In this document: piece after piece, positions 1 through 64,000 of the stretch | Layout: each line of letters starts with the position of its first letter | How positions within the stretch are numbered: the stretch's first letter is position 1 | NCBI GenBank assembly: GCA_011321815.1 | Contig: DROS01000078.1 | Location: forward strand, 1-64,000 | Reading direction: 5' to 3' | Length of the DNA stretch: 64,000 nt | From: Gammaproteobacteria bacterium | GTDB taxonomy: Bacteria > Pseudomonadota > Gammaproteobacteria > SZUA-152 | Position numbers and translations under genes: made by a program | The notes under the pieces: generated by a model | The model's database searches: none | What the model was told of the DNA's origin: nothing | The model's input: only the letters and a program-made list of their open reading frames with translations

Positions 1-2
1 AT

Positions 3-470
3 CCCTTAACGCGCGAACCCTATATGAGCAACAATGAACCCTGGCGGGCCACCCGGAACTTTTTTATTCCGGGGCATCGCCGCCCTGACGTGATCATTAC
101 CGATGGTGGGCCACCTGCATTTGATAATATTCGCACTGTGGTGGAAATGAAGTTTGATGATGGTAATACGCCGCAATCCACAGAACAGATCGAAGCATAT
201 AAGGAAATTTTTGGTCCAGAAAAGGTGGCTGTGATGGAAGAAGGTGTTGATTGCATATGTGAAGATGATGATGGTGAAAAAGAGCCCATTGCAGAGCCTG
301 TGCCTGTTATTGTGCCTGAATCGCAAACCAATTGGTGGTTTGTTGGTGGCGCGGTGGTATTAGGTGTCGCCACTGTGGCGGCGGCTATTATTCCATTCGA
401 TGGGCCAGCAGGAGAAATCGCACTGGGCTCAGCTACAGCAGCGACCTGGGCCGCAGCATTTGCCAATTAA
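3..470 (+). CDS. VRR-NUC nuclease, C-terminal part (probable T6SS effector)
   Basis: The reading frame is open from the left edge, and the first ATG (position 24) has no ribosome binding site, so this is probably the 3' end of a longer gene. The visible protein carries a PD-(D/E)xK core: RRPDVII, then VEMKF (ExK), then a downstream Q and Y (STEQIEAY). That is the pattern of VRR-NUC nucleases. After an acidic stretch come two hydrophobic segments (NWWFVGG onward) that could be membrane segments or a hydrophobic tail. VRR-NUC domains are known as toxin tips of antibacterial type VI secretion effectors (TseV group). The next gene is of an immunity family, which supports that reading. The N-terminal delivery domain, if any, lies outside the window. 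The fold is well supported; the effector role is inference from context. Confidence 0.7.
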   Translation, partial: PLTREPYMSNNEPWRATRNFFIPGHRRPDVIITDGGPPAFDNIRTVVEMKFDDGNTPQSTEQIEAYKEIFGPEKVAVMEEGVDCICEDDDGEKEPIAEPVPVIVPESQTNWWFVGGAVVLGVATVAAAIIPFDGPAGEIALGSATAATWAAAFAN

Positions 471-498
471 GCTTAATAATTGAAAGATTGAGGTGTAC

Positions 499-1506
499 AT
501 GACAATACCGGAAAATTTCACCCTGGAGGATTTGGATAACCTTCAGATTGTCGCAGACCATCCTCCGGCGGGAACCATTGGTGTTCGATTGGGGTTGATG
601 TGTTCTCTCTATATGCGAGACCCTCATAGCCCTGAAGTGCGTATGGCCTTGGCAAAGTGTGGTGATCACTATCAACAATTATTCGGTGAACATTTGAAAT
701 GTTACATCAAGCCGGATGGTATCTATAAGGGTAAACCCAAGTCCTATCCGAGCCAGGGCATTAACTTGGTGGATTATGTTCGGCAGTACGATAATGTTGA
801 AGAAAAATGTTTTGCCCCCAGGTTCTTTGGTAACGAAGACTACCACGCGGCTGCGGCTTATGGCATGGATATTTTTGCCGCCAGCACTCGGCCATCCCCT
901 ATTCGTGATAGACCCGCTTACTTCTCCGTTGTACTGCCTTTTAGGTGGCTGGAAGGTAAAGAAGGTGAGCGAGCATTTCAAAAACTGGTTCACGGTTGGT
1001 GCCAAGTACTCAAGCCCTTTCACGGTTACGCTGGCCTTGGCGCCATCCAAAGTATGGATACGATAGAAAAAGGGCGTACAAACCACCTAGTTTACCCTCT
1101 CGCCAAACGATTCCCCGGGTTGGATGTTGATGACCCTGGTACGATTGCATCTAGAATGAAAGGAGGGAGTGGTGGCATCTTGAAAATCAAAGGCGTCAAT
1201 TGGTTAACGGCACTGGATGATGGATGCTTTGAACAATTGGGTGGTCGAGAGGCTGTTCTTGCCGATTTAGACGATGAGTTTAAGTTCTATGAATATGAAG
1301 GTGGTGTCTTGATCCAGGCAGGGGCTATGCCGCAAATGGGGGATGTTAATCAGCAACATATTCCCCGTTACTACCAGCAGCTTGCCCGAAAATTAAAACC
1401 GATTCGTCTGATCTTTCCAGAAGGGCATTATTTGATAAAGTCACCCAATAGAAACGAACAAAGCAATGCAGAAGCCTCTAATGAATGGTTGGCACGGTTT
1501 GATTAA
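499..1506 (+). CDS. DUF3396 (type VI immunity family) protein
   Basis: 335-residue soluble protein with no signal peptide or membrane segment. It resembles the DUF3396 / 'type VI immunity' family: an N-terminal GxRLGLxCSLYM strand, a middle part with FFGNEDYHAAA and YFSVVLPFRWL, a conserved Gly/Trp-rich 'KGVNWLTAL' segment and a C-terminal 'GAMPQMGDVN' stretch. I use the ATG at 499 rather than the GTG six bases earlier because GAGG lies at the right distance. It starts 28 bp after the VRR-NUC gene, so the two are probably co-transcribed. Members are thought to neutralise VRR-NUC effectors; here that role is inferred from adjacency. Confidence 0.7.
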   Translation: MTIPENFTLEDLDNLQIVADHPPAGTIGVRLGLMCSLYMRDPHSPEVRMALAKCGDHYQQLFGEHLKCYIKPDGIYKGKPKSYPSQGINLVDYVRQYDNVEEKCFAPRFFGNEDYHAAAAYGMDIFAASTRPSPIRDRPAYFSVVLPFRWLEGKEGERAFQKLVHGWCQVLKPFHGYAGLGAIQSMDTIEKGRTNHLVYPLAKRFPGLDVDDPGTIASRMKGGSGGILKIKGVNWLTALDDGCFEQLGGREAVLADLDDEFKFYEYEGGVLIQAGAMPQMGDVNQQHIPRYYQQLARKLKPIRLIFPEGHYLIKSPNRNEQSNAEASNEWLARFD

Positions 1507-1513
1507 TCACCCG

Positions 1514-2728
1514 ATGCGTTTTCCTTCACTTGAAAAACCCGTTATCCAGCACATCGTTTATCGTCATGCCGAAGACGCTGCATTTTTGTGGTTGCAACGT
1601 GATCGTCTTGTTCGTGTATCAGATGCCTGTTTGATCGATATTCAAAATATCGATCAAAAAATACACGCCCACATCAATGGCTTACACGCGGCTGGACAGG
1701 CTGGTTGGGAAACGGCATGGGAGGCATTGCAACAATTCACCGAACCGGGAGAAATGTTTGTTGCCAGTGCTGTTGCATTCGCTTTATTTGACGATGAGGT
1801 TCCCTTCCTGGCGTTGCTGTCCATGGTTGATGCTGAGCCAGTGACACGGCGAGGTTTTTTATCCGCCTGTGCGTGGTGTGAAGAAAGACAGGTTATACCG
1901 GTGATGAAACGCTTTTTTCAATCAGAGTCATTACAACAATACGGGATCGGGATTGCTGCTTGTGCATTGCGCCGTCTTAATCCGGGTAAGGTGATTCACT
2001 TTGCGCTGACACAAAATGATCCGGGCTTGCAAGTGTGCGCTTTGCGTGCGACAGGCGAACTGGGTCTCCAGGAACATGCACATCATCTTCGGCGTATTTT
2101 TGCAGACCAGAAGGGAGAACAACATTTTTGGGCGGCGTGGTCGCTGGTTTTATTGGGTGATCGTGGCCCGGCACTTGAACAACTTTGTCGCGTCATGCAG
2201 GACACACAGCACCCTTGTCAGAGTCGCGCATTATCACTGGCTATTCGTGCATTGCCCTTTGATCGAAGTGGCGATTATATTAATAACATGAGTGAACAGG
2301 ATGGGCTGTCGCGTCAAGCGGTTATCGCATGTGGTATTTTAGGTGCCCCCGAGAGTATTCCCTGGTTAATACACTGTATGAGCAATGCTTCTTTGGTATG
2401 CATAGCGGGCGATGCCTTTTCCCGTATAACCGGCGTAGCTCTGGATAAGGAGGGTTTAATAACGGAACCTCCCTGTATTGACCCGGAAGACGAAGATGGG
2501 ATCAGTGATGATGCTTGCTGGCCTGATGCCAATAAAATCGACCAATGGTGGCAGTCACACAAAACGACTTATGTGTCCGGGCAACGCTATTTGTTGGGCC
2601 GCAAACTTGATCGAGAACACATGTTGTCTGTATTGGAGAGCGGAACACAAGCAGTTCGGCGAGGCGTAGCGCTTGATTTGATGTTGTCAGGGCATCATTC
2701 TTTTTTATGTAATACCGCTCAATCCTGA
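1514..2728 (+). CDS. TIGR02270 family HEAT-like repeat protein
   Basis: 404 residues from the ATG at 1514; an in-frame ATG at 1466 would add 16 residues and overlap the preceding gene. The N-terminus (HAEDAAFLWLQRD) and the helical repeat body (repeated A-L-R-A-x-G-x-L type units around residues 150-280) match my memory of the TIGR02270 family, whose members have weak HEAT/Armadillo-like repeats. No signal peptide and no enzymatic motif are visible. It follows the DUF3396 gene with only 7 bp between them, or with overlap. The family often sits near T6SS effector genes; its function is not known to me. A chaperone, adaptor or second immunity protein is possible but not shown. Confidence 0.6.
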   Translation: MRFPSLEKPVIQHIVYRHAEDAAFLWLQRDRLVRVSDACLIDIQNIDQKIHAHINGLHAAGQAGWETAWEALQQFTEPGEMFVASAVAFALFDDEVPFLALLSMVDAEPVTRRGFLSACAWCEERQVIPVMKRFFQSESLQQYGIGIAACALRRLNPGKVIHFALTQNDPGLQVCALRATGELGLQEHAHHLRRIFADQKGEQHFWAAWSLVLLGDRGPALEQLCRVMQDTQHPCQSRALSLAIRALPFDRSGDYINNMSEQDGLSRQAVIACGILGAPESIPWLIHCMSNASLVCIAGDAFSRITGVALDKEGLITEPPCIDPEDEDGISDDACWPDANKIDQWWQSHKTTYVSGQRYLLGRKLDREHMLSVLESGTQAVRRGVALDLMLSGHHSFLCNTAQS

Positions 2729-3029
2729 AAATTACCGCAATACCTGAGCAGAAATTGGTGATGTATGGAGATTACCGGGCAATACACCCGTTTCATGCGC
2801 AATTTGTTCACACGGGCCAGTTTGATCCACAGCAGTTTTTGGCGGGTAGCGCCGAAGGCTGTGTCAGAGGTTTCTCGGAGTCGTTATTAATAACCACTTT
2901 AAGTAAGAGGTTATTGCGTTATAACTTACGGGGCAGAGGGCATCAGGCAATCCACGGTATAACGCCTTGCATCAAGGCAGCGGCAAAGAGAAAAGTAAAA
3001 TCGCTGCGTCCTGCGTATAATGTGGCACC
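2729..3029. other. Intergenic, no convincing gene
   Basis: About 300 bp between the effector cassette and mutL. A GTG-started 92-codon frame (2755-3033) runs through it, but I recognise nothing in it, it overlaps mutL and it has no good ribosome binding site. There is an imperfect hairpin, AATAACC (2889-2895) pairing with GGTTATT (2909-2915), without a T-run. In many gammaproteobacteria amiB precedes mutL; here it is absent, so this gap may mark the junction of the inserted cassette. Confidence 0.4.
3016..3021 (+). promoter_or_regulatory. -10 box of mutL (near-leaderless)
   Basis: A perfect TATAAT ends only 8 bp before the mutL ATG, and no Shine-Dalgarno sequence precedes that ATG. If this box is used, transcription would start within a base or two of the start codon. 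No good -35 box is visible (AAGTAA at the 17-bp position). Confidence 0.4.
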
Positions 3030-4865
3030 ATGAGTGACACTCCCGGCCTTCCCCGCATCCAGAAACTGTCCACCCGGCTTGCCAACCAGATTGCCGCTGG
3101 CGAGGTGGTGGAACGTCCGTCATCGGTGGTCAAAGAGCTGCTCGAAAACAGTCTGGATGCCGGTGCGCAGACCATAGATGTGGAAGTGGAAGGCGGCGGC
3201 ATACGGCTGATACGTTTGCGCGATGATGGTTGCGGCATTGACAAAGAAGATTTTGCCCTGGCGCTGAGCCGGCATGCCACCAGTAAAATCCACAGCTTTG
3301 ATGATCTCGAAGGCGTCGCCAGTCTGGGGTTCCGGGGTGAGGCCTTGCCCAGTATCAGCTCGGTATCGCGTCTGGAATTACGCTCACGGGCACGCGGCAG
3401 TGATAGCGGCTGGCGGGTAACCGGCGACGGGGGTGACGAGATCGGTAAGCTGGAACCTGTTGCCCACCCGCAGGGCACCACCATTGAGGTGCGCGACCTG
3501 TTTTTTAATACTCCGGCTCGGCGCAAATTCCTGCGCACGGAAAAAACCGAATTTTCCCATTTGGAACAAGTTGTCAAACGTATGGCGCTGAGCCGCTTTG
3601 ATGTGGGCATCACCTTGAATCACAACCAGCGGGTGGTGCAAAAATGGCGACCGGTAAGTGAGCGGGCAGAGCAATTGCAGCGTGTCGCTCAGGTATGTGG
3701 CAAGGCGTTTGCTGACAGCACTCTGCAAATCGAGTTTCAGGCCGCTGGCATGCGCCTGTGGGGTTGGGTGGCGCTGCCGACCTTTTCACGATCACAAGCC
3801 GATCTGCAATACTTTTTTGTCAATGGCCGCATTGTGCGCGACAAATTGGTGACTCATGCCATCCGGCAGTCTTATCAGGATGTGTTGTACCATGGACGGC
3901 ATCCGGCTTATGTTCTCTATTTGGAGTTAGACCCGGCGGTGGTGGATGTTAATGTTCATCCCACCAAGAGTGAAGTGCGCTTTCGTGAAGGTCGCATGGT
4001 GCATGATTTTCTGTTTCGCAGTCTGCATCAAGCATTGGCCGAGGCGCGTCCCGAGACTGTTGCGCCATTGGCCACATCTGCAATAAACGCTTTTTCGGAA
4101 TCACCGGCAGCGGACAGTTTCCCTGTACAACCCACACAACAGTTTGGTCTGGCGTATCCTCGCCCGGCATCATCCGGGGTTTCACCACAGGCAGTGAAAG
4201 AGCATTTACAGGGCTATCAGGCTCTGGCACAGGTGGTCAGCGGGGAAACGGTGACGTCTGACAGCACAGAAGATGCCGCTATTCCTGTCTTGGGTTATGC
4301 CATTGCACAACTGCATGGTGTGTATATTCTTGCAGAAAATCAGCATGGCCTGGTGCTGGTGGATATGCACGCTGCGCATGAACGCATTACCTATGAGCGC
4401 ATGAAAAATGCACTGGAAGGTGAGGGTGTAAAATCGCAGCCACTGCTGGTGCCGTTGAGCATCAACGTCAGCGAAGCAGAGGCTAGGTTGCCTGTGACTT
4501 TTGCTGAGGTGTTTACTGAGCTGGGGTTTGTGGTGGAAAGCATTGGTCCTGAAACCCTGGTGGTACGTCAGGTGCCGAGCCTGTTGCGCGATGCGGATAT
4601 CGAAGGCCTGGTGCGTGATGTGTTATCGGACTTGAGTACCCATGGCACCACGCGCCGGGTACGTGAGGCTATTAATGAACTGTTGGGCACCATGGCCTGT
4701 CATGGCTCGGTGCGCGCCAACCGCCGCCTGACCTTACCGGAAATGAATGCCTTGTTGCGCGATATGGAAACCACCGAGCGCAGCGGTCAGTGCAATCATG
4801 GTCGGCCTACCTGGGTACAGATGAACATGGATCAACTGGATAAGCTGTTCATGCGTGGGCAATAA
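3030..4865 (+). CDS. mutL: DNA mismatch repair protein MutL
   Basis: 611 residues. The N-terminal GHKL ATPase is complete: [12 protein letters not shown] and [11 protein letters not shown] (residues ~19-45), DDGCGI (~65), RHATSKI (~81) and GFRGEAL (~99). The linker is Pro/Ser-rich (~residues 345-420). The C-terminal dimerisation domain holds the latent endonuclease signature [12 protein letters not shown] (from residue 445; Met in place of the usual Gln), ACHGSVRA (Cys557) and CNHGRP (Cys588, His590). This MutL therefore probably nicks DNA itself, as in bacteria that lack MutH; E. coli MutL has lost these motifs. The usual upstream neighbour amiB is missing. An ABC exporter gene follows after 9 bp. 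Confidence 0.97.
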
Positions 4866-4874
4866 GCTGTACTA

Positions 4875-6728
4875 ATGAATAATGGTTCTTTTGTTGAAAC
4901 GGGAGCGGTGGAAACCGAAACAGATATTCCAGCTACAGGCTATAACTGGAAATATATCGTTGATATTGCGCGTGAACATAAACGTGTATTGGTAGTAGCG
5001 AACATTGTCGCCATCATTTCGGTGCTGGCGAGCATTCCGATTCCTCTGTTGTTTCCCTTGTTGGTTGATGAAGTGTTATTGCAGCAGCCCGGCATGCTGG
5101 TTGCCTGGATGGACAGCCTGTTTCCAGCCGCATGGGTGGGGCCGACGCTGTATATCCTGTTTATATTGCTGATAACCGTACTACTGCGTGTGGCTGCGTT
5201 GATAATGAGCATTTGGCAGGTGTATGAATTTACACTGGTTGCCAAGGATATTACCTTTCGTATCCGCTCGTCCCTGCTGGGGCATTTACAACGCATCTCC
5301 ATGGCGGAATACGAGACCCTGGGTAGCGGTGCGGTGGCTTCACATTTTGTCACTGATCTCAATGCAATTGATGAGTTCATCGGCCAATCGGTGGCCAAAA
5401 GCATTATTTCTGCATTGACGGTAGTGGGTATTTCAATCGTGCTGTTGTGGATGCACTGGCAATTGGCACTGTTTATTTTGTTGATGAATCCGTTGGTGAT
5501 TTATTTCACCATGATGTTGGGCAAGCGCGTCAAACACCTCAAAAAACATGAAAATTCTGCATTTGAGATTTTTCAGCAAGCACTTACAGAAACCCTGGGT
5601 GCGATACAGCAAATTCGCGCCAGCAACCGGGAAAGTTTTTATTTGCGCAATGTTATCGACAAGGCGCGAAACATAAAGACACATTCAGCAGCATTTTCCT
5701 GGAAGAGTGACGCGGCATCACGTTTTTCCTTTGGCATATTTTTGCTGGGTTTTGATGTGTTTCGCGCTATTACCATGTTGATGGTGGTGTTTTCCGATTT
5801 AAGTGTGGGCGAGATGATGGCAGTGTTTGGTTATCTCTGGTTTATGATGGGGCCGGTGCAAGAGTTGCTGAATATCCAGTATTCCTTTTTCGGTGCGAAG
5901 GCGGCATTGATGCGTATCAATGAATTGTTGACTCTGGATCTGGAACCGCGTTACCCGCACAAAAACAACCCTTTTGCGGGCAAGCAAACCGTCGGCCTGC
6001 GGGTTGAGGGTTTGTGTTTCCGGTACTCTTCTGAAAACAATGATGGTGAAAATCCACTGGTATTGAATCAGGTTAACCTGAATGTGCGGGCAGGAGAAAA
6101 AATCGCGCTGGTGGGTGTCAGTGGTGGTGGAAAATCCACGCTGGTGCAGGTGTTGCTGGGTATGTACGTGCCACAAAGCGGCATGTTGTATTTTGATGAT
6201 GTGCCGGTGTCGGACATCGGACTGGATATTGTGCGGGAAAATGTGGCAACAGTGTTGCAGCATCCCGCCATGTTCAATGATACGGTGCGCATGAATCTGT
6301 CTTTGGGCGGGGAATTCAGCGACACGCAGTTATGGCGGGCACTGGAAGTCGCGCAGTTGTGTGAAGTCGTCGAGTCTATGCCGGATAAATTGGATACAAT
6401 GGTCGGCACGCAGGGTATTCGTCTTTCCGGTGGACAGCGGCAACGGCTGGCTATTGCACGTATGGTATTGTCTGACCCCAAGGTAGTGATTCTCGATGAA
6501 GCGACCTCGGCGCTGGATGCAGAGGTCGAGGCAAAGCTGCATGAGGCGTTACGTACTTTTTTGGAAAAGCGTACAACTTTGATTATTGCTCACCGTTTGA
6601 GTGCGGTGAAGCAGGCAGACCGGGTATATGTTTTTGATGATGGCCGGATTATCGAAGAAGGCCAGCACGAGGAGCTGTTGCAAAATGACGGGCTTTATGC
6701 GCGACTGTATGGAAAATTACAACATTAA
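4875..6728 (+). CDS. ABC transporter, fused permease and ATP-binding protein
   Basis: 617-residue half-transporter of the ABC exporter type. The N-terminal half (~residues 35-330) holds about six membrane helices. The C-terminal nucleotide-binding domain has Walker A GVSGGGKST (~414-422), signature LSGGQRQR (~517), Walker B VVILDEATSALD (~537) and the switch histidine in IIAHRLS. It would act as a dimer in the inner membrane. The substrate cannot be told: MsbA-like lipid, peptide and drug exporters share this layout. It lies 9 bp after mutL and just before efpL, so it is probably co-transcribed with mutL, although no functional link is obvious. Confidence 0.85.
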   Translation: MNNGSFVETGAVETETDIPATGYNWKYIVDIAREHKRVLVVANIVAIISVLASIPIPLLFPLLVDEVLLQQPGMLVAWMDSLFPAAWVGPTLYILFILLITVLLRVAALIMSIWQVYEFTLVAKDITFRIRSSLLGHLQRISMAEYETLGSGAVASHFVTDLNAIDEFIGQSVAKSIISALTVVGISIVLLWMHWQLALFILLMNPLVIYFTMMLGKRVKHLKKHENSAFEIFQQALTETLGAIQQIRASNRESFYLRNVIDKARNIKTHSAAFSWKSDAASRFSFGIFLLGFDVFRAITMLMVVFSDLSVGEMMAVFGYLWFMMGPVQELLNIQYSFFGAKAALMRINELLTLDLEPRYPHKNNPFAGKQTVGLRVEGLCFRYSSENNDGENPLVLNQVNLNVRAGEKIALVGVSGGGKSTLVQVLLGMYVPQSGMLYFDDVPVSDIGLDIVRENVATVLQHPAMFNDTVRMNLSLGGEFSDTQLWRALEVAQLCEVVESMPDKLDTMVGTQGIRLSGGQRQRLAIARMVLSDPKVVILDEATSALDAEVEAKLHEALRTFLEKRTTLIIAHRLSAVKQADRVYVFDDGRIIEEGQHEELLQNDGLYARLYGKLQH

Positions 6729-6755
6729 GTATTTTGAACAATCGAAAAGGGGAGC

Positions 6756-7325
6756 ATGATGCCAAAGGCAAGCGAACTAAAGAGGGGTAATGTTGTTGAA
6801 ATCAACGGCGCGCCTTATGTTGTTAAAAAAGTGGAATCACGCAGTCCCTCATCCCGCGGAGCACAAACCATTTACAAAATCCGCTTTAACAATGCACAAA
6901 CGGGGCAAAAACTGGATGAGAGCTGCAAGGCCGATGATATGTTCGCCGAACTGGATCTCATCAAGCGACAGGCACAGTTTTTATATCAGGATGGTGACAT
7001 GTTTACTTTCATGGATATCGAGGACTACAGTCAATACACCATAGGTCAGGCAGAACTGGAAGATGAACTGGGTTATCTGGTGGATGGTCTGGAAGGAATC
7101 TATGTGTTGATTGTTGATGAACGTGTACTGGGTATTGAATTGCCACAAACCATCAGTCTGGAAATCAAAGACACTGCGCCGGCCTTAAAAGGCGCGACGG
7201 CAGCAGGCCGCACCAAGACAGCGACACTGGTTACCGGACTGGAAGTGCAAGTGCCGGAATACATTGAAACGGGCGAAATAATAAAAATAAATACCGATGG
7301 TAACAAGTTTATGTCACGCGCCTGA
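6756..7325 (+). CDS. efpL: Elongation factor P-like protein EfpL (YeiP)
   Basis: 189 residues with the three-barrel EF-P layout. The N-terminal KOW-like domain carries the loop SPSSRGAQTIYKIRF: Arg replaces the modified Lys of true EF-P, which is diagnostic for EfpL/YeiP. The C-terminal OB part ends with GLEVQVPEYIETGE and a short basic tail, as in E. coli YeiP. Such proteins bind the ribosomal E site and relieve stalling at proline and related motifs without the EpmA-type lysine modification. The gene has a GGGGAG ribosome binding site. Genuine EF-P is not in this window. EfpL rather than EF-P is strongly supported by the loop and overall similarity. Confidence 0.92.
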   Translation: MMPKASELKRGNVVEINGAPYVVKKVESRSPSSRGAQTIYKIRFNNAQTGQKLDESCKADDMFAELDLIKRQAQFLYQDGDMFTFMDIEDYSQYTIGQAELEDELGYLVDGLEGIYVLIVDERVLGIELPQTISLEIKDTAPALKGATAAGRTKTATLVTGLEVQVPEYIETGEIIKINTDGNKFMSRA

Positions 7326-7371
7326 TTGAACCTTGAGTACTGCCCACCCTGTAAAATAATGAAAATTACTT

Positions 7372-8661
7372 ATGGATAATGTTTTGAATAAAGAATCTGT
7401 AGCAGTTGACGTGAACGAAAACCAGGAACCCATGGCAACGGTAATGATCGGTGACAGCCGCATCACCCTGTTAGGCACAGCACATGTATCGCGCACCAGT
7501 GCAGAAAAAGTCAAGGAACTGATTGAAACGGGAGACTACGATGCGGTAGCGGTGGAGCTGTGTCCCAGTCGTTACAACTCTATCGTTAATCCTGATGCCC
7601 TGGCAAAAATGGACCTGTTTCAGGTTGTGCGTGATGGTAAGGCCTCGATGGTGGCCGCCAGTCTCGCATTGGGTGCTTTTCAACAAAAGGCTGCCGAACA
7701 AATCGGTATTCAGCCGGGTGCAGAAATGCGTGAGGCAATTGACCGCGCCAAAACCGCTAAACTGCCGGTGTTGCTAATAGACCGTGAAGTGGGCACAACG
7801 CTAAAGCGTATTTATCGCAACGTACCCTGGTGGCGGCGTATGAATTTGATTACGGGCTTGATCGCCAGCGTGGTTTCCAGCGAAAAAGTCAGTGAAGAGG
7901 AAATTGAAAAACTGAAAGAAGGCGATATTCTCGAATCCACTTTTGCCCAGTTTGCCGAGGAAGAAAAGGATCTGTTTCAGCCGCTTATCGGCGAGCGTGA
8001 CGAATACATGGTGGCGCGTCTGCAACAGGAAGTGGCCAAACATCCCCATGAAAATATTCTGGTGGTTATTGGCGCCGGCCATCTGGCGGGCATGGTAAAA
8101 CGGTTTGACGCCGTTGTTGCTAATGATGATCATTTGGCACGCACGCAACAAGCGCCTGTGGAAAGGGAACTGTCCCATAGAGCCGATGAAACGATTGCCC
8201 GTCTTGATACAGTGCCTGCGGGTGCAAATTGGTTTAAATATTTTCCGTGGTTAATTGTCGGACTGGTATTTTTGGGATTTGGCATCGGTTTTTCCCGCAG
8301 TCCGGAAATTGGTTGGCAGCTGGTGATGGACTGGGTATTGATCAATGGTGGCCTGGCAGCATTGGGCGCGCTCATTGCAACAGCACATCCCTTGACGGTG
8401 ATTGGCGCCTTTCTGGCCGCACCGTTGACATCGCTTAATCCCACCATTGGAGCGGGCATGGTTACTGCCGCTATCGAAGTTTACCTGCGACGCCCCAAGG
8501 TGGGTGATTTTGGAAAACTGCGCACAGATACAACCAGCATTAAAGGCTGGTGGCGTAATCGGGTAACGCGCGTTTTACTGGTGTTTATGTTTTGCACCAT
8601 TGGTTCCGCGATAGGCACTTATGTGGCTGGATTCCGTATTTTTGGACGGCTTGCCGGTTGA
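7372..8661 (+). CDS. TraB/GumN-family membrane protein
   Basis: 429 residues. The N-terminal domain begins with ITLLGTAHVS (residues 31-40), the GxxH motif typical of TraB proteins, and contains the second family motif near GAGHLAGM. These Tiki/TraB folds are proposed metalloproteases. The C-terminal ~150 residues hold about four membrane helices (WFKYFPWLIVGLVFLGF onward). The first 20 residues are not family-like; an internal ATG at 7432 preceded by AGGAA could be the true start. Bacterial members with a membrane tail are uncharacterised; the name comes from the enterococcal pheromone-shutdown protein TraB. It lies 46 bp after efpL. Confidence 0.85.
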   Translation: MDNVLNKESVAVDVNENQEPMATVMIGDSRITLLGTAHVSRTSAEKVKELIETGDYDAVAVELCPSRYNSIVNPDALAKMDLFQVVRDGKASMVAASLALGAFQQKAAEQIGIQPGAEMREAIDRAKTAKLPVLLIDREVGTTLKRIYRNVPWWRRMNLITGLIASVVSSEKVSEEEIEKLKEGDILESTFAQFAEEEKDLFQPLIGERDEYMVARLQQEVAKHPHENILVVIGAGHLAGMVKRFDAVVANDDHLARTQQAPVERELSHRADETIARLDTVPAGANWFKYFPWLIVGLVFLGFGIGFSRSPEIGWQLVMDWVLINGGLAALGALIATAHPLTVIGAFLAAPLTSLNPTIGAGMVTAAIEVYLRRPKVGDFGKLRTDTTSIKGWWRNRVTRVLLVFMFCTIGSAIGTYVAGFRIFGRLAG

Positions 8662-8677
8662 AAGCCGGTAGTGACGT

Positions 8678-8708
8678 TTGAATATTCTCAAGTTGTTTTT
8701 GGTATAAT
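8678..8708 (+). promoter_or_regulatory. Promoter of the PLD-like lipoprotein gene
   Basis: TTGAAT at 8678-8683 and a perfect TATAAT at 8703-8708 with a 19-bp spacer, just after the TraB-family gene and 40 bp before the lipoprotein ATG. The spacing is longer than ideal. Confidence 0.5.
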
Positions 8709-8748
8709 GGCAAGTGCATCAAATAATAACAAACCTGAGGGGCTTATC

Positions 8749-11001
8749 ATGAAAGGGATTTTACGTATCACTTTGCTTTGTTTGCTGTCAGTATTATTTC
8801 TTGGTGCCTGTCAGAATGCCAACAATGTGCGGCCACTTTTACGTGAAAATATTGGCCAGGTTGATAACCTTGCCATTGCCTCCGGCACTGTTATTACAGA
8901 TAACCAGCAATCTTTTGATGCCAAGCTTGCCTTGGTTGACCGGGCCGAGAAATCCATTGATCTGGTATATTTTATTTTTTCTGATGACTACAGTTCCTCC
9001 GTTCTGGCGAGCCATCTGATCGCTGCGGGCAAACGTGGTGTGAAAATACGCCTGTTAGTGGACTATGTGACCAACTACAGCCGGCTTGACTGGTTTTCAA
9101 TGCTGGAATCGGAAGGGGGTGGGAATTTAACAGTACGCTTTTATGGCCGCCCAACGCATAACATGATTAAAGATGCGGTTTACATGACATTGGGTTGCAG
9201 TGATACCGCCCCAAGAGATGACCGAAGCGCCTGTAGTAAAGACAAGCTGGGTCAAATTGAAAAACTGTTCAAATCTGAAATCATCGGTGGCGCACCTGCC
9301 GAATCGGTGAATATTTCCAACTTGAGAATGGGCGAATCCGGACTGTTTCTTTCCGGCTTGTACGGCAAAAATGCTGACGCAATGACGCTTGCCATCGAAC
9401 AGGGGCAAAATGTCTCGTTAGACAAGCTGGCCGCTTCGGGAAGCTCGGCAAATGACGGGCAAATTGAAGGCCTGAAAAAATTTGGTCAAATCTATTGGAA
9501 ATCCCGCACCGGACCTGTCTATCAGAGAGCTTATAATCGGGTGAAAACAGCTTTTGCCTTCAAATATTATGGCGACGCATTAAACCCTGTTTATGCATCA
9601 TTTGCACAATTCTTGCCGATTGAGCGAAAGAATATTGATGATGCCGCCCGTGACTGGGATTTCTTTACCGATTACACACACCATAAATTGCTGCTGACGG
9701 ATGAGCAGTTTTTTATGCTGGGTGGCCGCAATGTGGAAGATTCGTATCACATGCACCCAAACAGTTTGAGCGCAAAATACACGTTTATGGATACCGATCT
9801 GCTGGTGAACCTTTCTGCACCTGATGCACGACTACGCCATCGCTTTGATAGCCTGTGGTCTTTTATCGGTACGGCAACGCTCAGTGAAGTACGCCAGCAC
9901 GCCCCCAATGATTTTATTGCCAACTGGCACTGGGCGAGTGTTTATTGTGATAAGAGTCCACAATTGGCTGATTGTCGTGCTGAACGGTTACGACAGGTTG
10001 AGCTCGATGTTACACAGCGTATCGCACTGGAAAAAAACAAGCTGGAAAAACACCGGCAGACCTATCAGGTCGATTATCGGAGCTCTGCTGATTTTGCTGC
10101 ACGGTTCCCTGATTTTTCACTTGCCGGTCAGGCTGTCGGCGCCTATCTTGAAAACCTGCCCTACCGGGCAACTGAAAATAACAGGCAAAGGCAATTTGGC
10201 GCGCAATACAATAAAGAAGTTGCCAGTAATAAAAATATACACCACTACTGGCTGAATAAATTTGAAGAGCAATGCAATGCCACTGATAACGCACCCAGAA
10301 ACATTTATGTGCACAATGCCTATTTTTTTCCACCACCCAACATGTTACTTGCGTTCAAACGCCTGATTGGTGGCCGGCATGACTGTAGCCATGTCACCCT
10401 GAACATTATTACAAATTCCGTTGCAACCACAGACCTTGTGCCGGTGAACATTCTCGCCAGTCACAGTATTAAGGCGTTTATCGACTATTATGTTGAAAAT
10501 TTTAATGAAAAGCACAGCGCGACATTGCGTTATTTTGAATATAAAAAACAACCGGGCGAGGCTTTATCGTTACATAGCAAGGTCACGCTGTTTAGTGACA
10601 CCCTGGTAATTGGTTCCGCCAATATGGATGCGCGCAGCTATTTTATGGATACCAATAATGCATTTTCCATCAGCAATGATTCCCGGCTGACTGAACAATA
10701 TCGACATTATTTAACCGGGTTACTGGAAAATCCTGAAGTCACACAGCTAAAAAATACAGAATTACGCAATATGACACTTGAGTCGCTTATGGCAACCGAC
10801 CGCAAACTTTTACAGGCTTCATTGGAAAAATACGCGGTTCAAAACAGGCTTTCGGCGGAACAACATCAGGGACTGATTCAAAAAATGGATGAGTTAACCA
10901 CGGCAGCCTATCAACTTACCCGGGATTTTCTGATGGCAGACTCAACAAAAGAACAAAGGAAAATAAGTGAACAGTTTTATCAGTTATTCAAAACGATTTA
11001 A
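8749..11001 (+). CDS. Phospholipase D-like lipoprotein
   Basis: 750 residues from the ATG at 8749, which has a GAGGGG ribosome binding site; an upstream in-frame GTG at 8671 would spoil the signal peptide. The N-terminus is a lipoprotein signal ending LGAC (Cys21), so the product is probably membrane-anchored on the periplasmic side. PLD half-motifs: HHKLLLTD (H311, K313, D318) followed by GGRN, and LHSKVTLFSD (H609, K611) followed by GSANMD. In the second, the Asp sits one place late and Ser616 occupies the usual position. The family is close to cardiolipin synthase/ClsC-like proteins but longer, with a helical C-terminus after the second motif. Activity on phospholipid is inferred. Confidence 0.8.
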   Translation: MKGILRITLLCLLSVLFLGACQNANNVRPLLRENIGQVDNLAIASGTVITDNQQSFDAKLALVDRAEKSIDLVYFIFSDDYSSSVLASHLIAAGKRGVKIRLLVDYVTNYSRLDWFSMLESEGGGNLTVRFYGRPTHNMIKDAVYMTLGCSDTAPRDDRSACSKDKLGQIEKLFKSEIIGGAPAESVNISNLRMGESGLFLSGLYGKNADAMTLAIEQGQNVSLDKLAASGSSANDGQIEGLKKFGQIYWKSRTGPVYQRAYNRVKTAFAFKYYGDALNPVYASFAQFLPIERKNIDDAARDWDFFTDYTHHKLLLTDEQFFMLGGRNVEDSYHMHPNSLSAKYTFMDTDLLVNLSAPDARLRHRFDSLWSFIGTATLSEVRQHAPNDFIANWHWASVYCDKSPQLADCRAERLRQVELDVTQRIALEKNKLEKHRQTYQVDYRSSADFAARFPDFSLAGQAVGAYLENLPYRATENNRQRQFGAQYNKEVASNKNIHHYWLNKFEEQCNATDNAPRNIYVHNAYFFPPPNMLLAFKRLIGGRHDCSHVTLNIITNSVATTDLVPVNILASHSIKAFIDYYVENFNEKHSATLRYFEYKKQPGEALSLHSKVTLFSDTLVIGSANMDARSYFMDTNNAFSISNDSRLTEQYRHYLTGLLENPEVTQLKNTELRNMTLESLMATDRKLLQASLEKYAVQNRLSAEQHQGLIQKMDELTTAAYQLTRDFLMADSTKEQRKISEQFYQLFKTI

Positions 11002-11079
11002 TCCGGGTATGGTGATATCAGAGGATGCTGCCGGTAATTCTATACACAACTGTTTGCACTGGAATTTTTTGTAACCATT

Positions 11080-12888
11080 ATGTCTGCACCTCATCGCTAC
11101 ACTGACGCGCCCACCGAAAACCGTAAAGACTGGGCCAACATCCGTGCCTTGATGCCTTATCTGTGGGAATACCGGGGCCGGGTATTGCTGGCGCTCAGCA
11201 GTCTGATACTGGCCAAAGTGGCCAATGTGGGTGTACCACTGGTGCTGAAAGAGCTGGTGGATGAGCTGGATGTGGATGCAGGTGACATGTTGCTGGCATT
11301 GCCGGTGGCTTTGTTGCTCGCTTATGGGGCATTGCGTTTGAGTGCATCTTTGTTCAATGAATTGCGTGATGTACTTTTCACGCGTGTGCGTTATCGTGCC
11401 ATGCGACGGTTGACCCTACGCACACTCGAACATCTGCACAAGCTGTCATTGCGTTTTCACCTGGAGCGTAAAACGGGTGCCATCAGTCGTGATCTTGCGC
11501 GGGGCGCTGCCAGTCTCAGTACGTTGCTTAACTATTTTACCTTCAGCATTCTGCCTATCATGGTGGAGTTTTTGCTGGTGGCGGGTGTTTTGGTGAGTCA
11601 GTACGATATGGTTTTCACCTTTATTATTTTTGGTAGCGTAGTGGCTTACGTGGCCTTTACTTTTGCGGTGACCAATTGGCGTATGGAGTATCGGCTGGCC
11701 ATGAACCGTTACGAATCCCAGGCCAACAACGAAGCCATTGAAAGCCTGATTAATTATGAAACGGTAAAATATTTTGGTAATGAAAAAATTGAGCTGAGCC
11801 GTTGTGATAATACCCTGAGCAAGTGGGAAGATAACGCGGTTATCAGTCAATCGTCGATGTCACTGTTGAATTTTGGTCAGGCCGCTATTATTGCTGTGTC
11901 GGTAACATTGATTATGTTTTTTGCCGCCGGTGAAGTGCGTAACGGTGACATGAGCATTGGTGATTTTGTGCTGGTGAATGCCTTCCTGCTGCAATTGTTT
12001 ATTCCTTTGGGTTTTCTTGGCATCGTTTACCGGCAGATGAAACATTCACTGACCGATATGGACCAGTTGATAAAATTGCTGGATGAGGTGCCGGAGATAC
12101 AGGACCGGCCTGATGCGCCACCACTGGATGTTACCCGGGGGGAAGTGCGTTTTGAACATGTGGCCTTTGCCTATCAGGATGACCGGCCGATTTTACATGA
12201 TATTGATTTTACCATTGCACCGGGTAAAAAAGTGGCGGTGGTGGGCGCCAGTGGCGCAGGAAAATCCACGCTGGCGCGTTTACTGTTTCGTTTTTACGAT
12301 GTGAAGCAGGGGCGGGTGCTTATTGATGGGCAGGATATCAGCGAAGTGACACAAGCCAGTCTGCGTGCTGCTATCGGCATTGTGCCGCAGGATACAGTGC
12401 TGTTTAATGAGAGCCTGCAATACAATCTGGCTTATGCACGACCGGAAGCAACGCAGGATGAAATCATCGCTGCGGCAAAACTGGCGCAATTGCACGATTT
12501 TGTGCAGAGCCTGCCGGAAGGTTATGACACCGTGGTGGGTGAACGTGGCCTGAAATTATCCGGTGGTGAAAAACAGCGGGTTGCCATTGCCCGTGCGATT
12601 CTCAAACGTCCGCGTATTCTGATTTTTGACGAAGCCACGTCGGCGCTGGACAGTAGGTCTGAGCAGGCTATTCTCAGTGCACTGAAAGTGGCCAGCGCCG
12701 ATCACACGACATTGGTTATTGCACACCGGCTATCGACAGTTGTTGATGCAGACCGGATACTGGTGATGGAAGCAGGCAGAATCGTTGAGCAGGGGGACCA
12801 TAAGAGCCTGTTATCGCACGCAGGTGTTTATGAAAAACTGTGGGCATTGCAACAACATGAACGTTTGGAGGCACAAGACCAGGCTTAA
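11080..12888 (+). CDS. Atm1/HMT1-type ABC exporter
   Basis: 602-residue fused permease/ATPase. The membrane part (~residues 30-320) contains the Atm1-group sequence NYETVKYFGNE. The nucleotide-binding domain has Walker A GASGAGKST (389-397), signature LSGGEKQR (493-500), Walker B ILIFDEATSALD (513-524) and IAHRLST. Relatives export glutathione-linked compounds or act in cytosolic iron-sulfur and heavy-metal balance. Assignment to the Atm1/ABCB7 branch is by recognition of the NYETVKYFGNE and 'YARPEAT' sequences; the substrate is unproven. It has its own 78-bp upstream gap containing TATACA, so it may have its own promoter. Confidence 0.85.
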   Translation: MSAPHRYTDAPTENRKDWANIRALMPYLWEYRGRVLLALSSLILAKVANVGVPLVLKELVDELDVDAGDMLLALPVALLLAYGALRLSASLFNELRDVLFTRVRYRAMRRLTLRTLEHLHKLSLRFHLERKTGAISRDLARGAASLSTLLNYFTFSILPIMVEFLLVAGVLVSQYDMVFTFIIFGSVVAYVAFTFAVTNWRMEYRLAMNRYESQANNEAIESLINYETVKYFGNEKIELSRCDNTLSKWEDNAVISQSSMSLLNFGQAAIIAVSVTLIMFFAAGEVRNGDMSIGDFVLVNAFLLQLFIPLGFLGIVYRQMKHSLTDMDQLIKLLDEVPEIQDRPDAPPLDVTRGEVRFEHVAFAYQDDRPILHDIDFTIAPGKKVAVVGASGAGKSTLARLLFRFYDVKQGRVLIDGQDISEVTQASLRAAIGIVPQDTVLFNESLQYNLAYARPEATQDEIIAAAKLAQLHDFVQSLPEGYDTVVGERGLKLSGGEKQRVAIARAILKRPRILIFDEATSALDSRSEQAILSALKVASADHTTLVIAHRLSTVVDADRILVMEAGRIVEQGDHKSLLSHAGVYEKLWALQQHERLEAQDQA

Positions 12889-12909
12889 TGTTTTTGGTTT
12901 TTTATCGAG

Positions 12910-12928
12910 AAGCTTGCAAGGCTTTTTT
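12910..12928 (+). terminator. Weak terminator-like hairpin after the Atm1-type exporter
   Basis: AAGC and GCTT arms around a short TTGCAAG loop are followed directly by TTTTTTG. The stem is only 4-5 bp, so termination would be inefficient. Confidence 0.3.
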
Positions 12929-13023
12929 GTTGTGATGTCTCCGCATGGACGTGCATACGGTACAGTGAGGCACCAAAAGAAAAAATCGAACAATACGTTG
13001 AATTTTAACAGGGTGGATATGAG

Positions 13024-14553
13024 ATGACAGACCGGCATAACCTTAAATTACTGATTGAGTCTCATTTCCCCATTGTGGTGTTGGAAACCCATGAAGAACA
13101 GCGGGTTGTTGATTTGATCAAAAGTCTCTATGGAAAAAAGAAAAGGGGATTGCAGGTCTGGACCGCGAGTGAAGGACTGAAGAATCATTTGCTGACAAGC
13201 ACCTCCGGCCTTTCGCTGAAAGGGGGCGGCAACCCCCATGAGTATGGTGTGACACAGGCAGAGCCCACCATTGACCCTGATACAATGCTCGATAAGGTCA
13301 AGAAATCAATCAAGGACAGTATTATTCTGCTGCTTGATTTTCATCCGTATATTGATGATCCAAAGACGCTCCGTCTGGTTAAGGAAATTGCCCAGCAGTA
13401 TTATGTCAATGGCAATACACTGGTTTTCATCAGCCATCAGATAACGGTACCGGAAGAAATTGAACGTTTGTGCGTGTCATATCACTTGTCTGTTCCATCA
13501 CAAGCGGAAATTTTTCAAATCATCGTTGATGAAGCAAAAACCTGGAATGCCAAAAATGGCAATCAGACCCTGAAGGTGGACAAGAAGGCGGTTAAGCTTT
13601 TGGCACAGAATCTTTTGGGACTGACAACCAGTGATGCGAAGCGGTTTATCCGTAATGCGATTTATAATGATGATGCGATTACGCATAGTGATGTCACCGA
13701 GGTTATGGAGGCAAAATACAAACTGGTGGCCAAGGACAGCATTTTAAGCTTTGACTATGACACGGTAAATTTCTCGAACGTAGGCGGGTTTCATGCTCTT
13801 AAGGATTGGTTGAATAAACGTAAACATTTTTTTCTTAACGCCGATGGCAATACTCAATTTGATATTCCAAAAGGGATTATGTTGCTCGGTGTGCAGGGGT
13901 GTGGAAAGAGTCTGGCAGCAAAGGCAGTGGCTGGTGTATGGGGAATTCCATTGATGCGGCTTGATTTTGGCGCCATATACGACAAATACATCGGGAATAC
14001 TGAGAAAAACATCCGTGAAGCCCTTCAGTCGGCGGAGTCTTTATCGCCCTGTGTTCTTTGGGTTGATGAAATTGAAAAGGGCATTAACTCCGGTGATGCG
14101 GATTCCGGCACCTCGGGACGTGTGCTGGGCACCTTGTTAACCTGGATGGCTGAGAACAAGTCGCGTGTATTCGTTGTGGCAACCGCCAACGACATCCAGT
14201 CGCTCCCGCCCGAGCTGGTGAGAAAAGGCCGCATGGATGAAATATTTTTTGTTGATTTGCCAGACGTCGATTCCCGAAAGGAAATACTGTCCCTGCATAT
14301 TGAAAAGCGGGATATACGTTTCGATAAGATCAACCTGGATCAGGTCGCTGTAGCATCGGAAGGTTTTTCAGGAGCGGAGCTTGAGCAGGTGGTGGTATCA
14401 GCGCGATACGCTTCCCATGCCGATGGTGAGCAGCTAAATACTGAAAAAATACTCGAAGAAATCAGGCAGACAAAACCATTGTCAGTGGTAATGGATAAAC
14501 ACATTGGCCAGTTGCGGGAATGGGCCAGGGACAGAACAGTCAGTGCGAATTGA
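13024..14553 (+). CDS. Ycf46-type AAA ATPase
   Basis: 509 residues. An N-terminal ~230-residue domain (starting with an [13 protein letters not shown] segment) precedes a single AAA module with Walker A GVQGCGKS (289-296), Walker [11 protein letters not shown] (344 onward), a sensor-1 ATAND segment and an arginine-finger-like [10 protein letters not shown]. This is the layout of the Ycf46/Slr0374 family, conserved from cyanobacteria and plastids to proteobacteria; in cyanobacteria it is linked to inorganic-carbon response. Its role here is unknown. It is monocistronic in appearance: 135 bp precede it, and a long palindrome separates it from the convergent gene downstream. Confidence 0.85.
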
Positions 14554-14559
14554 TTTGCC

Positions 14560-14609
14560 TATACCCGTGACGTTTGGGGTTTAAACCTAAATCCCAAACG
14601 TCACGGATG
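14560..14609. repeat. Perfect 14-bp palindrome (repeat family P, double-arm copy)
   Basis: CCGTGACGTTTGGG (14565-14578) and its exact inverted copy CCCAAACGTCACGG (14593-14606) flank a 14-nt spacer that contains GTTTAAAC. It lies between two convergent genes and could stop transcription from both sides, but neither side has a T-run. The arm sequence recurs at 23331-23357, 53210-53370 and 59400-59424, so this is a dispersed repeat and not just a terminator. Confidence 0.75.
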
Positions 14610-14621
14610 TTGTTAAGAGTA

Positions 14622-14888
14622 CTAGCGTCGCTGATTGACGCCCGTCCAGCGCATGTTTCCCTGGTGATTTTTTCTGGCGTGTTCTTCTGCTTCACGCTGG
14701 GCCAGTGCCCGGTCTTCGTAACAGCTTCTGCTGAACCAGCCCTCCAGATTGTGCAGGCTGTGGGTGCAAATCGCAAAATAGGGTTTGTCTGGGGTGCAGA
14801 CTCCAGCCTCAGGATGGTTGCCCAGTGCAAGCGCAACGCTTGATGGGATACTGGCAAACAGCAGCCCGTAAAAAAATGTTTTTTTCAT
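14622..14888 (-). CDS. Small exported protein, unknown function
   Basis: 88 residues from the ATG at 14888. An N-terminal signal peptide (MKKTFFYGLLFASIPSSVALA) is followed by a ~67-residue mature part with three cysteines (31, 41, 56), a 'SLHNLEGWFSRSCYED' segment and a charged C-terminus. I do not recognise the family. It starts 20 bp after the GNAT fusion gene on the same strand, so it is the likely last gene of a roxA-GNAT transcript. A longer in-frame start at 14957 would bury the signal peptide and is less likely. Real coding is supported by the clean signal peptide and position. Confidence 0.6.
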   Translation of the reverse strand: MKKTFFYGLLFASIPSSVALALGNHPEAGVCTPDKPYFAICTHSLHNLEGWFSRSCYEDRALAQREAEEHARKNHQGNMRWTGVNQRR

Positions 14889-14908
14889 TTTGTCCAAGTA
14901 CTGCCGAA

Positions 14909-15895
14909 TCACAAATGCAGGCGTCGTAGTTCGGGCTCCGGCTGACTGCGTTCCCACATTTCATTAAAGGTTTTGAGTAGCATGCGTGCTTCTGCCGGGT
15001 TGTTGAATTCTGCCAGGCCTTCAAAGCGGTCATTGTGGGCGCGGCGAATAATACCCACGTCGTCGACGATCATAAAGGTATCCACATGGTTCCGGTCTTC
15101 TTCATCGGCGCGGTGAATAAAAATATGGCTGCTGATACGTCGCGCCAGTTCTACAATGCGATGGCCATGGGCAACAGCTTCGGAAGGGTCCAGTATCAGG
15201 ATATTGACTCTGGAACGGGAGTTGTGGATGGCCAGTTTTTTGACGGCTTCGATGAAGTCTTCATTGTCGAAGACCCGGGGGGCGAGATTGGGCGTGAACA
15301 GATTCAATGACCGTTGCCCTTGTGCAACCATGTGTATGGCAGCCTGTTTGTTATCTTCCAGCCCTTTGAGGTCTATATAGCCACGGGTTTCACCCAAAAT
15401 CTGTTTGGGTAAATCCTTGATATTGATGTGCTCATCCAGTGACGGCAGATTGCGTGTCATGTGCTGATGAGGGATGTTGGCATCCATGAAGACTTCGCCT
15501 TGCGGCACAAAATCGTGGCGCAGGTAAAAATCCACAGCCTGTGTTTGTGCATCGAGTTTTACACGGGGCAGTTGCCGTGCACGGGCAATGGTGATCAAGG
15601 CAGTGAGCATTTTGCTGCCCACGCCATGTCGGCGCCAGGCACGTAACACTGCCATGCGCCCGATGTGTCCGTCGCTGGTCATACGAGCGGTGCCGATACT
15701 GCGCCCCTTTTCATCACGGGCCAGCACATGTATGGCATTTTCGTCTTCGCCATCCCATTCCAGCTCGGGGGGGACATTTTGCTCTTTGATAAACACAAAC
15801 TCGCGCAGGATGCGCAATTCGGCCTCGGCATTTTGCCAGGTGACGCGCTGGATTTTAAAATCTTTATTGGCTGTGGGTTCAGATGAAGTAGACAT
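14909..15895 (-). CDS. GNAT N-acetyltransferase fused to a DUF7931-like domain
   Basis: 328 residues. Residues ~10-155 form a GNAT domain with IGRMAVLRAWRRHGVGSKML (the acetyl-CoA loop R/Q-x-x-G-x-G/A) and the FYLRHDF strand near its end, similar to the ElaA/YjdJ group. Residues ~165-328 form a second domain (SLNLFTPNLAPRVFDN..., VNILILDPSEAVAHGHR, DTFMIVDDVGIIRR) of the type listed as DUF7931. It looks like a PLD-type fold without catalytic residues; that part is inference. I choose the ATG at 15895, which overlaps the end of roxA by 17 bp. The acceptor substrate is unknown. Tight coupling to roxA hints at a ribosome- or protein-modification theme, but this is weak. Confidence 0.8.
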   Translation of the reverse strand: MSTSSEPTANKDFKIQRVTWQNAEAELRILREFVFIKEQNVPPELEWDGEDENAIHVLARDEKGRSIGTARMTSDGHIGRMAVLRAWRRHGVGSKMLTALITIARARQLPRVKLDAQTQAVDFYLRHDFVPQGEVFMDANIPHQHMTRNLPSLDEHINIKDLPKQILGETRGYIDLKGLEDNKQAAIHMVAQGQRSLNLFTPNLAPRVFDNEDFIEAVKKLAIHNSRSRVNILILDPSEAVAHGHRIVELARRISSHIFIHRADEEDRNHVDTFMIVDDVGIIRRAHNDRFEGLAEFNNPAEARMLLKTFNEMWERSQPEPELRRLHL

Positions 15896-17045
15896 AGGCT
15901 TGGTTGTACAACGTTGTGAGCAATTTTGCAAAACCGGGTTGAGCTAATGCTTTTTGCAGTTGCGCATACGACCATTGGTGTTCATCGCAAAGCAGGGGGG
16001 CAGCGAAGGCCAACTCTGCGGGCAAGGGGTAATGTTGGCCGTCGATGAACAATGCGTTGTTGTTTGTATTGTTGTTTGCGATGAAGGCGAATCGCGTTTG
16101 TTCGTTGCGGTATAGCCTGCCTTTTTCTGCAAAGGTCTGCAAAAACCGCTGTTCATCAAGTGTTTCGGTTTCTTCCGCTGCGTGCTCGTTTTTTGCCTCG
16201 GTGATAAATTCGCCAAACCATTGGTCAATGCTGGCATCGTCGGACAGTATTTTTTGCAGAATGCCCCGTACCTGGGCAAGGGCATCGTGGGATATTTCAC
16301 CCGGGTGTTGTTGCCGTTGCAGCGTTGGATCGGCATAGCGTTGTGTGGCATCAAACCGTGAAGCAACATGCTCTGCAAAATGGCTTAACAACTCGGCATA
16401 ACCGGGGGCGCGAAAACCGACAGAGAGGGTGATGCAGTCTTCCAATGCAACGCCGTGATGGGCAACACCCGGTGGCAGATAAAGCATGTCACCAGGGTGC
16501 AATACCCACTCTTCTGTGGCAGTGAACTCACGCATGATGCACAAATCAATGTCGGGAAGAAAATTATCGTCAGAGACAGGGTCGGTACTGATTTGCCAAC
16601 GGCGGGTACCGTGGGCCTGGATCAGAAAGACATCGTACTGATCCGTGTGTGGGCCCACCGAGCCTTGTGCCGGGGCGTAACTGGCCATGATGTCGTCGAT
16701 GCGCCAATGAGGGATGAAACTGAACCGGTCGCGTAATTCGGCCAGTTCGGGTACGTAACGGTTGCATTCCTGTACCAGCAATGTCCAGTGGGTGTCCGGC
16801 AATTGTGCGAAGCGGTTTTCGGCAATGGGGCCGTATTCCACTGTCCACGGTGCAGGGCCTGCTTGTTCCAGCACCAGTCTGGATTCCACTTCGGGTTCAC
16901 AGCAGAGGCCGGCCAGTTCTTCGGGGGATACAGGAGAGGTAAAGCCGGGTAATGCACCACGAATCAACAGGGGGCGTTTTTGCCAGTATTCGGCAAGAAA
17001 TGTTTCGGGGCAACGGTTTCCCAATAGTGTTAAAGGTTTGTTCAT
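15879..17045 (-). CDS. roxA: Ribosomal protein uL16 arginine 3-hydroxylase RoxA (YcfD)
   Basis: 388 residues, JmjC/cupin 2-oxoglutarate oxygenase. The Fe(II) triad is visible: HTD (His133, Asp135) and His196 in PPGVAHHG. The N-terminal 'FLAEYWQKRPLLIRGALPGF' and 'PPGVAHHGVALEDCITLSVGFRAP' are characteristic of YcfD; E. coli YcfD has 373 residues. The C-terminal winged-helix part is present. It hydroxylates an arginine of ribosomal protein L16 in a 2-oxoglutarate- and O2-dependent way. The next gene overlaps its 3' end. It lies downstream of the small-RNA-rich gap that separates it from purB. Confidence 0.9.
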   Translation of the reverse strand: MNKPLTLLGNRCPETFLAEYWQKRPLLIRGALPGFTSPVSPEELAGLCCEPEVESRLVLEQAGPAPWTVEYGPIAENRFAQLPDTHWTLLVQECNRYVPELAELRDRFSFIPHWRIDDIMASYAPAQGSVGPHTDQYDVFLIQAHGTRRWQISTDPVSDDNFLPDIDLCIMREFTATEEWVLHPGDMLYLPPGVAHHGVALEDCITLSVGFRAPGYAELLSHFAEHVASRFDATQRYADPTLQRQQHPGEISHDALAQVRGILQKILSDDASIDQWFGEFITEAKNEHAAEETETLDEQRFLQTFAEKGRLYRNEQTRFAFIANNNTNNNALFIDGQHYPLPAELAFAAPLLCDEHQWSYAQLQKALAQPGFAKLLTTLYNQAYVYFI

Positions 17046-17157
17046 GGTGATAGTGTACGCGAAGCCACGGTGAAACCAATATCCCGCCTAAGCGCGCCTG
17101 CCTTTGGCGCGCTCGGCATCTGCTCTGAAGGCGCGGATTCAGGTATAAAATGAAAGC

Positions 17158-17191
17158 AAAAAAAGGGGTCGCGCCATAAACTGCGCGACCC
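17158..17191 (-). terminator. Rho-independent terminator (ends candidate sRNA 2)
   Basis: On the minus strand, GGGTCGCGC pairs with GCGCGACCC (plus-strand arms 17166-17174 and 17183-17191) around an 8-nt loop, followed by seven T residues (complement of 17158-17164). This is a textbook intrinsic terminator. Confidence 0.85.
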
Positions 17192-17255
17192 TAAAAAGAG
17201 GAGAATACGACGGCATACTGCATGGGAGGGAGGAATAACTGCCGTCGCGCCCTTC
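17158..17255 (-). ncRNA. Candidate small RNA 2 with C-rich loop
   Basis: Predicted ~98-nt transcript. The 5' hairpin has an 8-bp stem (plus-strand arms CGACGGCA 17208-17215 and TGCCGTCG 17240-17247). Its 24-nt loop reads, on the minus strand, CCTCCCTCCC, a sequence able to pair with Shine-Dalgarno sites. A second pyrimidine-rich single strand (TTCTCCTCTTTTT) follows, then the intrinsic terminator. It has the same three-part layout as candidate sRNA 1. Upstream lies a perfect TGTGA-N6-TCACA site centred 41.5 bp before the proposed start, and CATACT as the -10. No conserved ORF competes for this stretch. The RNA has not been shown to exist. Confidence 0.55.
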
Positions 17256-17262
17256 AACATTA

Positions 17263-17304
17263 AGTATGCAAATATCGAGGGATATTTCTGTGAACGGCGT
17301 CACA
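17263..17304 (-). promoter_or_regulatory. CRP/Vfr-type site and -10 box for candidate sRNA 2
   Basis: TGTGA-ACGGCG-TCACA at 17289-17304 matches the CRP consensus perfectly and sits inside a longer 8-bp-arm palindrome (17286-17307). The minus-strand -10 is CATACT (17268 down to 17263). With a start at 17255, the site is centred at -41.5, the class II activator position. Confidence 0.5.
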
Positions 17305-17373
17305 GAACGGCAGGGTGAATAAATGTGTATCTCGATGTCGTTAAATTAAGAAGATAGTGCATGAACGCAAGAT

Positions 17374-17397
17374 AAAAAAAAGGGCGCTTGCGCGCCC
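17374..17397 (-). terminator. Rho-independent terminator (ends candidate sRNA 1)
   Basis: GGGCGC (17382-17387) pairs with GCGCCC (17392-17397) around TTGC. On the minus strand this is followed by eight T residues (complement of 17374-17381). Confidence 0.85.
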
Positions 17398-17460
17398 CTT
17401 AAAGGGAGAGTAATCATGCGGTACAACCCAAGGGGGGAGGAGAGAGGGTTGTGTCGCACA
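17374..17460 (-). ncRNA. Candidate small RNA 1 with C-rich loop
   Basis: Predicted ~87-nt transcript. A 5' hairpin with a 7-bp stem (plus-strand ACAACCC 17423-17429 and GGGTTGT 17446-17452) exposes a 16-nt loop reading, on the minus strand, TCTCTCCTCCCCCCTT. A pyrimidine-rich linker (ACTCTCCCTTTAAGG) leads into the intrinsic terminator. Loop, linker and terminator match candidate sRNA 2 in order and character. A consensus sigma-54 promoter ends 12 bp before the proposed start. A 73-codon minus-strand frame crosses the region but looks non-coding. C-rich-loop sRNAs of other proteobacteria pair with ribosome binding sites; that role here is inference. Confidence 0.6.
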
Positions 17461-17470
17461 TGTATTTATT

Positions 17471-17486
17471 AGCAATGTGTGTGCCA
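17471..17486 (-). promoter_or_regulatory. Sigma-54 (RpoN) promoter of candidate sRNA 1
   Basis: On the minus strand the sequence is TGGCAC-N5-TTGCT (plus-strand 17486 down to 17471). The -24 GG and -12 GC are separated by exactly 10 bp, as RpoN requires. The predicted start is about 17460, directly before the first hairpin of the candidate RNA. An enhancer-binding-protein site would be expected at higher coordinates; I could not identify one. Confidence 0.6.
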
Positions 17487-17530
17487 TGTGTGTGGATTGC
17501 TGCGGAATGGGGCGCTTGCGCGGTGTCGGC

Positions 17531-17564
17531 AAAAAAAATGTGCAATTGTTATACAGTTGCACAT
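17531..17564 (-). terminator. purB terminator
   Basis: ATGTGCAA (17538-17545) and TTGCACAT (17557-17564) form an 8-bp stem around an 11-nt loop. On the minus strand the stem is followed by a T-tract (complement of 17531-17538). It lies ~77 bp after the purB stop codon and is the first of three minus-strand terminators before roxA. Confidence 0.8.
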
Positions 17565-17640
17565 TGCTTTACGGCGGAGGGTGACGATTTTTCGTTATTT
17601 CAGCGTCTGGATTTTGTCGGAACAGGCATCAAGGGGGGTG

Positions 17641-19023
<1,383 letters not shown>

Positions 19024-19245
19024 TCAGGTAGTGGGAATGGGGGGCGAATAATACTATATTCGGCGGTCGCGGGAAGCAGGGGGGACTTACTTCGTTTGGT
19101 TTTACTCCGGGAGACGTAACGTGATGAAGACGGGGCAGCTGATACTGAATGATGTACAGCGATTGCGCAAAAAACGTCCATCTTATAGCCGGGGTCTTTT
19201 CTGCCCATATTTTGGTTTTATTAACAATCAAGGAAGAGCAAACTT

Positions 19246-20532
19246 GTGTCACAACGTATTTTGCATTTGGTTTTTGTCATTTTGTTCAGCGTTTATCCGC
19301 TGGCTGTTTCCGCTGTGCCCTTCGGCACTTATGACCCGCGTTCTGTTGCCATGGGCGGGGCAGGTGTTGCTTCGGGTAACAGCGCGAATGCCGTGTTTTT
19401 TAACCCCTCCCTGTTGGCACAGTACACGTCGCGTAAACACCGTGCGCGCAATTCCCATTATGTATTTCCTGTCGCCAGTCTGAGTGTATCCAAGATAACC
19501 GAGGATATCGTTGATCTGGCGGACAACAACCCGGAACAGGCATTGTCTGACTCGATTGCCACCTACAATGCCGATCCCACACAGACCACCGCAGAAGGGG
19601 TGCTGGCCGCTTCCCGCAACCTGCAAAATGACCTGGAGCCCATTGCCAATGAAACGGCTTTTTTTGACGGCATTGTGGGTATGGTGATTGGTATTGGTGA
19701 CCGCCGGGAGGGCGGGGCATTTGTTATCAGCCGGCGTTTTGTTGGGGATGGCATTGGCAAGCTGACGGCGGCTGACAGGCAGTTGCTTACGGATTATATC
19801 GAGGGTCTGGATTTCGTCGTCAGCGCGGGCGCCAGTGGTGCTCCGCATCCTGAGTTATTTGATGCCAACGGTAACCTGCTGGACCAGACTGGAAATCTTA
19901 CCAGTACTGCCACTGGTCGCGGATTGTTGCTGACGGAAATGGGCATAGCCATGTCCTGGAACGTTGAGCTTTTCCGTAACAAAGTCGATATTGGCTTTAC
20001 GCCCAAGTTTGTGCAAGGCACTGCCTACGAATACAACAGCGCTTTGGGTAATTCTCAGCTGGGAACCTCTGAACGCAAGGAAAATGATAACTGGCAATTC
20101 ACACTGGATATGGGGGTGAGTAAGTCCTTGAACAAAAAACTCAAGTTAGGTCTGGCCGTTAAAAATCTTGTTCCATTGGAATTCAGCACCAAGTCCGGTG
20201 GGCGTATCGACATTCAACCCCAACTGCGTGCCGGGGCTGCTTACCGTTCGATGGATTGGGGATATTGGGCGCTGGATATGGACGTGCTGGAAAACAAGTC
20301 CATCGGTGGTGGTGACAATACTCAATATCTGTCTCTGGGTGGGGAATGGCTCGTCAAAGCCTGGGCGCTACGTGCCGGCTACAAGCTAAACCTCGTCGGT
20401 CGAGGTGACTTTGCGAAAGGTGTTTTTACAATGGGAACAGGCTATCGCTACAGGGGTATTGGCCTCGATGTTGCCTACGTCGATTCCGGGCCGGAAAGGG
20501 CTGCTTCACTACAGATGAGCCGACGCTTTTAA
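19246..20532 (+). CDS. TraF-like outer-membrane protein
   Basis: 428 residues from a GTG start with AAGGAAGAG upstream. The signal peptide (residues 1-23, ending in AVSA) is followed by PFGTYDPRSVAMGGAGVASGNSANAVFFNPSLLAQY. This is the N-terminal pattern shared by PF13729 ('TraF_2') proteins and FadL-like porins. The rest is rich in alternating strands and ends with a terminal beta-strand (SLQMSRRF) with a C-terminal Phe, typical of an outer-membrane barrel. Despite the family name no conjugation genes are near. Cargo or substrate is unknown. Confidence 0.8.
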   Translation: MSQRILHLVFVILFSVYPLAVSAVPFGTYDPRSVAMGGAGVASGNSANAVFFNPSLLAQYTSRKHRARNSHYVFPVASLSVSKITEDIVDLADNNPEQALSDSIATYNADPTQTTAEGVLAASRNLQNDLEPIANETAFFDGIVGMVIGIGDRREGGAFVISRRFVGDGIGKLTAADRQLLTDYIEGLDFVVSAGASGAPHPELFDANGNLLDQTGNLTSTATGRGLLLTEMGIAMSWNVELFRNKVDIGFTPKFVQGTAYEYNSALGNSQLGTSERKENDNWQFTLDMGVSKSLNKKLKLGLAVKNLVPLEFSTKSGGRIDIQPQLRAGAAYRSMDWGYWALDMDVLENKSIGGGDNTQYLSLGGEWLVKAWALRAGYKLNLVGRGDFAKGVFTMGTGYRYRGIGLDVAYVDSGPERAASLQMSRRF

Positions 20533-20762
20533 TTCAGCGGGCCTGTCAGTGTTCATGGCGCCAACAGTAGGCGCTTTAGGCGAGGCGCACCTCGCAGCGA
20601 ATGGCCTGAGTCCTTTGCAAGAGGGACAACGTGGCCACAGGAACGCTGAACCCGGCAAAGTAACATGGGCTAATGTACTCGGCTTCTTGCATGAATTCGC
20701 GTGAATGGGGTGGGATCAGCTATAATCTGGCACATTTTTAATGCGTTTTTAGAGAGAACTGT
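20533..20762. other. Intergenic with a diverged family R repeat and acnB promoter
   Basis: Positions ~20575-20660 hold a segment (GGCGAGGCG ... TTTGCAAGAGGGACAACG, TGGCCACAGGAACGCTG) that aligns with the reverse complement of the repeat copies at 53248-53320 and 56361-56470, though more diverged. A TATAAT at 20721-20726 is the likely acnB -10 box; its -35 is poor (TTCGCG, 19-bp spacer). Confidence 0.45.
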
Positions 20763-23327
20763 ATGTTAGAAGCCTACCGTAAACATGTATCAGAACGTGC
20801 TGAAGAGGGCTTGCCGCCTTTGCCCCTGAACACCGAACAAGTGGCCATGCTGGTGGCGTTGTTAAAGGCGCCACCTGCGGGGGAAGAGGAATTTTTGGTC
20901 GATTTGCTGGTTAACCGTGTGCCGCCGGGTGTGGATCAGGCAGCCTATGTGAAGGCAGGTTTTCTGGCCGCTGTGGCCAGGGGTGAGGTGGATTCACCCT
21001 TGATCGACGCGACGCGCGCCACCGAACTGCTGGGTACCATGTTGGGCGGTTACAATATCGAACCGCTGATAGCGCTGTTGGATAACGACATGCTGGCTCC
21101 GGTGGCCGCTGAGGCTCTTTCGCATACATTGCTGGTTTTTGATGCCTATCATGACGTGGTTGCCAAGGCCGATTCTGGAAAGAATGCACACGCAAAACAG
21201 GTAGTGGACGCCTGGGCCAATGCGGACTGGTTTACCCGCCGCGAGCCATTGGCCGAAACCATCACTGTTACCGTGTTCAAGGTGCCGGGTGAAACCAATA
21301 CGGATGATCTTTCCCCAGCCTCCGAGGCTTGGAGTCGCCCCGATATTCCACTGCATGCCAAGGCCATGCTCGTTGCCAAAATGCCCGATGCCTTGCAAAA
21401 AATCGAAACGCTTAAACAAAAAGGTCACCCGCTGGCCTATGTGGGTGATGTGGTGGGCACAGGCTCGTCGCGCAAGTCGGCCATTAACTCCGTGTTATGG
21501 CACATGGGGCACGATATTCCGTTTGTGCCCAACAAGCGCCAGGGTGGCGTGGTGCTGGGGGGCAATATTGCACCTATCTTTTTTAATACCGCAGAAGACT
21601 CCGGCTGCCTGCCGATTCAATGTGATGTAAGCCAACTGGAAATGGGGGACGTGATTACCATTCATCCCTTTGCTGGAAAGATTACCAATGAAGCAGGAGA
21701 AACTGTCAGCACATTTGAACTTGCGCCCACCACCATGCCCGATGAAATACGTGCCGGTGGCCGTATCCCGCTGATCATTGGCCGTTCCCTCACCGACAAA
21801 ACCCGTGAAGGTCTGGGGCTGACCGCATCCGATGTATTCCTGCGTCCGGTACCCCCCGCTGACACGGGCAAGGGCTATACCCTCGCACAAAAAATGGTGG
21901 GCAAGGCCTGTGGTGTGGACGGCGTACGCCCCGGCACTTACTGCGAACCACGTATGACCACGGTGGGTTCACAGGACACCACCGGCGCCATGACCCGTGA
22001 TGAACTCAAAGAGCTGGCCTGCCTTGGTTTTTCTGCCGATCTGGTGATGCAGAGTTTTTGTCATACTGCGGCGTATCCGAAGCCGGTGGATATTTCCCTG
22101 CAACATGAATTACCGGAATTTATTCAAACCCGGGGTGGCGTATCGCTGCGCCCAGGTGATGGCGTTATTCACTCGTGGTTAAATCGCATGGTGCTGCCGG
22201 ACACGGTGGGCACCGGTGGTGATTCACATACACGATTCCCTATGGGCATCAGTTTTCCCGCAGGGTCCGGCCTGGTGGCCTTCGGTGCCGCGTTGGGTGT
22301 GATGCCGCTGGACATGCCCGAATCGGTACTGGTGCGCTTCAAAGGTAAAATGCAACCGGGTGTCACCCTGCGCGATCTGGTCAATGCCATTCCTTACGTC
22401 GCCATTCAAAAAGGTTTGCTCACTGTCGAAAAGGCCGGTAAGAAAAACATCTTCTCCGGTCGGGTACTGGAAATAGAAGGGTTGCCGGATCTCAAGGTTG
22501 AACAGGCCTTTGAATTGTCCGATGCTTCAGCTGAACGTTCCGCCAATGGCTGCACGGTGCGGCTCAATAAAGAACCCATCCAGGAATACCTCGAATCCAA
22601 CATTACTCTGCTGAAGTGGATGATCGCCGACGGCTACGAAGATGAACGTACCCTGCAACGTCGTATTAATGCCATGCAGGCCTGGCTGGATGATCCGCAA
22701 CTGCTGGAACCGGATGCAGATGCAGAATATGCAGAAGTGATCGACATTGATCTCAATGACATCAAAGAGCCCATTGTTGCCTGTCCCAATGACCCGGACG
22801 ATGTGAAGCTGTTGTCAGATGTGGCGGGCGAAAAAATTGATGAAGTCTTCATCGGCTCTTGTATGACCAACATCGGACATTATCGTGCAGCGGGCAAAGT
22901 GCTGGAGCAGAGCGGGGCAGTCCCCACACGCCTGTGGATTGCACCGCCGACAAAAATGGACGAGCACCAGCTTACTGAAGAAGGTTATTACGCCATCTTT
23001 GGCCGTGTCGGTGCGCGCACCGAAGTACCGGGTTGTTCTCTGTGTATGGGGAACCAGGCGCGTGTGGCGGATAATGCTACCGTGTTTTCCACCTCAACAC
23101 GCAACTTCCCCAATCGCCTTGGCAAAGACGCCAATGTTTATCTGGGCTCGGCAGAATTGGCAGCGGTCACCGCATTAATGGGCAGGTTGCCAACCATGGA
23201 AGAATACAGGCAGGCTGTGAAGCACCTGGAGCCTATGGCGGATGATATTTATCGCTACCTTAATTTCCACCAGATGCAGGATTATAAATCTGTTGCGGAC
23301 GAAGTGATGCCCGTGGTTTTGGCTTAG
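20763..23327 (+). CDS. acnB: Aconitate hydratase B / 2-methylisocitrate dehydratase
   Basis: 854 residues with the AcnB domain order: HEAT-like N-terminal domain, swivel domain, then the catalytic core. The [4Fe-4S] cysteines are visible in [11 protein letters not shown] and in [11 protein letters not shown] near the C-terminus; the active-site segments [17 protein letters not shown] and [13 protein letters not shown] are intact. It interconverts citrate and isocitrate in the TCA cycle and can dehydrate 2-methylisocitrate. The apo-protein of relatives binds mRNA. It is monocistronic: own -10 box upstream and a repeat plus GC hairpin downstream. Confidence 0.98.
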
Positions 23328-23330
23328 GCT

Positions 23331-23392
23331 ACCTGGGGCGTTTGGGATTTCGGTTTCGGATAATCAGGCCGTAGTTCGGGGCCGTTGCCCCG
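23331..23392 (+). repeat. Family P single arm followed by GC-rich hairpin
   Basis: GGCGTTTGGGATTTCGGTTT (in 23331-23357) matches the arm of the palindromic family seen at 14560 and 53210. It starts three bases after the acnB stop. CGGGGC (23377-23382) and GCCCCG (23387-23392) then form a 6-bp hairpin with a CGTT loop; no T-run follows, so termination is possible but weak. Confidence 0.5.
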
Positions 23393-23437
23393 TGCCTGCT
23401 TAACAATGCCAGCTTTAGTTAAGCGAAATGCGTAAAA

Positions 23438-24226
23438 ATGAACTGGCTTGATCGTTTCCATCGCTGGCGCAAGCAACGGCAGCTACGTCACGGACGTATT
23501 CCCGTGATCCTGTGGGAGCAGATTAGTAACGAAGCCCTTGCCTGTTATCATCTGAGCCCGCACGAATTGCATCGGCTACGTGAGTTGGCCAGCCTGTTTC
23601 TTCAGCGCAAAAACTTCAGTGGTGCCGGTGGGCTGGTGTTAGATGACAGAATGCGTGCGCTTATTGCGGCTGAAGCCTGTTTGCTGATTCTGAATCTGGG
23701 TCTTGAGTATTTTGATGGCTGGCTGGAGATTATTGTTTATCCAGGCTCTTTTGTGGTTGAACGTGAACAACGGGACGCCATTGGTCTGCTGCATAAACGG
23801 CGTGCTGTATTGGGTGGTGAGGCCTGGGACAGAGGGCCGTTGATTCTTGCCTGGGAGGATGCACAACCGGGTACTCTGGCGCACAGTGGAGGTTCCAGTG
23901 TCATCCTGCATGAGTTTGCACATAAGCTGGATATGCTTAATGGCACGGCCAATGGCATGCCACCATTGCATCCGGATATGGACCGGCATGACTGGACGCG
24001 CATTTTCAACCACGCCTACGAGCAGTTACGTGCGCGGATTGAAGGACAGCTCCATACGGGTATAGATCCTTACGGTGCGGAAAACCCGGCCGAATTTTTT
24101 GCGGTGGTCAGTGAGGCGTTTTTTCTGCTGCCAGCACAGCTGTATCACCACCATCCCGATTTATATGATCAGCTGCGTTTGTTTTACCGTCAGGACCCAT
24201 TACAGCGCAACGCGGAAAATACATGA
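23438..24226 (+). CDS. mtfA: MtfA-type zinc metallopeptidase (M90)
   Basis: 262 residues. Zinc motif HEFAH (158-162) lies in a ...VILHEFAHKLDMLNGTANG segment diagnostic for MtfA; the third ligand is in the NPAEFFAVVSEAFF segment. E. coli MtfA (265 residues) is a cytosolic aminopeptidase that binds the glucose repressor Mlc. Whether Mlc exists here is unknown, and most MtfA-bearing bacteria lack it. The N-terminal FHRWRKQRQLR is a usual family feature. It has no close neighbours on its strand: 110 bp precede and 437 bp follow before carA. Confidence 0.9.
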   Translation: MNWLDRFHRWRKQRQLRHGRIPVILWEQISNEALACYHLSPHELHRLRELASLFLQRKNFSGAGGLVLDDRMRALIAAEACLLILNLGLEYFDGWLEIIVYPGSFVVEREQRDAIGLLHKRRAVLGGEAWDRGPLILAWEDAQPGTLAHSGGSSVILHEFAHKLDMLNGTANGMPPLHPDMDRHDWTRIFNHAYEQLRARIEGQLHTGIDPYGAENPAEFFAVVSEAFFLLPAQLYHHHPDLYDQLRLFYRQDPLQRNAENT

Positions 24227-24663
24227 TTTCTCACGGCTGTTCCGTTAACTTTCTTTTGAGAGAGGCATTTGAGGAATAACGCATTGATTTAATCACGCCC
24301 TTATCCCGGCCTTCTCCCAAAGCGAGGGTGTTCGGTTGCTCATGATCCCGCTAAAAGCAAAATAAAAACAAAAGGCGTGGTCAGGGTATTTTTCATTGTG
24401 GTTCACGTTGTTTTTTTCAAAGATTTGTTGTGGTTGTGAGTCGCAGTATTGTCCGGTTTTAATAATCGTTATCGGATGTTGTGACGGATATAGACGCTCA
24501 CGAGCCGAATCGAGTAAACTACCGAGGTTCAGACAGTTTACGAATATGGTACGATTTATACAGGCGGGAAGGACGAAGTTTCGTCCCTCCCGTTTTGTGC
24601 ATCTACACTTTGCGCACACGCGGATATTTGTGGGTGGCAGCGACTCACCACAGGGGAAATAGA
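24227..24663 (+). other. mtfA-carA gap with carA leader
   Basis: The first ~250 bp show no convincing gene; a 136-codon minus-strand frame is not family-like. The last ~180 bp form the carA leader: a TATACA -10 candidate at 24557-24562, then a strong hairpin with T-run at 24565-24596, then the carA ribosome binding site. An in-frame GTG at 24481 would extend CarA by 61 residues that do not resemble CarA, so I treat it as untranslated. Confidence 0.5.
24565..24596 (+). terminator. Terminator-like hairpin in the carA leader (possible attenuator)
   Basis: CGGGA-A-GGACGA pairs with TCGTCC-C-TCCCG around AGTT (11 bp with one mismatch), followed by TTTT. It lies ~70 bp before the carA start and after the likely promoter, the place of an attenuator. 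Confidence 0.6.
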
Positions 24664-25821
24664 TTGAGAAAACCGGCATTACTGGCCCTGGCAGACGGCT
24701 CACTTTTTTGGGGGGAGTCCATTGGTATTGAAGGCCAAACCGTAGGGGAAGTGGTGTTTAACACTGCGATGACAGGTTATCAGGAAATCCTCACTGATCC
24801 GTCCTATGCGCGACAGATCGTGACCTTGACTTACCCGCATATCGGCAACGTCGGTGTGAATATCGAGGACGAGGAATCGTCGCATGTGCATTGTGCGGGA
24901 TTAGTGGTACGCGATCTGCCCCTGCTGGTCAGCAACTGGCGCAGTGAATCCAGCCTCGCAGATTATCTGTCCGAGAAAAAGGTAGTGGCTATTGCCGGCA
25001 TCGACACCCGCCAGCTCACCCGGGTATTGCGTGAAAAAGGTGCGCAGGCCGCTTGCATCGTTTCTGGTGATGGCATCGACGAGCAGGCTGCCGTTATTGC
25101 GGCACAGGCTTTTCCCGGTTTGCAGGGCATGGACCTCGCCAAAGAAGTCACTACCCATACCCCCTACGAATGGGCGCAGGGTTCCTGGACGCTGGCCGGC
25201 GGCTTGCCTGAAGCCCCGCACCCTATTGAAGAAAAGCTGCCGCATCATGTGGTGGCCTATGATTATGGCGTCAAGCGCAACATTCTGCGTATGCTGGTGG
25301 ATCGTGGCTGTCACCTGACTGTGGTGCCAGCCCAGACGCCGGCTGACGAGGTACTGGCCCTGAACCCTGATGGTGTGTTCTTGTCCAACGGCCCGGGCGA
25401 TCCGGAGCCCTGCGATTACGCCCTGGCGGCGATTCCGGAGGTTCTGGCCAGTGGCATTCCTGTGTTTGGTATCTGTCTTGGCCATCAGCTGTTGTCGCTG
25501 GCCAGTGGCGCGAAGACGCTGAAGATGAAATTCGGCCATCACGGCGCCAACCACCCTGTGCAGGATCTGGCCAATGGTGAAGTGATGATTACCAGCCAGA
25601 ATCACGGTTTTGCGGTGGATGAAAAATCCTTGCCTGATAATCTGCGAGCCACCCACCGTTCATTGTTTGACGGCTCATTACAGGGGGTGGAACGTACAGA
25701 CCAACCGGCCTTCAGTTTTCAGGGGCACCCTGAAGCCAGTCCCGGGCCACACGATATGGCACCATTGTTTGATCGTTTCATTGAATCGATCAGACAGTAT
25801 CGGGAAGCAGACGCCAGGTGA
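24664..25821 (+). CDS. carA: Carbamoyl phosphate synthase, small (glutaminase) subunit
   Basis: 385 residues from a TTG start at 24664 preceded by AGGGGAAAT; this matches the E. coli N-terminus (short basic start, then ALLxLxDG). The glutamine amidotransferase triad is intact: Cys271 in GICLGHQLL, His355 and Glu357 in [13 protein letters not shown]. It delivers ammonia from glutamine to CarB for carbamoyl phosphate used in arginine and pyrimidine synthesis. carB follows after 82 bp. The usual dapB upstream neighbour of pseudomonads is absent. The leader hairpin suggests transcriptional control, but the signal sensed cannot be read from sequence. Confidence 0.96.
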
Positions 25822-25903
25822 TGAGATAACCGGTTTTTCCCCGCTACCTCCTTATTCAATACCAGACACTTAAATATCCACCTAAACATCAGACGCTGAA
25901 TTA

Positions 25904-28900
25904 ATGCCAAAAAGAACAGACCTAAAAAGCATCCTTATCATCGGCGCCGGCCCCATCGTTATCGGTCAGGCCTGCGAGTTTGATTATTCCGGCGCACAGG
26001 CCTGCAAGGCATTGCGCGAAGAAGGCTATCGCGTCATTTTGGTGAACTCCAACCCAGCGACGATTATGACTGATCCCGAGATGGCCGATGCGACCTACAT
26101 CGAACCCATTACCTGGAAAACGGTGGCCAACATCATCGAGCGCGAACGGCCGGATGCAGTATTGCCCACTATGGGGGGGCAAACCGCATTAAACTGCGCG
26201 CTGGATCTGGTGCGCGAAGGTGTGCTGGAAAAATTCAATGTGGAAATGATCGGTGCAGACCGGGATGCCATCGACAAAGCCGAGGACCGTGACCGCTTTA
26301 AACAGGCCATGGAAAAAATTGGCCTGGATATGCCGCGTGCGGCAGTGGCGCACAGCCTGGAGGAAGCCTGGCAGGTGCAGGCGCAAGTGGGTTATCCCAC
26401 GGTGATCCGTCCTTCATTCACCATGGGCGGCAGCGGTGGGGGTATTGCGTACAATAAAGAAGAGTTTGTTGAAATTTGTGAACGGGGGCTGGATCTTTCG
26501 CCCACCAAAGAGCTGCTCATTGAAGAATCCATTTTGGGTTGGAAAGAATATGAAATGGAAGTGGTGCGCGACCGCAAGGACAACTGCATCATCATCTGCT
26601 CCATTGAAAACCTTGACCCCATGGGGATTCACACAGGGGATTCCATTACGGTCGCGCCCGCGCAAACGCTGACCGATAAAGAGTATCAGATCATGCGCAA
26701 TGCCTCCTTGGCGGTGTTGCGTGAAATCGGCGTGGATACCGGCGGTTCCAATGTGCAGTTTGCCATTGACCCTGAAAGCGGCCGCATGATCATTATCGAA
26801 ATGAATCCGCGAGTATCGCGTTCATCGGCGCTGGCCTCCAAAGCCACAGGTTTCCCCATTGCCAAAATCGCGGCCAAGCTGGCAGTGGGTTATACACTGG
26901 ACGAATTGCAAAACGATATTACTGGCGGCGCCACACCTGCTTCGTTTGAACCGAGCATTGATTATGTGGTGACCAAGGTGCCACGGTTTACCTTTGAAAA
27001 ATTCCCCAAGGCTGATTCGCGTCTTACCACACAAATGAAATCTGTGGGTGAGGTGATGGCCATTGGCCGTACCTTTCAGGAATCCTTGCAAAAGGCCCTG
27101 CGAGGCCTGGAAGTCGGCGTTGATGGACTGAGCCCGATTATGGATATTGGTGCCGATGATACCATGGAGGTGCTTAAGCGCGAGCTGAGCACACCGCGAG
27201 AGCAACGTTTATGGTATGTGGGCGATGCTTTCCGCGCCGGCATGTCGCTGGATGCGCTGTATTCACTGACCAAAATTGATCCCTGGTTTTTAGTGCAGAT
27301 TGAAGAAATCATCAAACTGGAGGTAGAGGTCCGTGAGCAGGGCCTGGCCGCCATGGACAAGGCGCGCGTGTTTGCGCTGAAGCGCAAAGGCTTTTCCGAC
27401 AGCCGTCTGGCAAGTCTGCTGGCCATGGATGAAACCGATTTCCGCGTACACCGGCACTCCCTGGGCGTACGTCCTGTGTATAAACGTGTTGATACCTGTG
27501 CAGCAGAATTTTCCACCAATACGGCATACATGTATTCCACTTACGAGCAGGAATGTGAAGCACAGCCATCGGACCGTGAAAAAATCATGGTGCTGGGGGG
27601 GGGGCCAAATCGCATCGGCCAGGGTATCGAGTTTGATTATTGCTGTGTGCATGCTGCTTTTGCGTTACGTGATGATGGTTACGAAACCATCATGGTCAAC
27701 TGTAACCCGGAAACAGTATCAACGGATTATGACACCTCAGACCGGCTTTATTTTGAATCACTGACGCTGGAAGATGTGCTGGAACTGGTGCATCTGGAAA
27801 AACCCAAAGGTGTGGTGGTGCAGTATGGCGGACAGACACCGCTGAAACTGGCACGCGCCCTGGAAGCTGCCGGTGCGCCGATTATTGGTACCACACCCGA
27901 TGCCATTGATCTGGCAGAGGACCGTGAACGGTTCCAGCAACTTGTGCAGAAACTGGGTTTCAAACAACCGCCGAACCATACTGCACGCAACCAGGAACAG
28001 GCCGTCAGGCTGGCTGCTGAAATTGGCTATCCGCTCGTGGTCAGGCCATCATATGTGCTCGGTGGCCGGGCCATGGAGATTGTTTACAAAGAGAGTGAAC
28101 TTAAGCGTTACATGAGCGAGGCAGTAAAGGTTTCCAATGATTCACCCGTGCTGCTAGACCGTTTTCTGGATGACGCTATCGAAGTGGATATTGATGCCAT
28201 TTGCGACGGCGAACAGGTATTGGTGGGCGCCATCATGCAACACATCGAACAGGCAGGTGTGCATTCCGGTGATTCCGCCTGTTCCCTGCCGCCTTACAGT
28301 TTGTCCGAGTCTGTACAGGCGCGCATGCGCGGTATGGCGCGTGAACTGGCGTTGGCGCTGAATGTGGTGGGGCTGATGAATGCACAATTTGCCATCAAGG
28401 GTGAGGACATTTATATCATCGAAGTAAATCCCCGGGGCTCGCGTACAGTACCGTTTGTGTCCAAGGCCACCAGCTTGCCACTGGCGAAAATTGCCGCACG
28501 CTGCATGGCCGGCAAAACGCTTGCGGAGCAAGGCGTCACTGGCGAAGTCATTCCCGGTTATTTTTCGGTGAAAGAAGCCGTATTTCCGTTTGTGAAATTT
28601 CCGGGCATTGACCCCATTCTGGGACCGGAAATGAAATCCACCGGGGAGGTGATGGGTGTGGGCAGGGATTTTGCCGAAGCTTTTGCCAAAGCCTTGTTGG
28701 GTGCAGGTGTGAATCTTCCCTCAGAGGGAACGGCTTTTGTCAGCGTGCGTGATAATGACAAAGCGGGTGCTGTGGCTGTGGCTGAAAAGCTGGTTGCGCT
28801 GGGCTTTGGCGTTGTGGCTACCCATGGGACCGCCAAGGTATTACGGGCCGCCGGAGTGACGTGTTCGGTGGTGGACAAAGTCGGTGAGGGGCGGCCACAC

Positions 28901-29125
28901 ATTGTGGATATGATCAAAAATGACGAAATCAGCCTCATCGTTAATACTACAGAGGGTACACAAGCCATTGCCGACTCTGGCACAATCCGCAGTAATGCGT
29001 TACAACGCAAAGTCGCCTATACCACAACACTGGCTGGCGCGGAGGCCATGTGTCTGGCCATGGCGCAGGGTGAAAGTTCAGTGGTTAACCGGTTACAGGA
29101 TTTGCATCAGGAGATGGGGAAATGA
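25904..29125 (+). CDS. carB: Carbamoyl phosphate synthase, large subunit
   Basis: 1073 residues, same length as E. coli CarB (1073). Two homologous ATP-grasp halves are evident: [22 protein letters not shown] at the start and [21 protein letters not shown] at ~residue 560, with [10 protein letters not shown] and [11 protein letters not shown] loops in the two ATP sites. The C-terminal allosteric domain (from ~940) holds [13 protein letters not shown]. It forms carbamoyl phosphate from bicarbonate, ammonia and two ATP. The stop overlaps the greA start (ATGA), so greA is translationally coupled. Confidence 0.98.
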
Positions 29126-29601
29126 CGGGTAAGGTACCTTTAACAGCACAAGGCGCAGAAAAACTTCGCGAAGAGTTGCGCGAGCTGAAAAACGTGGTGC
29201 GGCCACGCATCATTGCCGCAATCGCCACCGCACGGGAACATGGCGACCTCAAAGAAAATGCCGAATATCACGCCGCACGTGAGCAGCAAAGCTTTGCGGA
29301 AGGCCGTATCGCAGACCTTAACAACAAATTGAGCAATGCGCAGATTATTGACATTACCGAGATTAAACCCACCGGCAGGATTATTTTTGGCGTAACAGTT
29401 GATCTGGTGGAAGAGGAAACGGGTAAAGAAGTGACTTACCAGATTGTCGGCGAAGATGAGGCCGATATCAAAGTGGGCAAAATCTCGGTCACTTCACCCA
29501 TTGCCCGCGCACTTATCGGCAAAGAAGAGGGTGATATTGCTGAAGTACAGGCACCCGGTGGCATCAAAGAATACGAGATTCTCGAAGTGAAGCACATCTG
29601 A
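29122..29601 (+). CDS. greA: Transcript cleavage factor GreA
   Basis: 159 residues. The N-terminal coiled coil (residues ~10-75) contains the tip sequence [18 protein letters not shown], with the acidic residues that enter the RNA polymerase secondary channel. The C-terminal FKBP-like domain ends [14 protein letters not shown]. It rescues backtracked polymerase by stimulating 3' RNA cleavage. It overlaps carB by 4 bp; carAB-greA is a common gammaproteobacterial order. Confidence 0.97.
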
Positions 29602-29603
29602 CC

Positions 29604-30083
29604 ATGTTTGGTATTTCCCGAACCTGCTGGTGGGCAGGCGCTGAGCGAGTTGCGCTGACCTTCTGGGTGGGCGGATTGTGGATTGCCGGATATGTGGTTG
29701 CTCCCAGTCTGTTTGCCTCGATGGAAGACCGCCAGTTGGCAGGTCGCATGGCAGGACAGATATTTCAGCTGGTCAGTTACATCGGACTGGCGGTTGGGGC
29801 CGGCCTGCTGCTTTCGTTGATTATACAAGAGGGTGGTCGTTGGCTGCGAGACAGTCGTGCGCGCATTGTGTTGCTGATGCTGGTGCTTGTTGCCCTGGGT
29901 GTTGGCGTGTTGGTGCCGATGATGCACGAATTGAAACTTGTCGGTATTGCGCCGGGAAGTGAACAGGCAGCGCAATTCGCCCGCTTGCACGGTGCCGCTT
30001 CGATTTTGCATTTGATCAACAGCCTGCTGGGGCTGTGGCTGGTGGCGACGGGGTTTCGTGGTGCTGTAAAAGAAAAGAAGTAA
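29604..30083 (+). CDS. DUF4149 integral membrane protein
   Basis: 159 residues with four predicted membrane helices (AERVALTFWVGGLWIAGYVVAP, ..., ARIVLLMLVLVALGVGVLVP, ..., LIDNSLLGLWLVATGF-like end). The sequence and the place between greA and yhbY match the DUF4149 family of pseudomonads and relatives. Function is not known to me. It begins 2 bp after greA and converges on yhbY, with only 3 bp between the two stop codons and no visible terminator. Confidence 0.85.
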   Translation: MFGISRTCWWAGAERVALTFWVGGLWIAGYVVAPSLFASMEDRQLAGRMAGQIFQLVSYIGLAVGAGLLLSLIIQEGGRWLRDSRARIVLLMLVLVALGVGVLVPMMHELKLVGIAPGSEQAAQFARLHGAASILHLINSLLGLWLVATGFRGAVKEKK

Positions 30084-30086
30084 GCG

Positions 30087-30380
30087 TTATCCCGGCAGTT
30101 TGATGACGGGTTGCTTGGCGCGACGGTAAAGCACAGCAATGTGGCCAATGGTATTCACCAGTTCGCTGCTGGACTTTTTACATAGGTTTTCTGCCATTTT
30201 CTGGCGCTCGTCCCGGTCCACGCCACTGATGCGCACCTTGATAAGCTCATGGTGCGCCAGACATGTTTCAAGCTCGTTGAGAACACCTTCAGTGACGCCG
30301 TTATTGCCGACCATCACTACGGGTTTGAGGTCATGGGAGAGGCCGCGAAGGTATTTATTTTGTTTATTGGTCAATGACAT
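30087..30380 (-). CDS. yhbY: RNA-binding protein YhbY (CRM domain)
   Basis: 97 residues from the ATG at 30380 (MSLTNKQNKYLRGLSHDLKP), which matches E. coli YhbY; a longer in-frame start at 30428 would overlap the next gene. The CRM signature GNNGVTEGVLNELE is present. YhbY associates with pre-50S ribosomal particles. It is divergent from the small membrane protein gene at 30411 and convergent with DUF4149. Confidence 0.95.
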   Translation of the reverse strand: MSLTNKQNKYLRGLSHDLKPVVMVGNNGVTEGVLNELETCLAHHELIKVRISGVDRDERQKMAENLCKKSSSELVNTIGHIAVLYRRAKQPVIKLPG

Positions 30381-30410
30381 AATTGATTTTTCTTGAAAGT
30401 GGATTAAAAA

Positions 30411-30737
30411 ATGGAACGTGTTAAGCAAGCCGTGCCGGTTGAGGCAAAAGTGACAGATCCTGTTGCTGCTGCCGTGAGTCCGCCCAAAGGTTTTGGTGTG
30501 GCCGCCAGCCCGTTTAATGGCGTCAAGCTGGAATTGGGTATCTGCATTGTTCTGGGTGTGTTGGTGTGGCTGGGCGCGGATTCTATCACAGCCAATGAAG
30601 ACACACAGCTGCTGGTGTTGCTGGCATACAGCTTGTTAGGCACAATCTGGCTGGTGGTGCGCACCCGCCGGGTGTTGCGTCGTTGTGAGGAGGCAGAGCA
30701 GACCAACTCATCCCAGGTCCGGCCGACAGGCGTTTGA
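30411..30737 (+). CDS. Small membrane protein, unknown function
   Basis: 108 residues. The Ala/Val/Pro-rich N-terminus (~35 residues) is followed by two hydrophobic helices ([18 protein letters not shown] and [19 protein letters not shown]) and a charged tail. I do not recognise a family. It is probably real because the frame is full-length, two clear helices are present and it ends 4 bp before the rlmE start on the same strand, with yhbY divergent 30 bp upstream. No catalytic residues are seen. Confidence 0.65.
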
Positions 30738-30741
30738 CACC

Positions 30742-31368
30742 ATGAAACGCACCAACAGCAGCCAAAACTGGTTGCGGCGTCATTTTAATGACCACTATGT
30801 CAAAGAGGCGCAGAAGGCAGGTTACCGCTCGCGGGCCGTGTTCAAGCTGCTGGAAATTCAGGAAAAAGACCGGGTGTTGCGGCCAGGGCAGGTGGTGGTT
30901 GATCTGGGAGCGGCCCCTGGTGGCTGGTCGCAGATTGCTGTCCCCCTTGTTGGCGATAAAGGAGCTGTCATTGCACTGGATATTCTGCCCATGGAGCCAC
31001 TTTCCGGCGTTGCCATGATTGAAGGTGATTTTACGGAACAGACTGTGCATGATCAGTTGGTGACGACGCTAAATGGGCGTGCGGTAGACCTTGTAATGTC
31101 AGATATTGCCCCCAACATCAGTGGTATGCGTGCGGTAGATCAGCCAAAAGCGATGTATCTCGCTGAATTGGCTTTGGATTTTGCACAAGGTGCACTGAAA
31201 CCCGGTGGTGCTTTTCTCACCAAGGTCTTTCAAGGTGAAGGATTTGACCCTTATTTGCTGGCCTTACGCAAATCATTTGGTAAAGTGGTCATTCGCAAGC
31301 CGAGGGCGTCACGGCCCAAATCGCGCGAAGTGTACATACTGGCGCGAGACTTTAAGGCACAAGTCTGA
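30742..31368 (+). CDS. rlmE: 23S rRNA (uridine-2'-O) methyltransferase RlmE
   Basis: 208 residues from the ATG at 30742 ([23 protein letters not shown]). The Rossmann SAM site is [13 protein letters not shown]. The catalytic K-D-K-E set is represented by SRAVFKL (Lys), SDIAPNISG (Asp), FLTKVFQG (Lys) and SREVYILAR (Glu). It methylates U2552 of 23S rRNA in late 50S assembly. Followed by ftsH, as in E. coli, with 140 bp between them. Confidence 0.97.
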
Positions 31369-31508
31369 TGCAAGGTGTAGAATAAAACGGATATAGTGCT
31401 GGCGTTTGAAATCCGGCGCTGTTTAAGGTACTAAAGCATTAATTCATTAAAACGTGCAGAATTCGTTGTTGTACTGACACGTAACACGGACACATTGAGG
31501 TTATCCAT

Positions 31509-33452
31509 TTGAGTGACTTAGCAAAAAACCTTGTTTTATGGGTTGTTATCGCCATCGTCCTGGTGTCGGTATTTAACAATTTTGGGCCAAAGCCCACTTC
31601 AGCCAAACCCATGGATTATTCAGAGTTTGTGACGTCGGTAAAACAGGGCTCGATTTCCAAAGTGGAGATTGCTGGTCGTACCATTCGCGGTTTAACGGCG
31701 AATGGCGAACGTTTCACAACTTACAGTCCTGATGATCCCGGTTTGATCGCTGACCTGCTGAACAGCGGTGTGATCATTAACGCCAAGCCGCCGGAACAAC
31801 AGGGCATGTTGATGCAAATCTTTATTTCCTGGTTCCCTATGCTGTTACTGATTGCTGTGTGGATTTTCTTCATGCGCCAGATGCAGGGTGGTGGCGGTGG
31901 CCGTGGAGCGATGTCTTTCGGCAAAAGCAAAGCACGCTTGCTGGGTGAAGATCAGGTAAAGGTCACCTTTGCTGATGTGGCAGGCGTGGAAGAGGCCAAA
32001 GAGGAGGTCGCCGAATTGGTGGAGTTTCTCAGTGATCCTGGCAAGTTCCAGAAACTGGGCGGCAAAATTCCGCGTGGCGTACTGCTGGTGGGCTCACCGG
32101 GTACGGGTAAAACACTACTGGCCAAGGCCATTGCCGGTGAGGCCAAGGTGCCGTTTTTCACTATTTCCGGTTCAGATTTTGTGGAAATGTTTGTGGGCGT
32201 GGGCGCATCCCGTGTGCGTGATATGTTTGAACAAGCCAAAAAACATGCGCCGTGCATTATCTTTATTGACGAGATTGATGCCGTTGGCCGTCACCGTGGT
32301 GCCGGCCTGGGTGGGGGGCACGACGAGCGCGAACAAACGCTGAATCAGCTGCTGGTGGAAATGGATGGTTTTGAAGGCAATGAAGGCGTTATTGTTATTG
32401 CCGCCACTAACCGCCCCGATGTGCTGGACCCGGCCTTGTTGCGTCCCGGTCGTTTTGACCGTCAGGTGGTTGTCGGCTTGCCCGATGTGCGCGGACGTGA
32501 ACAGATTCTCAAAGTACACATGCGTAAAGTACCGATTGCCGACGATGTGAAACCCAATATTATTGCGCGAGGTACTCCGGGATTTTCCGGGGCTGATCTG
32601 GCCAACCTGGTGAACGAGGCGGCCTTGTTTGCGGCGCGCGCCAATAACAAGTTGGTCTCCATGGCCAATTTTGAAAAGGCCAAAGACAAGATCATGATGG
32701 GTGCTGAGCGTAAGTCCATGGTGATGGATGACGCCGAAAAGAGGCTGACCGCCTATCACGAGGCGGGGCATGCCATTGTGGGTTTGAGTGTGCCGTCACA
32801 TGATCCGGTTTACAAAGTGACCATTATTCCGCGTGGACGCGCCCTGGGTGTGACCATGTTTCTGCCTGAAGCGGATCGTTACAGCTACAGCAAAGAGCGG
32901 TTGGAAAGCCAGATTGCCAGCATGTTTGGCGGACGAATTGCGGAGGAGCAGGTTTTTGGTGCGGACTCGGTGACCACGGGGGCCTCCAATGACATTCAGC
33001 GCGCCACTGAAATCGCGCGCAATATGGTAACCAAGTGGGGACTCTCTGAAAAACTGGGGCCACTGACTTATATGGAAGAAGAGGGTGAGGTCTTCCTTGG
33101 ACATTCCGTTGCGCAAAGCAAACATGTTTCCGATGAAACTGCGCATATTATCGACGAAGAAATTCGTGTGATCATTGACAAGAATTACAAGCGTGCCGAA
33201 AGCATCCTGATAGAAAAACGGGATAGGCTGGATAAAATGGCCGATGCGTTGATGAAATACGAAACGATTGATCAGGATCAGATTGCAGACATCATGGCGG
33301 GCAAATCTCCACGCCCGCCTGCTGACTGGGAAGACGAAGGCAGTGATGACAACAAGCCGACAGATACCAGCGCCAAAGCTGACAGCAGCAGTGGCGATGG
33401 CAAGGAAAAACCGAGTGACAGCACTATCGGTGGTCCGGCTGGCGAACATTAA
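31509..33452 (+). CDS. ftsH: ATP-dependent membrane zinc protease FtsH
   Basis: 647 residues from a TTG start at 31509 with GAGG upstream (start moderately sure; the family begins ...AKNLxLWxVIA). Two membrane helices flank a periplasmic loop (~residues 8-25 and ~105-125). AAA module: Walker A GSPGTGKT (195 onward), Walker [13 protein letters not shown], second region of homology [20 protein letters not shown]. Zinc site HEAGH at 417-421. Degrades membrane proteins and regulators such as LpxC and sigma-32 in E. coli. The C-terminal tail is Ser/Asp/Lys-rich. The 140-bp upstream gap allows its own promoter. Confidence 0.97.
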
Positions 33453-33602
33453 TACTCAGTAGGCGGGTATCGTTATTTTAATATTTGCTTGTTTGTTTTC
33501 CGATCTTTCACGTTGTTGTTTCGGTCAGATAGCTTGCTATGTTCACCTGCGCAATGCCTTGAAAATCGAAAAATATCCGACGCAAATTTTGTTAAAATAA
33601 CG

Positions 33603-34499
33603 ATGCCCGCCCATCTGACGCTGTCCACCGGTTTTAGTGTGCTGGAGTGCAACGGCAAGTTGCTGGATCTTTCCCCGTTAACGCCGCCCAAAGTAATGGG
33701 CATTCTCAATGTAACCCCCGATTCTTTTTCTGACGGGGGTCTTTTTTTGTCCGCAGATAATGCATTGCAGCAAGCACAGCAGATGGTGCAGGAAGGTGCA
33801 GCGGTCATTGATGTGGGGGGAGAGTCAACACGTCCTGGTGCGGAGGCTGTCACTGAACAAGCAGAGCTTGACCGGGTCATTCCGGTCATTGAATCGATTC
33901 GGGAAAACTGTGATGTCATTATCTCTATTGACACCAGCAAGCCTGGAGTCATGCGTGAAGCGGTAAAGGCAGGTGCAGGCATGATTAACGATGTGTGTGC
34001 GTTGCGTGCACCGGGCGCATTGCAGGCAGCGAGTGAAACCGGTGTGCCCGTGTGTCTGATGCACATGGCGGGCGAACCACGCACCATGCAGAAAAACCCG
34101 GAATATGTTGATGTGGTGCAAACGGTAAAATCATTTTTGCAGGAACGTATTGCCTGTTGTGAGGCCGCGGGAATTTCGAGCGATGTTTTGTTGGTTGATC
34201 CGGGTTTTGGTTTCGGCAAAACCATTGATCACAATTTGCAGTTGGTGAAAAACTTGAGTGAGTTTGCGGATTTGGGCAAACCTGTTTTGATGGGCGTATC
34301 CCGCAAATCCAGTATTGGTGCATTGTTGGGCAGGTCGGCAAACGAGCGTCTGGCGGGCAGTATTGTAATGGCCACCTTGTGTTGCCAATATGGGGCGCGC
34401 ATCATTCGCGCACACGATGTGGCCGCAACGGTTGATGCGGTAAAAATTTATCATGCAGTTACACACGCAGATAATATGGCTGATGAAGCGCATCATTGA
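33603..34499 (+). CDS. folP: Dihydropteroate synthase
   Basis: 298 residues from the ATG at 33603; an upstream in-frame start at 33489 adds 38 residues not seen in the family. Conserved pterin and pABA loops: GILNVTPDSFSDGG, DVGGESTRPGA, CLMHMAGEPRTMQ, DPGFGFGKT and GVSRKSSIG. It condenses 7,8-dihydropterin pyrophosphate with p-aminobenzoate and is the sulfonamide target. ftsH-folP-glmM order is standard. A 150-bp AT-rich gap precedes it. Confidence 0.96.
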   Translation: MPAHLTLSTGFSVLECNGKLLDLSPLTPPKVMGILNVTPDSFSDGGLFLSADNALQQAQQMVQEGAAVIDVGGESTRPGAEAVTEQAELDRVIPVIESIRENCDVIISIDTSKPGVMREAVKAGAGMINDVCALRAPGALQAASETGVPVCLMHMAGEPRTMQKNPEYVDVVQTVKSFLQERIACCEAAGISSDVLLVDPGFGFGKTIDHNLQLVKNLSEFADLGKPVLMGVSRKSSIGALLGRSANERLAGSIVMATLCCQYGARIIRAHDVAATVDAVKIYHAVTHADNMADEAHH

Positions 34500-34532
34500 T
34501 GCGTGTCATATCTAGCTGCAAGGAAACAGAAA

Positions 34533-35873
34533 ATGGATAAAAAATATTTTGGTACTGACGGTATACGCGGCACCGTTGGCAAAGGCGTGATTAATCCGGA
34601 ATTTATTTTAAAGCTGGGCTGGGCTGTTGGACGTGTTCTGGCCCAGAATGGTTCTGGCAAGGTGCTGATCGGTAAAGATACACGTATTTCCGGTTATATG
34701 TTTGAAAGTGCTCTGGAAGCGGGGCTGGCCGCCGCAGGCATTGACAGCTTTTTGCTGGGACCGATGCCCACACCCGCTATTGCCTATTTGACACGCACCT
34801 TTCATGCAGATGCAGGTATTGTGATCAGCGCATCACACAATCCTTATCAGGACAATGGCCTCAAGTTTTTTTCCTCACAGGGCACAAAACTATCCGATGA
34901 GATTGAGCTGGCCATTGAGGCCGAGATGGAAAAAGACATGCAGTGTGTGGATTCTGCAAAATTAGGCAAGGCTGAGCGTATGGGGGATGCCCCCGGGCGT
35001 TACATCGAGTTCTGCAAAAGCACCGTGCCGTCGAATTTGAGTTTGCGGGGAATGGACATTGTGGTGGATTGCGCACATGGCGCGACGTATCACATTGCCC
35101 CTAGTGTATTGTCCGAATTGGGCGCCCAGGTTATCGCCATTGGTGTTGAGCCTGATGGCCTGAATATCAATAACGCAGTGGGTTCCACTAATCCGGCGGA
35201 GTTGCAGCGTACTGTGTTGGAACATGGTGCTGATCTCGGTATTGCACTGGATGGTGATGGTGATCGCCTTATTATGGTTGATCACAAGGGTGAGACTGTC
35301 GATGGGGATGAGCTGCTGTATATCATCGCCCGCTCACGACTCAATGAAGGTTGTTTGCAAGGGGCTGTTGTTGGCACCCTGATGAGCAATCTGGGGCTGG
35401 AAGTGGCGTTACAGCGCGACGGCATTGATTTTAAACGCGCAAGGGTTGGTGACCGCTATGTAATGGAATTGCTTGCCAATGGCGGATGGAGTCTGGGCGG
35501 CGAGTCCTCGGGACATATTATTTGTCTGGACCGGACTTCGACGGGTGATGGTATTGTGGCGGCCTTGCAGGTGTTGTGCGCGGTGAATCGCAGCGGGTTG
35601 AGTCTGCATGAACTGAAGTCTGGCATGAGCAAGTTTCCGCAGTGTATGGAAAATGTGCGAATCAGTGGCAAAGTGGATATCGATGGTTCGGATAACATCC
35701 AGCAGGCTGTGCGCGCAGCAGAAGACGAACTGGGCAGTCGGGGCAGAGTGCTGTTACGCCCATCCGGTACCGAGCCGCTGGTGCGCGTGATGGTGGAAGG
35801 TGAAGATGTTGCCCAGGTAACACTGCTAACCCAGCGTCTGGCGCGGGTAGTGGAAAAGGCCTTTTCTGATTAA
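34533..35873 (+). CDS. glmM: Phosphoglucosamine mutase
   Basis: 446 residues from the ATG at 34533 ([16 protein letters not shown]), with AAGGAAA upstream. Active-site phosphoserine loop ISASHNP (Ser101), metal loop DGDGDR, substrate loop GGESSGHI and phosphate-binding loop [15 protein letters not shown]. It makes glucosamine-1-phosphate for UDP-GlcNAc, feeding peptidoglycan and lipopolysaccharide. It follows folP after 33 bp. Confidence 0.97.
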
Positions 35874-36153
35874 GGGAAGTGTACTTACCGTTCTTTGGCA
35901 ATCCCACCGCACCTGAAAAAGCGCTAATCACCAAAGCGTTTTGGACGGATTGAACGGCAAAAATTTGGTTATTGCAAATGGATGCCAGCAGAATGGCCAA
36001 AGCGATCGCGCGTACCACAGTACGGCTGCCATTGTCTTTTGCCTGCTGTACGGTTAAGATTTGCGCCCTGATTTTCGGCTGTAGAGGCCTGTCTGCCACT
36101 ACGGTATAGTGTGGCGGCAAGTGGCAAAAGTAATAAAAAAGGAAACAAAACGT
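35874..36153. other. glmM-tpiA gap, no recognised gene
   Basis: 280 bp. A minus-strand frame is open across it (within 35662-36162) and encodes a mildly hydrophobic stretch (TVVRAIALAILLASI, then VQNALVISAFSGAVGLPKNG), but it overlaps glmM and tpiA and has no recognised family. It may be a decayed gene or chance. I see no strong terminator; AAAAAAGGAAAC before 36154 is the tpiA ribosome binding site. Confidence 0.35.
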
Positions 36154-36903
36154 ATGCGTCAAACACTGGTAGCTGGCAACTGGAAAATGAATGGTTCACT
36201 GGAAACTAATCAGCAGTTGCTGAATGGCATCAAGGCCGGTGTTACGGAGGGTGTTAGTGCCAAGGTGGTGGTATGTCCTCCCGCCATTTACATCCCGCAA
36301 GCTGCCAGTCTGCTCAATGGCAGTAGTGTTTCCTGGGGCGGGCAAAACCTGAGTCAGGAAAAGTCCGGTGCGTTTACCGGTGAGATTTCTGCGGATATGT
36401 TGCGGGATCATCAGTGTGAGTACGTCATTGTCGGACACTCCGAGCGACGTGCGCTGTATGGCGAGAGCGATGAATTGGTTGCACAAAAATACAGTGCGGC
36501 GCTGGCCGCTGGCCTGATTCCCCTTCTGTGTGTTGGCGAATTGCTGGAAGAGCGTGAAGCCGGTGAGACAGAATCCGTGGTTGCACGCCAGCTGGACGCT
36601 GTTATTGATAAAGCAGGCATTGCGGCCATTGGCGCAGGTATCATTGCGTACGAGCCGGTTTGGGCCATTGGCACCGGTAAAACGGCCTCGCCACAACAGG
36701 CACAGGATGTACACGCCTTTATTCGTCAACGTGTGGCAGAACGCGACGCAGGTGTCGCAGAGAAGGTGCAGATCCTTTATGGTGGCAGCGTGAAGCCTGA
36801 TAATGCTGCTGAATTGTTTGCCATGACTGACATTGATGGCGGATTGATTGGTGGCGCGTCACTGGATGCGGAGGGTTTTCTGGCAATCTGTCGCGCGGGT
36901 TAA
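36154..36903 (+). CDS. tpiA: Triose-phosphate isomerase
   Basis: 249 residues from the ATG at 36154 ([14 protein letters not shown]), with AAGGAAAC upstream. Catalytic residues are in place: Lys11, His95 in IVGHSERR and Glu167 in [11 protein letters not shown]. The phosphate loop [12 protein letters not shown] is present. It interconverts dihydroxyacetone phosphate and glyceraldehyde-3-phosphate. tpiA-secG-tRNA-Leu is a common gammaproteobacterial arrangement. Confidence 0.98.
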
Positions 36904-36980
36904 TATGCTCCTGGCCGCTGATTCGTGGAATAGCGTACGACGCTACTTATTTTTATTTTAAGAACGTAGAGCAGAAAATT

Positions 36981-37403
36981 ATGCAAACAGCATTATTGGC
37001 AGTACATATTTTAGTGGCCATCGCCGTTGTTGGGCTGGTGTTGATTCAACACGGGAAGGGGGCAGATGCCGGAGCAGCTTTCGGTGCTGGCGCCGCCGGT
37101 GGTGCATCAGGTTCGGTATTTGGTGCACAAGGTGCGAGCAACTTCCTTTCGCGTTCCACTGCAATTTTGGCCACCATCTTTTTTCTGACCAGCCTGTCCA
37201 TGGCATATATGTTTCGGACGGTGGAGGCGCCGACCAGCCTTATGGAGCAAGGTGCCGCAACAGCACCGGTGCCGCAAGGTGCGCTACCAGCCGCTGATAC
37301 CAGTAGCGATGCGCCGGTTATTCCCGCTCCTGAGGTTGTGGAATCCAGCGAAACAGCGCCTGCTGGCGATGTGCCCACTGGTAGCGCACCCGAAAATCCA
37401 TAG
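36981..37403 (+). CDS. secG: Preprotein translocase subunit SecG
   Basis: 140 residues. Helix 1 ([19 protein letters not shown]) is followed by the conserved [28 protein letters not shown] loop and helix 2 ([19 protein letters not shown]). The ~55-residue C-terminal tail is Ala/Pro/Glu-rich, as in pseudomonads, and longer than in E. coli SecG (110 residues). It is the small SecYEG partner in the inner membrane. Confidence 0.95.
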
Positions 37404-37500
37404 TTTTTTGCCTCATATTTGAGTCGAGTGTGATGCCATACCGGCAGCGCTCGTAGGGATTGATGCGCATAAAAATATATGCGCTGAATATAAATATATT

Positions 37501-37585
37501 GCCGATGTGGTGGAATTGGTAGACACGCTGTCTTGAGGGGGCAGTGGCGTAAGCCGTGCCGGTTCGACTCCGGCCATCGGCACCA
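37501..37585 (+). tRNA. tRNA-Leu(GAG)
   Basis: 85 nt with encoded CCA. The acceptor stem GCCGATG pairs with CATCGGC; the D-arm contains GGTGGAATTGGTAGACACG; the anticodon stem CTGTC/GGCAG encloses loop TTGAGGG, giving anticodon GAG. The variable arm is the long type of leucine tRNAs, and the T-arm GCCGGTTCGACTCCGGC is perfect. Its position after secG matches leuU of E. coli. Confidence 0.97.
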
Positions 37586-37702
37586 TTTTATAGCAAGTAA
37601 CCTGTAACTGGCACACGGGTATGCCCGGATTTGGTGCAGGCATCAGTTGCGAACGACAAATAACACGTTGATTTTTATGGGTTATTGCCAGATTATCCAG
37701 CC

Positions 37703-37732
37703 TTGACAAGCTCTTTTGATCTAGCCTAGACT
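37703..37732 (+). promoter_or_regulatory. Sigma-70 promoter downstream of tRNA-Leu
   Basis: Perfect TTGACA (37703-37708), an 18-bp spacer and TAGACT (37727-37732). It points toward the small ORFs before nuoA. The palindrome TTCGCGCGAA lies at the expected start of transcription, a plausible operator. Confidence 0.5.
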
Positions 37733-37812
37733 CGGTGGTTCGCGCGAACGATTTGTGTCGTATCGTTCAGGGGGGATTGCCTGGATAGAACTACGTAGAG
37801 TTGCGGGGGATT

Positions 37813-37908
37813 ATGGGAAAGCGAAGCAGGGCATTAAGTTTGACTATCGCGATAATTGGTATGGTGTGTTTTTCACCCCCTGTCTTACGCGAAGCCCATG
37901 CCTTCTGA
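37813..37908 (+). pseudogene. Signal-peptide mini-ORF, remnant of an exported protein gene?
   Basis: 31 codons starting ATG at 37813. The product is a textbook signal peptide: basic n-region (GKRSR), hydrophobic core (ALSLTIAIIGMVCF) and an AHA cleavage site, then Phe and a stop. A signal peptide with nothing behind it suggests a frameshifted or truncated gene. The downstream region in another frame may be the rest, but I recognise no family. A GGGGGA ribosome binding site is only 2 bp away, closer than normal. Confidence 0.4.
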
Positions 37909-37985
37909 TTTTTCTGATCTTGTATAAAGAGAGTGATTTAATTGCAATTACCAATGTATTTGAAATTAAATTCCAAGGGGAATCT

Positions 37986-38132
37986 ATGCCGGGTATGACG
38001 TCTGCGACTATTAATACAGTCATCGTTGGCCACTCAGAAAGTGAGCTATGTGACATAGCAAGATACCCAACATTTCACAGTTATGTGAAAGAGAAAGGAG
38101 ATCGTTTGAATTGGAGACGGATGGAAAAATAA
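37986..38132 (+). CDS. Possible 48-residue protein, unknown
   Basis: Starts with ATG at 37986, five bases after AAGGGG, a good ribosome binding site. The product is hydrophilic (ATINTVIVGHSESELCDIAR..., ending RRMEK) with no known motif. It is also the tail of a longer GTG-started frame from 37755. It could be the displaced 3' part of the exported-protein gene whose signal peptide lies at 37813. Confidence 0.3.
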   Translation: MPGMTSATINTVIVGHSESELCDIARYPTFHSYVKEKGDRLNWRRMEK

Positions 38133-38276
38133 TAACGCGATAAGTTTGGCATAAGACCTGATTGATAAACAGCCTAGGGACATCAACTCAGGCATATCAA
38201 CGGATATACAGGTAATAAAGAAACCGGGATTTTTGCAAAAACACACGCTTTCTTTAGTTTACCGTTGAAGCGGGTG

Positions 38277-38304
38277 TTAACTACATTAAACAACATAATA
38301 ATAA
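38277..38304 (+). promoter_or_regulatory. Candidate nuo operon promoter
   Basis: TTAACT (38277-38282), a 16-bp spacer and TAATAA (38299-38304), in an AT-rich stretch directly before nuoA. A perfect 10-bp palindrome GATTCGAATC (38319-38328) lies between it and the nuoA ATG and could be an operator. Confidence 0.4.
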
Positions 38305-38331
38305 TATTTTACGGGTGGGATTCGAATCTTC

Positions 38332-38688
38332 ATGCTTGAAAATTATTTACCGATACTGGTGTTTTTGCTGCTGGGCCTGATTTTTGGTATAGCACCAATT
38401 GCTATGGCTTACATGATGGCGCCGCAACGCCCTGATGATGCCAAGCTGTCACCCTATGAGTGTGGCTTTGAAGCCTTCGAGGATTCGCGCATGAAGTTTG
38501 ATGTGCGTTTTTATCTCGTAGCGATTCTGTTTATTATTTTCGATCTGGAAATTGCTTTCATGTTTCCCTGGGCCGTGGTGCTGGAAGAGCTTGGTGTTTA
38601 CGGTTTTTGGGCCATGTTCGTCTTTCTGGCGATTCTGGTTGTGGGCTTTGCCTACGAATGGAAAAGAGGAGCAATGGAATGGGAATAG
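38332..38688 (+). CDS. nuoA: NADH-quinone oxidoreductase subunit A
   Basis: 118 residues, three membrane helices. Conserved loop [26 protein letters not shown] between helices 1 and 2, and [12 protein letters not shown] in helix 2. NuoA is a small membrane-arm subunit near the quinone site of complex I. First gene of a complete 14-gene operon, all on + with short gaps or overlaps. Its stop overlaps the nuoB start. Confidence 0.97.
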
Positions 38689-39155
38689 AGGGCGTTCTTG
38701 AAAAAGGGATAGTGACTACCTCTGCCGATAAACTCATTAACTGGGCGCGCACAGGTTCGTTGTGGCCAATGACTTTTGGTTTGGCGTGTTGTGCTGTGGA
38801 AATGATGCATGCGGGTGCCGCACGGTATGATCTTGACCGTTTTGGTATTATCTTTCGCCCCAGTCCCCGTCAATCCGATGTGATGATTGTGGCCGGTACG
38901 CTGGTGAATAAAATGGCGCCCGCACTGCGCAAAGTGTATGACCAGATGTCAGAGCCGCGCTGGGTTATTTCCATGGGTTCTTGTGCCAATGGTGGTGGTT
39001 ATTACCACTATTCCTATTCAGTGGTGCGTGGTTGTGATCGCATTGTGCCAGTGGATATTTATGTGCCAGGTTGTCCGCCCACGGCGGAGGCATTGCTGTA
39101 CGGCATCATACAATTACAAAATAAAATAAAACGCACAAACACTATTGCCCGTTAG
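38679..39155 (+). CDS. nuoB: NADH-quinone oxidoreductase subunit B
   Basis: 158 residues from the ATG at 38679, overlapping the nuoA stop by 10 bp. Cysteines for the terminal [4Fe-4S] cluster N2 are in [19 protein letters not shown] and [10 protein letters not shown]. It passes electrons to ubiquinone at the junction of the peripheral and membrane arms. An upstream in-frame start lies inside nuoA and is rejected. Confidence 0.97.
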
Positions 39156-39250
39156 TACACTCCTGGCCAGAGTTGAAAAGGGATGTGCGCAGTAAAAACG
39201 GTGTTTGTGAAAGTTAAAAAGTAAAAAAGAGGGTGAGGGATATTTTGCTG

Positions 39251-39949
39251 ATGAGTGATGCTGTCGACAAACTCGTTGCGTGCCTGCAAGATCGTTTTGG
39301 CAGTGCAATTTCTGTTGATGTTGCTTTTTCCGAAGTGACCGCTGAAATTGCCGCTAAAGATGTCCTGGAGACATGTACCGCCTTGCGTGATGAAACCGAT
39401 TTTGCTTTTGCACAGCTATCTGATCTTTGTGCTGTTGATTATCTTACTTTTGGCCAAGCCGAGTGGGAGACGACAGGTGCGACCGGGACTGGTTTCAGTC
39501 GCGGTGTTGATGATCATCATGAAGTGGTTTCTGGTGCTGGCGCAAGTGAACGTCGCTTTGCCGTGGTGTATCACCTGTTGTCCATCACGAATAATGTCCG
39601 CCTGCGTCTCAAGGTGTATCTGGATGAAGCTGAACCTATTGTTGATTCTGTCGTATCCATCTGGACGGGCGCTGACTGGTTTGAACGTGAAGCCTTTGAT
39701 CTTTATGGTGTTATGTTTGCGGGGCACCCGGATTTGCGTCGCTTATTAACGGATTACGGTTTTATCGGTCATCCCTTCCGCAAGGATTTTCCGCTGATTG
39801 GTAATGTTGAAATGCGTTACGATGCAGAAAAACGTCGTGTTGTTTACGAGCCGGTCAGCATTACACCGCGCACTCTGGTGCCTAAAGTGATTCGTGAAGA
39901 TCAATTGGATCATCCGCTCGTTGGTCAAGGTGATCGTCACAATGCCTGA
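39251..39949 (+). CDS. nuoC: NADH-quinone oxidoreductase subunit C
   Basis: 232 residues using the ATG at 39251; the in-frame GTG at 39233 is too close to GAGG. The 30-kDa signature [39 protein letters not shown] is intact. nuoC is a separate gene from nuoD, unlike the nuoCD fusion of E. coli. A low-complexity insert ([16 protein letters not shown], ~residues 77-92) is unusual but keeps the frame. It overlaps nuoD by 8 bp. Confidence 0.96.
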
Positions 39950-41195
39950 AATTAAAAATTACACCCTGAATTTTGGACCCCAACACCCCTCTGCGCATGG
40001 TGTGTTGCGTCTGGTGTTGGAAATGGATGGCGAAACCATTGAACGCGCCGACCCGCATATCGGCCTGTTGCATCGTGCCACCGAAAAGCTGGCGGAATCC
40101 AAGCCGTATAATCAAAGCATCCCCTACATGGATCGGCTCGATTACGTTTCCATGATGTGCAATGAGCATGGTTATGTGCTGGCGCTGGAAAAAATGCTGG
40201 GTGTTCAGGCTCCGGAGCGTGCGCAATACATTCGGGTCATGTTTGATGAAATTACACGCATTTTGAATCACCTGATGTGGTTAGGCGCCCATGCACTGGA
40301 TATCGGTGCAATGACCATTTTTCTCTATGCCTTCCGTGAACGCGAAGACCTGATGGACATGTACGAAACGGTTTCCGGTGCGCGCATGCACGCGGCATAT
40401 TACCGCCCGGGCGGTGTGTACCGTGACCTGCCGGGTCGCATGCCACAATATGAAGCTTCAAAATGGCACAGCCAAAAAGAGGTTGATGTCAAAAACAGTA
40501 ATCGTCAGGGCAGCCTGCTTGATTTTATTGAGGATTTTGTCAGCCGCTTTCCGAACTGTGTGGATGAATATGAAACCCTGCTAACTGATAACCGTATCTG
40601 GAAACAGCGTACGGTGGACATTGGCGTGGTGAGTCCCGAGCGGGCCTTGCAGCTGGGCTTTACCGGGCCGATGTTGCGTGGCTCCGGTGTTGAGTGGGAT
40701 CTGCGGAAAAAACAACCGTATGCGGTTTATGACCGGCTTGATTTTGATATTCCTGTTGGCCGTACGGGGGACAGTTACGACCGCTATCTGGTGCGTGTTG
40801 AGGAAATGCGCCAGTCCAACAATATTATCAAACAGTGCATCAAGTGGCTGCGTGAGAATCCTGGTCCGGTCATGCTGGACAATCACAAATTGACGCCGCC
40901 TGATCGTGAGCACATGAAAGGTGACATGGAATCATTGATTCACCACTTCAAGTTATTTACCGAAGGTTATTCTCTGCCAGAAGGCGAGGTGTATAGCGCG
41001 GTGGAACACCCCAAAGGTGAATTTGGTGTGTACCTTGTTTCCGATGGATCAAACAAGCCGTACCGTTTGAAGATTCGTGCACCGGGATTTGCGCATATTT
41101 CTTCGCTGAACGAAATGACCAAAGGCTATATGCTGGCAGATGTGGTGGCGATTATCGGTACGCAGGATATTGTATTTGGTGAGGTGGATCGCTAA
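39942..41195 (+). CDS. nuoD: NADH-quinone oxidoreductase subunit D
   Basis: 417 residues from the ATG at 39942 ([24 protein letters not shown]). 49-kDa subunit related to [NiFe]-hydrogenase large subunits; the GPQHPSAHG loop lines the quinone pocket, and [10 protein letters not shown] and FGEVDR ends are typical. Works with NuoB at the quinone site. Its TAA stop overlaps the nuoE start by one base. Confidence 0.97.
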
Positions 41196-41701
41196 TGGCA
41201 GCTGTAATGAACCCGAGTGATAACAACGTGCTTTCGACAGAATCTCTCGCTGAGATTGATAAATGGGTGGCGAAATATCCTGCTGAACAAAAGCAGTCTG
41301 CGGTGATGGCAGCGTTACGCATTGCCCAGGAAGCCAATGGTGGTTATCTCACCACTGAACTGATGGATGCCGTGGCGGATTATCTCGACATGCCGCGCGT
41401 CTCAGTCTATGAAGTTGCGACATTTTATTCCATGTATGAATTGTCGCCTGTTGGCCAGCATAAGATCTGTGTGTGTACGAATATTTCCTGCATGCTGTGT
41501 GGTTCGGATGAGGTCGTTGCCCATTTCAAAAAGCGACTGGGCATTGGGCTGGGTGAAACAACGGCGGATGGCCGCATTACCTTAAAAGAAGTTGAGTGCC
41601 TGGGGGCCTGTGTCGGTGCGCCCATGTTGCAGATTGACAAGCAATATTTTGAGCACCTGACTCCCGAAACCATTGATAAAATTCTGGATAATCTGGATTA
41701 G
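41195..41701 (+). CDS. nuoE: NADH-quinone oxidoreductase subunit E
   Basis: 168 residues. Thioredoxin-fold [2Fe-2S] subunit with ligands in [10 protein letters not shown] and CLGACVGAP (cluster N1a). The N-terminal helical part contains [19 protein letters not shown]. Part of the NADH-oxidising module with NuoF and NuoG. Starts on the last base of nuoD. Confidence 0.97.
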
Positions 41702-41718
41702 ATTGGAAACCAAAAGCA

Positions 41719-42996
41719 ATGGCCAATGAAGTCTGTTTTAAAAATCTGCACCTGGATAAATCCTGGACCCTGGGCGTTTATCAGAGCGAGGGTGGTTACG
41801 AGGTGTGGAGAAAAATTCTGGCGGAAAAAACCTCGCCGGAAGATATTATTGCAGAATTAAAGACCTCTGCTCTGCGTGGTCGTGGCGGTGCGGGCTTTCC
41901 CACAGGCTTGAAATGGAGTTTCATGCCACGTAATACGCCGGGTCAAAAGTACATCGTTTGTAATTCTGATGAGGGTGAACCGGGCACATGTAAAGATCGG
42001 GATATTTTGCGTTTTAATCCGCACGCACTGGTGGAAGGCATGGCCATTGCCGCATACAGCATTGGAGCAACAGCCGGTTACAATTATATCCGGGGTGAGT
42101 TCTGGGAACCTTATGAACGTTTTCAGCAGGCGATTGATGACGCGTATGCCATGGGTTTGCTGGGTAAAAATATCATGGGTTCTGGTGTGGATTTTGATCT
42201 GCATACACATCTGGGTGGTGGCGCGTATATTTGTGGTGAGGAGACCGCTTTACTGGAATCCATCGAAGGTAAAAAAGGACAACCCCGGTTTAAACCACCG
42301 TTTCCGGCGAGTTTTGGCCTGTATGGCAGACCGACCACGATCAATAACACCGAGACACTGGCATCGGTGCCACTGATATTGAAAAACGGTGGGCAATGGT
42401 TTCTTGATATTGGCAAGCCGAATAATGGCGGCTCAAAACTTTTCAGTGTGAGTGGCCACGTGAATAACCCCGGAAATTTTGAAGTCCCCATGGGCACGCC
42501 TTTCCCGGAATTGCTGGAAATGGCGGGTGGTGTGCGCGGTGGCAACGTGCTTAAGGCGGTGATCCCCGGAGGCTCATCAACACCGGTACTGACTGGCGAG
42601 GAAATGATGGATGTCACCATGGATTATGATTCCATTGCCAAGGCGGGTTCGATGCTGGGCGCGGGTTCAGTTATCGTTATGGATGAGACCACCTGTATGG
42701 TACGTGCTCTGAGTCGTATTTCGCATTTTTATTACGAAGAATCCTGTGGCCAGTGTACACCTTGTCGTGAAGGAACCGGCTGGTTGTCACGCGTGGTACA
42801 CCGCATCGAACATGGTCAGGGTAAACAGGAAGACCTGGATTTATTGCTGGATGTGGCGGATAAAATTCAAGGCCGCACTATTTGTGCGCTGGGTGATGCG
42901 GCGGCGATGCCGGTGAGCAGTTTCGTGAAAAAATTCAGAGATGAGTTTCAATATCACATTGACCACAAGGCCTGCATGGTTGGTGCGGGCAGTTAA
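41719..42996 (+). CDS. nuoF: NADH-quinone oxidoreductase subunit F
   Basis: 425 residues. FMN/NADH-binding loops [17 protein letters not shown] and [15 protein letters not shown], plus [17 protein letters not shown]. [4Fe-4S] N3 cysteines in [11 protein letters not shown] and a later Cys in [13 protein letters not shown]. It takes hydride from NADH onto FMN. Follows nuoE by 17 bp. Confidence 0.97.
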
Positions 42997-43063
42997 ATGG
43001 ATGCGGTGAGTTATTGATCCTGGGTAATACATAAACATGATATTTAAACGGTGCAAATAAACG

Positions 43064-45418
43064 ATGGTTAACATCGAAATCGACGGCAAACAATTAGAAG
43101 TGACTGAAGGCGCGATGGTTATCGAGGCGGCTGATGACGCAGGGATTTATATTCCGCGCTTCTGCTACCACAAAAAACTGTCTATCGCTGCCAATTGCCG
43201 TATGTGCCTGATAGATGTGGAAAAGGTGGGCAAGGCATTGCCTGCTTGCGCGACCCCGGTCACGGATGGCATGAAAATCAGTACCCGTTCCGAAAAGGCC
43301 ATCGAGGCACAAAAAAGTGTGATGGAATTTTTGTTGATTAATCATCCATTGGATTGCCCGATTTGCGACCAGGGTGGTGAGTGCGAGTTACAGGATATCG
43401 CCATGGGTTATGGTGGCGATATCTCGGTTTATTCCGAGCAAAAACGTGTTGTTGAAAGTAAAAACTTTGGCCCGCTAATCGCGGGTGATATGACACGCTG
43501 TATTCATTGCACACGTTGCGTGCGTTTTGGCGAAGAAATAGCAGGTGTAAAAGAGCTGGGTGCAACCGGACGTGGCGAACACATGGAAATTGGCACTTAT
43601 GTGCAATTGAGTCTGACTTCAGAAATGTCAGGCAATGTGATTGACCTTTGTCCTGTTGGCGCATTAACGGCAAAACCTTCTCGCTTTACCGCGCGTGCCT
43701 GGGAAATGGTGCAGCATGAAAGTATTGCGCCGCACGATTGCATGGGCTCGAATGTCCTCTTACATACTTTCCGTAACAAGGTTGTACGGGTCGTTCCCAA
43801 AGAAAATGAAGAAATCAATGAAACCTGGTTGGCGGATCGTGATCGCTTTAGTTATGAAGGGCTGAACAGCAGCGAGCGCCTTACTGTACCAATGGTGAAG
43901 ACCGATGGGCAGTGGCGGGAAGTTGATTGGGATACCGCACTGCACAAGGCTGTAGGCGGTATCAGCAAACTGCTGAGCGAACAGGGCGGAGAGCAGCTGG
44001 GTGCGATTGCCTCGCCAAACATGACTGTCGAAGAATTGTTTTTGTTACAAAAAATGATGCGGGGTGTTGGTTCGGGCAACGTTGATCATCGCATTGGACA
44101 AATTGATTTTACCGATCAGAATGATGAACCGGTTTTTCCCTGGTTAGGGCAGTCAATAGCGGATCTGGAAAATAACGATGCTGTTTTGCTGGTGGGTTCT
44201 AATATCCGTAATGACCAACCCATCGCCGGACACCGAGTGCGTAAAGCAGCACTTGCCGGTGCGCGTATCATGGCTGTCAACTCAGTGGATTATGATTTTA
44301 ATTTCCCCCTCACCGCGAAAAAGATAGTCAGCCCCGCAAAATTGTTGCAGGAACTGGGCGGCATTCTCAAAGCCCTGGCTGCCACATCAAACGTCACATT
44401 ACCCACAGGGCTTGTTGCGTTGGTCGTTGACATAACGGTTGATCGCACACACGAAAAAATCGCTCGCGAATTAAGCGAAGCAAATGACGCTTCGGTGATT
44501 TTAGGCCTGGATGCCTTTGCGCATCCACGCTTTGCAGACTTGCGTGCAATTGCCAGTCAAATTGCGCTGTTGTCGTTCAGCAAACTCGGTTATTTATCAA
44601 ACGGCAGCAACAGCGCGGGTGCTGCTCTTTCCGGTGCCGTACCGCACCGTGGGCCAGCAGCTGATTCCACAGCGCTAAAAGGGAAGACCGTGAGTGATAT
44701 GTTTGCCGATAAACTGGCAGGCTATATCTTGCTGGGTGTGGAAGGCGCATTGGATTGTGCAGCCTCAGCAGCAGCCACCGAAGCGCTGAAACAGGCGCAG
44801 TTTGTGGTGTCGATGAATGCGTTTTGCGATGAACAAATAAAAGAATATGCCGATGTGCTGTTGCCTGTTGCGCCATTTTCCGAAACGTCCGGCACGTTTG
44901 TAAATGCCGAAGGGCGTTGGCAGAGCTTTGAAGGCGCCGTTATGCCTTTGGGTGAAACACGACCCGGTTGGAAGGTGCTGCGTGTGTTGGGTAATTTGTT
45001 TGAATGCGCAGGTTTTGAATATGTCACCAGCCGGGAAGTGCTGGACGAAGTGAGGGCGCTGACTGCCAGCACCCCCTTGAGCAATGAAATGCCCTGGAAT
45101 TGTCCGGCATCATTGGTGATTGATGCGCAGGGATTTGAAAGCATTGTGGATCGCCCGGTGTACGCGGGTGATGCTCTGGTACGCCGGGCCACCAGTTTGC
45201 AGGATGTCGCACAGCAGCGCCAGTTCGCGATTCGTGTCAATCAAAATGTCGCTTCGCATGTCGGGCTTGCGGATGGCGAGCAGGCGCTGGCGCGAAAAAA
45301 TGATATGGAGCTGACATTGCCGGTGGTGATCGACGAACGTGTACCTGATGATGCGGTATTGGTTTCGTGTTTGCCGCATGGCGCAACAACAGGTGAGGTA
45401 ACGTTGTCCCGGGCCTGA
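43064..45418 (+). CDS. nuoG: NADH-quinone oxidoreductase subunit G
   Basis: 784 residues. The N-terminal ferredoxin-like domain carries the N1b [2Fe-2S] ligands (PRFCYHK, ANCRMCLI, LPACATPV). Next come the His/Cys motif (NHPLDCPICDQGGECELQD) and the ligands of a further [4Fe-4S] cluster (CIHCTRCVRF). The C-terminal part is a molybdopterin-oxidoreductase-like domain without cofactor motifs. The extra N7 cluster of E. coli is missing: the equivalent positions read DCMGS and LADRDRF, where Cys would be needed. Start at 43064, 67 bp after nuoF. Confidence 0.96.
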   Translation: MVNIEIDGKQLEVTEGAMVIEAADDAGIYIPRFCYHKKLSIAANCRMCLIDVEKVGKALPACATPVTDGMKISTRSEKAIEAQKSVMEFLLINHPLDCPICDQGGECELQDIAMGYGGDISVYSEQKRVVESKNFGPLIAGDMTRCIHCTRCVRFGEEIAGVKELGATGRGEHMEIGTYVQLSLTSEMSGNVIDLCPVGALTAKPSRFTARAWEMVQHESIAPHDCMGSNVLLHTFRNKVVRVVPKENEEINETWLADRDRFSYEGLNSSERLTVPMVKTDGQWREVDWDTALHKAVGGISKLLSEQGGEQLGAIASPNMTVEELFLLQKMMRGVGSGNVDHRIGQIDFTDQNDEPVFPWLGQSIADLENNDAVLLVGSNIRNDQPIAGHRVRKAALAGARIMAVNSVDYDFNFPLTAKKIVSPAKLLQELGGILKALAATSNVTLPTGLVALVVDITVDRTHEKIARELSEANDASVILGLDAFAHPRFADLRAIASQIALLSFSKLGYLSNGSNSAGAALSGAVPHRGPAADSTALKGKTVSDMFADKLAGYILLGVEGALDCAASAAATEALKQAQFVVSMNAFCDEQIKEYADVLLPVAPFSETSGTFVNAEGRWQSFEGAVMPLGETRPGWKVLRVLGNLFECAGFEYVTSREVLDEVRALTASTPLSNEMPWNCPASLVIDAQGFESIVDRPVYAGDALVRRATSLQDVAQQRQFAIRVNQNVASHVGLADGEQALARKNDMELTLPVVIDERVPDDAVLVSCLPHGATTGEVTLSRA

Positions 45419-45478
45419 TCTGCATGCCCCGGCAATATTGTCAGAAATAATGAAAATAATAAGTCATGAGAAAAGTGA

Positions 45479-46564
45479 ATGATTGAAGCCATTGAATCAG
45501 CGCTGAGTTTTTTACCCGCCGGTCTTGTGACGTTGATTATCATCGTCGGAAAAATTCTGGTACTGGTGCTGCCACTGATGGGAGCCGTTGCCTATTTGAC
45601 ACTGGCTGAACGCAAAGTCATTGGTTATATGCAGGTTCGTATCGGGCCAAACCGGGTGGGCCCCAGAGGTTTGTTACAGCCGATTGCCGATGCTGTGAAA
45701 CTGATGTTCAAGGAAACGATTTTTCCGGCAAAAGCAAACCGGTTTCTGTTTATTTCGGCGCCGATTCTTACACTGGCGCCGGCGCTTGCCGCATGGGCTG
45801 TTGTGCCGTTTGATGACGAGCTGGTGATTTCCGATATTGACGCCAGTCTGCTGTATATTCTGGCAATGACATCGTTGGGTGTTTATGGTGTGATCATTGC
45901 TGGTTGGGCATCTAACTCAAAATACGCATTTCTGGGTGCATTGCGTTCGGCAGCGCAGATTGTTTCATATGAAATTGCCATGGGCTTTGCCCTGGTAGGT
46001 GTATTGGTTGCGGCAGGCAGTCTTAACCTGGGCGCAATTGTTGAAGCGCAGCGAGGGGGGCTGGGTATCATTAACTGGTATATGATTCCGTTGTTACCTT
46101 TGTTCGTGGTTTATTTTATTGCAGGTGTTGCGGAAACCAACCGGGCCCCGTTTGACGTGGCTGAAGGCGAATCAGAAATTGTCGCTGGTTTTCATGTTGA
46201 ATATTCAAGCATGACCTTTTCCATATTCTTCCTGGCAGAATATGCAAATATGATTTTGATTGCGTTATTGACCGCAATCATGTTTCTTGGCGGTTGGTTG
46301 TCACCTCTGAACGGTGTGCTGCCTGCAAGCCTGCTGGAAGGTGAAGGTTTTCTGGCGCTGATTCTGGGTGATGGCATACATTGGTTGTTGGCAAAAACAG
46401 CATTTTTCCTGTTTTTGTTTTTATGGTTTCGCGCAACATTTCCCCGTTACCGTTATGATCAAATCATGCGTTTGGGATGGAAGATATTTATTCCTATCAC
46501 CATTGTCTGGTTGCTGGTTGCTGCCGCGATGGTCGTTGGGAAAGTTGGCCCCTGGTTTAATTAA
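45479..46564 (+). CDS. nuoH: NADH-quinone oxidoreductase subunit H
   Basis: 361 residues, about eight or nine membrane helices. Conserved [40 protein letters not shown] loop, and [27 protein letters not shown] near the quinone entrance. It links the peripheral arm to the proton pumps. Start at the ATG at 45479. Confidence 0.97.
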
Positions 46565-46629
46565 ACAGTTTAATTGGCCGGTTGAATGAGTCGAACAAAT
46601 TTTACGTTTGCTGATTGGATAAACAGTTA

Positions 46630-47118
46630 ATGACTGCGATAACAAACTATTTTAAAAGCCTTATCCTCGCCGAACTGTTTCGCGGGCTGCTGCTGACGGG
46701 CAAGTATTTTTTCCGTAAGAAAATTACGGTGCAGTATCCGGAAGAAAAAACACCCATGTCCCACCGTTTTCGCGGACTGCATGCGCAACGGCGTTATCCC
46801 AATGGCGAAGAACGCTGCATTGCCTGCAAGCTGTGTGAGGCCGTGTGTCCGGCGTTGGCGATTACCATTGACCTGGAAGAGCGGGATGATGGTACACGCC
46901 GAACCACACGTTATGATATTGATCTGACGAAATGTATTTTTTGCGGTTTTTGCGAAGAATCATGTCCGGTGGATGCCATCGTTGAAACACGCCACTTCGA
47001 ATATTATGGTGAGGAAAGAAGTGATCTGTATATGACCAAGGAAAAATTGCTCGCGGTTGGCGACAAAATGGAAAAACAAATAGCGGCGGACCGGGCGGCA
47101 GATGCCCCGTTTCGTTAA
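46630..47118 (+). CDS. nuoI: NADH-quinone oxidoreductase subunit I
   Basis: 162 residues from the ATG at 46630 ([19 protein letters not shown]); a TTG five codons earlier is less like the family. Two CxxCxxCxxxCP motifs ([12 protein letters not shown] and [12 protein letters not shown]) bind the [4Fe-4S] clusters N6a and N6b that pass electrons to NuoB. The N-terminal helix docks on the membrane arm. Confidence 0.96.
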
Positions 47119-47152
47119 CGAACTTATAACGAATTAAAAGCAAGAAAATAAT

Positions 47153-47764
47153 ATGGGCGTAGAGTCGATCACTTTTTATATCCTGTCTTCCATACTGGTG
47201 GGTTCTGCTGTACTGGTTGTGTCGTTACGCAACCCGGTATTTTGTGCACTGGCCTTGGTATTGGCCTTTTTTACCAGTGCTGGTATCTGGATATTATTGG
47301 AAGCAGAATTCCTTGCGCTGACCCTGATTCTCGTTTATGTCGGCGCTGTTATGGTGTTGTTCCTGTTTGTGGTGATGATGCTGGATATTAATCTTGCGGT
47401 GCTACGCGAAGGCTTTACACGTTATCTGCCTTTTGGGCTGGGGGTTGCTATTGTGCTGGTTGCGCAATTGGCGCTGATCGTCGGGGGACCGGAGCAGTTT
47501 GGTTTGGAAGCCATGCCAAAACCGGAGCCACATGCGGCGGATTATAGCAATACAAAGGAAATCGGCAGGGTTTTATATACGGTTTATCTTTACCCGTTTG
47601 AACTTGCGGCTGTTATTTTGGTGGTCGCCATTATTGCGGCAATAACCCTGACGCTACGTCGCCGTCGTAAAAAACAAGTTATGTCGGTGGATGATCAGGT
47701 CAAAGTGCGCCGGAATGATCGCGTACGGCTGGTAAAAATGGCTTCCGGCAACAAAGACAAATAA
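47153..47764 (+). CDS. nuoJ: NADH-quinone oxidoreductase subunit J
   Basis: 203 residues, five membrane helices. The conserved helix 3 segment LTLILVYVGAVMVLFLFVVMMLD holds the pi-bulge region involved in coupling. The C-terminal ~35 residues are basic and extra-membrane. It follows nuoI by 34 bp. Confidence 0.96.
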   Translation: MGVESITFYILSSILVGSAVLVVSLRNPVFCALALVLAFFTSAGIWILLEAEFLALTLILVYVGAVMVLFLFVVMMLDINLAVLREGFTRYLPFGLGVAIVLVAQLALIVGGPEQFGLEAMPKPEPHAADYSNTKEIGRVLYTVYLYPFELAAVILVVAIIAAITLTLRRRRKKQVMSVDDQVKVRRNDRVRLVKMASGNKDK

Positions 47765-47800
47765 ACCGATTCAGTTCAACGAACAGTCTCCGGGGGGAGC

Positions 47801-48106
47801 ATGATTTCAATTACACATTTTTTGATTCTGGGTGCGGTTCTGTTTTGCATCAGTATCGCCGGTATATTTCTGAATCGAAAAAATGTCATCATTATTTTGA
47901 TGGCAATAGAGCTTATGCTGTTGGCGGTCAATATTAATTTTGTCGCTTTTTCGCATTATCTAGGCGATATTGCCGGCCAAGTTTTTGTTTTCTTTATTTT
48001 GACGGTGGCGGCGGCGGAGGCAGCCATCGGTTTGGCGATACTGGTTGTTCTGTTCAGAAATCGTCGCACCATTAACGTTGAAGAACTGGATTCCCTGAAG
48101 GGTTAG
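47801..48106 (+). CDS. nuoK: NADH-quinone oxidoreductase subunit K
   Basis: 101 residues, three membrane helices, with the conserved glutamates in [17 protein letters not shown] and [18 protein letters not shown] used in proton translocation. Strong GGGGGGAG ribosome binding site. It is the counterpart of mitochondrial ND4L. Confidence 0.97.
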
Positions 48107-48123
48107 CGCGGAGTTTATCGAGA

Positions 48124-50076
48124 ATGGAAAACCTGTATTTAACCCTGGCTTTAGCACCATTATTTGGTGCTGTGGTTGCAGGCTTGTTTGGAAAAAAGAT
48201 TGGTCGTGCTGGCGCACACTGGGTTACGACCATTGGCGTTGCGGTTGCTTTCGCGCTGTCGGTGTTTGTGTTCAACGACGTTATTGTTGAAGGTGCAGCG
48301 GTATTTAACGGTACAGTGTATACCTGGGCGGTTAGTGATGGCATACAGTTTGAGGTCGGTTTCCTGATTGATTCCCTGACCGCCGTAATGCTGGTGGTTG
48401 TGACTTTTGTCTCGTTAATGGTACACATTTATACCATTGGCTATATGCGCGATGACGATGGTTATCAGCGTTTCTTCTGTTATATCTCTCTTTTTACGTT
48501 TTCCATGTTGATGCTGGTAATGGCGAACAACTTCATGCAGTTGTTTTTTGGCTGGGAAGCAGTGGGGCTGGTGTCTTACCTGCTCATTGGTTTCTGGTTC
48601 AAGCGTGAGACGGCAATCTATGCAAACCTGAAGGCTTTTTTGGTGAACCGGGTGGGGGATTTCGGTTTTCTGTTGGGTATCGCAGCCGTTTTGATGTACT
48701 TCAACAGCCTTGATTATGCCGATGTGTTTAAAGCGGCGCCGGCAATGGCGGGTTTGACCATCGAAGTGATTCCCGGCCTCGAATGGTCGTTGTTGACAGT
48801 GATTTGTATTTTGCTGTTTATAGGTGCCATGGGTAAGTCTGCCCAGGTACCGCTGCATGTATGGTTGCCGGATTCCATGGAGGGCCCGACACCTATTTCG
48901 GCATTGATTCATGCGGCAACAATGGTGACCGCAGGTATCTTTATGGTGGCGCGTATGTCGCCATTGTTTGAGCTGTCTGAAACGGCGTTGAGCTTTGTGC
49001 TGGTGATCGGTGCGATAACGGCCTTGTTCATGGGGCTGTTGGGCATTATCCAAAATGATATCAAACGGGTTATTGCTTATTCGACATTGTCACAGCTGGG
49101 TTACATGACTGTGGCATTGGGTGTGTCGGCTTATGCCGCTGGTGTGTTTCATCTGATGACACATGCGGCGTTTAAAGCCCTGCTGTTTCTTGGGGCAGGC
49201 TCGGTTATTATTGCCATGCACCATAAGCAGGATATACGGGAAATGGGTGGCCTCAGAAAATACATGCCGATTACCTATATCTGCATGTTGATCGGTTCGT
49301 TGGCCTTGATTGGTTTCCCGGGCCTGGCCGGCTTTTTCTCCAAAGATGCGATTATTGAAGCCGTGCGCGCCTCTGATATTCCTGGTGCGGGCTTTGCTTA
49401 CTTCGCGGTTGTCGTGGGTGTTTTTATTACCGCGTTTTACAGTTTCCGTATGTTTTTTTTGGTGTTCCATGGAGAGGAGCGCATGGATCAACATACAAAA
49501 GAGCATTTGCACGAGACACCCAAAGTAATTACTGTGCCGTTAATGTTGCTGGCTGTTCCTTCGGTTCTGGCCGGTGCGCTTTATATTGAGCCCATGTTGT
49601 TTGGCGACTTGTTTGCAAATGCCATTCATGTAAAACCGGAACACGATGTTCTGGCCAAAGTGGGTGAAACATATACCGGGATTGGTGGTTTCATGTTACA
49701 TGGCATGATGGGTTTGCCATTCTGGCTGGCACTGGCCGGTGTGGGGACCGCTGCCTTCTTCTATTTAAAGCGCCCGGATATTCCCGCGATGATCAAAGAG
49801 AAATTTTCGCTGATTTACCTCATCCTCGATAAAAAATACGGCTGTGATGATTTTAATGACACCTTTTTTGCCGGAGGGTCGCGTGGCCTGGGCCGACTGT
49901 TGTGGAATATCGGTGATATCAAGCTGATTGATGGATTGATGGTGAATGGTACGGCGAAGGGTGTTGGTTGGCTGTCCAGCAAGTTTCGGTTCTCGCAGAC
50001 GGGGTATTTATACCACTATGCTTTTGTGATGATTATCGGGCTGGTTGTTATGGTGAGCTGGATTTCGCTTGCCTGA
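48124..50076 (+). CDS. nuoL: NADH-quinone oxidoreductase subunit L
   Basis: 650 residues, antiporter-like pump subunit (ND5). Conserved NFMQLFFGWEAVGLVSYLLIGFW (Glu of TM5), MGKSAQVPLHVWLPDSMEGPTPISALIHAATMV (Lys of TM7 region) and AFKALLFLGAGSVI. The C-terminal ~100 residues include the lateral helix and a last anchor helix (FVMIIGLVVMVSWISLA). Starts 17 bp after nuoK. Confidence 0.97.
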   Translation: MENLYLTLALAPLFGAVVAGLFGKKIGRAGAHWVTTIGVAVAFALSVFVFNDVIVEGAAVFNGTVYTWAVSDGIQFEVGFLIDSLTAVMLVVVTFVSLMVHIYTIGYMRDDDGYQRFFCYISLFTFSMLMLVMANNFMQLFFGWEAVGLVSYLLIGFWFKRETAIYANLKAFLVNRVGDFGFLLGIAAVLMYFNSLDYADVFKAAPAMAGLTIEVIPGLEWSLLTVICILLFIGAMGKSAQVPLHVWLPDSMEGPTPISALIHAATMVTAGIFMVARMSPLFELSETALSFVLVIGAITALFMGLLGIIQNDIKRVIAYSTLSQLGYMTVALGVSAYAAGVFHLMTHAAFKALLFLGAGSVIIAMHHKQDIREMGGLRKYMPITYICMLIGSLALIGFPGLAGFFSKDAIIEAVRASDIPGAGFAYFAVVVGVFITAFYSFRMFFLVFHGEERMDQHTKEHLHETPKVITVPLMLLAVPSVLAGALYIEPMLFGDLFANAIHVKPEHDVLAKVGETYTGIGGFMLHGMMGLPFWLALAGVGTAAFFYLKRPDIPAMIKEKFSLIYLILDKKYGCDDFNDTFFAGGSRGLGRLLWNIGDIKLIDGLMVNGTAKGVGWLSSKFRFSQTGYLYHYAFVMIIGLVVMVSWISLA

Positions 50077-50156
50077 GCGTTGTGAGCGATAACAGTTAGT
50101 GATAAGCACACAATAATTTAATAAAAAACACGTAAGTAGAATAAAGGTTATTTTGC

Positions 50157-51677
50157 ATGTTGGCTGATCTGCCTCTTTTGAGTTTAGTGATTTGGGCACC
50201 CATTTTAGGGGGTGTGTTAGTGCTGTTTGCCAACAAGGAAGAGCAGGCGCCACTGGCAAAAATTATTGCGCTTGTTGCCTCAGTCATTACTTTTTTGTTA
50301 ACTATTCCACTGTATACCGGGTTTGATCTTGGTACGTATGAAATGCAGTTTGTTGAAAATACGCCGTGGATTTCCGCCTTTAATATCAATTATCATCTTG
50401 GTGTTGACGGCATTTCGATGCCGCTGATCCTGTTGACTGCTTTTACAACTATTTTGGTCGTTATTGCGGCTTGGGAAAACGTCAAGAAAAACGTTGCGCA
50501 TTACATGGCAGCGTTTCTGATCATGAATGGTTTGATGATCGGCGTCTTTGCCGCGCTGGACTCGATCCTGTTTTATGTGTTTTGGGAGGCGATGCTGATA
50601 CCGATGTTTCTGATTATCGGTATCTGGGGTGGTGAGCGGCGTGTTTATGCGACCATCAAGTTCTTTTTATACACCTTCCTCGGTTCGGTGTTTATGCTGG
50701 TTGCGCTGATCTATATGTATGCGCAGTCGGGCAGCTTTGGCATTCTGGATTTCCAGGGCATGAAGCTGGGGATGACGGAACAAATACTTATCTTTCTTGC
50801 TTTTCTGCTGGCCTTTGCGGTCAAAGTACCGATGTGGCCAGTACACACATGGTTGCCGGATGCGCACGTTGAAGCGCCCACCGGGGGGTCGGTGATTCTG
50901 GCGGCGATCATGCTGAAAATGGGCACTTATGGTTTTGTCCGCTTCAGTATGCCGATTACACCGGATGCGGCGCAGAACCTGGACTGGCTGATGATCACTT
51001 TGTCGCTCATCGCTATTGTGTATATTGCTTTTGTGGCCTTGGTACAGAAGGACATGAAAAAGCTGATTGCCTATTCATCAATTTCCCACATGGGTTTTGT
51101 CACCCTTGGCTTTTTTGTTGTTTATACCATCATGGAAAATACCGGTAGTGTGCAGGGTGCCGCAATGGGTATAGAAGGCGCTCTGGTACAAATGATTTCA
51201 CACGGCTTTATTTCCGGTGCCATGTTCCTTTGTATCGGTGTGATGTATGACCGTATGCACAGCCGTTTAATCAGCGATTATGGTGGCATGGCGAATACCA
51301 TGCCGGTTTTTGCCGGGTTTATGGTGTTTTTCGCCATGGCCAATGCCGGGCTGCCGGGGACTTCAGGTTTTGTGGGTGAGTTTCTGGTGATCCTGAGTGC
51401 TTTCAAGGCAAATTTCTGGATCGCTTTTCTTGCAGCGACCACGCTGATATTCGGTGCTGCCTATACGCTGTGGATGATCAAGCGTGTTGTTTTTGGCGAG
51501 GTTACCAGCGACAAAGTTGCCGCGCTCAAGGATTTAAGTAACCGGGAGTTTTTTATTCTCGGTACGCTCGCGGTGGCCGTCCTGTTGTTAGGTCTATGGC
51601 CCGCACCTTTACTTGATGTCATGCACAGCACTGTTGACCATCTTGTACAGCAAATTACACAGTCGAAGTTACCATAA
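50157..51677 (+). CDS. nuoM: NADH-quinone oxidoreductase subunit M
   Basis: 506 residues, 14-helix antiporter-like subunit (ND4). Key sites: [21 protein letters not shown] (TM5 Glu), [29 protein letters not shown] (TM7 Lys) and [18 protein letters not shown]. Proton pumping in the middle of the membrane arm. An 80-bp gap separates it from nuoL. Confidence 0.97.
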
Positions 51678-51691
51678 GTTATAAAACAACT

Positions 51692-53137
51692 ATGCCAAAT
51701 AATTTTCAAATGCCTGATTTAATGCCCGCTTTGCCGGAGATTTTCCTGCTGACGATGGCGTGTATTATTTTGCTTGCAGACCTGTTTATCAGTGATAAAA
51801 ATCGTGTGTTTACCTATTTGCTGTCACTGGCCACACTTGCCGTTACCGCCGCACTTACCGTGACCCTGCATACGCCCGAGCCCGTCTATACGTTTGATGG
51901 TTTATTTGTCAGTGACAGCATGGGCGATGTATTAAAAGTCTTTGTATATCTAGTTACTGCGGTTGCCTTTATTTATTCCCGCGATTATCTGCTGACCCGG
52001 AAAATCTTTCAGGGTGAATATTTTGTCCTGGGGCTGTTTGCGGTGTTGGGCATGATGGTGCTGATATCTGCGCATAACATGCTGACGATTTATCTGGGAC
52101 TCGAATTGTTGTCTTTGGCGTTGTATGCCATGGTGGCATTTCAGCGGGATTCTTCTGATGCGACAGAAGCAGCCATGAAGTATTTTGTTTTGGGCGCCCT
52201 GGCGTCCGGCATGTTGTTATACGGCATGTCACTGATCTATGGCATTACCGGTACACTGGATATTAGCGCTGTGCATACTGCGGTAGCGGGCCTGGAAAAT
52301 TCCAAACAGCTGGTGCTGGGTCTTGGTCTGGTGCTGGTGATTGTTGGTATGGCTTTCAAGCTTGGTGCGGTGCCATTCCATATGTGGGTGCCCGATGTTT
52401 ATCACGGCGCACCTACCGCAGTGACTCTGTTCATCAGTACTGCGCCCAAACTTGCGGCGTTTGCCATGGTAATGCGTCTGCTGGTTGAAGGGCTGGGTGA
52501 CCTGCATGATCAGTGGCAGGATATTCTGATTATCATGGCTGTGCTGTCAATGGCCGTGGGTAATGTGATTGCCATCGCCCAGGCGAATATCAAACGCATG
52601 CTGGCTTATTCGACTATTTCACACGTTGGCTTTTTGCTGTTAGGCATATTGGCGGGTACCCAGGCTGGTTATTCCGCCTCAATGTTCTACGCTATTGTGT
52701 ATGCACTGATGGGTATGGGTGGGTTTGGCATGATCATTCTGTTAAGCCGTGCCGGATTCGAGGCTGACCAGCTGAGTGATTTCAAAGGCCTCAACGAGCG
52801 CAGCCCGTGGTTTGCCTTTATCATGATGATTCTGATGTTTTCCATGGCAGGCGTGCCACCCACACTGGGCTTTTATGCAAAATTCTCGGTGTTACAGGCT
52901 GTGGTGGGCTCCGGTCTCACTTGGTTAGCCGTAGTGGCTGTGGTGTTTTCAATCATCGGCGCTTTTTATTACCTGCGCATTATCAAGCTCATGTACTTTG
53001 ACAAAGCAGAAGACATGCAGCCTCTTGAAACCACTACGGATATGAAGGTGGTGTTGTCGGCTAACGGTCTGGGTATTTTATTGCTTGGTCTGGCCCCGGG
53101 GGGGTTGCTTGCGCTGTGCACAGCAGCTATTGGGTAA
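51692..53137 (+). CDS. nuoN: NADH-quinone oxidoreductase subunit N
   Basis: 481 residues, 14-helix antiporter-like subunit (ND2). Contains [21 protein letters not shown] (TM5 Glu), [27 protein letters not shown] (TM7 Lys) and [19 protein letters not shown]. Last gene of the operon; 14 bp after nuoM. In many relatives rimP-nusA-infB follows nuoN; here a repeat element and accessory genes follow instead. Confidence 0.97.
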
Positions 53138-53146
53138 GGAATACCA

Positions 53147-53165
53147 GGGCTTTGGTGAAGCCTTT
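53147..53165 (+). terminator. Weak terminator-like hairpin after nuoN
   Basis: GGCTT (53148-53152) pairs with AAGCC (53058-type arm at 53158-53162) around TGGTG, extended by a G-T wobble and followed by TTTC. Short stem and short T-run, so low strength. Confidence 0.35.
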
Positions 53166-53209
53166 CGAATCTGCGTTTGTCGTCTGTGCATGCCCCTAAA
53201 CTATGTGCA

Positions 53210-53370
53210 TATACCCGTAGCGGTTAAGATTCAGGTCTGACTGCACGCCCTGTTTCCGCCATGGCCACGTTATTGTCCTTGCCATAGAATAACAATGACG
53301 CGTTATTTCGCCTCGCCATGAAGAAAATATAACGCACACTTAAACCTGAATCCCAAACGCCATGGGTATA
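53210..53370. mobile_element. MITE-like element with 27-bp imperfect terminal inverted repeats
   Basis: Left end 53210-53236 and right end 53344-53370 match as inverted repeats at 22 of 27 positions (both begin TATACCC and end GATTCAGGT on reading inward). The 107-bp interior contains one copy of repeat family R and no ORF. The ends belong to palindromic family P found elsewhere in the window. I could not identify a target-site duplication. It lies between nuoN and the merR-type gene. Confidence 0.55.
53248..53320 (+). repeat. Dispersed repeat family R, copy 1
   Basis: Shares TTGCCATAGAAT (53279-53290), the following RRCRATGAYGC pattern, and flanking CCC-TTTCCGC with the copy at 56361-56470. 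Outer arms CATGGC (53260-53265) and GCCATG (53315-53320) can pair, as can CGTTATTGT and ACAATGACG inside (one mismatch). Confidence 0.6.
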
Positions 53371-53424
53371 GAATGCTGTTTCTACTGATACGCAGGCGTA
53401 TTGATACACGATAAACACCCTATA

Positions 53425-53841
53425 ATGACAACACCAACACTGACCATTGGCAAGCTGGCGGCGGCGGCGGGCGTAAATGTCGAGACCATTCGTTATTATC
53501 AGCGCCTGAAACTCATTATCGAACCGGCTAAACCAGACCAGGGCTACCGGCATTATCCCGCAGAGTATGTTTTACGTGTGCGTTTTATCAAACGCGCCCA
53601 GCAACTGGGTTTCACGCTGAAAGAAATTCAGGAACTGCTCGAACTGGGTGATGGGCATTGCCAACAAGTACAGCAATTGGCGCAGGTTAAGCTGAAGAAG
53701 ATCAGGGAACGCATTACTGATTTGACTGCCATGTACGATGCGCTGGACAGTCTGCTGACACAATGTCAGACAAGCGAAGCAGATGACGCCCGTTGTGCAT
53801 TGATTGAGACCATCACTGCAAACAGCGATCAATGCACCTGA
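53425..53841 (+). CDS. MerR-family regulator with mercury-sensor-like cysteines
   Basis: 138 residues from the ATG at 53425 (MTTPTLTIGKLAAAAGVNVETIRYYQR). The winged-helix HTH is typical of MerR, followed by the long dimerisation helix. Three cysteines fall where MerR of Tn501 binds Hg(II): GHC before the helix, QC after it and RC in the C-terminal loop (C-x9-C here, x8 in Tn501). That suggests a thiophilic-metal or thiol-stress sensor. No mer genes are near. Its 3' end overlaps the convergent cti gene by 13 bp. The target promoter is unknown; no MerR-type 19-bp-spaced promoter was recognised nearby. Confidence 0.85.
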   Translation: MTTPTLTIGKLAAAAGVNVETIRYYQRLKLIIEPAKPDQGYRHYPAEYVLRVRFIKRAQQLGFTLKEIQELLELGDGHCQQVQQLAQVKLKKIRERITDLTAMYDALDSLLTQCQTSEADDARCALIETITANSDQCT

Positions 53842-56258
53842 TAACGATTCAAATCAAACAGCCCTGACCGCACGGGTTTGTTGTACCGGAATTTATCCTG
53901 AAACCAGTCGGTCTGCGTCCAGAACACGGGATCGGTACGACGCACACCATAACGCGCCACAAATTGTGCATAATCTTCATGGCTGCGAATATTGGCGCAG
54001 CGTTGGCTGAACTCATCAATCTCTGACAGTGCCACGGAGAGAAAGAAATTGGGGTAGGAGCCTTCCAGCCAGTTCACGACGGTCATTGTATCCTGTTCGA
54101 TGTCTGCACGGTCCCGCTCATGTTCGTCGGCCAGAAAAGAGGTGACATTTTTATACGCCTTGTTACGAATCAGGGTGTAGGCGAGACCCTGTTCCGGCGT
54201 ATCGGCTCTGACCTGCACAAAGGTCACATCGGGAAAGGCGTGCAGGTTTTCACCCTGCAAGCGGGCAATGGCATTCATGGCTTTATCCACCCGGGCTTCA
54301 ATAGTGGCAGGCAGTGAATTCTTGCAATTGTCAGCCCGGGCGCAACGATTCAGGTCCGGTGCCCGTTGTGTCGCTCCCGCGAGACGGATTTTCAGATACC
54401 GGTACAGTTCTTTCTGCGGGTCATCTGTACGGTAGCCATTGACCGCTTCTGTATTCAGCCACTCCTGTGGTGCGGCAAACAGTTTTTCGACACTTTCGCG
54501 TTGGCCGACATACCAGGCATCGCGTATGGCCTTGCGCTGGCTCACGGGAAGAAAGGCCAGAAAATAATCCTCACCTTCCATACGCAGAAAATCCATGTAG
54601 ATTCGTGTGCTCATGCGATGACCCAGGTTGCCGTACACATTGAAACCGGCGACCAGTAAATAATGAATGCGCTCAAACAGGGGGTAGTCGATAATCCAGG
54701 CGGTTTCGGGGTTTTCACCCACCAGTCCGTAGGCGACCGAACCACTGTCAAAATGCCGGAAAACGGTTAATGCGGCATTGGGATTTTTGTCATCACCATC
54801 CCAGATGTAGTTCAGGGCGTGGTCGATATTGTGTGTGCCGATGGTTTTGAACCAGGCCTGTTTGCGTGCCATGTAGCGTCGTTGTCCCTGCCAATAGTCG
54901 GTCCAGATGCGCAGCAGGTCCAGATTGCTGCCACCATCGGCGGGGAGTTGCAAGTCATTGCTCATTGCACCGATGAAGGCGGGATTATTCGTAATCACTG
55001 GTTGTTCGGGATCGAAAAACATCACCCAAAACTGATCCTCGATAACATTCAAGGCAATCTGCCCACGGCAGACGGGTCCCTTGATAAAGCCTTCGATAAA
55101 AAACCTCGCCTCGTCCAGCAAAAAACGATACCGCGATGTTGTGGGCAGGGCGGCAAACACCTTGAAGGGATTGGAGGCCAGCTCAGACTGATAAGAAGGC
55201 AGCGTATCCACAGTGTAAACCGGTTTCAGAAAAAGCTCCCGGTACCGCTCCATGCGGCTTGCGGAAAATTCGTAGACGATATGGTTTTTTGCCACGATGC
55301 TGGGATGGTAACGCAGTAAACGGTAATAAAAGGGTGCACTACCGGGGTCATCAAACGGAAGCACTGTGGGAATTTCATCAATGGGCTGTCCGGGGGGCGT
55401 GCGGGAGCGCACCAGTCGGTAGAATTCCCGTTGGGGCGAATCGGCAAAATGAATATGGGCATGAAACAGATGCTCGTAGAGGTAACGGCTGACCAACCGT
55501 TGTTTGTTGGTGCTCCCGTTCAGAAATAACTCCCAATGTTTGATTTGTGGCTGCACGGTGGCGGAGGGGGCGGGCGGCGGCGGTGTGGGCGCTCCCTGGG
55601 CCAGCCAGGAGACCAGGGTCTGGTATTCCGTATCCCGCAGGTTGGGCATGGCATAGGGCATGCCCCACAGAGGGCGCTTGCGTGCAAATTCATCCATGGA
55701 GTCCAGCGTCGGGCAGGTTTGCTGGCGGTTCAGTCCCAGAGTAAAACTATCAGAAAATGTATCCGTATCAGGCTGCGGGTGTTGCTGTTTTAACCGCAAC
55801 AAGTGATAAAGCACCGAATTTCTCAGGTTGGCTTCCGGATCATTTTGAGGGCTTTCGTTGATCACTGGGTGAAAATCGCGGGAACGCCACTGGGCAGTGG
55901 TTTTGGCATCAATGAACAAACGGGTTGGCTGCATGGGCGTTACCCGTGAGGGGTCATAAATACTTTCGGTACTTGCACCGCGCTGCAAGCCTTCAGGGGA
56001 AGAAAGTTTCAATTGACAGGGCGCATCGTAACAGCCGTGACACACTATGCAGCGCCGCTCCAGTACCGGTTGCACCTGATCCTTCCAGGTTACGGGTGCA
56101 CTGCGTGCAGCAGTTGCCAGATCGGACTCGATAGACGCGGGTATGTCTTTCATCGTAAATGGCGATATCAGAACCCCGTTGATCAGAAAACCGATCAACA
56201 ACACCGCAGAAACCACCAGCACACGTTGGCGAGTGATTATTGTGTAACGCCTGCTCAA
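53829..56258 (-). CDS. cti: Fatty acid cis/trans isomerase Cti
   Basis: 809 residues. An N-terminal membrane anchor/signal (residues ~12-33) is followed by a haem c motif CIVCH (Cys70, Cys73, His74) in a VLERRCIVCHGCYDAPCQLKLSS segment diagnostic for Cti of Pseudomonas and Vibrio. The periplasmic enzyme converts cis- to trans-unsaturated fatty acids in phospholipids to stiffen the membrane under solvent, heat or metal stress. It is monocistronic and convergent with the MerR-type gene. Family identity is strong from the N-terminus and length (Pseudomonas Cti is ~760-770 residues). Confidence 0.93.
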   Translation of the reverse strand: MSRRYTIITRQRVLVVSAVLLIGFLINGVLISPFTMKDIPASIESDLATAARSAPVTWKDQVQPVLERRCIVCHGCYDAPCQLKLSSPEGLQRGASTESIYDPSRVTPMQPTRLFIDAKTTAQWRSRDFHPVINESPQNDPEANLRNSVLYHLLRLKQQHPQPDTDTFSDSFTLGLNRQQTCPTLDSMDEFARKRPLWGMPYAMPNLRDTEYQTLVSWLAQGAPTPPPPAPSATVQPQIKHWELFLNGSTNKQRLVSRYLYEHLFHAHIHFADSPQREFYRLVRSRTPPGQPIDEIPTVLPFDDPGSAPFYYRLLRYHPSIVAKNHIVYEFSASRMERYRELFLKPVYTVDTLPSYQSELASNPFKVFAALPTTSRYRFLLDEARFFIEGFIKGPVCRGQIALNVIEDQFWVMFFDPEQPVITNNPAFIGAMSNDLQLPADGGSNLDLLRIWTDYWQGQRRYMARKQAWFKTIGTHNIDHALNYIWDGDDKNPNAALTVFRHFDSGSVAYGLVGENPETAWIIDYPLFERIHYLLVAGFNVYGNLGHRMSTRIYMDFLRMEGEDYFLAFLPVSQRKAIRDAWYVGQRESVEKLFAAPQEWLNTEAVNGYRTDDPQKELYRYLKIRLAGATQRAPDLNRCARADNCKNSLPATIEARVDKAMNAIARLQGENLHAFPDVTFVQVRADTPEQGLAYTLIRNKAYKNVTSFLADEHERDRADIEQDTMTVVNWLEGSYPNFFLSVALSEIDEFSQRCANIRSHEDYAQFVARYGVRRTDPVFWTQTDWFQDKFRYNKPVRSGLFDLNRYQVH

Positions 56259-56620
56259 CTTTTTATACTCATAAAAAATGCAACGTCAATGATGAATGTT
56301 TCGGGCTTTTTTAAAAATACCCCATGCAACGCCAGGGGGTGTATCACTGTTTGTGGCGCGCTTCTGGCCCTTTTCCGCGCTGGCAGCGTTGCGGTTCGTT
56401 GCCATAGAATGGCGATGATGCCTCACCGCGCCTTGCCAGCCCGAAAAATGCCGCAGAATTGCGCTCACGAAGGTCATTGTTAACACCCCCTAGCGGTTTT
56501 GCAAGGGGCTGGTCAAGTAAGGAACGTGTATGTCCCTAAACAAACATTCCTGACATCAGGTTGTCAGGAGGGGTGGCGTATAGTCACATTTCTACATTCA
56601 CTGATGCAGGAGAAACACGA
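56259..56620. other. Intergenic with repeat family R copy 2
   Basis: Between cti (divergent) and the VOC gene. The middle (56361-56470) is a family R repeat; the rest shows no gene. AGGAGA before 56621 is the VOC ribosome binding site. Confidence 0.5.
56361..56470 (+). repeat. Dispersed repeat family R, copy 2
   Basis: Contains TTGCCATAGAAT (56399-56410), identical to copy 1. Outer arms GCTGGCA (56379-56385) and TGCCAGC (56434-56440) pair perfectly and an inner hairpin GCCAT-AGA-ATGGC forms around the core. The outer stem is conserved in position but not in sequence compared with copy 1, which hints at a selected structure. Confidence 0.6.
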
Positions 56621-57007
56621 ATGACTGATGCGATGAAACAACACGGTGCCTTTAGCTGGAATGAGCTGATGACCACCGACGTAAAAGCGGCAAAAACTTT
56701 TTATGGCGATATGTTTGGTTGGGCATTTGAGGACATGCAGACCAACGATATGGAATACACAATGGCCAAAGCAGGTGATCAGGAAGTGGCAGGCATTATG
56801 GGGATGATGCCCGAAGCCGGTGAGATGCCCCCCATGTGGGGTGCCTATGTCACCGTGGATGACGTGGAGGCCAGCGCAAAACAGGCCGAGGCATTGGGTG
56901 GAAAAATCCTGTTGGCACCGCGTGATATTCCTGATGTCGGGCGGTTTTGTGTCATTTGTGATCCACAGGGTGCAGCCTTGTCTTTGATCACGTATCTCAA
57001 GAAATAG
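56621..57007 (+). CDS. VOC-family (glyoxalase-like) protein
   Basis: 128 residues from the ATG at 56621, preceded by AGGAGA. Begins HGAFSWNELMTTDVKAAKTFYGDMFGW and ends FCVICDPQGAALSLITY, the usual two beta-alpha-beta-beta-beta modules of a VOC fold. Metal ligands are only partly recognisable. Acidic and Met-rich in the middle. Substrate unknown; annotated relatives are 'glyoxalase/bleomycin resistance' proteins. The WYL regulator gene follows after 7 bp, so they are probably one operon. Confidence 0.85.
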   Translation: MTDAMKQHGAFSWNELMTTDVKAAKTFYGDMFGWAFEDMQTNDMEYTMAKAGDQEVAGIMGMMPEAGEMPPMWGAYVTVDDVEASAKQAEALGGKILLAPRDIPDVGRFCVICDPQGAALSLITYLKK

Positions 57008-57014
57008 ACGCCTG

Positions 57015-57716
57015 ATGCGACGTGCTGACCGGCTGTTTCAAATCGTACAGTTTTTGCGCTCGCGGCGTGTAACAACTGCACGCTGGCTGGCGGAAGTGCT
57101 GGAGGTTTCCGAGCGGACGATCTACCGGGACATACAGGATCTGATGGCCTCGAATGTACCGATAGAAGGGGAAGCCGGTGTCGGCTATGTGATTCGGCAT
57201 GGCTACGATTTGCCACCGTTAATGTTTACCCGGGAGGAAATGACAGCCCTGACCCTGGGTGCACGCATTGTTAACAGCTGGGCAGATCCCGGTCTGGCCA
57301 TGGCCGCTCAATCCGTATTAAGCAAAATTGAAACGGTGCTGCCGGATTCCCTGAAAGGGGAACTCGACCAGACCCGGTTGTTTTCCCCATTGGTAAGAAT
57401 ACCGACACAGGTGGCTGCTTTTATGGGGGAACTGCGTAGCGCGGCAGATCGTCGTAACAAGGTCATTATTACCTATACCCGGGCCGATGGTGCAGATTCG
57501 AATCGCACCATCTGGCCTTTGGGATTATTTTTCTGGGGTACGACCTGGACGCTGGGCGCCTGGTGTGAAATGCGTCAGGCATTCAGAAATTTTCGGCTGG
57601 ACAGAATCGAAACATTGCAAATCTGTGATGAGCGATACCCGAATGAACCAGGCCGGAGGTTGAAGGATATGATCACATGCGAGAAAAAAAGGATGGATAA
57701 TAATGAAACGGTGTAA
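57015..57716 (+). CDS. YafY-type HTH/WYL transcriptional regulator
   Basis: 233 residues. N-terminal winged helix MRRADRLFQIVQFLRSRRVTTARWLAEVLEVSERTIYRDI, then a linker, then a C-terminal WYL-type domain (IWPLGLFFWGTTWTLGAWCEMRQAFRNFRLDRI). Proteins of this type are repressors or activators that sense ligands such as nucleic acids or nucleotides. It sits between the VOC gene (7 bp) and tag (14-bp overlap), so it may control this small operon or the VOC protein's substrate response. Confidence 0.9.
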   Translation: MRRADRLFQIVQFLRSRRVTTARWLAEVLEVSERTIYRDIQDLMASNVPIEGEAGVGYVIRHGYDLPPLMFTREEMTALTLGARIVNSWADPGLAMAAQSVLSKIETVLPDSLKGELDQTRLFSPLVRIPTQVAAFMGELRSAADRRNKVIITYTRADGADSNRTIWPLGLFFWGTTWTLGAWCEMRQAFRNFRLDRIETLQICDERYPNEPGRRLKDMITCEKKRMDNNETV

Positions 57717-58263
57717 ATGGGCGACGGATGTGGAGCCTTTGTATACAAAATACCACGATGAAGAATGGAGCATCCCGGTTTTTGATGACAGGGAACTCTT
57801 TGAGATGCTGATACTCGAAGGAGCACAGGCGGGACTCAGCTGGATCACCATTCTTAAAAAACGGGAAACCTACCGTAAGGCATTTGATAATTTTGATGCG
57901 GAGAAAATTGCCCGTTATAACAAACGCAAGCGCACCAGTCTGTTGAACGACGTTGGTATCGTGAGAAACCGTCTCAAGGTAAATGCCGCGATCGTTAACG
58001 CACAATGTTACCTGGAAGTGCTTGAAGAGTATCCGGGTTTCAGTGACTACCTTTGGCAGTTCGTCGATGGTAAACCCATCAGGAATCACTGGAAAAACAT
58101 GCAGGATGTACCCGTTACGACTGACGAGTCTGATGCCATGAGCAAAGCGCTCAAGAAGCGGGGTTTCAAATTTGTCGGGTCTACAATTTGTTATGCCTTT
58201 ATGCAGGCTGTCGGTATGGTAAATGACCATACGACAGACTGTTTTTGTTATAAAGCGGGATAA
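57703..58263 (+). CDS. tag: DNA-3-methyladenine glycosylase I
   Basis: 186 residues. Zinc-binding set is visible: Cys4 (MKRCKW), His18 (KYHDEEW), His176 and Cys180 (HTTDCFCY). The helix-hairpin-helix core includes LILEGAQAGLSWITILKKRETYR. It removes 3-methyladenine from alkylated DNA. It overlaps the WYL regulator gene by 14 bp. Confidence 0.95.
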   Translation: MKRCKWATDVEPLYTKYHDEEWSIPVFDDRELFEMLILEGAQAGLSWITILKKRETYRKAFDNFDAEKIARYNKRKRTSLLNDVGIVRNRLKVNAAIVNAQCYLEVLEEYPGFSDYLWQFVDGKPIRNHWKNMQDVPVTTDESDAMSKALKKRGFKFVGSTICYAFMQAVGMVNDHTTDCFCYKAG

Positions 58264-58329
58264 GGAACGCGCACCTTCCCAGAGGGTGTTAACACCTCCC
58301 GCAACAAAGTAAACATACCGGGATGTATA

Positions 58330-58902
58330 ATGGGCTTGCTGAAACAAAAAAATACGCAACAATCGAATCTCGGCTCAGTCATACTCAACAGTGAAAGACT
58401 TATGCTGTCTCCCTTGTCGCGCGCTTTTGCTGAGGATATATTCAAAGAGTTTACCGCTGATATTACACGCTACATGGTGCCGGAACCTGCCGGACACATT
58501 AATGATATTTGCACATTCATTGATATCAGCAGGAAAAAAATGATGGCTGGAGACCAGCTGGTAATGGCCATTCTGGAGGCGGAAACCGTACAGTTTTCAG
58601 GTGTCTGTGCGATTAACGGAAAAGAACAGGGAGTGGCGGCTGAACTGGGTATCTGGCTGAAAAAGAGTGCGCAGGGAAAAAGACTGGGCCGTGAAGCTGT
58701 TACACTTTTGGTGCAATGGGCGAAAGACAATTTGACACTGTCCCATCTTGTTTATCCCGTCGATAAAAATAACATACCGAGTCGGAAAATCGCTGAATCG
58801 CTGGGCGGTGTTGTGGTTTCTGAAGGCCAGCGGAAGTCATTATCCGGCAACCACCTTGACGAACTGGTCTATCAGATTGATGCTGGAGTTGCGATGCAGT
58901 AG
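58330..58902 (+). CDS. GNAT-family N-acetyltransferase (RimJ/RimL-like)
   Basis: 190 residues. Starts with a short basic/polar leader, then LNSERLMLSPLSRAFAEDIF, typical of RimJ/RimL-type acetyltransferases. The acetyl-CoA loop is AQGKRLGREAVTLLVQWA (Q/R-x-x-G-x-G variant), and DKNNIPSRKIAESLGG is the family's N-x-x-S-x-x-x-x-E-x-x-G signature. Acceptor unknown. It lies 66 bp after tag with its own possible start region; operon membership is uncertain. Confidence 0.85.
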   Translation: MGLLKQKNTQQSNLGSVILNSERLMLSPLSRAFAEDIFKEFTADITRYMVPEPAGHINDICTFIDISRKKMMAGDQLVMAILEAETVQFSGVCAINGKEQGVAAELGIWLKKSAQGKRLGREAVTLLVQWAKDNLTLSHLVYPVDKNNIPSRKIAESLGGVVVSEGQRKSLSGNHLDELVYQIDAGVAMQ

Positions 58903-58936
58903 CCCGGCTTTGCCGGCTCAGGAAACGGCGCGTTCC

Positions 58937-59266
58937 TTATTGAATGCTGCCGTATTTATCTTTCAGCCTTTGGCTGACTTCAGAAAACAGATCCAGAACC
59001 GGGATTAGTTCCCGCCCCATTTCAGAGAGATTGTACTCTACGTTTGGAGGCTTGCCACTCAGAACCGATCTTTCCACTACCCCTCGCTGTTCCAGCTCCC
59101 GCAAACGAGCCGTCAGCACCTTGGCGGACACCGATCCCAACGTACGTTTCAATTCTCCAAAATACAATGGGTTATCCTTAAGAAAGAAAATAATTTCCAG
59201 AGTCCATGCGCCTGATAACAGTTTGATACAAGGGCCGAGTTCACAATTTGATGAAGGTTCAAGCAT
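58937..59266 (-). CDS. HxlR-family transcriptional regulator
   Basis: 109 residues from the ATG at 59266, six bases after GGAG; longer starts (59278, 59296 TTG) lack a ribosome binding site. Winged-helix pattern CxxGPCIKLLSGAWTLEIIFFLKDNPLYFGELKR...VSAKVLTARLRELEQRGVVER is diagnostic for HxlR. The N-terminal Cys residues (CELGPC) may be redox-sensitive, as in some relatives. Divergent from the CDGSH protein gene 184 bp away, its probable target. Confidence 0.9.
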   Translation of the reverse strand: MLEPSSNCELGPCIKLLSGAWTLEIIFFLKDNPLYFGELKRTLGSVSAKVLTARLRELEQRGVVERSVLSGKPPNVEYNLSEMGRELIPVLDLFSEVSQRLKDKYGSIQ

Positions 59267-59399
59267 GGTTGACTCCATAGACTGGCTGATTACCAACGGG
59301 TAACTATGTTATATGTTTCAGTATTTTCGATTAGACTAAACTGATAACGCACCATTTGGCTATTGCTACGACACGATGCTGCGTTTTGTTAATCACATT

Positions 59400-59424
59400 A
59401 TGCCCAACGCCACAGGTATATACC
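59400..59424 (-). repeat. Family P single arm
   Basis: The reverse complement carries TATACCTGTGGCGTTGGG, matching the family P arm with a few changes. It lies in the HxlR-CDGSH intergenic region, 27 bp before the CDGSH start, so it could overlap that gene's promoter. Confidence 0.4.
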
Positions 59425-59450
59425 GCATTTAATCCGACAGGAGATGACAC

Positions 59451-60104
59451 ATGAACAATAACGAAAAGCCATTCATCGCATGCCTGGCAAACGGTCCATA
59501 TTATTTAATCGAAGATTCCAGTCCACAGGAAGTATCTCACCTTGTTAATGAAACGGGACAGGCATACGCTACTGTCCGTGGTGTTGCACTGTGTCGGTGT
59601 GGATTGTCCCATAATAAACCTTTCTGTGATGGTTCACACGGCAAGTCCGGCTTTTCCGATGAGAAAGCTGACGACCGTGTAAAAAACCGGCGTGATCAAT
59701 ATGTGGGTGAAAAAATCACAGTGCTTTTCAATGGCGGCGCCTGTGCCCATGCAGCGTACTGTGTTAATGGTCTTCCTGCGGTATTTAAAACAGATACCGA
59801 CCCATGGATTGACCCCGATGCTGCATCTGTTGATGAACTTATTGCGCAAATTGAGAAATGCCCATCGGGTGCCTTGAGTTACAGCATCAATGGCGAAGAG
59901 CGAAAAATTCAGCCGACTGACCCTAAAGTAACCGTACTTAAGGATGGACCCTATGCTGTTACCGGTGGAATCGACCTTGTGGAACAGGAGTGGTGTGATG
60001 GTGTCACTAATGAACGTTATGTCCTGTGCCGCTGCGGAGCCTCGAAAAATAAACCATTTTGTGATGGCGCTCATGCGGTGGTTGGATTTAAGGATGGCGC
60101 CTGA
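59451..60104 (+). CDS. Iron-sulfur protein with two CDGSH motifs and a central 4Fe-4S-like domain
   Basis: 217 residues. Two CDGSH zinc-finger-like motifs bind [2Fe-2S] clusters through three Cys and one His: Cys48, Cys50, Cys59, His63, and Cys193, Cys195, Cys204, His208. Between them lies a divergent mono-cluster ferredoxin-type domain (GGACAHAAYC ... EKCPSGALSY). This layout is common in bacterial 'CDGSH iron-sulfur domain' proteins of unknown function; eukaryotic mitoNEET relatives act in redox sensing and cluster transfer. Soluble, no signal peptide. Divergent from an HxlR regulator. Confidence 0.92.
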   Translation: MNNNEKPFIACLANGPYYLIEDSSPQEVSHLVNETGQAYATVRGVALCRCGLSHNKPFCDGSHGKSGFSDEKADDRVKNRRDQYVGEKITVLFNGGACAHAAYCVNGLPAVFKTDTDPWIDPDAASVDELIAQIEKCPSGALSYSINGEERKIQPTDPKVTVLKDGPYAVTGGIDLVEQEWCDGVTNERYVLCRCGASKNKPFCDGAHAVVGFKDGA

Positions 60105-60242
60105 AAAATAACGCTTCGTATGCCGGTTATCACAACCCGGGTTCCTGCGGTTCCCCGTGGGAACCCATATCTTACGTGACGTGGCCACACACTGTATGTG
60201 TTTCCACACAGGGACGTGAGAACGAGGAGAGCAGGGTGAATG
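60105..60242. repeat. REP-like inverted repeats between convergent genes
   Basis: Contains GTTCC-TGCG-...-GTGGGAACC type arms (~60150-60170) and a later CACACAGGGACGTGAGAACG, with the 'GTGGGAAC / GAGAACGAGG' character of proteobacterial REP elements. It separates the convergent CDGSH and MocR genes. No gene seen. Confidence 0.4.
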
Positions 60243-61667
60243 TCACGCAGCCTTGTTCAACTCATGCGCCATCCGCCCCAGTGTGATCATCGCTTTTTCC
60301 AGTGCTTCGTTCCATGGTTGTGCACAATTGAGCCGGATAAAGTTTCGGTATTTCTGTGTGGCGGAAAATATCTGCCCCGGCGCAATGCTGATGCGTTGCG
60401 CCAGCGCCTGTTGGCAGAGTTGCAGTGAGTCCACCTTTTTGGGTAATTCGATCCAGATGACGAAGCCACCTTGCGGTTGTGTAACACGGGTTTCCTGCGG
60501 AAAGTATTTGCCCACAGCACGAATCATAACGCTCACCTGTCGTTGATAATCACGACGTACCTGACGCAGGTGACGGTCATAACCGCCTTGCTGGAGAAAA
60601 TCAGCAATGGCATATTGTGGCAGAGTGGGGGTAGCAAGGCTGGTGACATATTTTCGGTATTCGATTTTTTCCCGGTATTTGCCGGGAATAACCCAGCCAA
60701 TGCGCAATCCGGGTGAGAGGCTTTTGGAGAATGATGAACAATAAAGCACTCGTTCATTATGATTAAAAGCATTGACAGCGCGTGGCCGTTTGGCCGTAAA
60801 GCCCAGGTCGCCGTAGATATCGTCTTCGATCAGTGGAATATCATACTGTGCCAGCAAATCCAGTAATGCCTGCTTGTTTTCATCGGGCATTATGCAGCCC
60901 AGTGGGTTACTGAAATTAGGCACTAATGCACAGGTTTTCACGGGCCATTTTTCCAGCGCCAGTGAAAGTGCGGCGAGGCTGATGCCGGTGTGCGGGTCTG
61001 TGGGTATTTCCAGTGCTTTCATGCCCAGCACTTCGATGGCTTGTAGCAGACCGTAAAATGCCGGGGACTCAATGGCAATAATGTCTCCGGGTTTTGCGAT
61101 GGTTTGCAGGCAAAGCGTGAGGGCTTCCTGGCAGCCGCTGGTAATAATGATGTCATCAGGATGAGTCTGGCAGCCAGCTTCTGCCATGCGCCGTGCAATC
61201 TGTCGCCGCAGTTCCGGATTGCCGGGCGGGAATTGGTAGGTGGAAAGTTCATGGCTGTATTTGCGGGCGATGGATGACAGTGAGCGTTGGATTGCGCGCG
61301 TGGGTAAAAAATTCGAATGGGGCACGGCGGTACCCAATTGCACAAAGTCAGTTTCGTTAGTGGCTTGCACCAGACGCAAAACCAGTTCCTGGCCGGTCAC
61401 CGGTGTCGGTTTTGTCGCGGGACGCGACAGGGCGGGGGGATTGGGCACCGGCCAGGGTTGTGTGCGTACATAATAGCCGGAACGCGGGCGGGCCTCGATC
61501 CGGCCTTCGTCTTCCAACAGGCGCTGGGCCTGCACCACGGTAGAAATGCTGACGCCAAATTGCTCGCTCAGTTTGCGTACTCCCGGTAGGCGGTCGCCGG
61601 GCAGGTATAAGCCCTGATCAATACGTTCAGCCAATTGCCGGGCAATGATTTCGTAAAGCTTGTGCAA
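60243..61667 (-). CDS. MocR-type regulator (GntR HTH + aminotransferase domain)
   Basis: 474 residues. N-terminal GntR winged helix (LYEIIARQLAERIDQGLYLPGDRLPGVRKLSEQFGVSISTVVQAQ), then a fold-I aminotransferase domain (from ~residue 105) with the PLP lysine in CSSFSKSLSPGLRIGW and VPNFSNPLG/DDIYGDL motifs. Close to YdcR-like MocR proteins. These use PLP or an aldimine to switch promoters. It is divergent from the EamA-PhzF-aminotransferase operon, and repeated GTACAGAT boxes lie between them, so it probably controls that operon and itself. Confidence 0.93.
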   Translation of the reverse strand: MHKLYEIIARQLAERIDQGLYLPGDRLPGVRKLSEQFGVSISTVVQAQRLLEDEGRIEARPRSGYYVRTQPWPVPNPPALSRPATKPTPVTGQELVLRLVQATNETDFVQLGTAVPHSNFLPTRAIQRSLSSIARKYSHELSTYQFPPGNPELRRQIARRMAEAGCQTHPDDIIITSGCQEALTLCLQTIAKPGDIIAIESPAFYGLLQAIEVLGMKALEIPTDPHTGISLAALSLALEKWPVKTCALVPNFSNPLGCIMPDENKQALLDLLAQYDIPLIEDDIYGDLGFTAKRPRAVNAFNHNERVLYCSSFSKSLSPGLRIGWVIPGKYREKIEYRKYVTSLATPTLPQYAIADFLQQGGYDRHLRQVRRDYQRQVSVMIRAVGKYFPQETRVTQPQGGFVIWIELPKKVDSLQLCQQALAQRISIAPGQIFSATQKYRNFIRLNCAQPWNEALEKAMITLGRMAHELNKAA

Positions 61668-61694
61668 GAATCAAACCTCAATACCGTGAATAGG

Positions 61695-61781
61695 GTACAG
61701 ATGGGCCGTTTATGGAGCAGTACAGATCAGGATAAAATATAACTGTGCCGGACAATATTTAATTATGTTGAATCTGTACTG
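61695..61781. promoter_or_regulatory. Candidate MocR operator: repeated GTACAGAT boxes
   Basis: GTACAGAT occurs directly repeated at 61695-61702 and 61720-61727 (25 bp apart), and inverted as ATCTGTAC at 61772-61779. CAGTACAGAT (61718-61727) and ATCTGTACTG (61772-61781) are perfect inverted copies. MocR regulators typically bind such mixed direct/inverted repeats. TAAAAT (61733-61738) is a possible -10 for the rightward operon. Confidence 0.55.
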
Positions 61782-61831
61782 TTTTCAGTGTGCCGATTAT
61801 TCTGTGTATCTGTCAACCGATGAGGCCCGGT

Positions 61832-62734
61832 ATGAAAAAAGAAACACAGGGAATGCTGGCAGGTTTTGCAGGCGTCGTCATATTTGCTTTGACGCTGCCC
61901 GCGACGCGTTATGCCATCATGTATCTTGACCCAATGTTTGTAGGGCTTGGCCGTTCCGTGATTGCGGCGCTGGTGGCAGGTGCATTGTTGTGGGTATTTA
62001 ACGTGCCTGTTCCGACAAAAAACCAGTTTGTACAATTAGGCATCGTGGCGCTAGGGGTGGTGGTCGGCTTTCCGTTTTTTTCCACCATGGCAATGAAAAC
62101 GCTGACGGCTGTTCACGGAGGCGTTGTTGCAGGCGTACTGCCCATGGCAACAGCGATTGCGGGTGTTTTATTAACCCGTGAAAGACCGTCATTGGGTTTT
62201 TGGTTAACGGGCATCGCGGGTGGTCTTGCGGTGGTGTATTTTGCTTATCCTGAGGGTTTCCAGACTCTGCTGGTGGGTGATATTTTTCTGGCAAGCGCCA
62301 TTATTTCCGCCGCTTTGGGTTATGCCCTGGGAGGGCGTTTGTCTACAGAAATGGGCGGATGGCAAGTGATCTGCTGGGCGCTGGTGCTTGCTTTTCCATT
62401 ATTATTGGTCCCTGCCGGAATGCAGTTGCCATCTACGACACAGCACATTCCCGTAATGGCTTGGCTGTGTTTTGTTTATCTGGCATTGGGTAGCCAGTTA
62501 CTGGGATTTGTGTTTTGGTACAAAGGATTAGTACTGGGCGGAATTGTGCGTGTCAGTCAGATACAACTGTTGCAACCGTTTATCACGCTCATGGCGGCAG
62601 CACTATTGCTTGGCGAAAAACTGGATGCCCGTACAATATTTTTTGCACTGCTGGTGATGGCATTGGTCGCGGTGGGCAGACGAATGCAGATAAGGAACAT
62701 ACCATTACCAGCAACAGATAACCGGAGTTTATAA
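61832..62734 (+). CDS. EamA/DMT-family transporter
   Basis: 300 residues from the ATG at 61832 with GAGG upstream. Ten predicted membrane helices in two EamA repeats (MLAGFAGVVIFALTLPATRYAI at the start; LGYALGGRLSTEMGGWQVICWALVLAF opening the second). Drug/metabolite exporters of this family often export amino acids or related compounds. First gene of a tight operon with phzF-like and aminotransferase genes, divergent from MocR; amino-compound export is inferred. Confidence 0.9.
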   Translation: MKKETQGMLAGFAGVVIFALTLPATRYAIMYLDPMFVGLGRSVIAALVAGALLWVFNVPVPTKNQFVQLGIVALGVVVGFPFFSTMAMKTLTAVHGGVVAGVLPMATAIAGVLLTRERPSLGFWLTGIAGGLAVVYFAYPEGFQTLLVGDIFLASAIISAALGYALGGRLSTEMGGWQVICWALVLAFPLLLVPAGMQLPSTTQHIPVMAWLCFVYLALGSQLLGFVFWYKGLVLGGIVRVSQIQLLQPFITLMAAALLLGEKLDARTIFFALLVMALVAVGRRMQIRNIPLPATDNRSL

Positions 62735-63541
62735 ATGAATCAGCAAAGCAGATCACCTGTATTTCAGGTCGATGCCTTTATCACCAACAAGGCTTTTTCA
62801 GGCAATCCCGCTGCGGTATGTCTGTTAGCCGAACCACAGGGCGAAGAGTGGATGCAGGCCATTGCCGCAGAAATAAACTTGAGCGAAACCGCTTTTGTCT
62901 GTGCCTGTGATGGCGGCTTTGAGCTGCGCTGGTTTACGCCGACAATAGAAGTTAATTTATGTGGTCACGCCACACTGGCTGCTGCGCATGTATTGTGGGC
63001 GCAACCTATTTTAGCGTCAGGCACAACGGCGCGATTTCAAACGAAAAGCGGTTGTTTGCAGGCAAAACAATCCGGTGAATGGATTGAGCTGGACTTTCCT
63101 GCACAGCCTGTCGAGGCGGCAACAGCCCCCGAGGCATTATTGTCAGCATTGGGCGTTGCACAAGCGAGCGTTTATCGCAATGGCGAGGATTACCTGGTTA
63201 TGGTTGATACCGAGGCCGAAGTGCGTGCATTGATGCCTGATTTTTCCCGATTAAAAACGGTCAACATGCGTGGTGTGATGGTGACCGCCGTAGCGGATGA
63301 TTCCGGCAGCGATTTTGTATCACGTTTTTTTGCGCCAGCGGTGGGTATTGATGAAGACCCGGTGACCGGGTCCGCGCATTGTGCCCTGTATCCTTTTTGG
63401 ACTGAACGTTTGAACAAAACAGAGCTGACGGCTTTCCAGGCGTCAAAACGGGGAGGCTTGCTCAAACTGCGAGGGCAGGGCGGGCGTGTCATGATTTCGG
63501 GGCAGGCTCGGACGATAATATCAGGAGAACTCCATGTCTGA
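62735..63541 (+). CDS. PhzF-family isomerase-like protein
   Basis: 268 residues. Typical start FQVDAFITNKAFSGNPAAVCLL, catalytic Glu in INLSETAFV, LRWFTPTIEVNLCGHATLAAAHVL and DPVTGSAHCALYPFW motifs. Related to diaminopimelate epimerase fold; PhzF isomerises trans-2,3-dihydro-3-hydroxyanthranilate, but most family members have unknown substrates. No other phenazine genes are here, so phenazine synthesis is unlikely. The ATG directly follows the EamA stop. Confidence 0.9.
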   Translation: MNQQSRSPVFQVDAFITNKAFSGNPAAVCLLAEPQGEEWMQAIAAEINLSETAFVCACDGGFELRWFTPTIEVNLCGHATLAAAHVLWAQPILASGTTARFQTKSGCLQAKQSGEWIELDFPAQPVEAATAPEALLSALGVAQASVYRNGEDYLVMVDTEAEVRALMPDFSRLKTVNMRGVMVTAVADDSGSDFVSRFFAPAVGIDEDPVTGSAHCALYPFWTERLNKTELTAFQASKRGGLLKLRGQGGRVMISGQARTIISGELHV

Positions 63542-64000
63542 ATCGGCGCAGTGCTGGATTAACGGTCGGCTCATGCCGGGCAGTGAGGCCAGTATTTCGG
63601 TGTTTGATCACGGCCTGCTTTACGGCGACGGCGTGTTTGAAGGTATTCGTTTTTATCGGGGGCGTGCTTTTCGATTGCACGAGCATTTAATACGTCTGAT
63701 GGACTCCGCCGCCGCTATCCGTTTAACGGTTCCCTATACCCCAGCGGAATTGACGCAGGCCGTTGCCGATATCGTTGCTGCTTTTGCAGCAACGGAAGGT
63801 TACCTTCGGCTTATTGTCACCCGGGGCGTTGGTCCACTGGGCTTAAACCCGGACAACTGCACGCAGCCCACGGTGATTATTATCGCGGATCATTTGTCGA
63901 TGATCAGTGATAAGCAACGTCAGCAGGGTGCAAAGCTTATTATTGCATCGACTCGTCGCCTGCCCGCAGACGGGCTTGATGGCCGTATCAAAAGTCTCAA
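63534..64000 (+). CDS. Class IV aminotransferase (partial, right edge)
   Basis: N-terminal ~155 residues of a fold-IV PLP enzyme; start at 63534 with AGGAGA, overlapping the PhzF gene by 8 bp. Begins CWINGRLMPGSEASISVFDHGLLYGDGVFEGIRFY and reaches DGRIKSLN, whose Lys is the expected PLP lysine. Candidates are branched-chain (IlvE-like), D-amino acid or aminodeoxychorismate types; the C-terminus that would separate them is beyond the window. Confidence 0.9.
   Translation, partial: MSESAQCWINGRLMPGSEASISVFDHGLLYGDGVFEGIRFYRGRAFRLHEHLIRLMDSAAAIRLTVPYTPAELTQAVADIVAAFAATEGYLRLIVTRGVGPLGLNPDNCTQPTVIIIADHLSMISDKQRQQGAKLIIASTRRLPADGLDGRIKSL

Follow-up and report, generated by a model that had tools for sequence, protein, structure and literature searches.

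The minus strand of the 64,000-nucleotide stretch of DNA analysed here (the window) contains, between positions 17255 and 17304, what we consider with a probability of about 0.78 to be a promoter of the CRP class II type that drives a free-standing small RNA, sRNA 2 (98 nt, 17158..17255, minus strand). The best reading of the locus is that this RNA and its sister sRNA 1 (17371..17462, minus strand) form a pair of tandem sibling anti-Shine-Dalgarno sRNAs, the former probably activated by CRP from a class II position and the latter presumably dependent on sigma-54.

The CRP/Vfr-type operator upstream of sRNA 2, TGTGACGCCGTTCACA (17289..17304, minus strand), was assigned on the basis of an exact match and of its conservation. 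The palindrome reads TGTGAACGGCGTCACA on the plus strand (17289-17304) and TGTGA-N6-TCACA on the minus strand (17304-17289), and together with its flanks it forms 8-bp arms, TTCTGTGA-N6-TCACAGAA (minus strand). The operator centre, at 17296.5, is located 41.5 bp upstream of base 17255 on the minus strand, and the exact match thus confirmed the original prediction of a perfect palindrome centred at -41.5 from this base. Since shuffled versions of the window yield a mean of 2.37 matches with at most one mismatch, the match alone, the only such one in the 64-kb window, is unremarkable; a lone match in 64 kb proves nothing, and conservation was therefore taken as the test. Over the whole genome, 8 perfect CRP sites were found, mostly in intergenic DNA, versus 1 for the reversed-pattern control. 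The number of sites with at most one mismatch in either of the two registers found in related genomes (20 or 21 bp from the -10 box) that is expected from composition is 5.8e-5 per promoter.

The -10 box CATACT (17263..17268, minus strand) lies 20 bp from the proximal half-site of the operator and is not accompanied by a -35 hexamer; a scan for a two-hexamer sigma-70 promoter at sRNA 2 found none. Promoters of the class II CRP type also lack a -35 hexamer. Because CATACT occupies 17268-17263, we infer that sRNA 2 starts at 17255 on the minus strand, to within 1-2 bp, based on the distance from the -10 box and on a conserved GAAGG that forms the beginning of the RNA alignment. Given this putative start, the operator centre falls, as expected of class II sites, near -41.5 and some 29 bp away from the -10 box, the distance to the first base of this box being 28.5 bp in the genus of the window (g1) and 29.5 bp in two other genera (g2 and g6).

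A BLAST search with the purB-roxA intergenic region matched nine same-genus genomes, namely G000 and eight relatives; a tenth, G008, came from the RNA model. The operator is kept in all 10 g1 genomes that carry sRNA 2, perfectly in eight of them and with one mismatch in G007 and G008, and all 10 promoters have a CATA(C/A)T -10 box at an invariant spacing of 20 bp, without exception. The DNA upstream of roxA in the other genera was searched as well; the site turned up without mismatch in G016 (g6) and with one mismatch in G012 (g2), in both cases 21 bp from a CATACT or GATACT box. The intergenic DNA of G008, G012 and G016 shows no BLAST match to that of the window, yet the CRP site is present. 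In the g1 alignment, 2 of the 100 cells in the operator arms deviate from the majority, versus 101 of 380 in the spacer and flanks (Fisher p about 1e-9, a descriptive value as the sequences are related), and sliding the mask gave no better register, with one neighbouring register tying. The constant spacing in the same genus and in these two further genera bears out the proposed class II activating distance.

In six g3 genomes and in G015 (g5), sRNA 2 is present and the CRP site is absent, and the link between CRP and sRNA 2 is therefore not universal. In a RoxA tree, g3 and g5 form a group (91/92) that is separate from g1; g2 and g6 fall outside and are poorly placed. A single loss of the CRP site in the line leading to g3 and g5 is the simplest history, independent gain being the alternative, and such an apparent loss in one lineage, with the RNA retained, amounts to a natural rewiring experiment. 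Upstream of sRNA 2 in g3 (loci L132 and L134-L138), a conserved TTCAG(T/C)TTGAACCCGGATAAT-like promoter replaces the CRP site, and in some g3 genomes this upstream promoter contains the inverted repeat GTTCA-GTT-TGAAC. The region downstream of purB in 80 gammaproteobacterial loci of other groups contained no CRP site and few sigma-54-like matches.

The RNA itself comprises a 5' hairpin with loop UUCCUCCCUCCCAUGCAG, a single-stranded stretch UAUUCUCCUCUUUUU, and an intrinsic terminator, GGGTCGCGC...GCGCGACCC followed by a T-run (17158..17191, minus strand). Its fold has a z-score of -3.9, and among the nine g1 sequences aligned, both partners have changed in seven base pairs. Neither this pair count nor the covariation score was equalled by any of 500 shuffles, and structures slid along the alignment collapsed. 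The sRNA 2 model found homologues in 16 of the 24 genomes of the order, and inspection by eye together with folding added homologues in G012, G015 and G016. When the whole window was compared with Rfam, tRNA was the sole match above threshold, and matches at the sRNA locus were weak and under the gathering threshold. A search of 369 genomes of the class with model R1 gave, outside the family, weak matches resembling ordinary terminators or unrelated hairpins; as this search produced no convincing outside member, the module is known from this family alone.

The sister RNA, sRNA 1, is built from a hairpin with loop CUCUCUCCUCCCCCCUU, a single-stranded stretch ACUCUCCCUUUA and its own terminator (stem 17400-17379), and it folds with a z-score of -6.3. 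Its model, R2, matched in 18 of the 24 genomes of the order and also picked up sRNA 2 in the genome of the window (E 2.2e-4), indicating that the two RNAs are related in plan and in sequence, and bearing out the proposal that they are sisters. Upstream of sRNA 1 a sigma-54 -24/-12 element, TGGCACACACATTGC (17472..17486, minus strand), can be read from the sequence; it is of the type TGGCAC-N5-TTGC (17486-17472) and is kept in six genera. The genome also encodes RpoN. Further upstream lies a conserved block around CCGACAAAATCCAGACGCTGAAATAACGAAAAATCGTCAC (17500..17620, minus strand), which is found genus-wide and partly in g3, does not resemble an NtrC or CbrB site, and may be an enhancer for a sigma-54 activator. 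Scans for NtrC/CbrB sites upstream of sRNA 1 found none that was conserved, and the best sites from a loose scan for TGCACC-N5-GGTGCA, which a diverged or distant site could escape, did not exceed those in shuffled sequences and were not conserved. The genome does encode NtrC, among a total of seven NtrC-like matches that cover the full length or nearly all of it. The original prediction that sigma-54 stands for a nitrogen signal was not supported, since NtrC is one of seven and the site scans showed nothing conserved, and "nitrogen" is therefore a guess.

A CRP homologue, whose presence the original prediction depended on, was looked for and found: the protein L003 scores 357.7 bits against the CRP equivalog model NF008732 (cut-off 266), and its best structure matches are to Vfr, with E about 1e-92. 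The gene adjoins a reading frame resembling trpC, as in Pseudomonas. Of the 24 genomes of the order, 17 have a CRP orthologue above the cut-off, these 17 coming from g1, g2, g3, g4 and g6, and the genome of the window contains three matches to class III adenylate cyclase. Two other Crp/Fnr proteins, L001 and L002, are also encoded, and it is conceivable, albeit unlikely, that one of them binds the operator, in which case the signal would not be cAMP. As we read them, their recognition helices, SREMVSRIL and AREVVSRLL, fit the R-E-x-x-x-R pattern that reads a GTGA half-site, so that they could bind a TGTGA-type site. However, only L003 passes the CRP equivalog cut-off (129 and 39 bits for the other two, versus 266), TGTGA-N6-TCACA is the CRP consensus, and the genera that carry the site (g1, g2 and g6) have a CRP orthologue above the cut-off.

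The proposed control of the sister sRNAs by different systems, CRP/Vfr and sigma-54, is thus borne out by the conserved elements and by the presence of CRP and RpoN in the genome. Because the CRP site, its spacing, sRNA 2, the CRP and RpoN proteins and the six-genus -24/-12 element all hold, the predicted regulatory split between a CRP site for sRNA 2 and a sigma-54 promoter for sRNA 1 is well supported, and two distinct signals probably elicit RNAs of the same kind.

The gene next to sRNA 2 is roxA/ycfD (15879..17045, minus strand), coding for a JmjC ribosomal oxygenase (Pfam JmjC_2 and ROXA-like_wH), and the upstream neighbour is purB (17641..19008, minus strand), coding for adenylosuccinate lyase (Pfam Lyase_1 and ASL_C). 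As sRNA 2 lies on the same strand as roxA, about 110 nt upstream of its start codon in the window, the CRP promoter might serve roxA, and the hairpins would then be an attenuator-bearing leader instead of independent sRNAs. We consider this improbable. A conserved promoter-like box of its own, TACACT, is found shortly before the roxA start codon; TACACT or TAAACT stands directly before this codon in both g1 and g3, as GCGTACACTA in most g1 genomes and as GCGTAAACT or GCGTAGACT in g3, which disfavours sRNA 2 as a mere roxA leader. Moreover, sRNA 2 and roxA are still together in g3 although the CRP site is absent there, and sRNA 1, with the same architecture, precedes sRNA 2 rather than a gene. 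Between sRNA 2 and roxA, at 17066-17149, there is a dispersed repeat of about 80 bp that contains GGATTCAGGTATAA, has at least five other copies in the genome and many in g3, and resembles a small mobile element of the MITE type.

A repressing CRP, or a decoy site beside a promoter that is driven otherwise, appears equally improbable. There is precedent in Spot 42, an sRNA whose promoter is repressed by CRP according to the relevant part of PMC4098024, but here the class II distance is constant within 1 bp over three genera, a -35 hexamer is absent, and the register of the -10 box does not vary. That a chance palindrome stands beside a chance terminator hairpin would agree with the finding that one match with at most one mismatch per window is not rare, but this reading has a negligible probability and was refuted by the comparative data, which comprise 12 genomes from three genera with fixed spacing as well as covariation in the RNA.

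According to the preferred reading, a CRP class II promoter for a free-standing sRNA 2, the cAMP-bound CRP/Vfr orthologue would sit at about -41.5, substitute for the missing -35 contact and recruit sigma-70 polymerase to CATACT, and the transcript would stop at its own terminator, ahead of roxA. The C-rich loop and single-stranded linker of sRNA 2 would then pair with the Shine-Dalgarno regions of mRNAs and repress their translation. Following the same plan of a 5' hairpin with a C-rich loop, a linker and a terminator, sRNA 1 would be made by sigma-54 polymerase together with an activator, so that cAMP and a signal coupled to sigma-54 may both feed overlapping mRNA targets. Binding by CRP rather than by a paralogue, activation rather than repression, and the pairing and overlap of targets are the steps that we infer from sequence in this scheme.

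The two RNAs had been proposed to have the same binding loop. The sRNA 1 loop CUCUCUCCUCCCCCCUU and the sRNA 2 loop UUCCUCCCUCCCAUGCAG differ in detail and are thus not identical, but what did hold is that both contain the C-rich motif CCUCCC, which is complementary to Shine-Dalgarno sequences. Overlap of targets is plausible because this anti-Shine-Dalgarno motif is common to both sRNAs. A search for a 9-base complement of the loop followed by ATG gave 10 places, versus 15 for the reversed control, with no recurring gene. The idea that both sRNAs act on one target set consequently found no backing, since the target search was without signal and the loops share the C-rich motif only; "one target set" is a guess. 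We put the chances of target pairing by sRNA 2 at about even. A wider scenario is that the anti-Shine-Dalgarno sRNAs arose by duplication and were divided, throughout the family, between control by cAMP-CRP and by sigma-54, that they converge on shared mRNAs, and that g3 and g5 later lost the CRP input but kept the RNA; this is tentative and in our estimate falls a little short of an even chance.

Several known systems resemble parts of this arrangement. NmsRA and NmsRB of Neisseria are likewise tandem, similar sRNAs with a UC-rich loop, a UC-rich single strand and complementarity to Shine-Dalgarno sequences, and sRNA 1 and sRNA 2 correspond to these tandem siblings in plan only; the pertinent sections of PMC5362039 report promoters of the sigma-70 type that are linked to the stringent response, describe no CRP or sigma-54 site, and give TCA cycle mRNAs as proven targets, whereas no target was found here. 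In the part of PMC4098024 devoted to them, the enterobacterial CyaR is a free-standing sRNA activated by cAMP-CRP, but it is single, without a sigma-54-dependent tandem sister, and GlmY/GlmZ are a homologous pair with sigma-54 and/or sigma-70 promoters depending on the species, although GlmY is a decoy and no driving CRP class II site is described there; neither CyaR nor GlmY/GlmZ gave an Rfam match here. GlnZ also links carbon and nitrogen metabolism, but it is processed from the glnA 3'UTR under NtrC and has no CRP-driven sister (PMC9731577). In the limited open-access literature covered, we found no report of a tandem sRNA pair split between CRP and sigma-54, and none of a purB-linked C-rich sRNA. 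Sibling sRNAs are common, and why bacteria retain near-duplicates is debated. A pair with conserved promoters of two global systems offers a clean test of whether siblings persist by coupling different signals to one target set; if this holds, two signals, one of them for carbon/energy, would converge post-transcriptionally on shared mRNAs.

The layout of the pair varies between genomes. G008 (loci L133/L168) has kept sRNA 2 and the CRP site, with no sRNA 1 found beside them, and in G004 (locus L012) the two sRNAs are about 700 bp apart. The two are separated in G013 by an element whose inverted ends read CCTGAATCCGTAGGTTCA...TGAACCTACGGATTCAGG. Finally, G012 (L178:797-869) contains a third sigma-54-linked unit with a C-rich, sRNA-like hairpin, which lies upstream of the pair and is flanked by a TGGCACATCGAATGC element and by a terminator.
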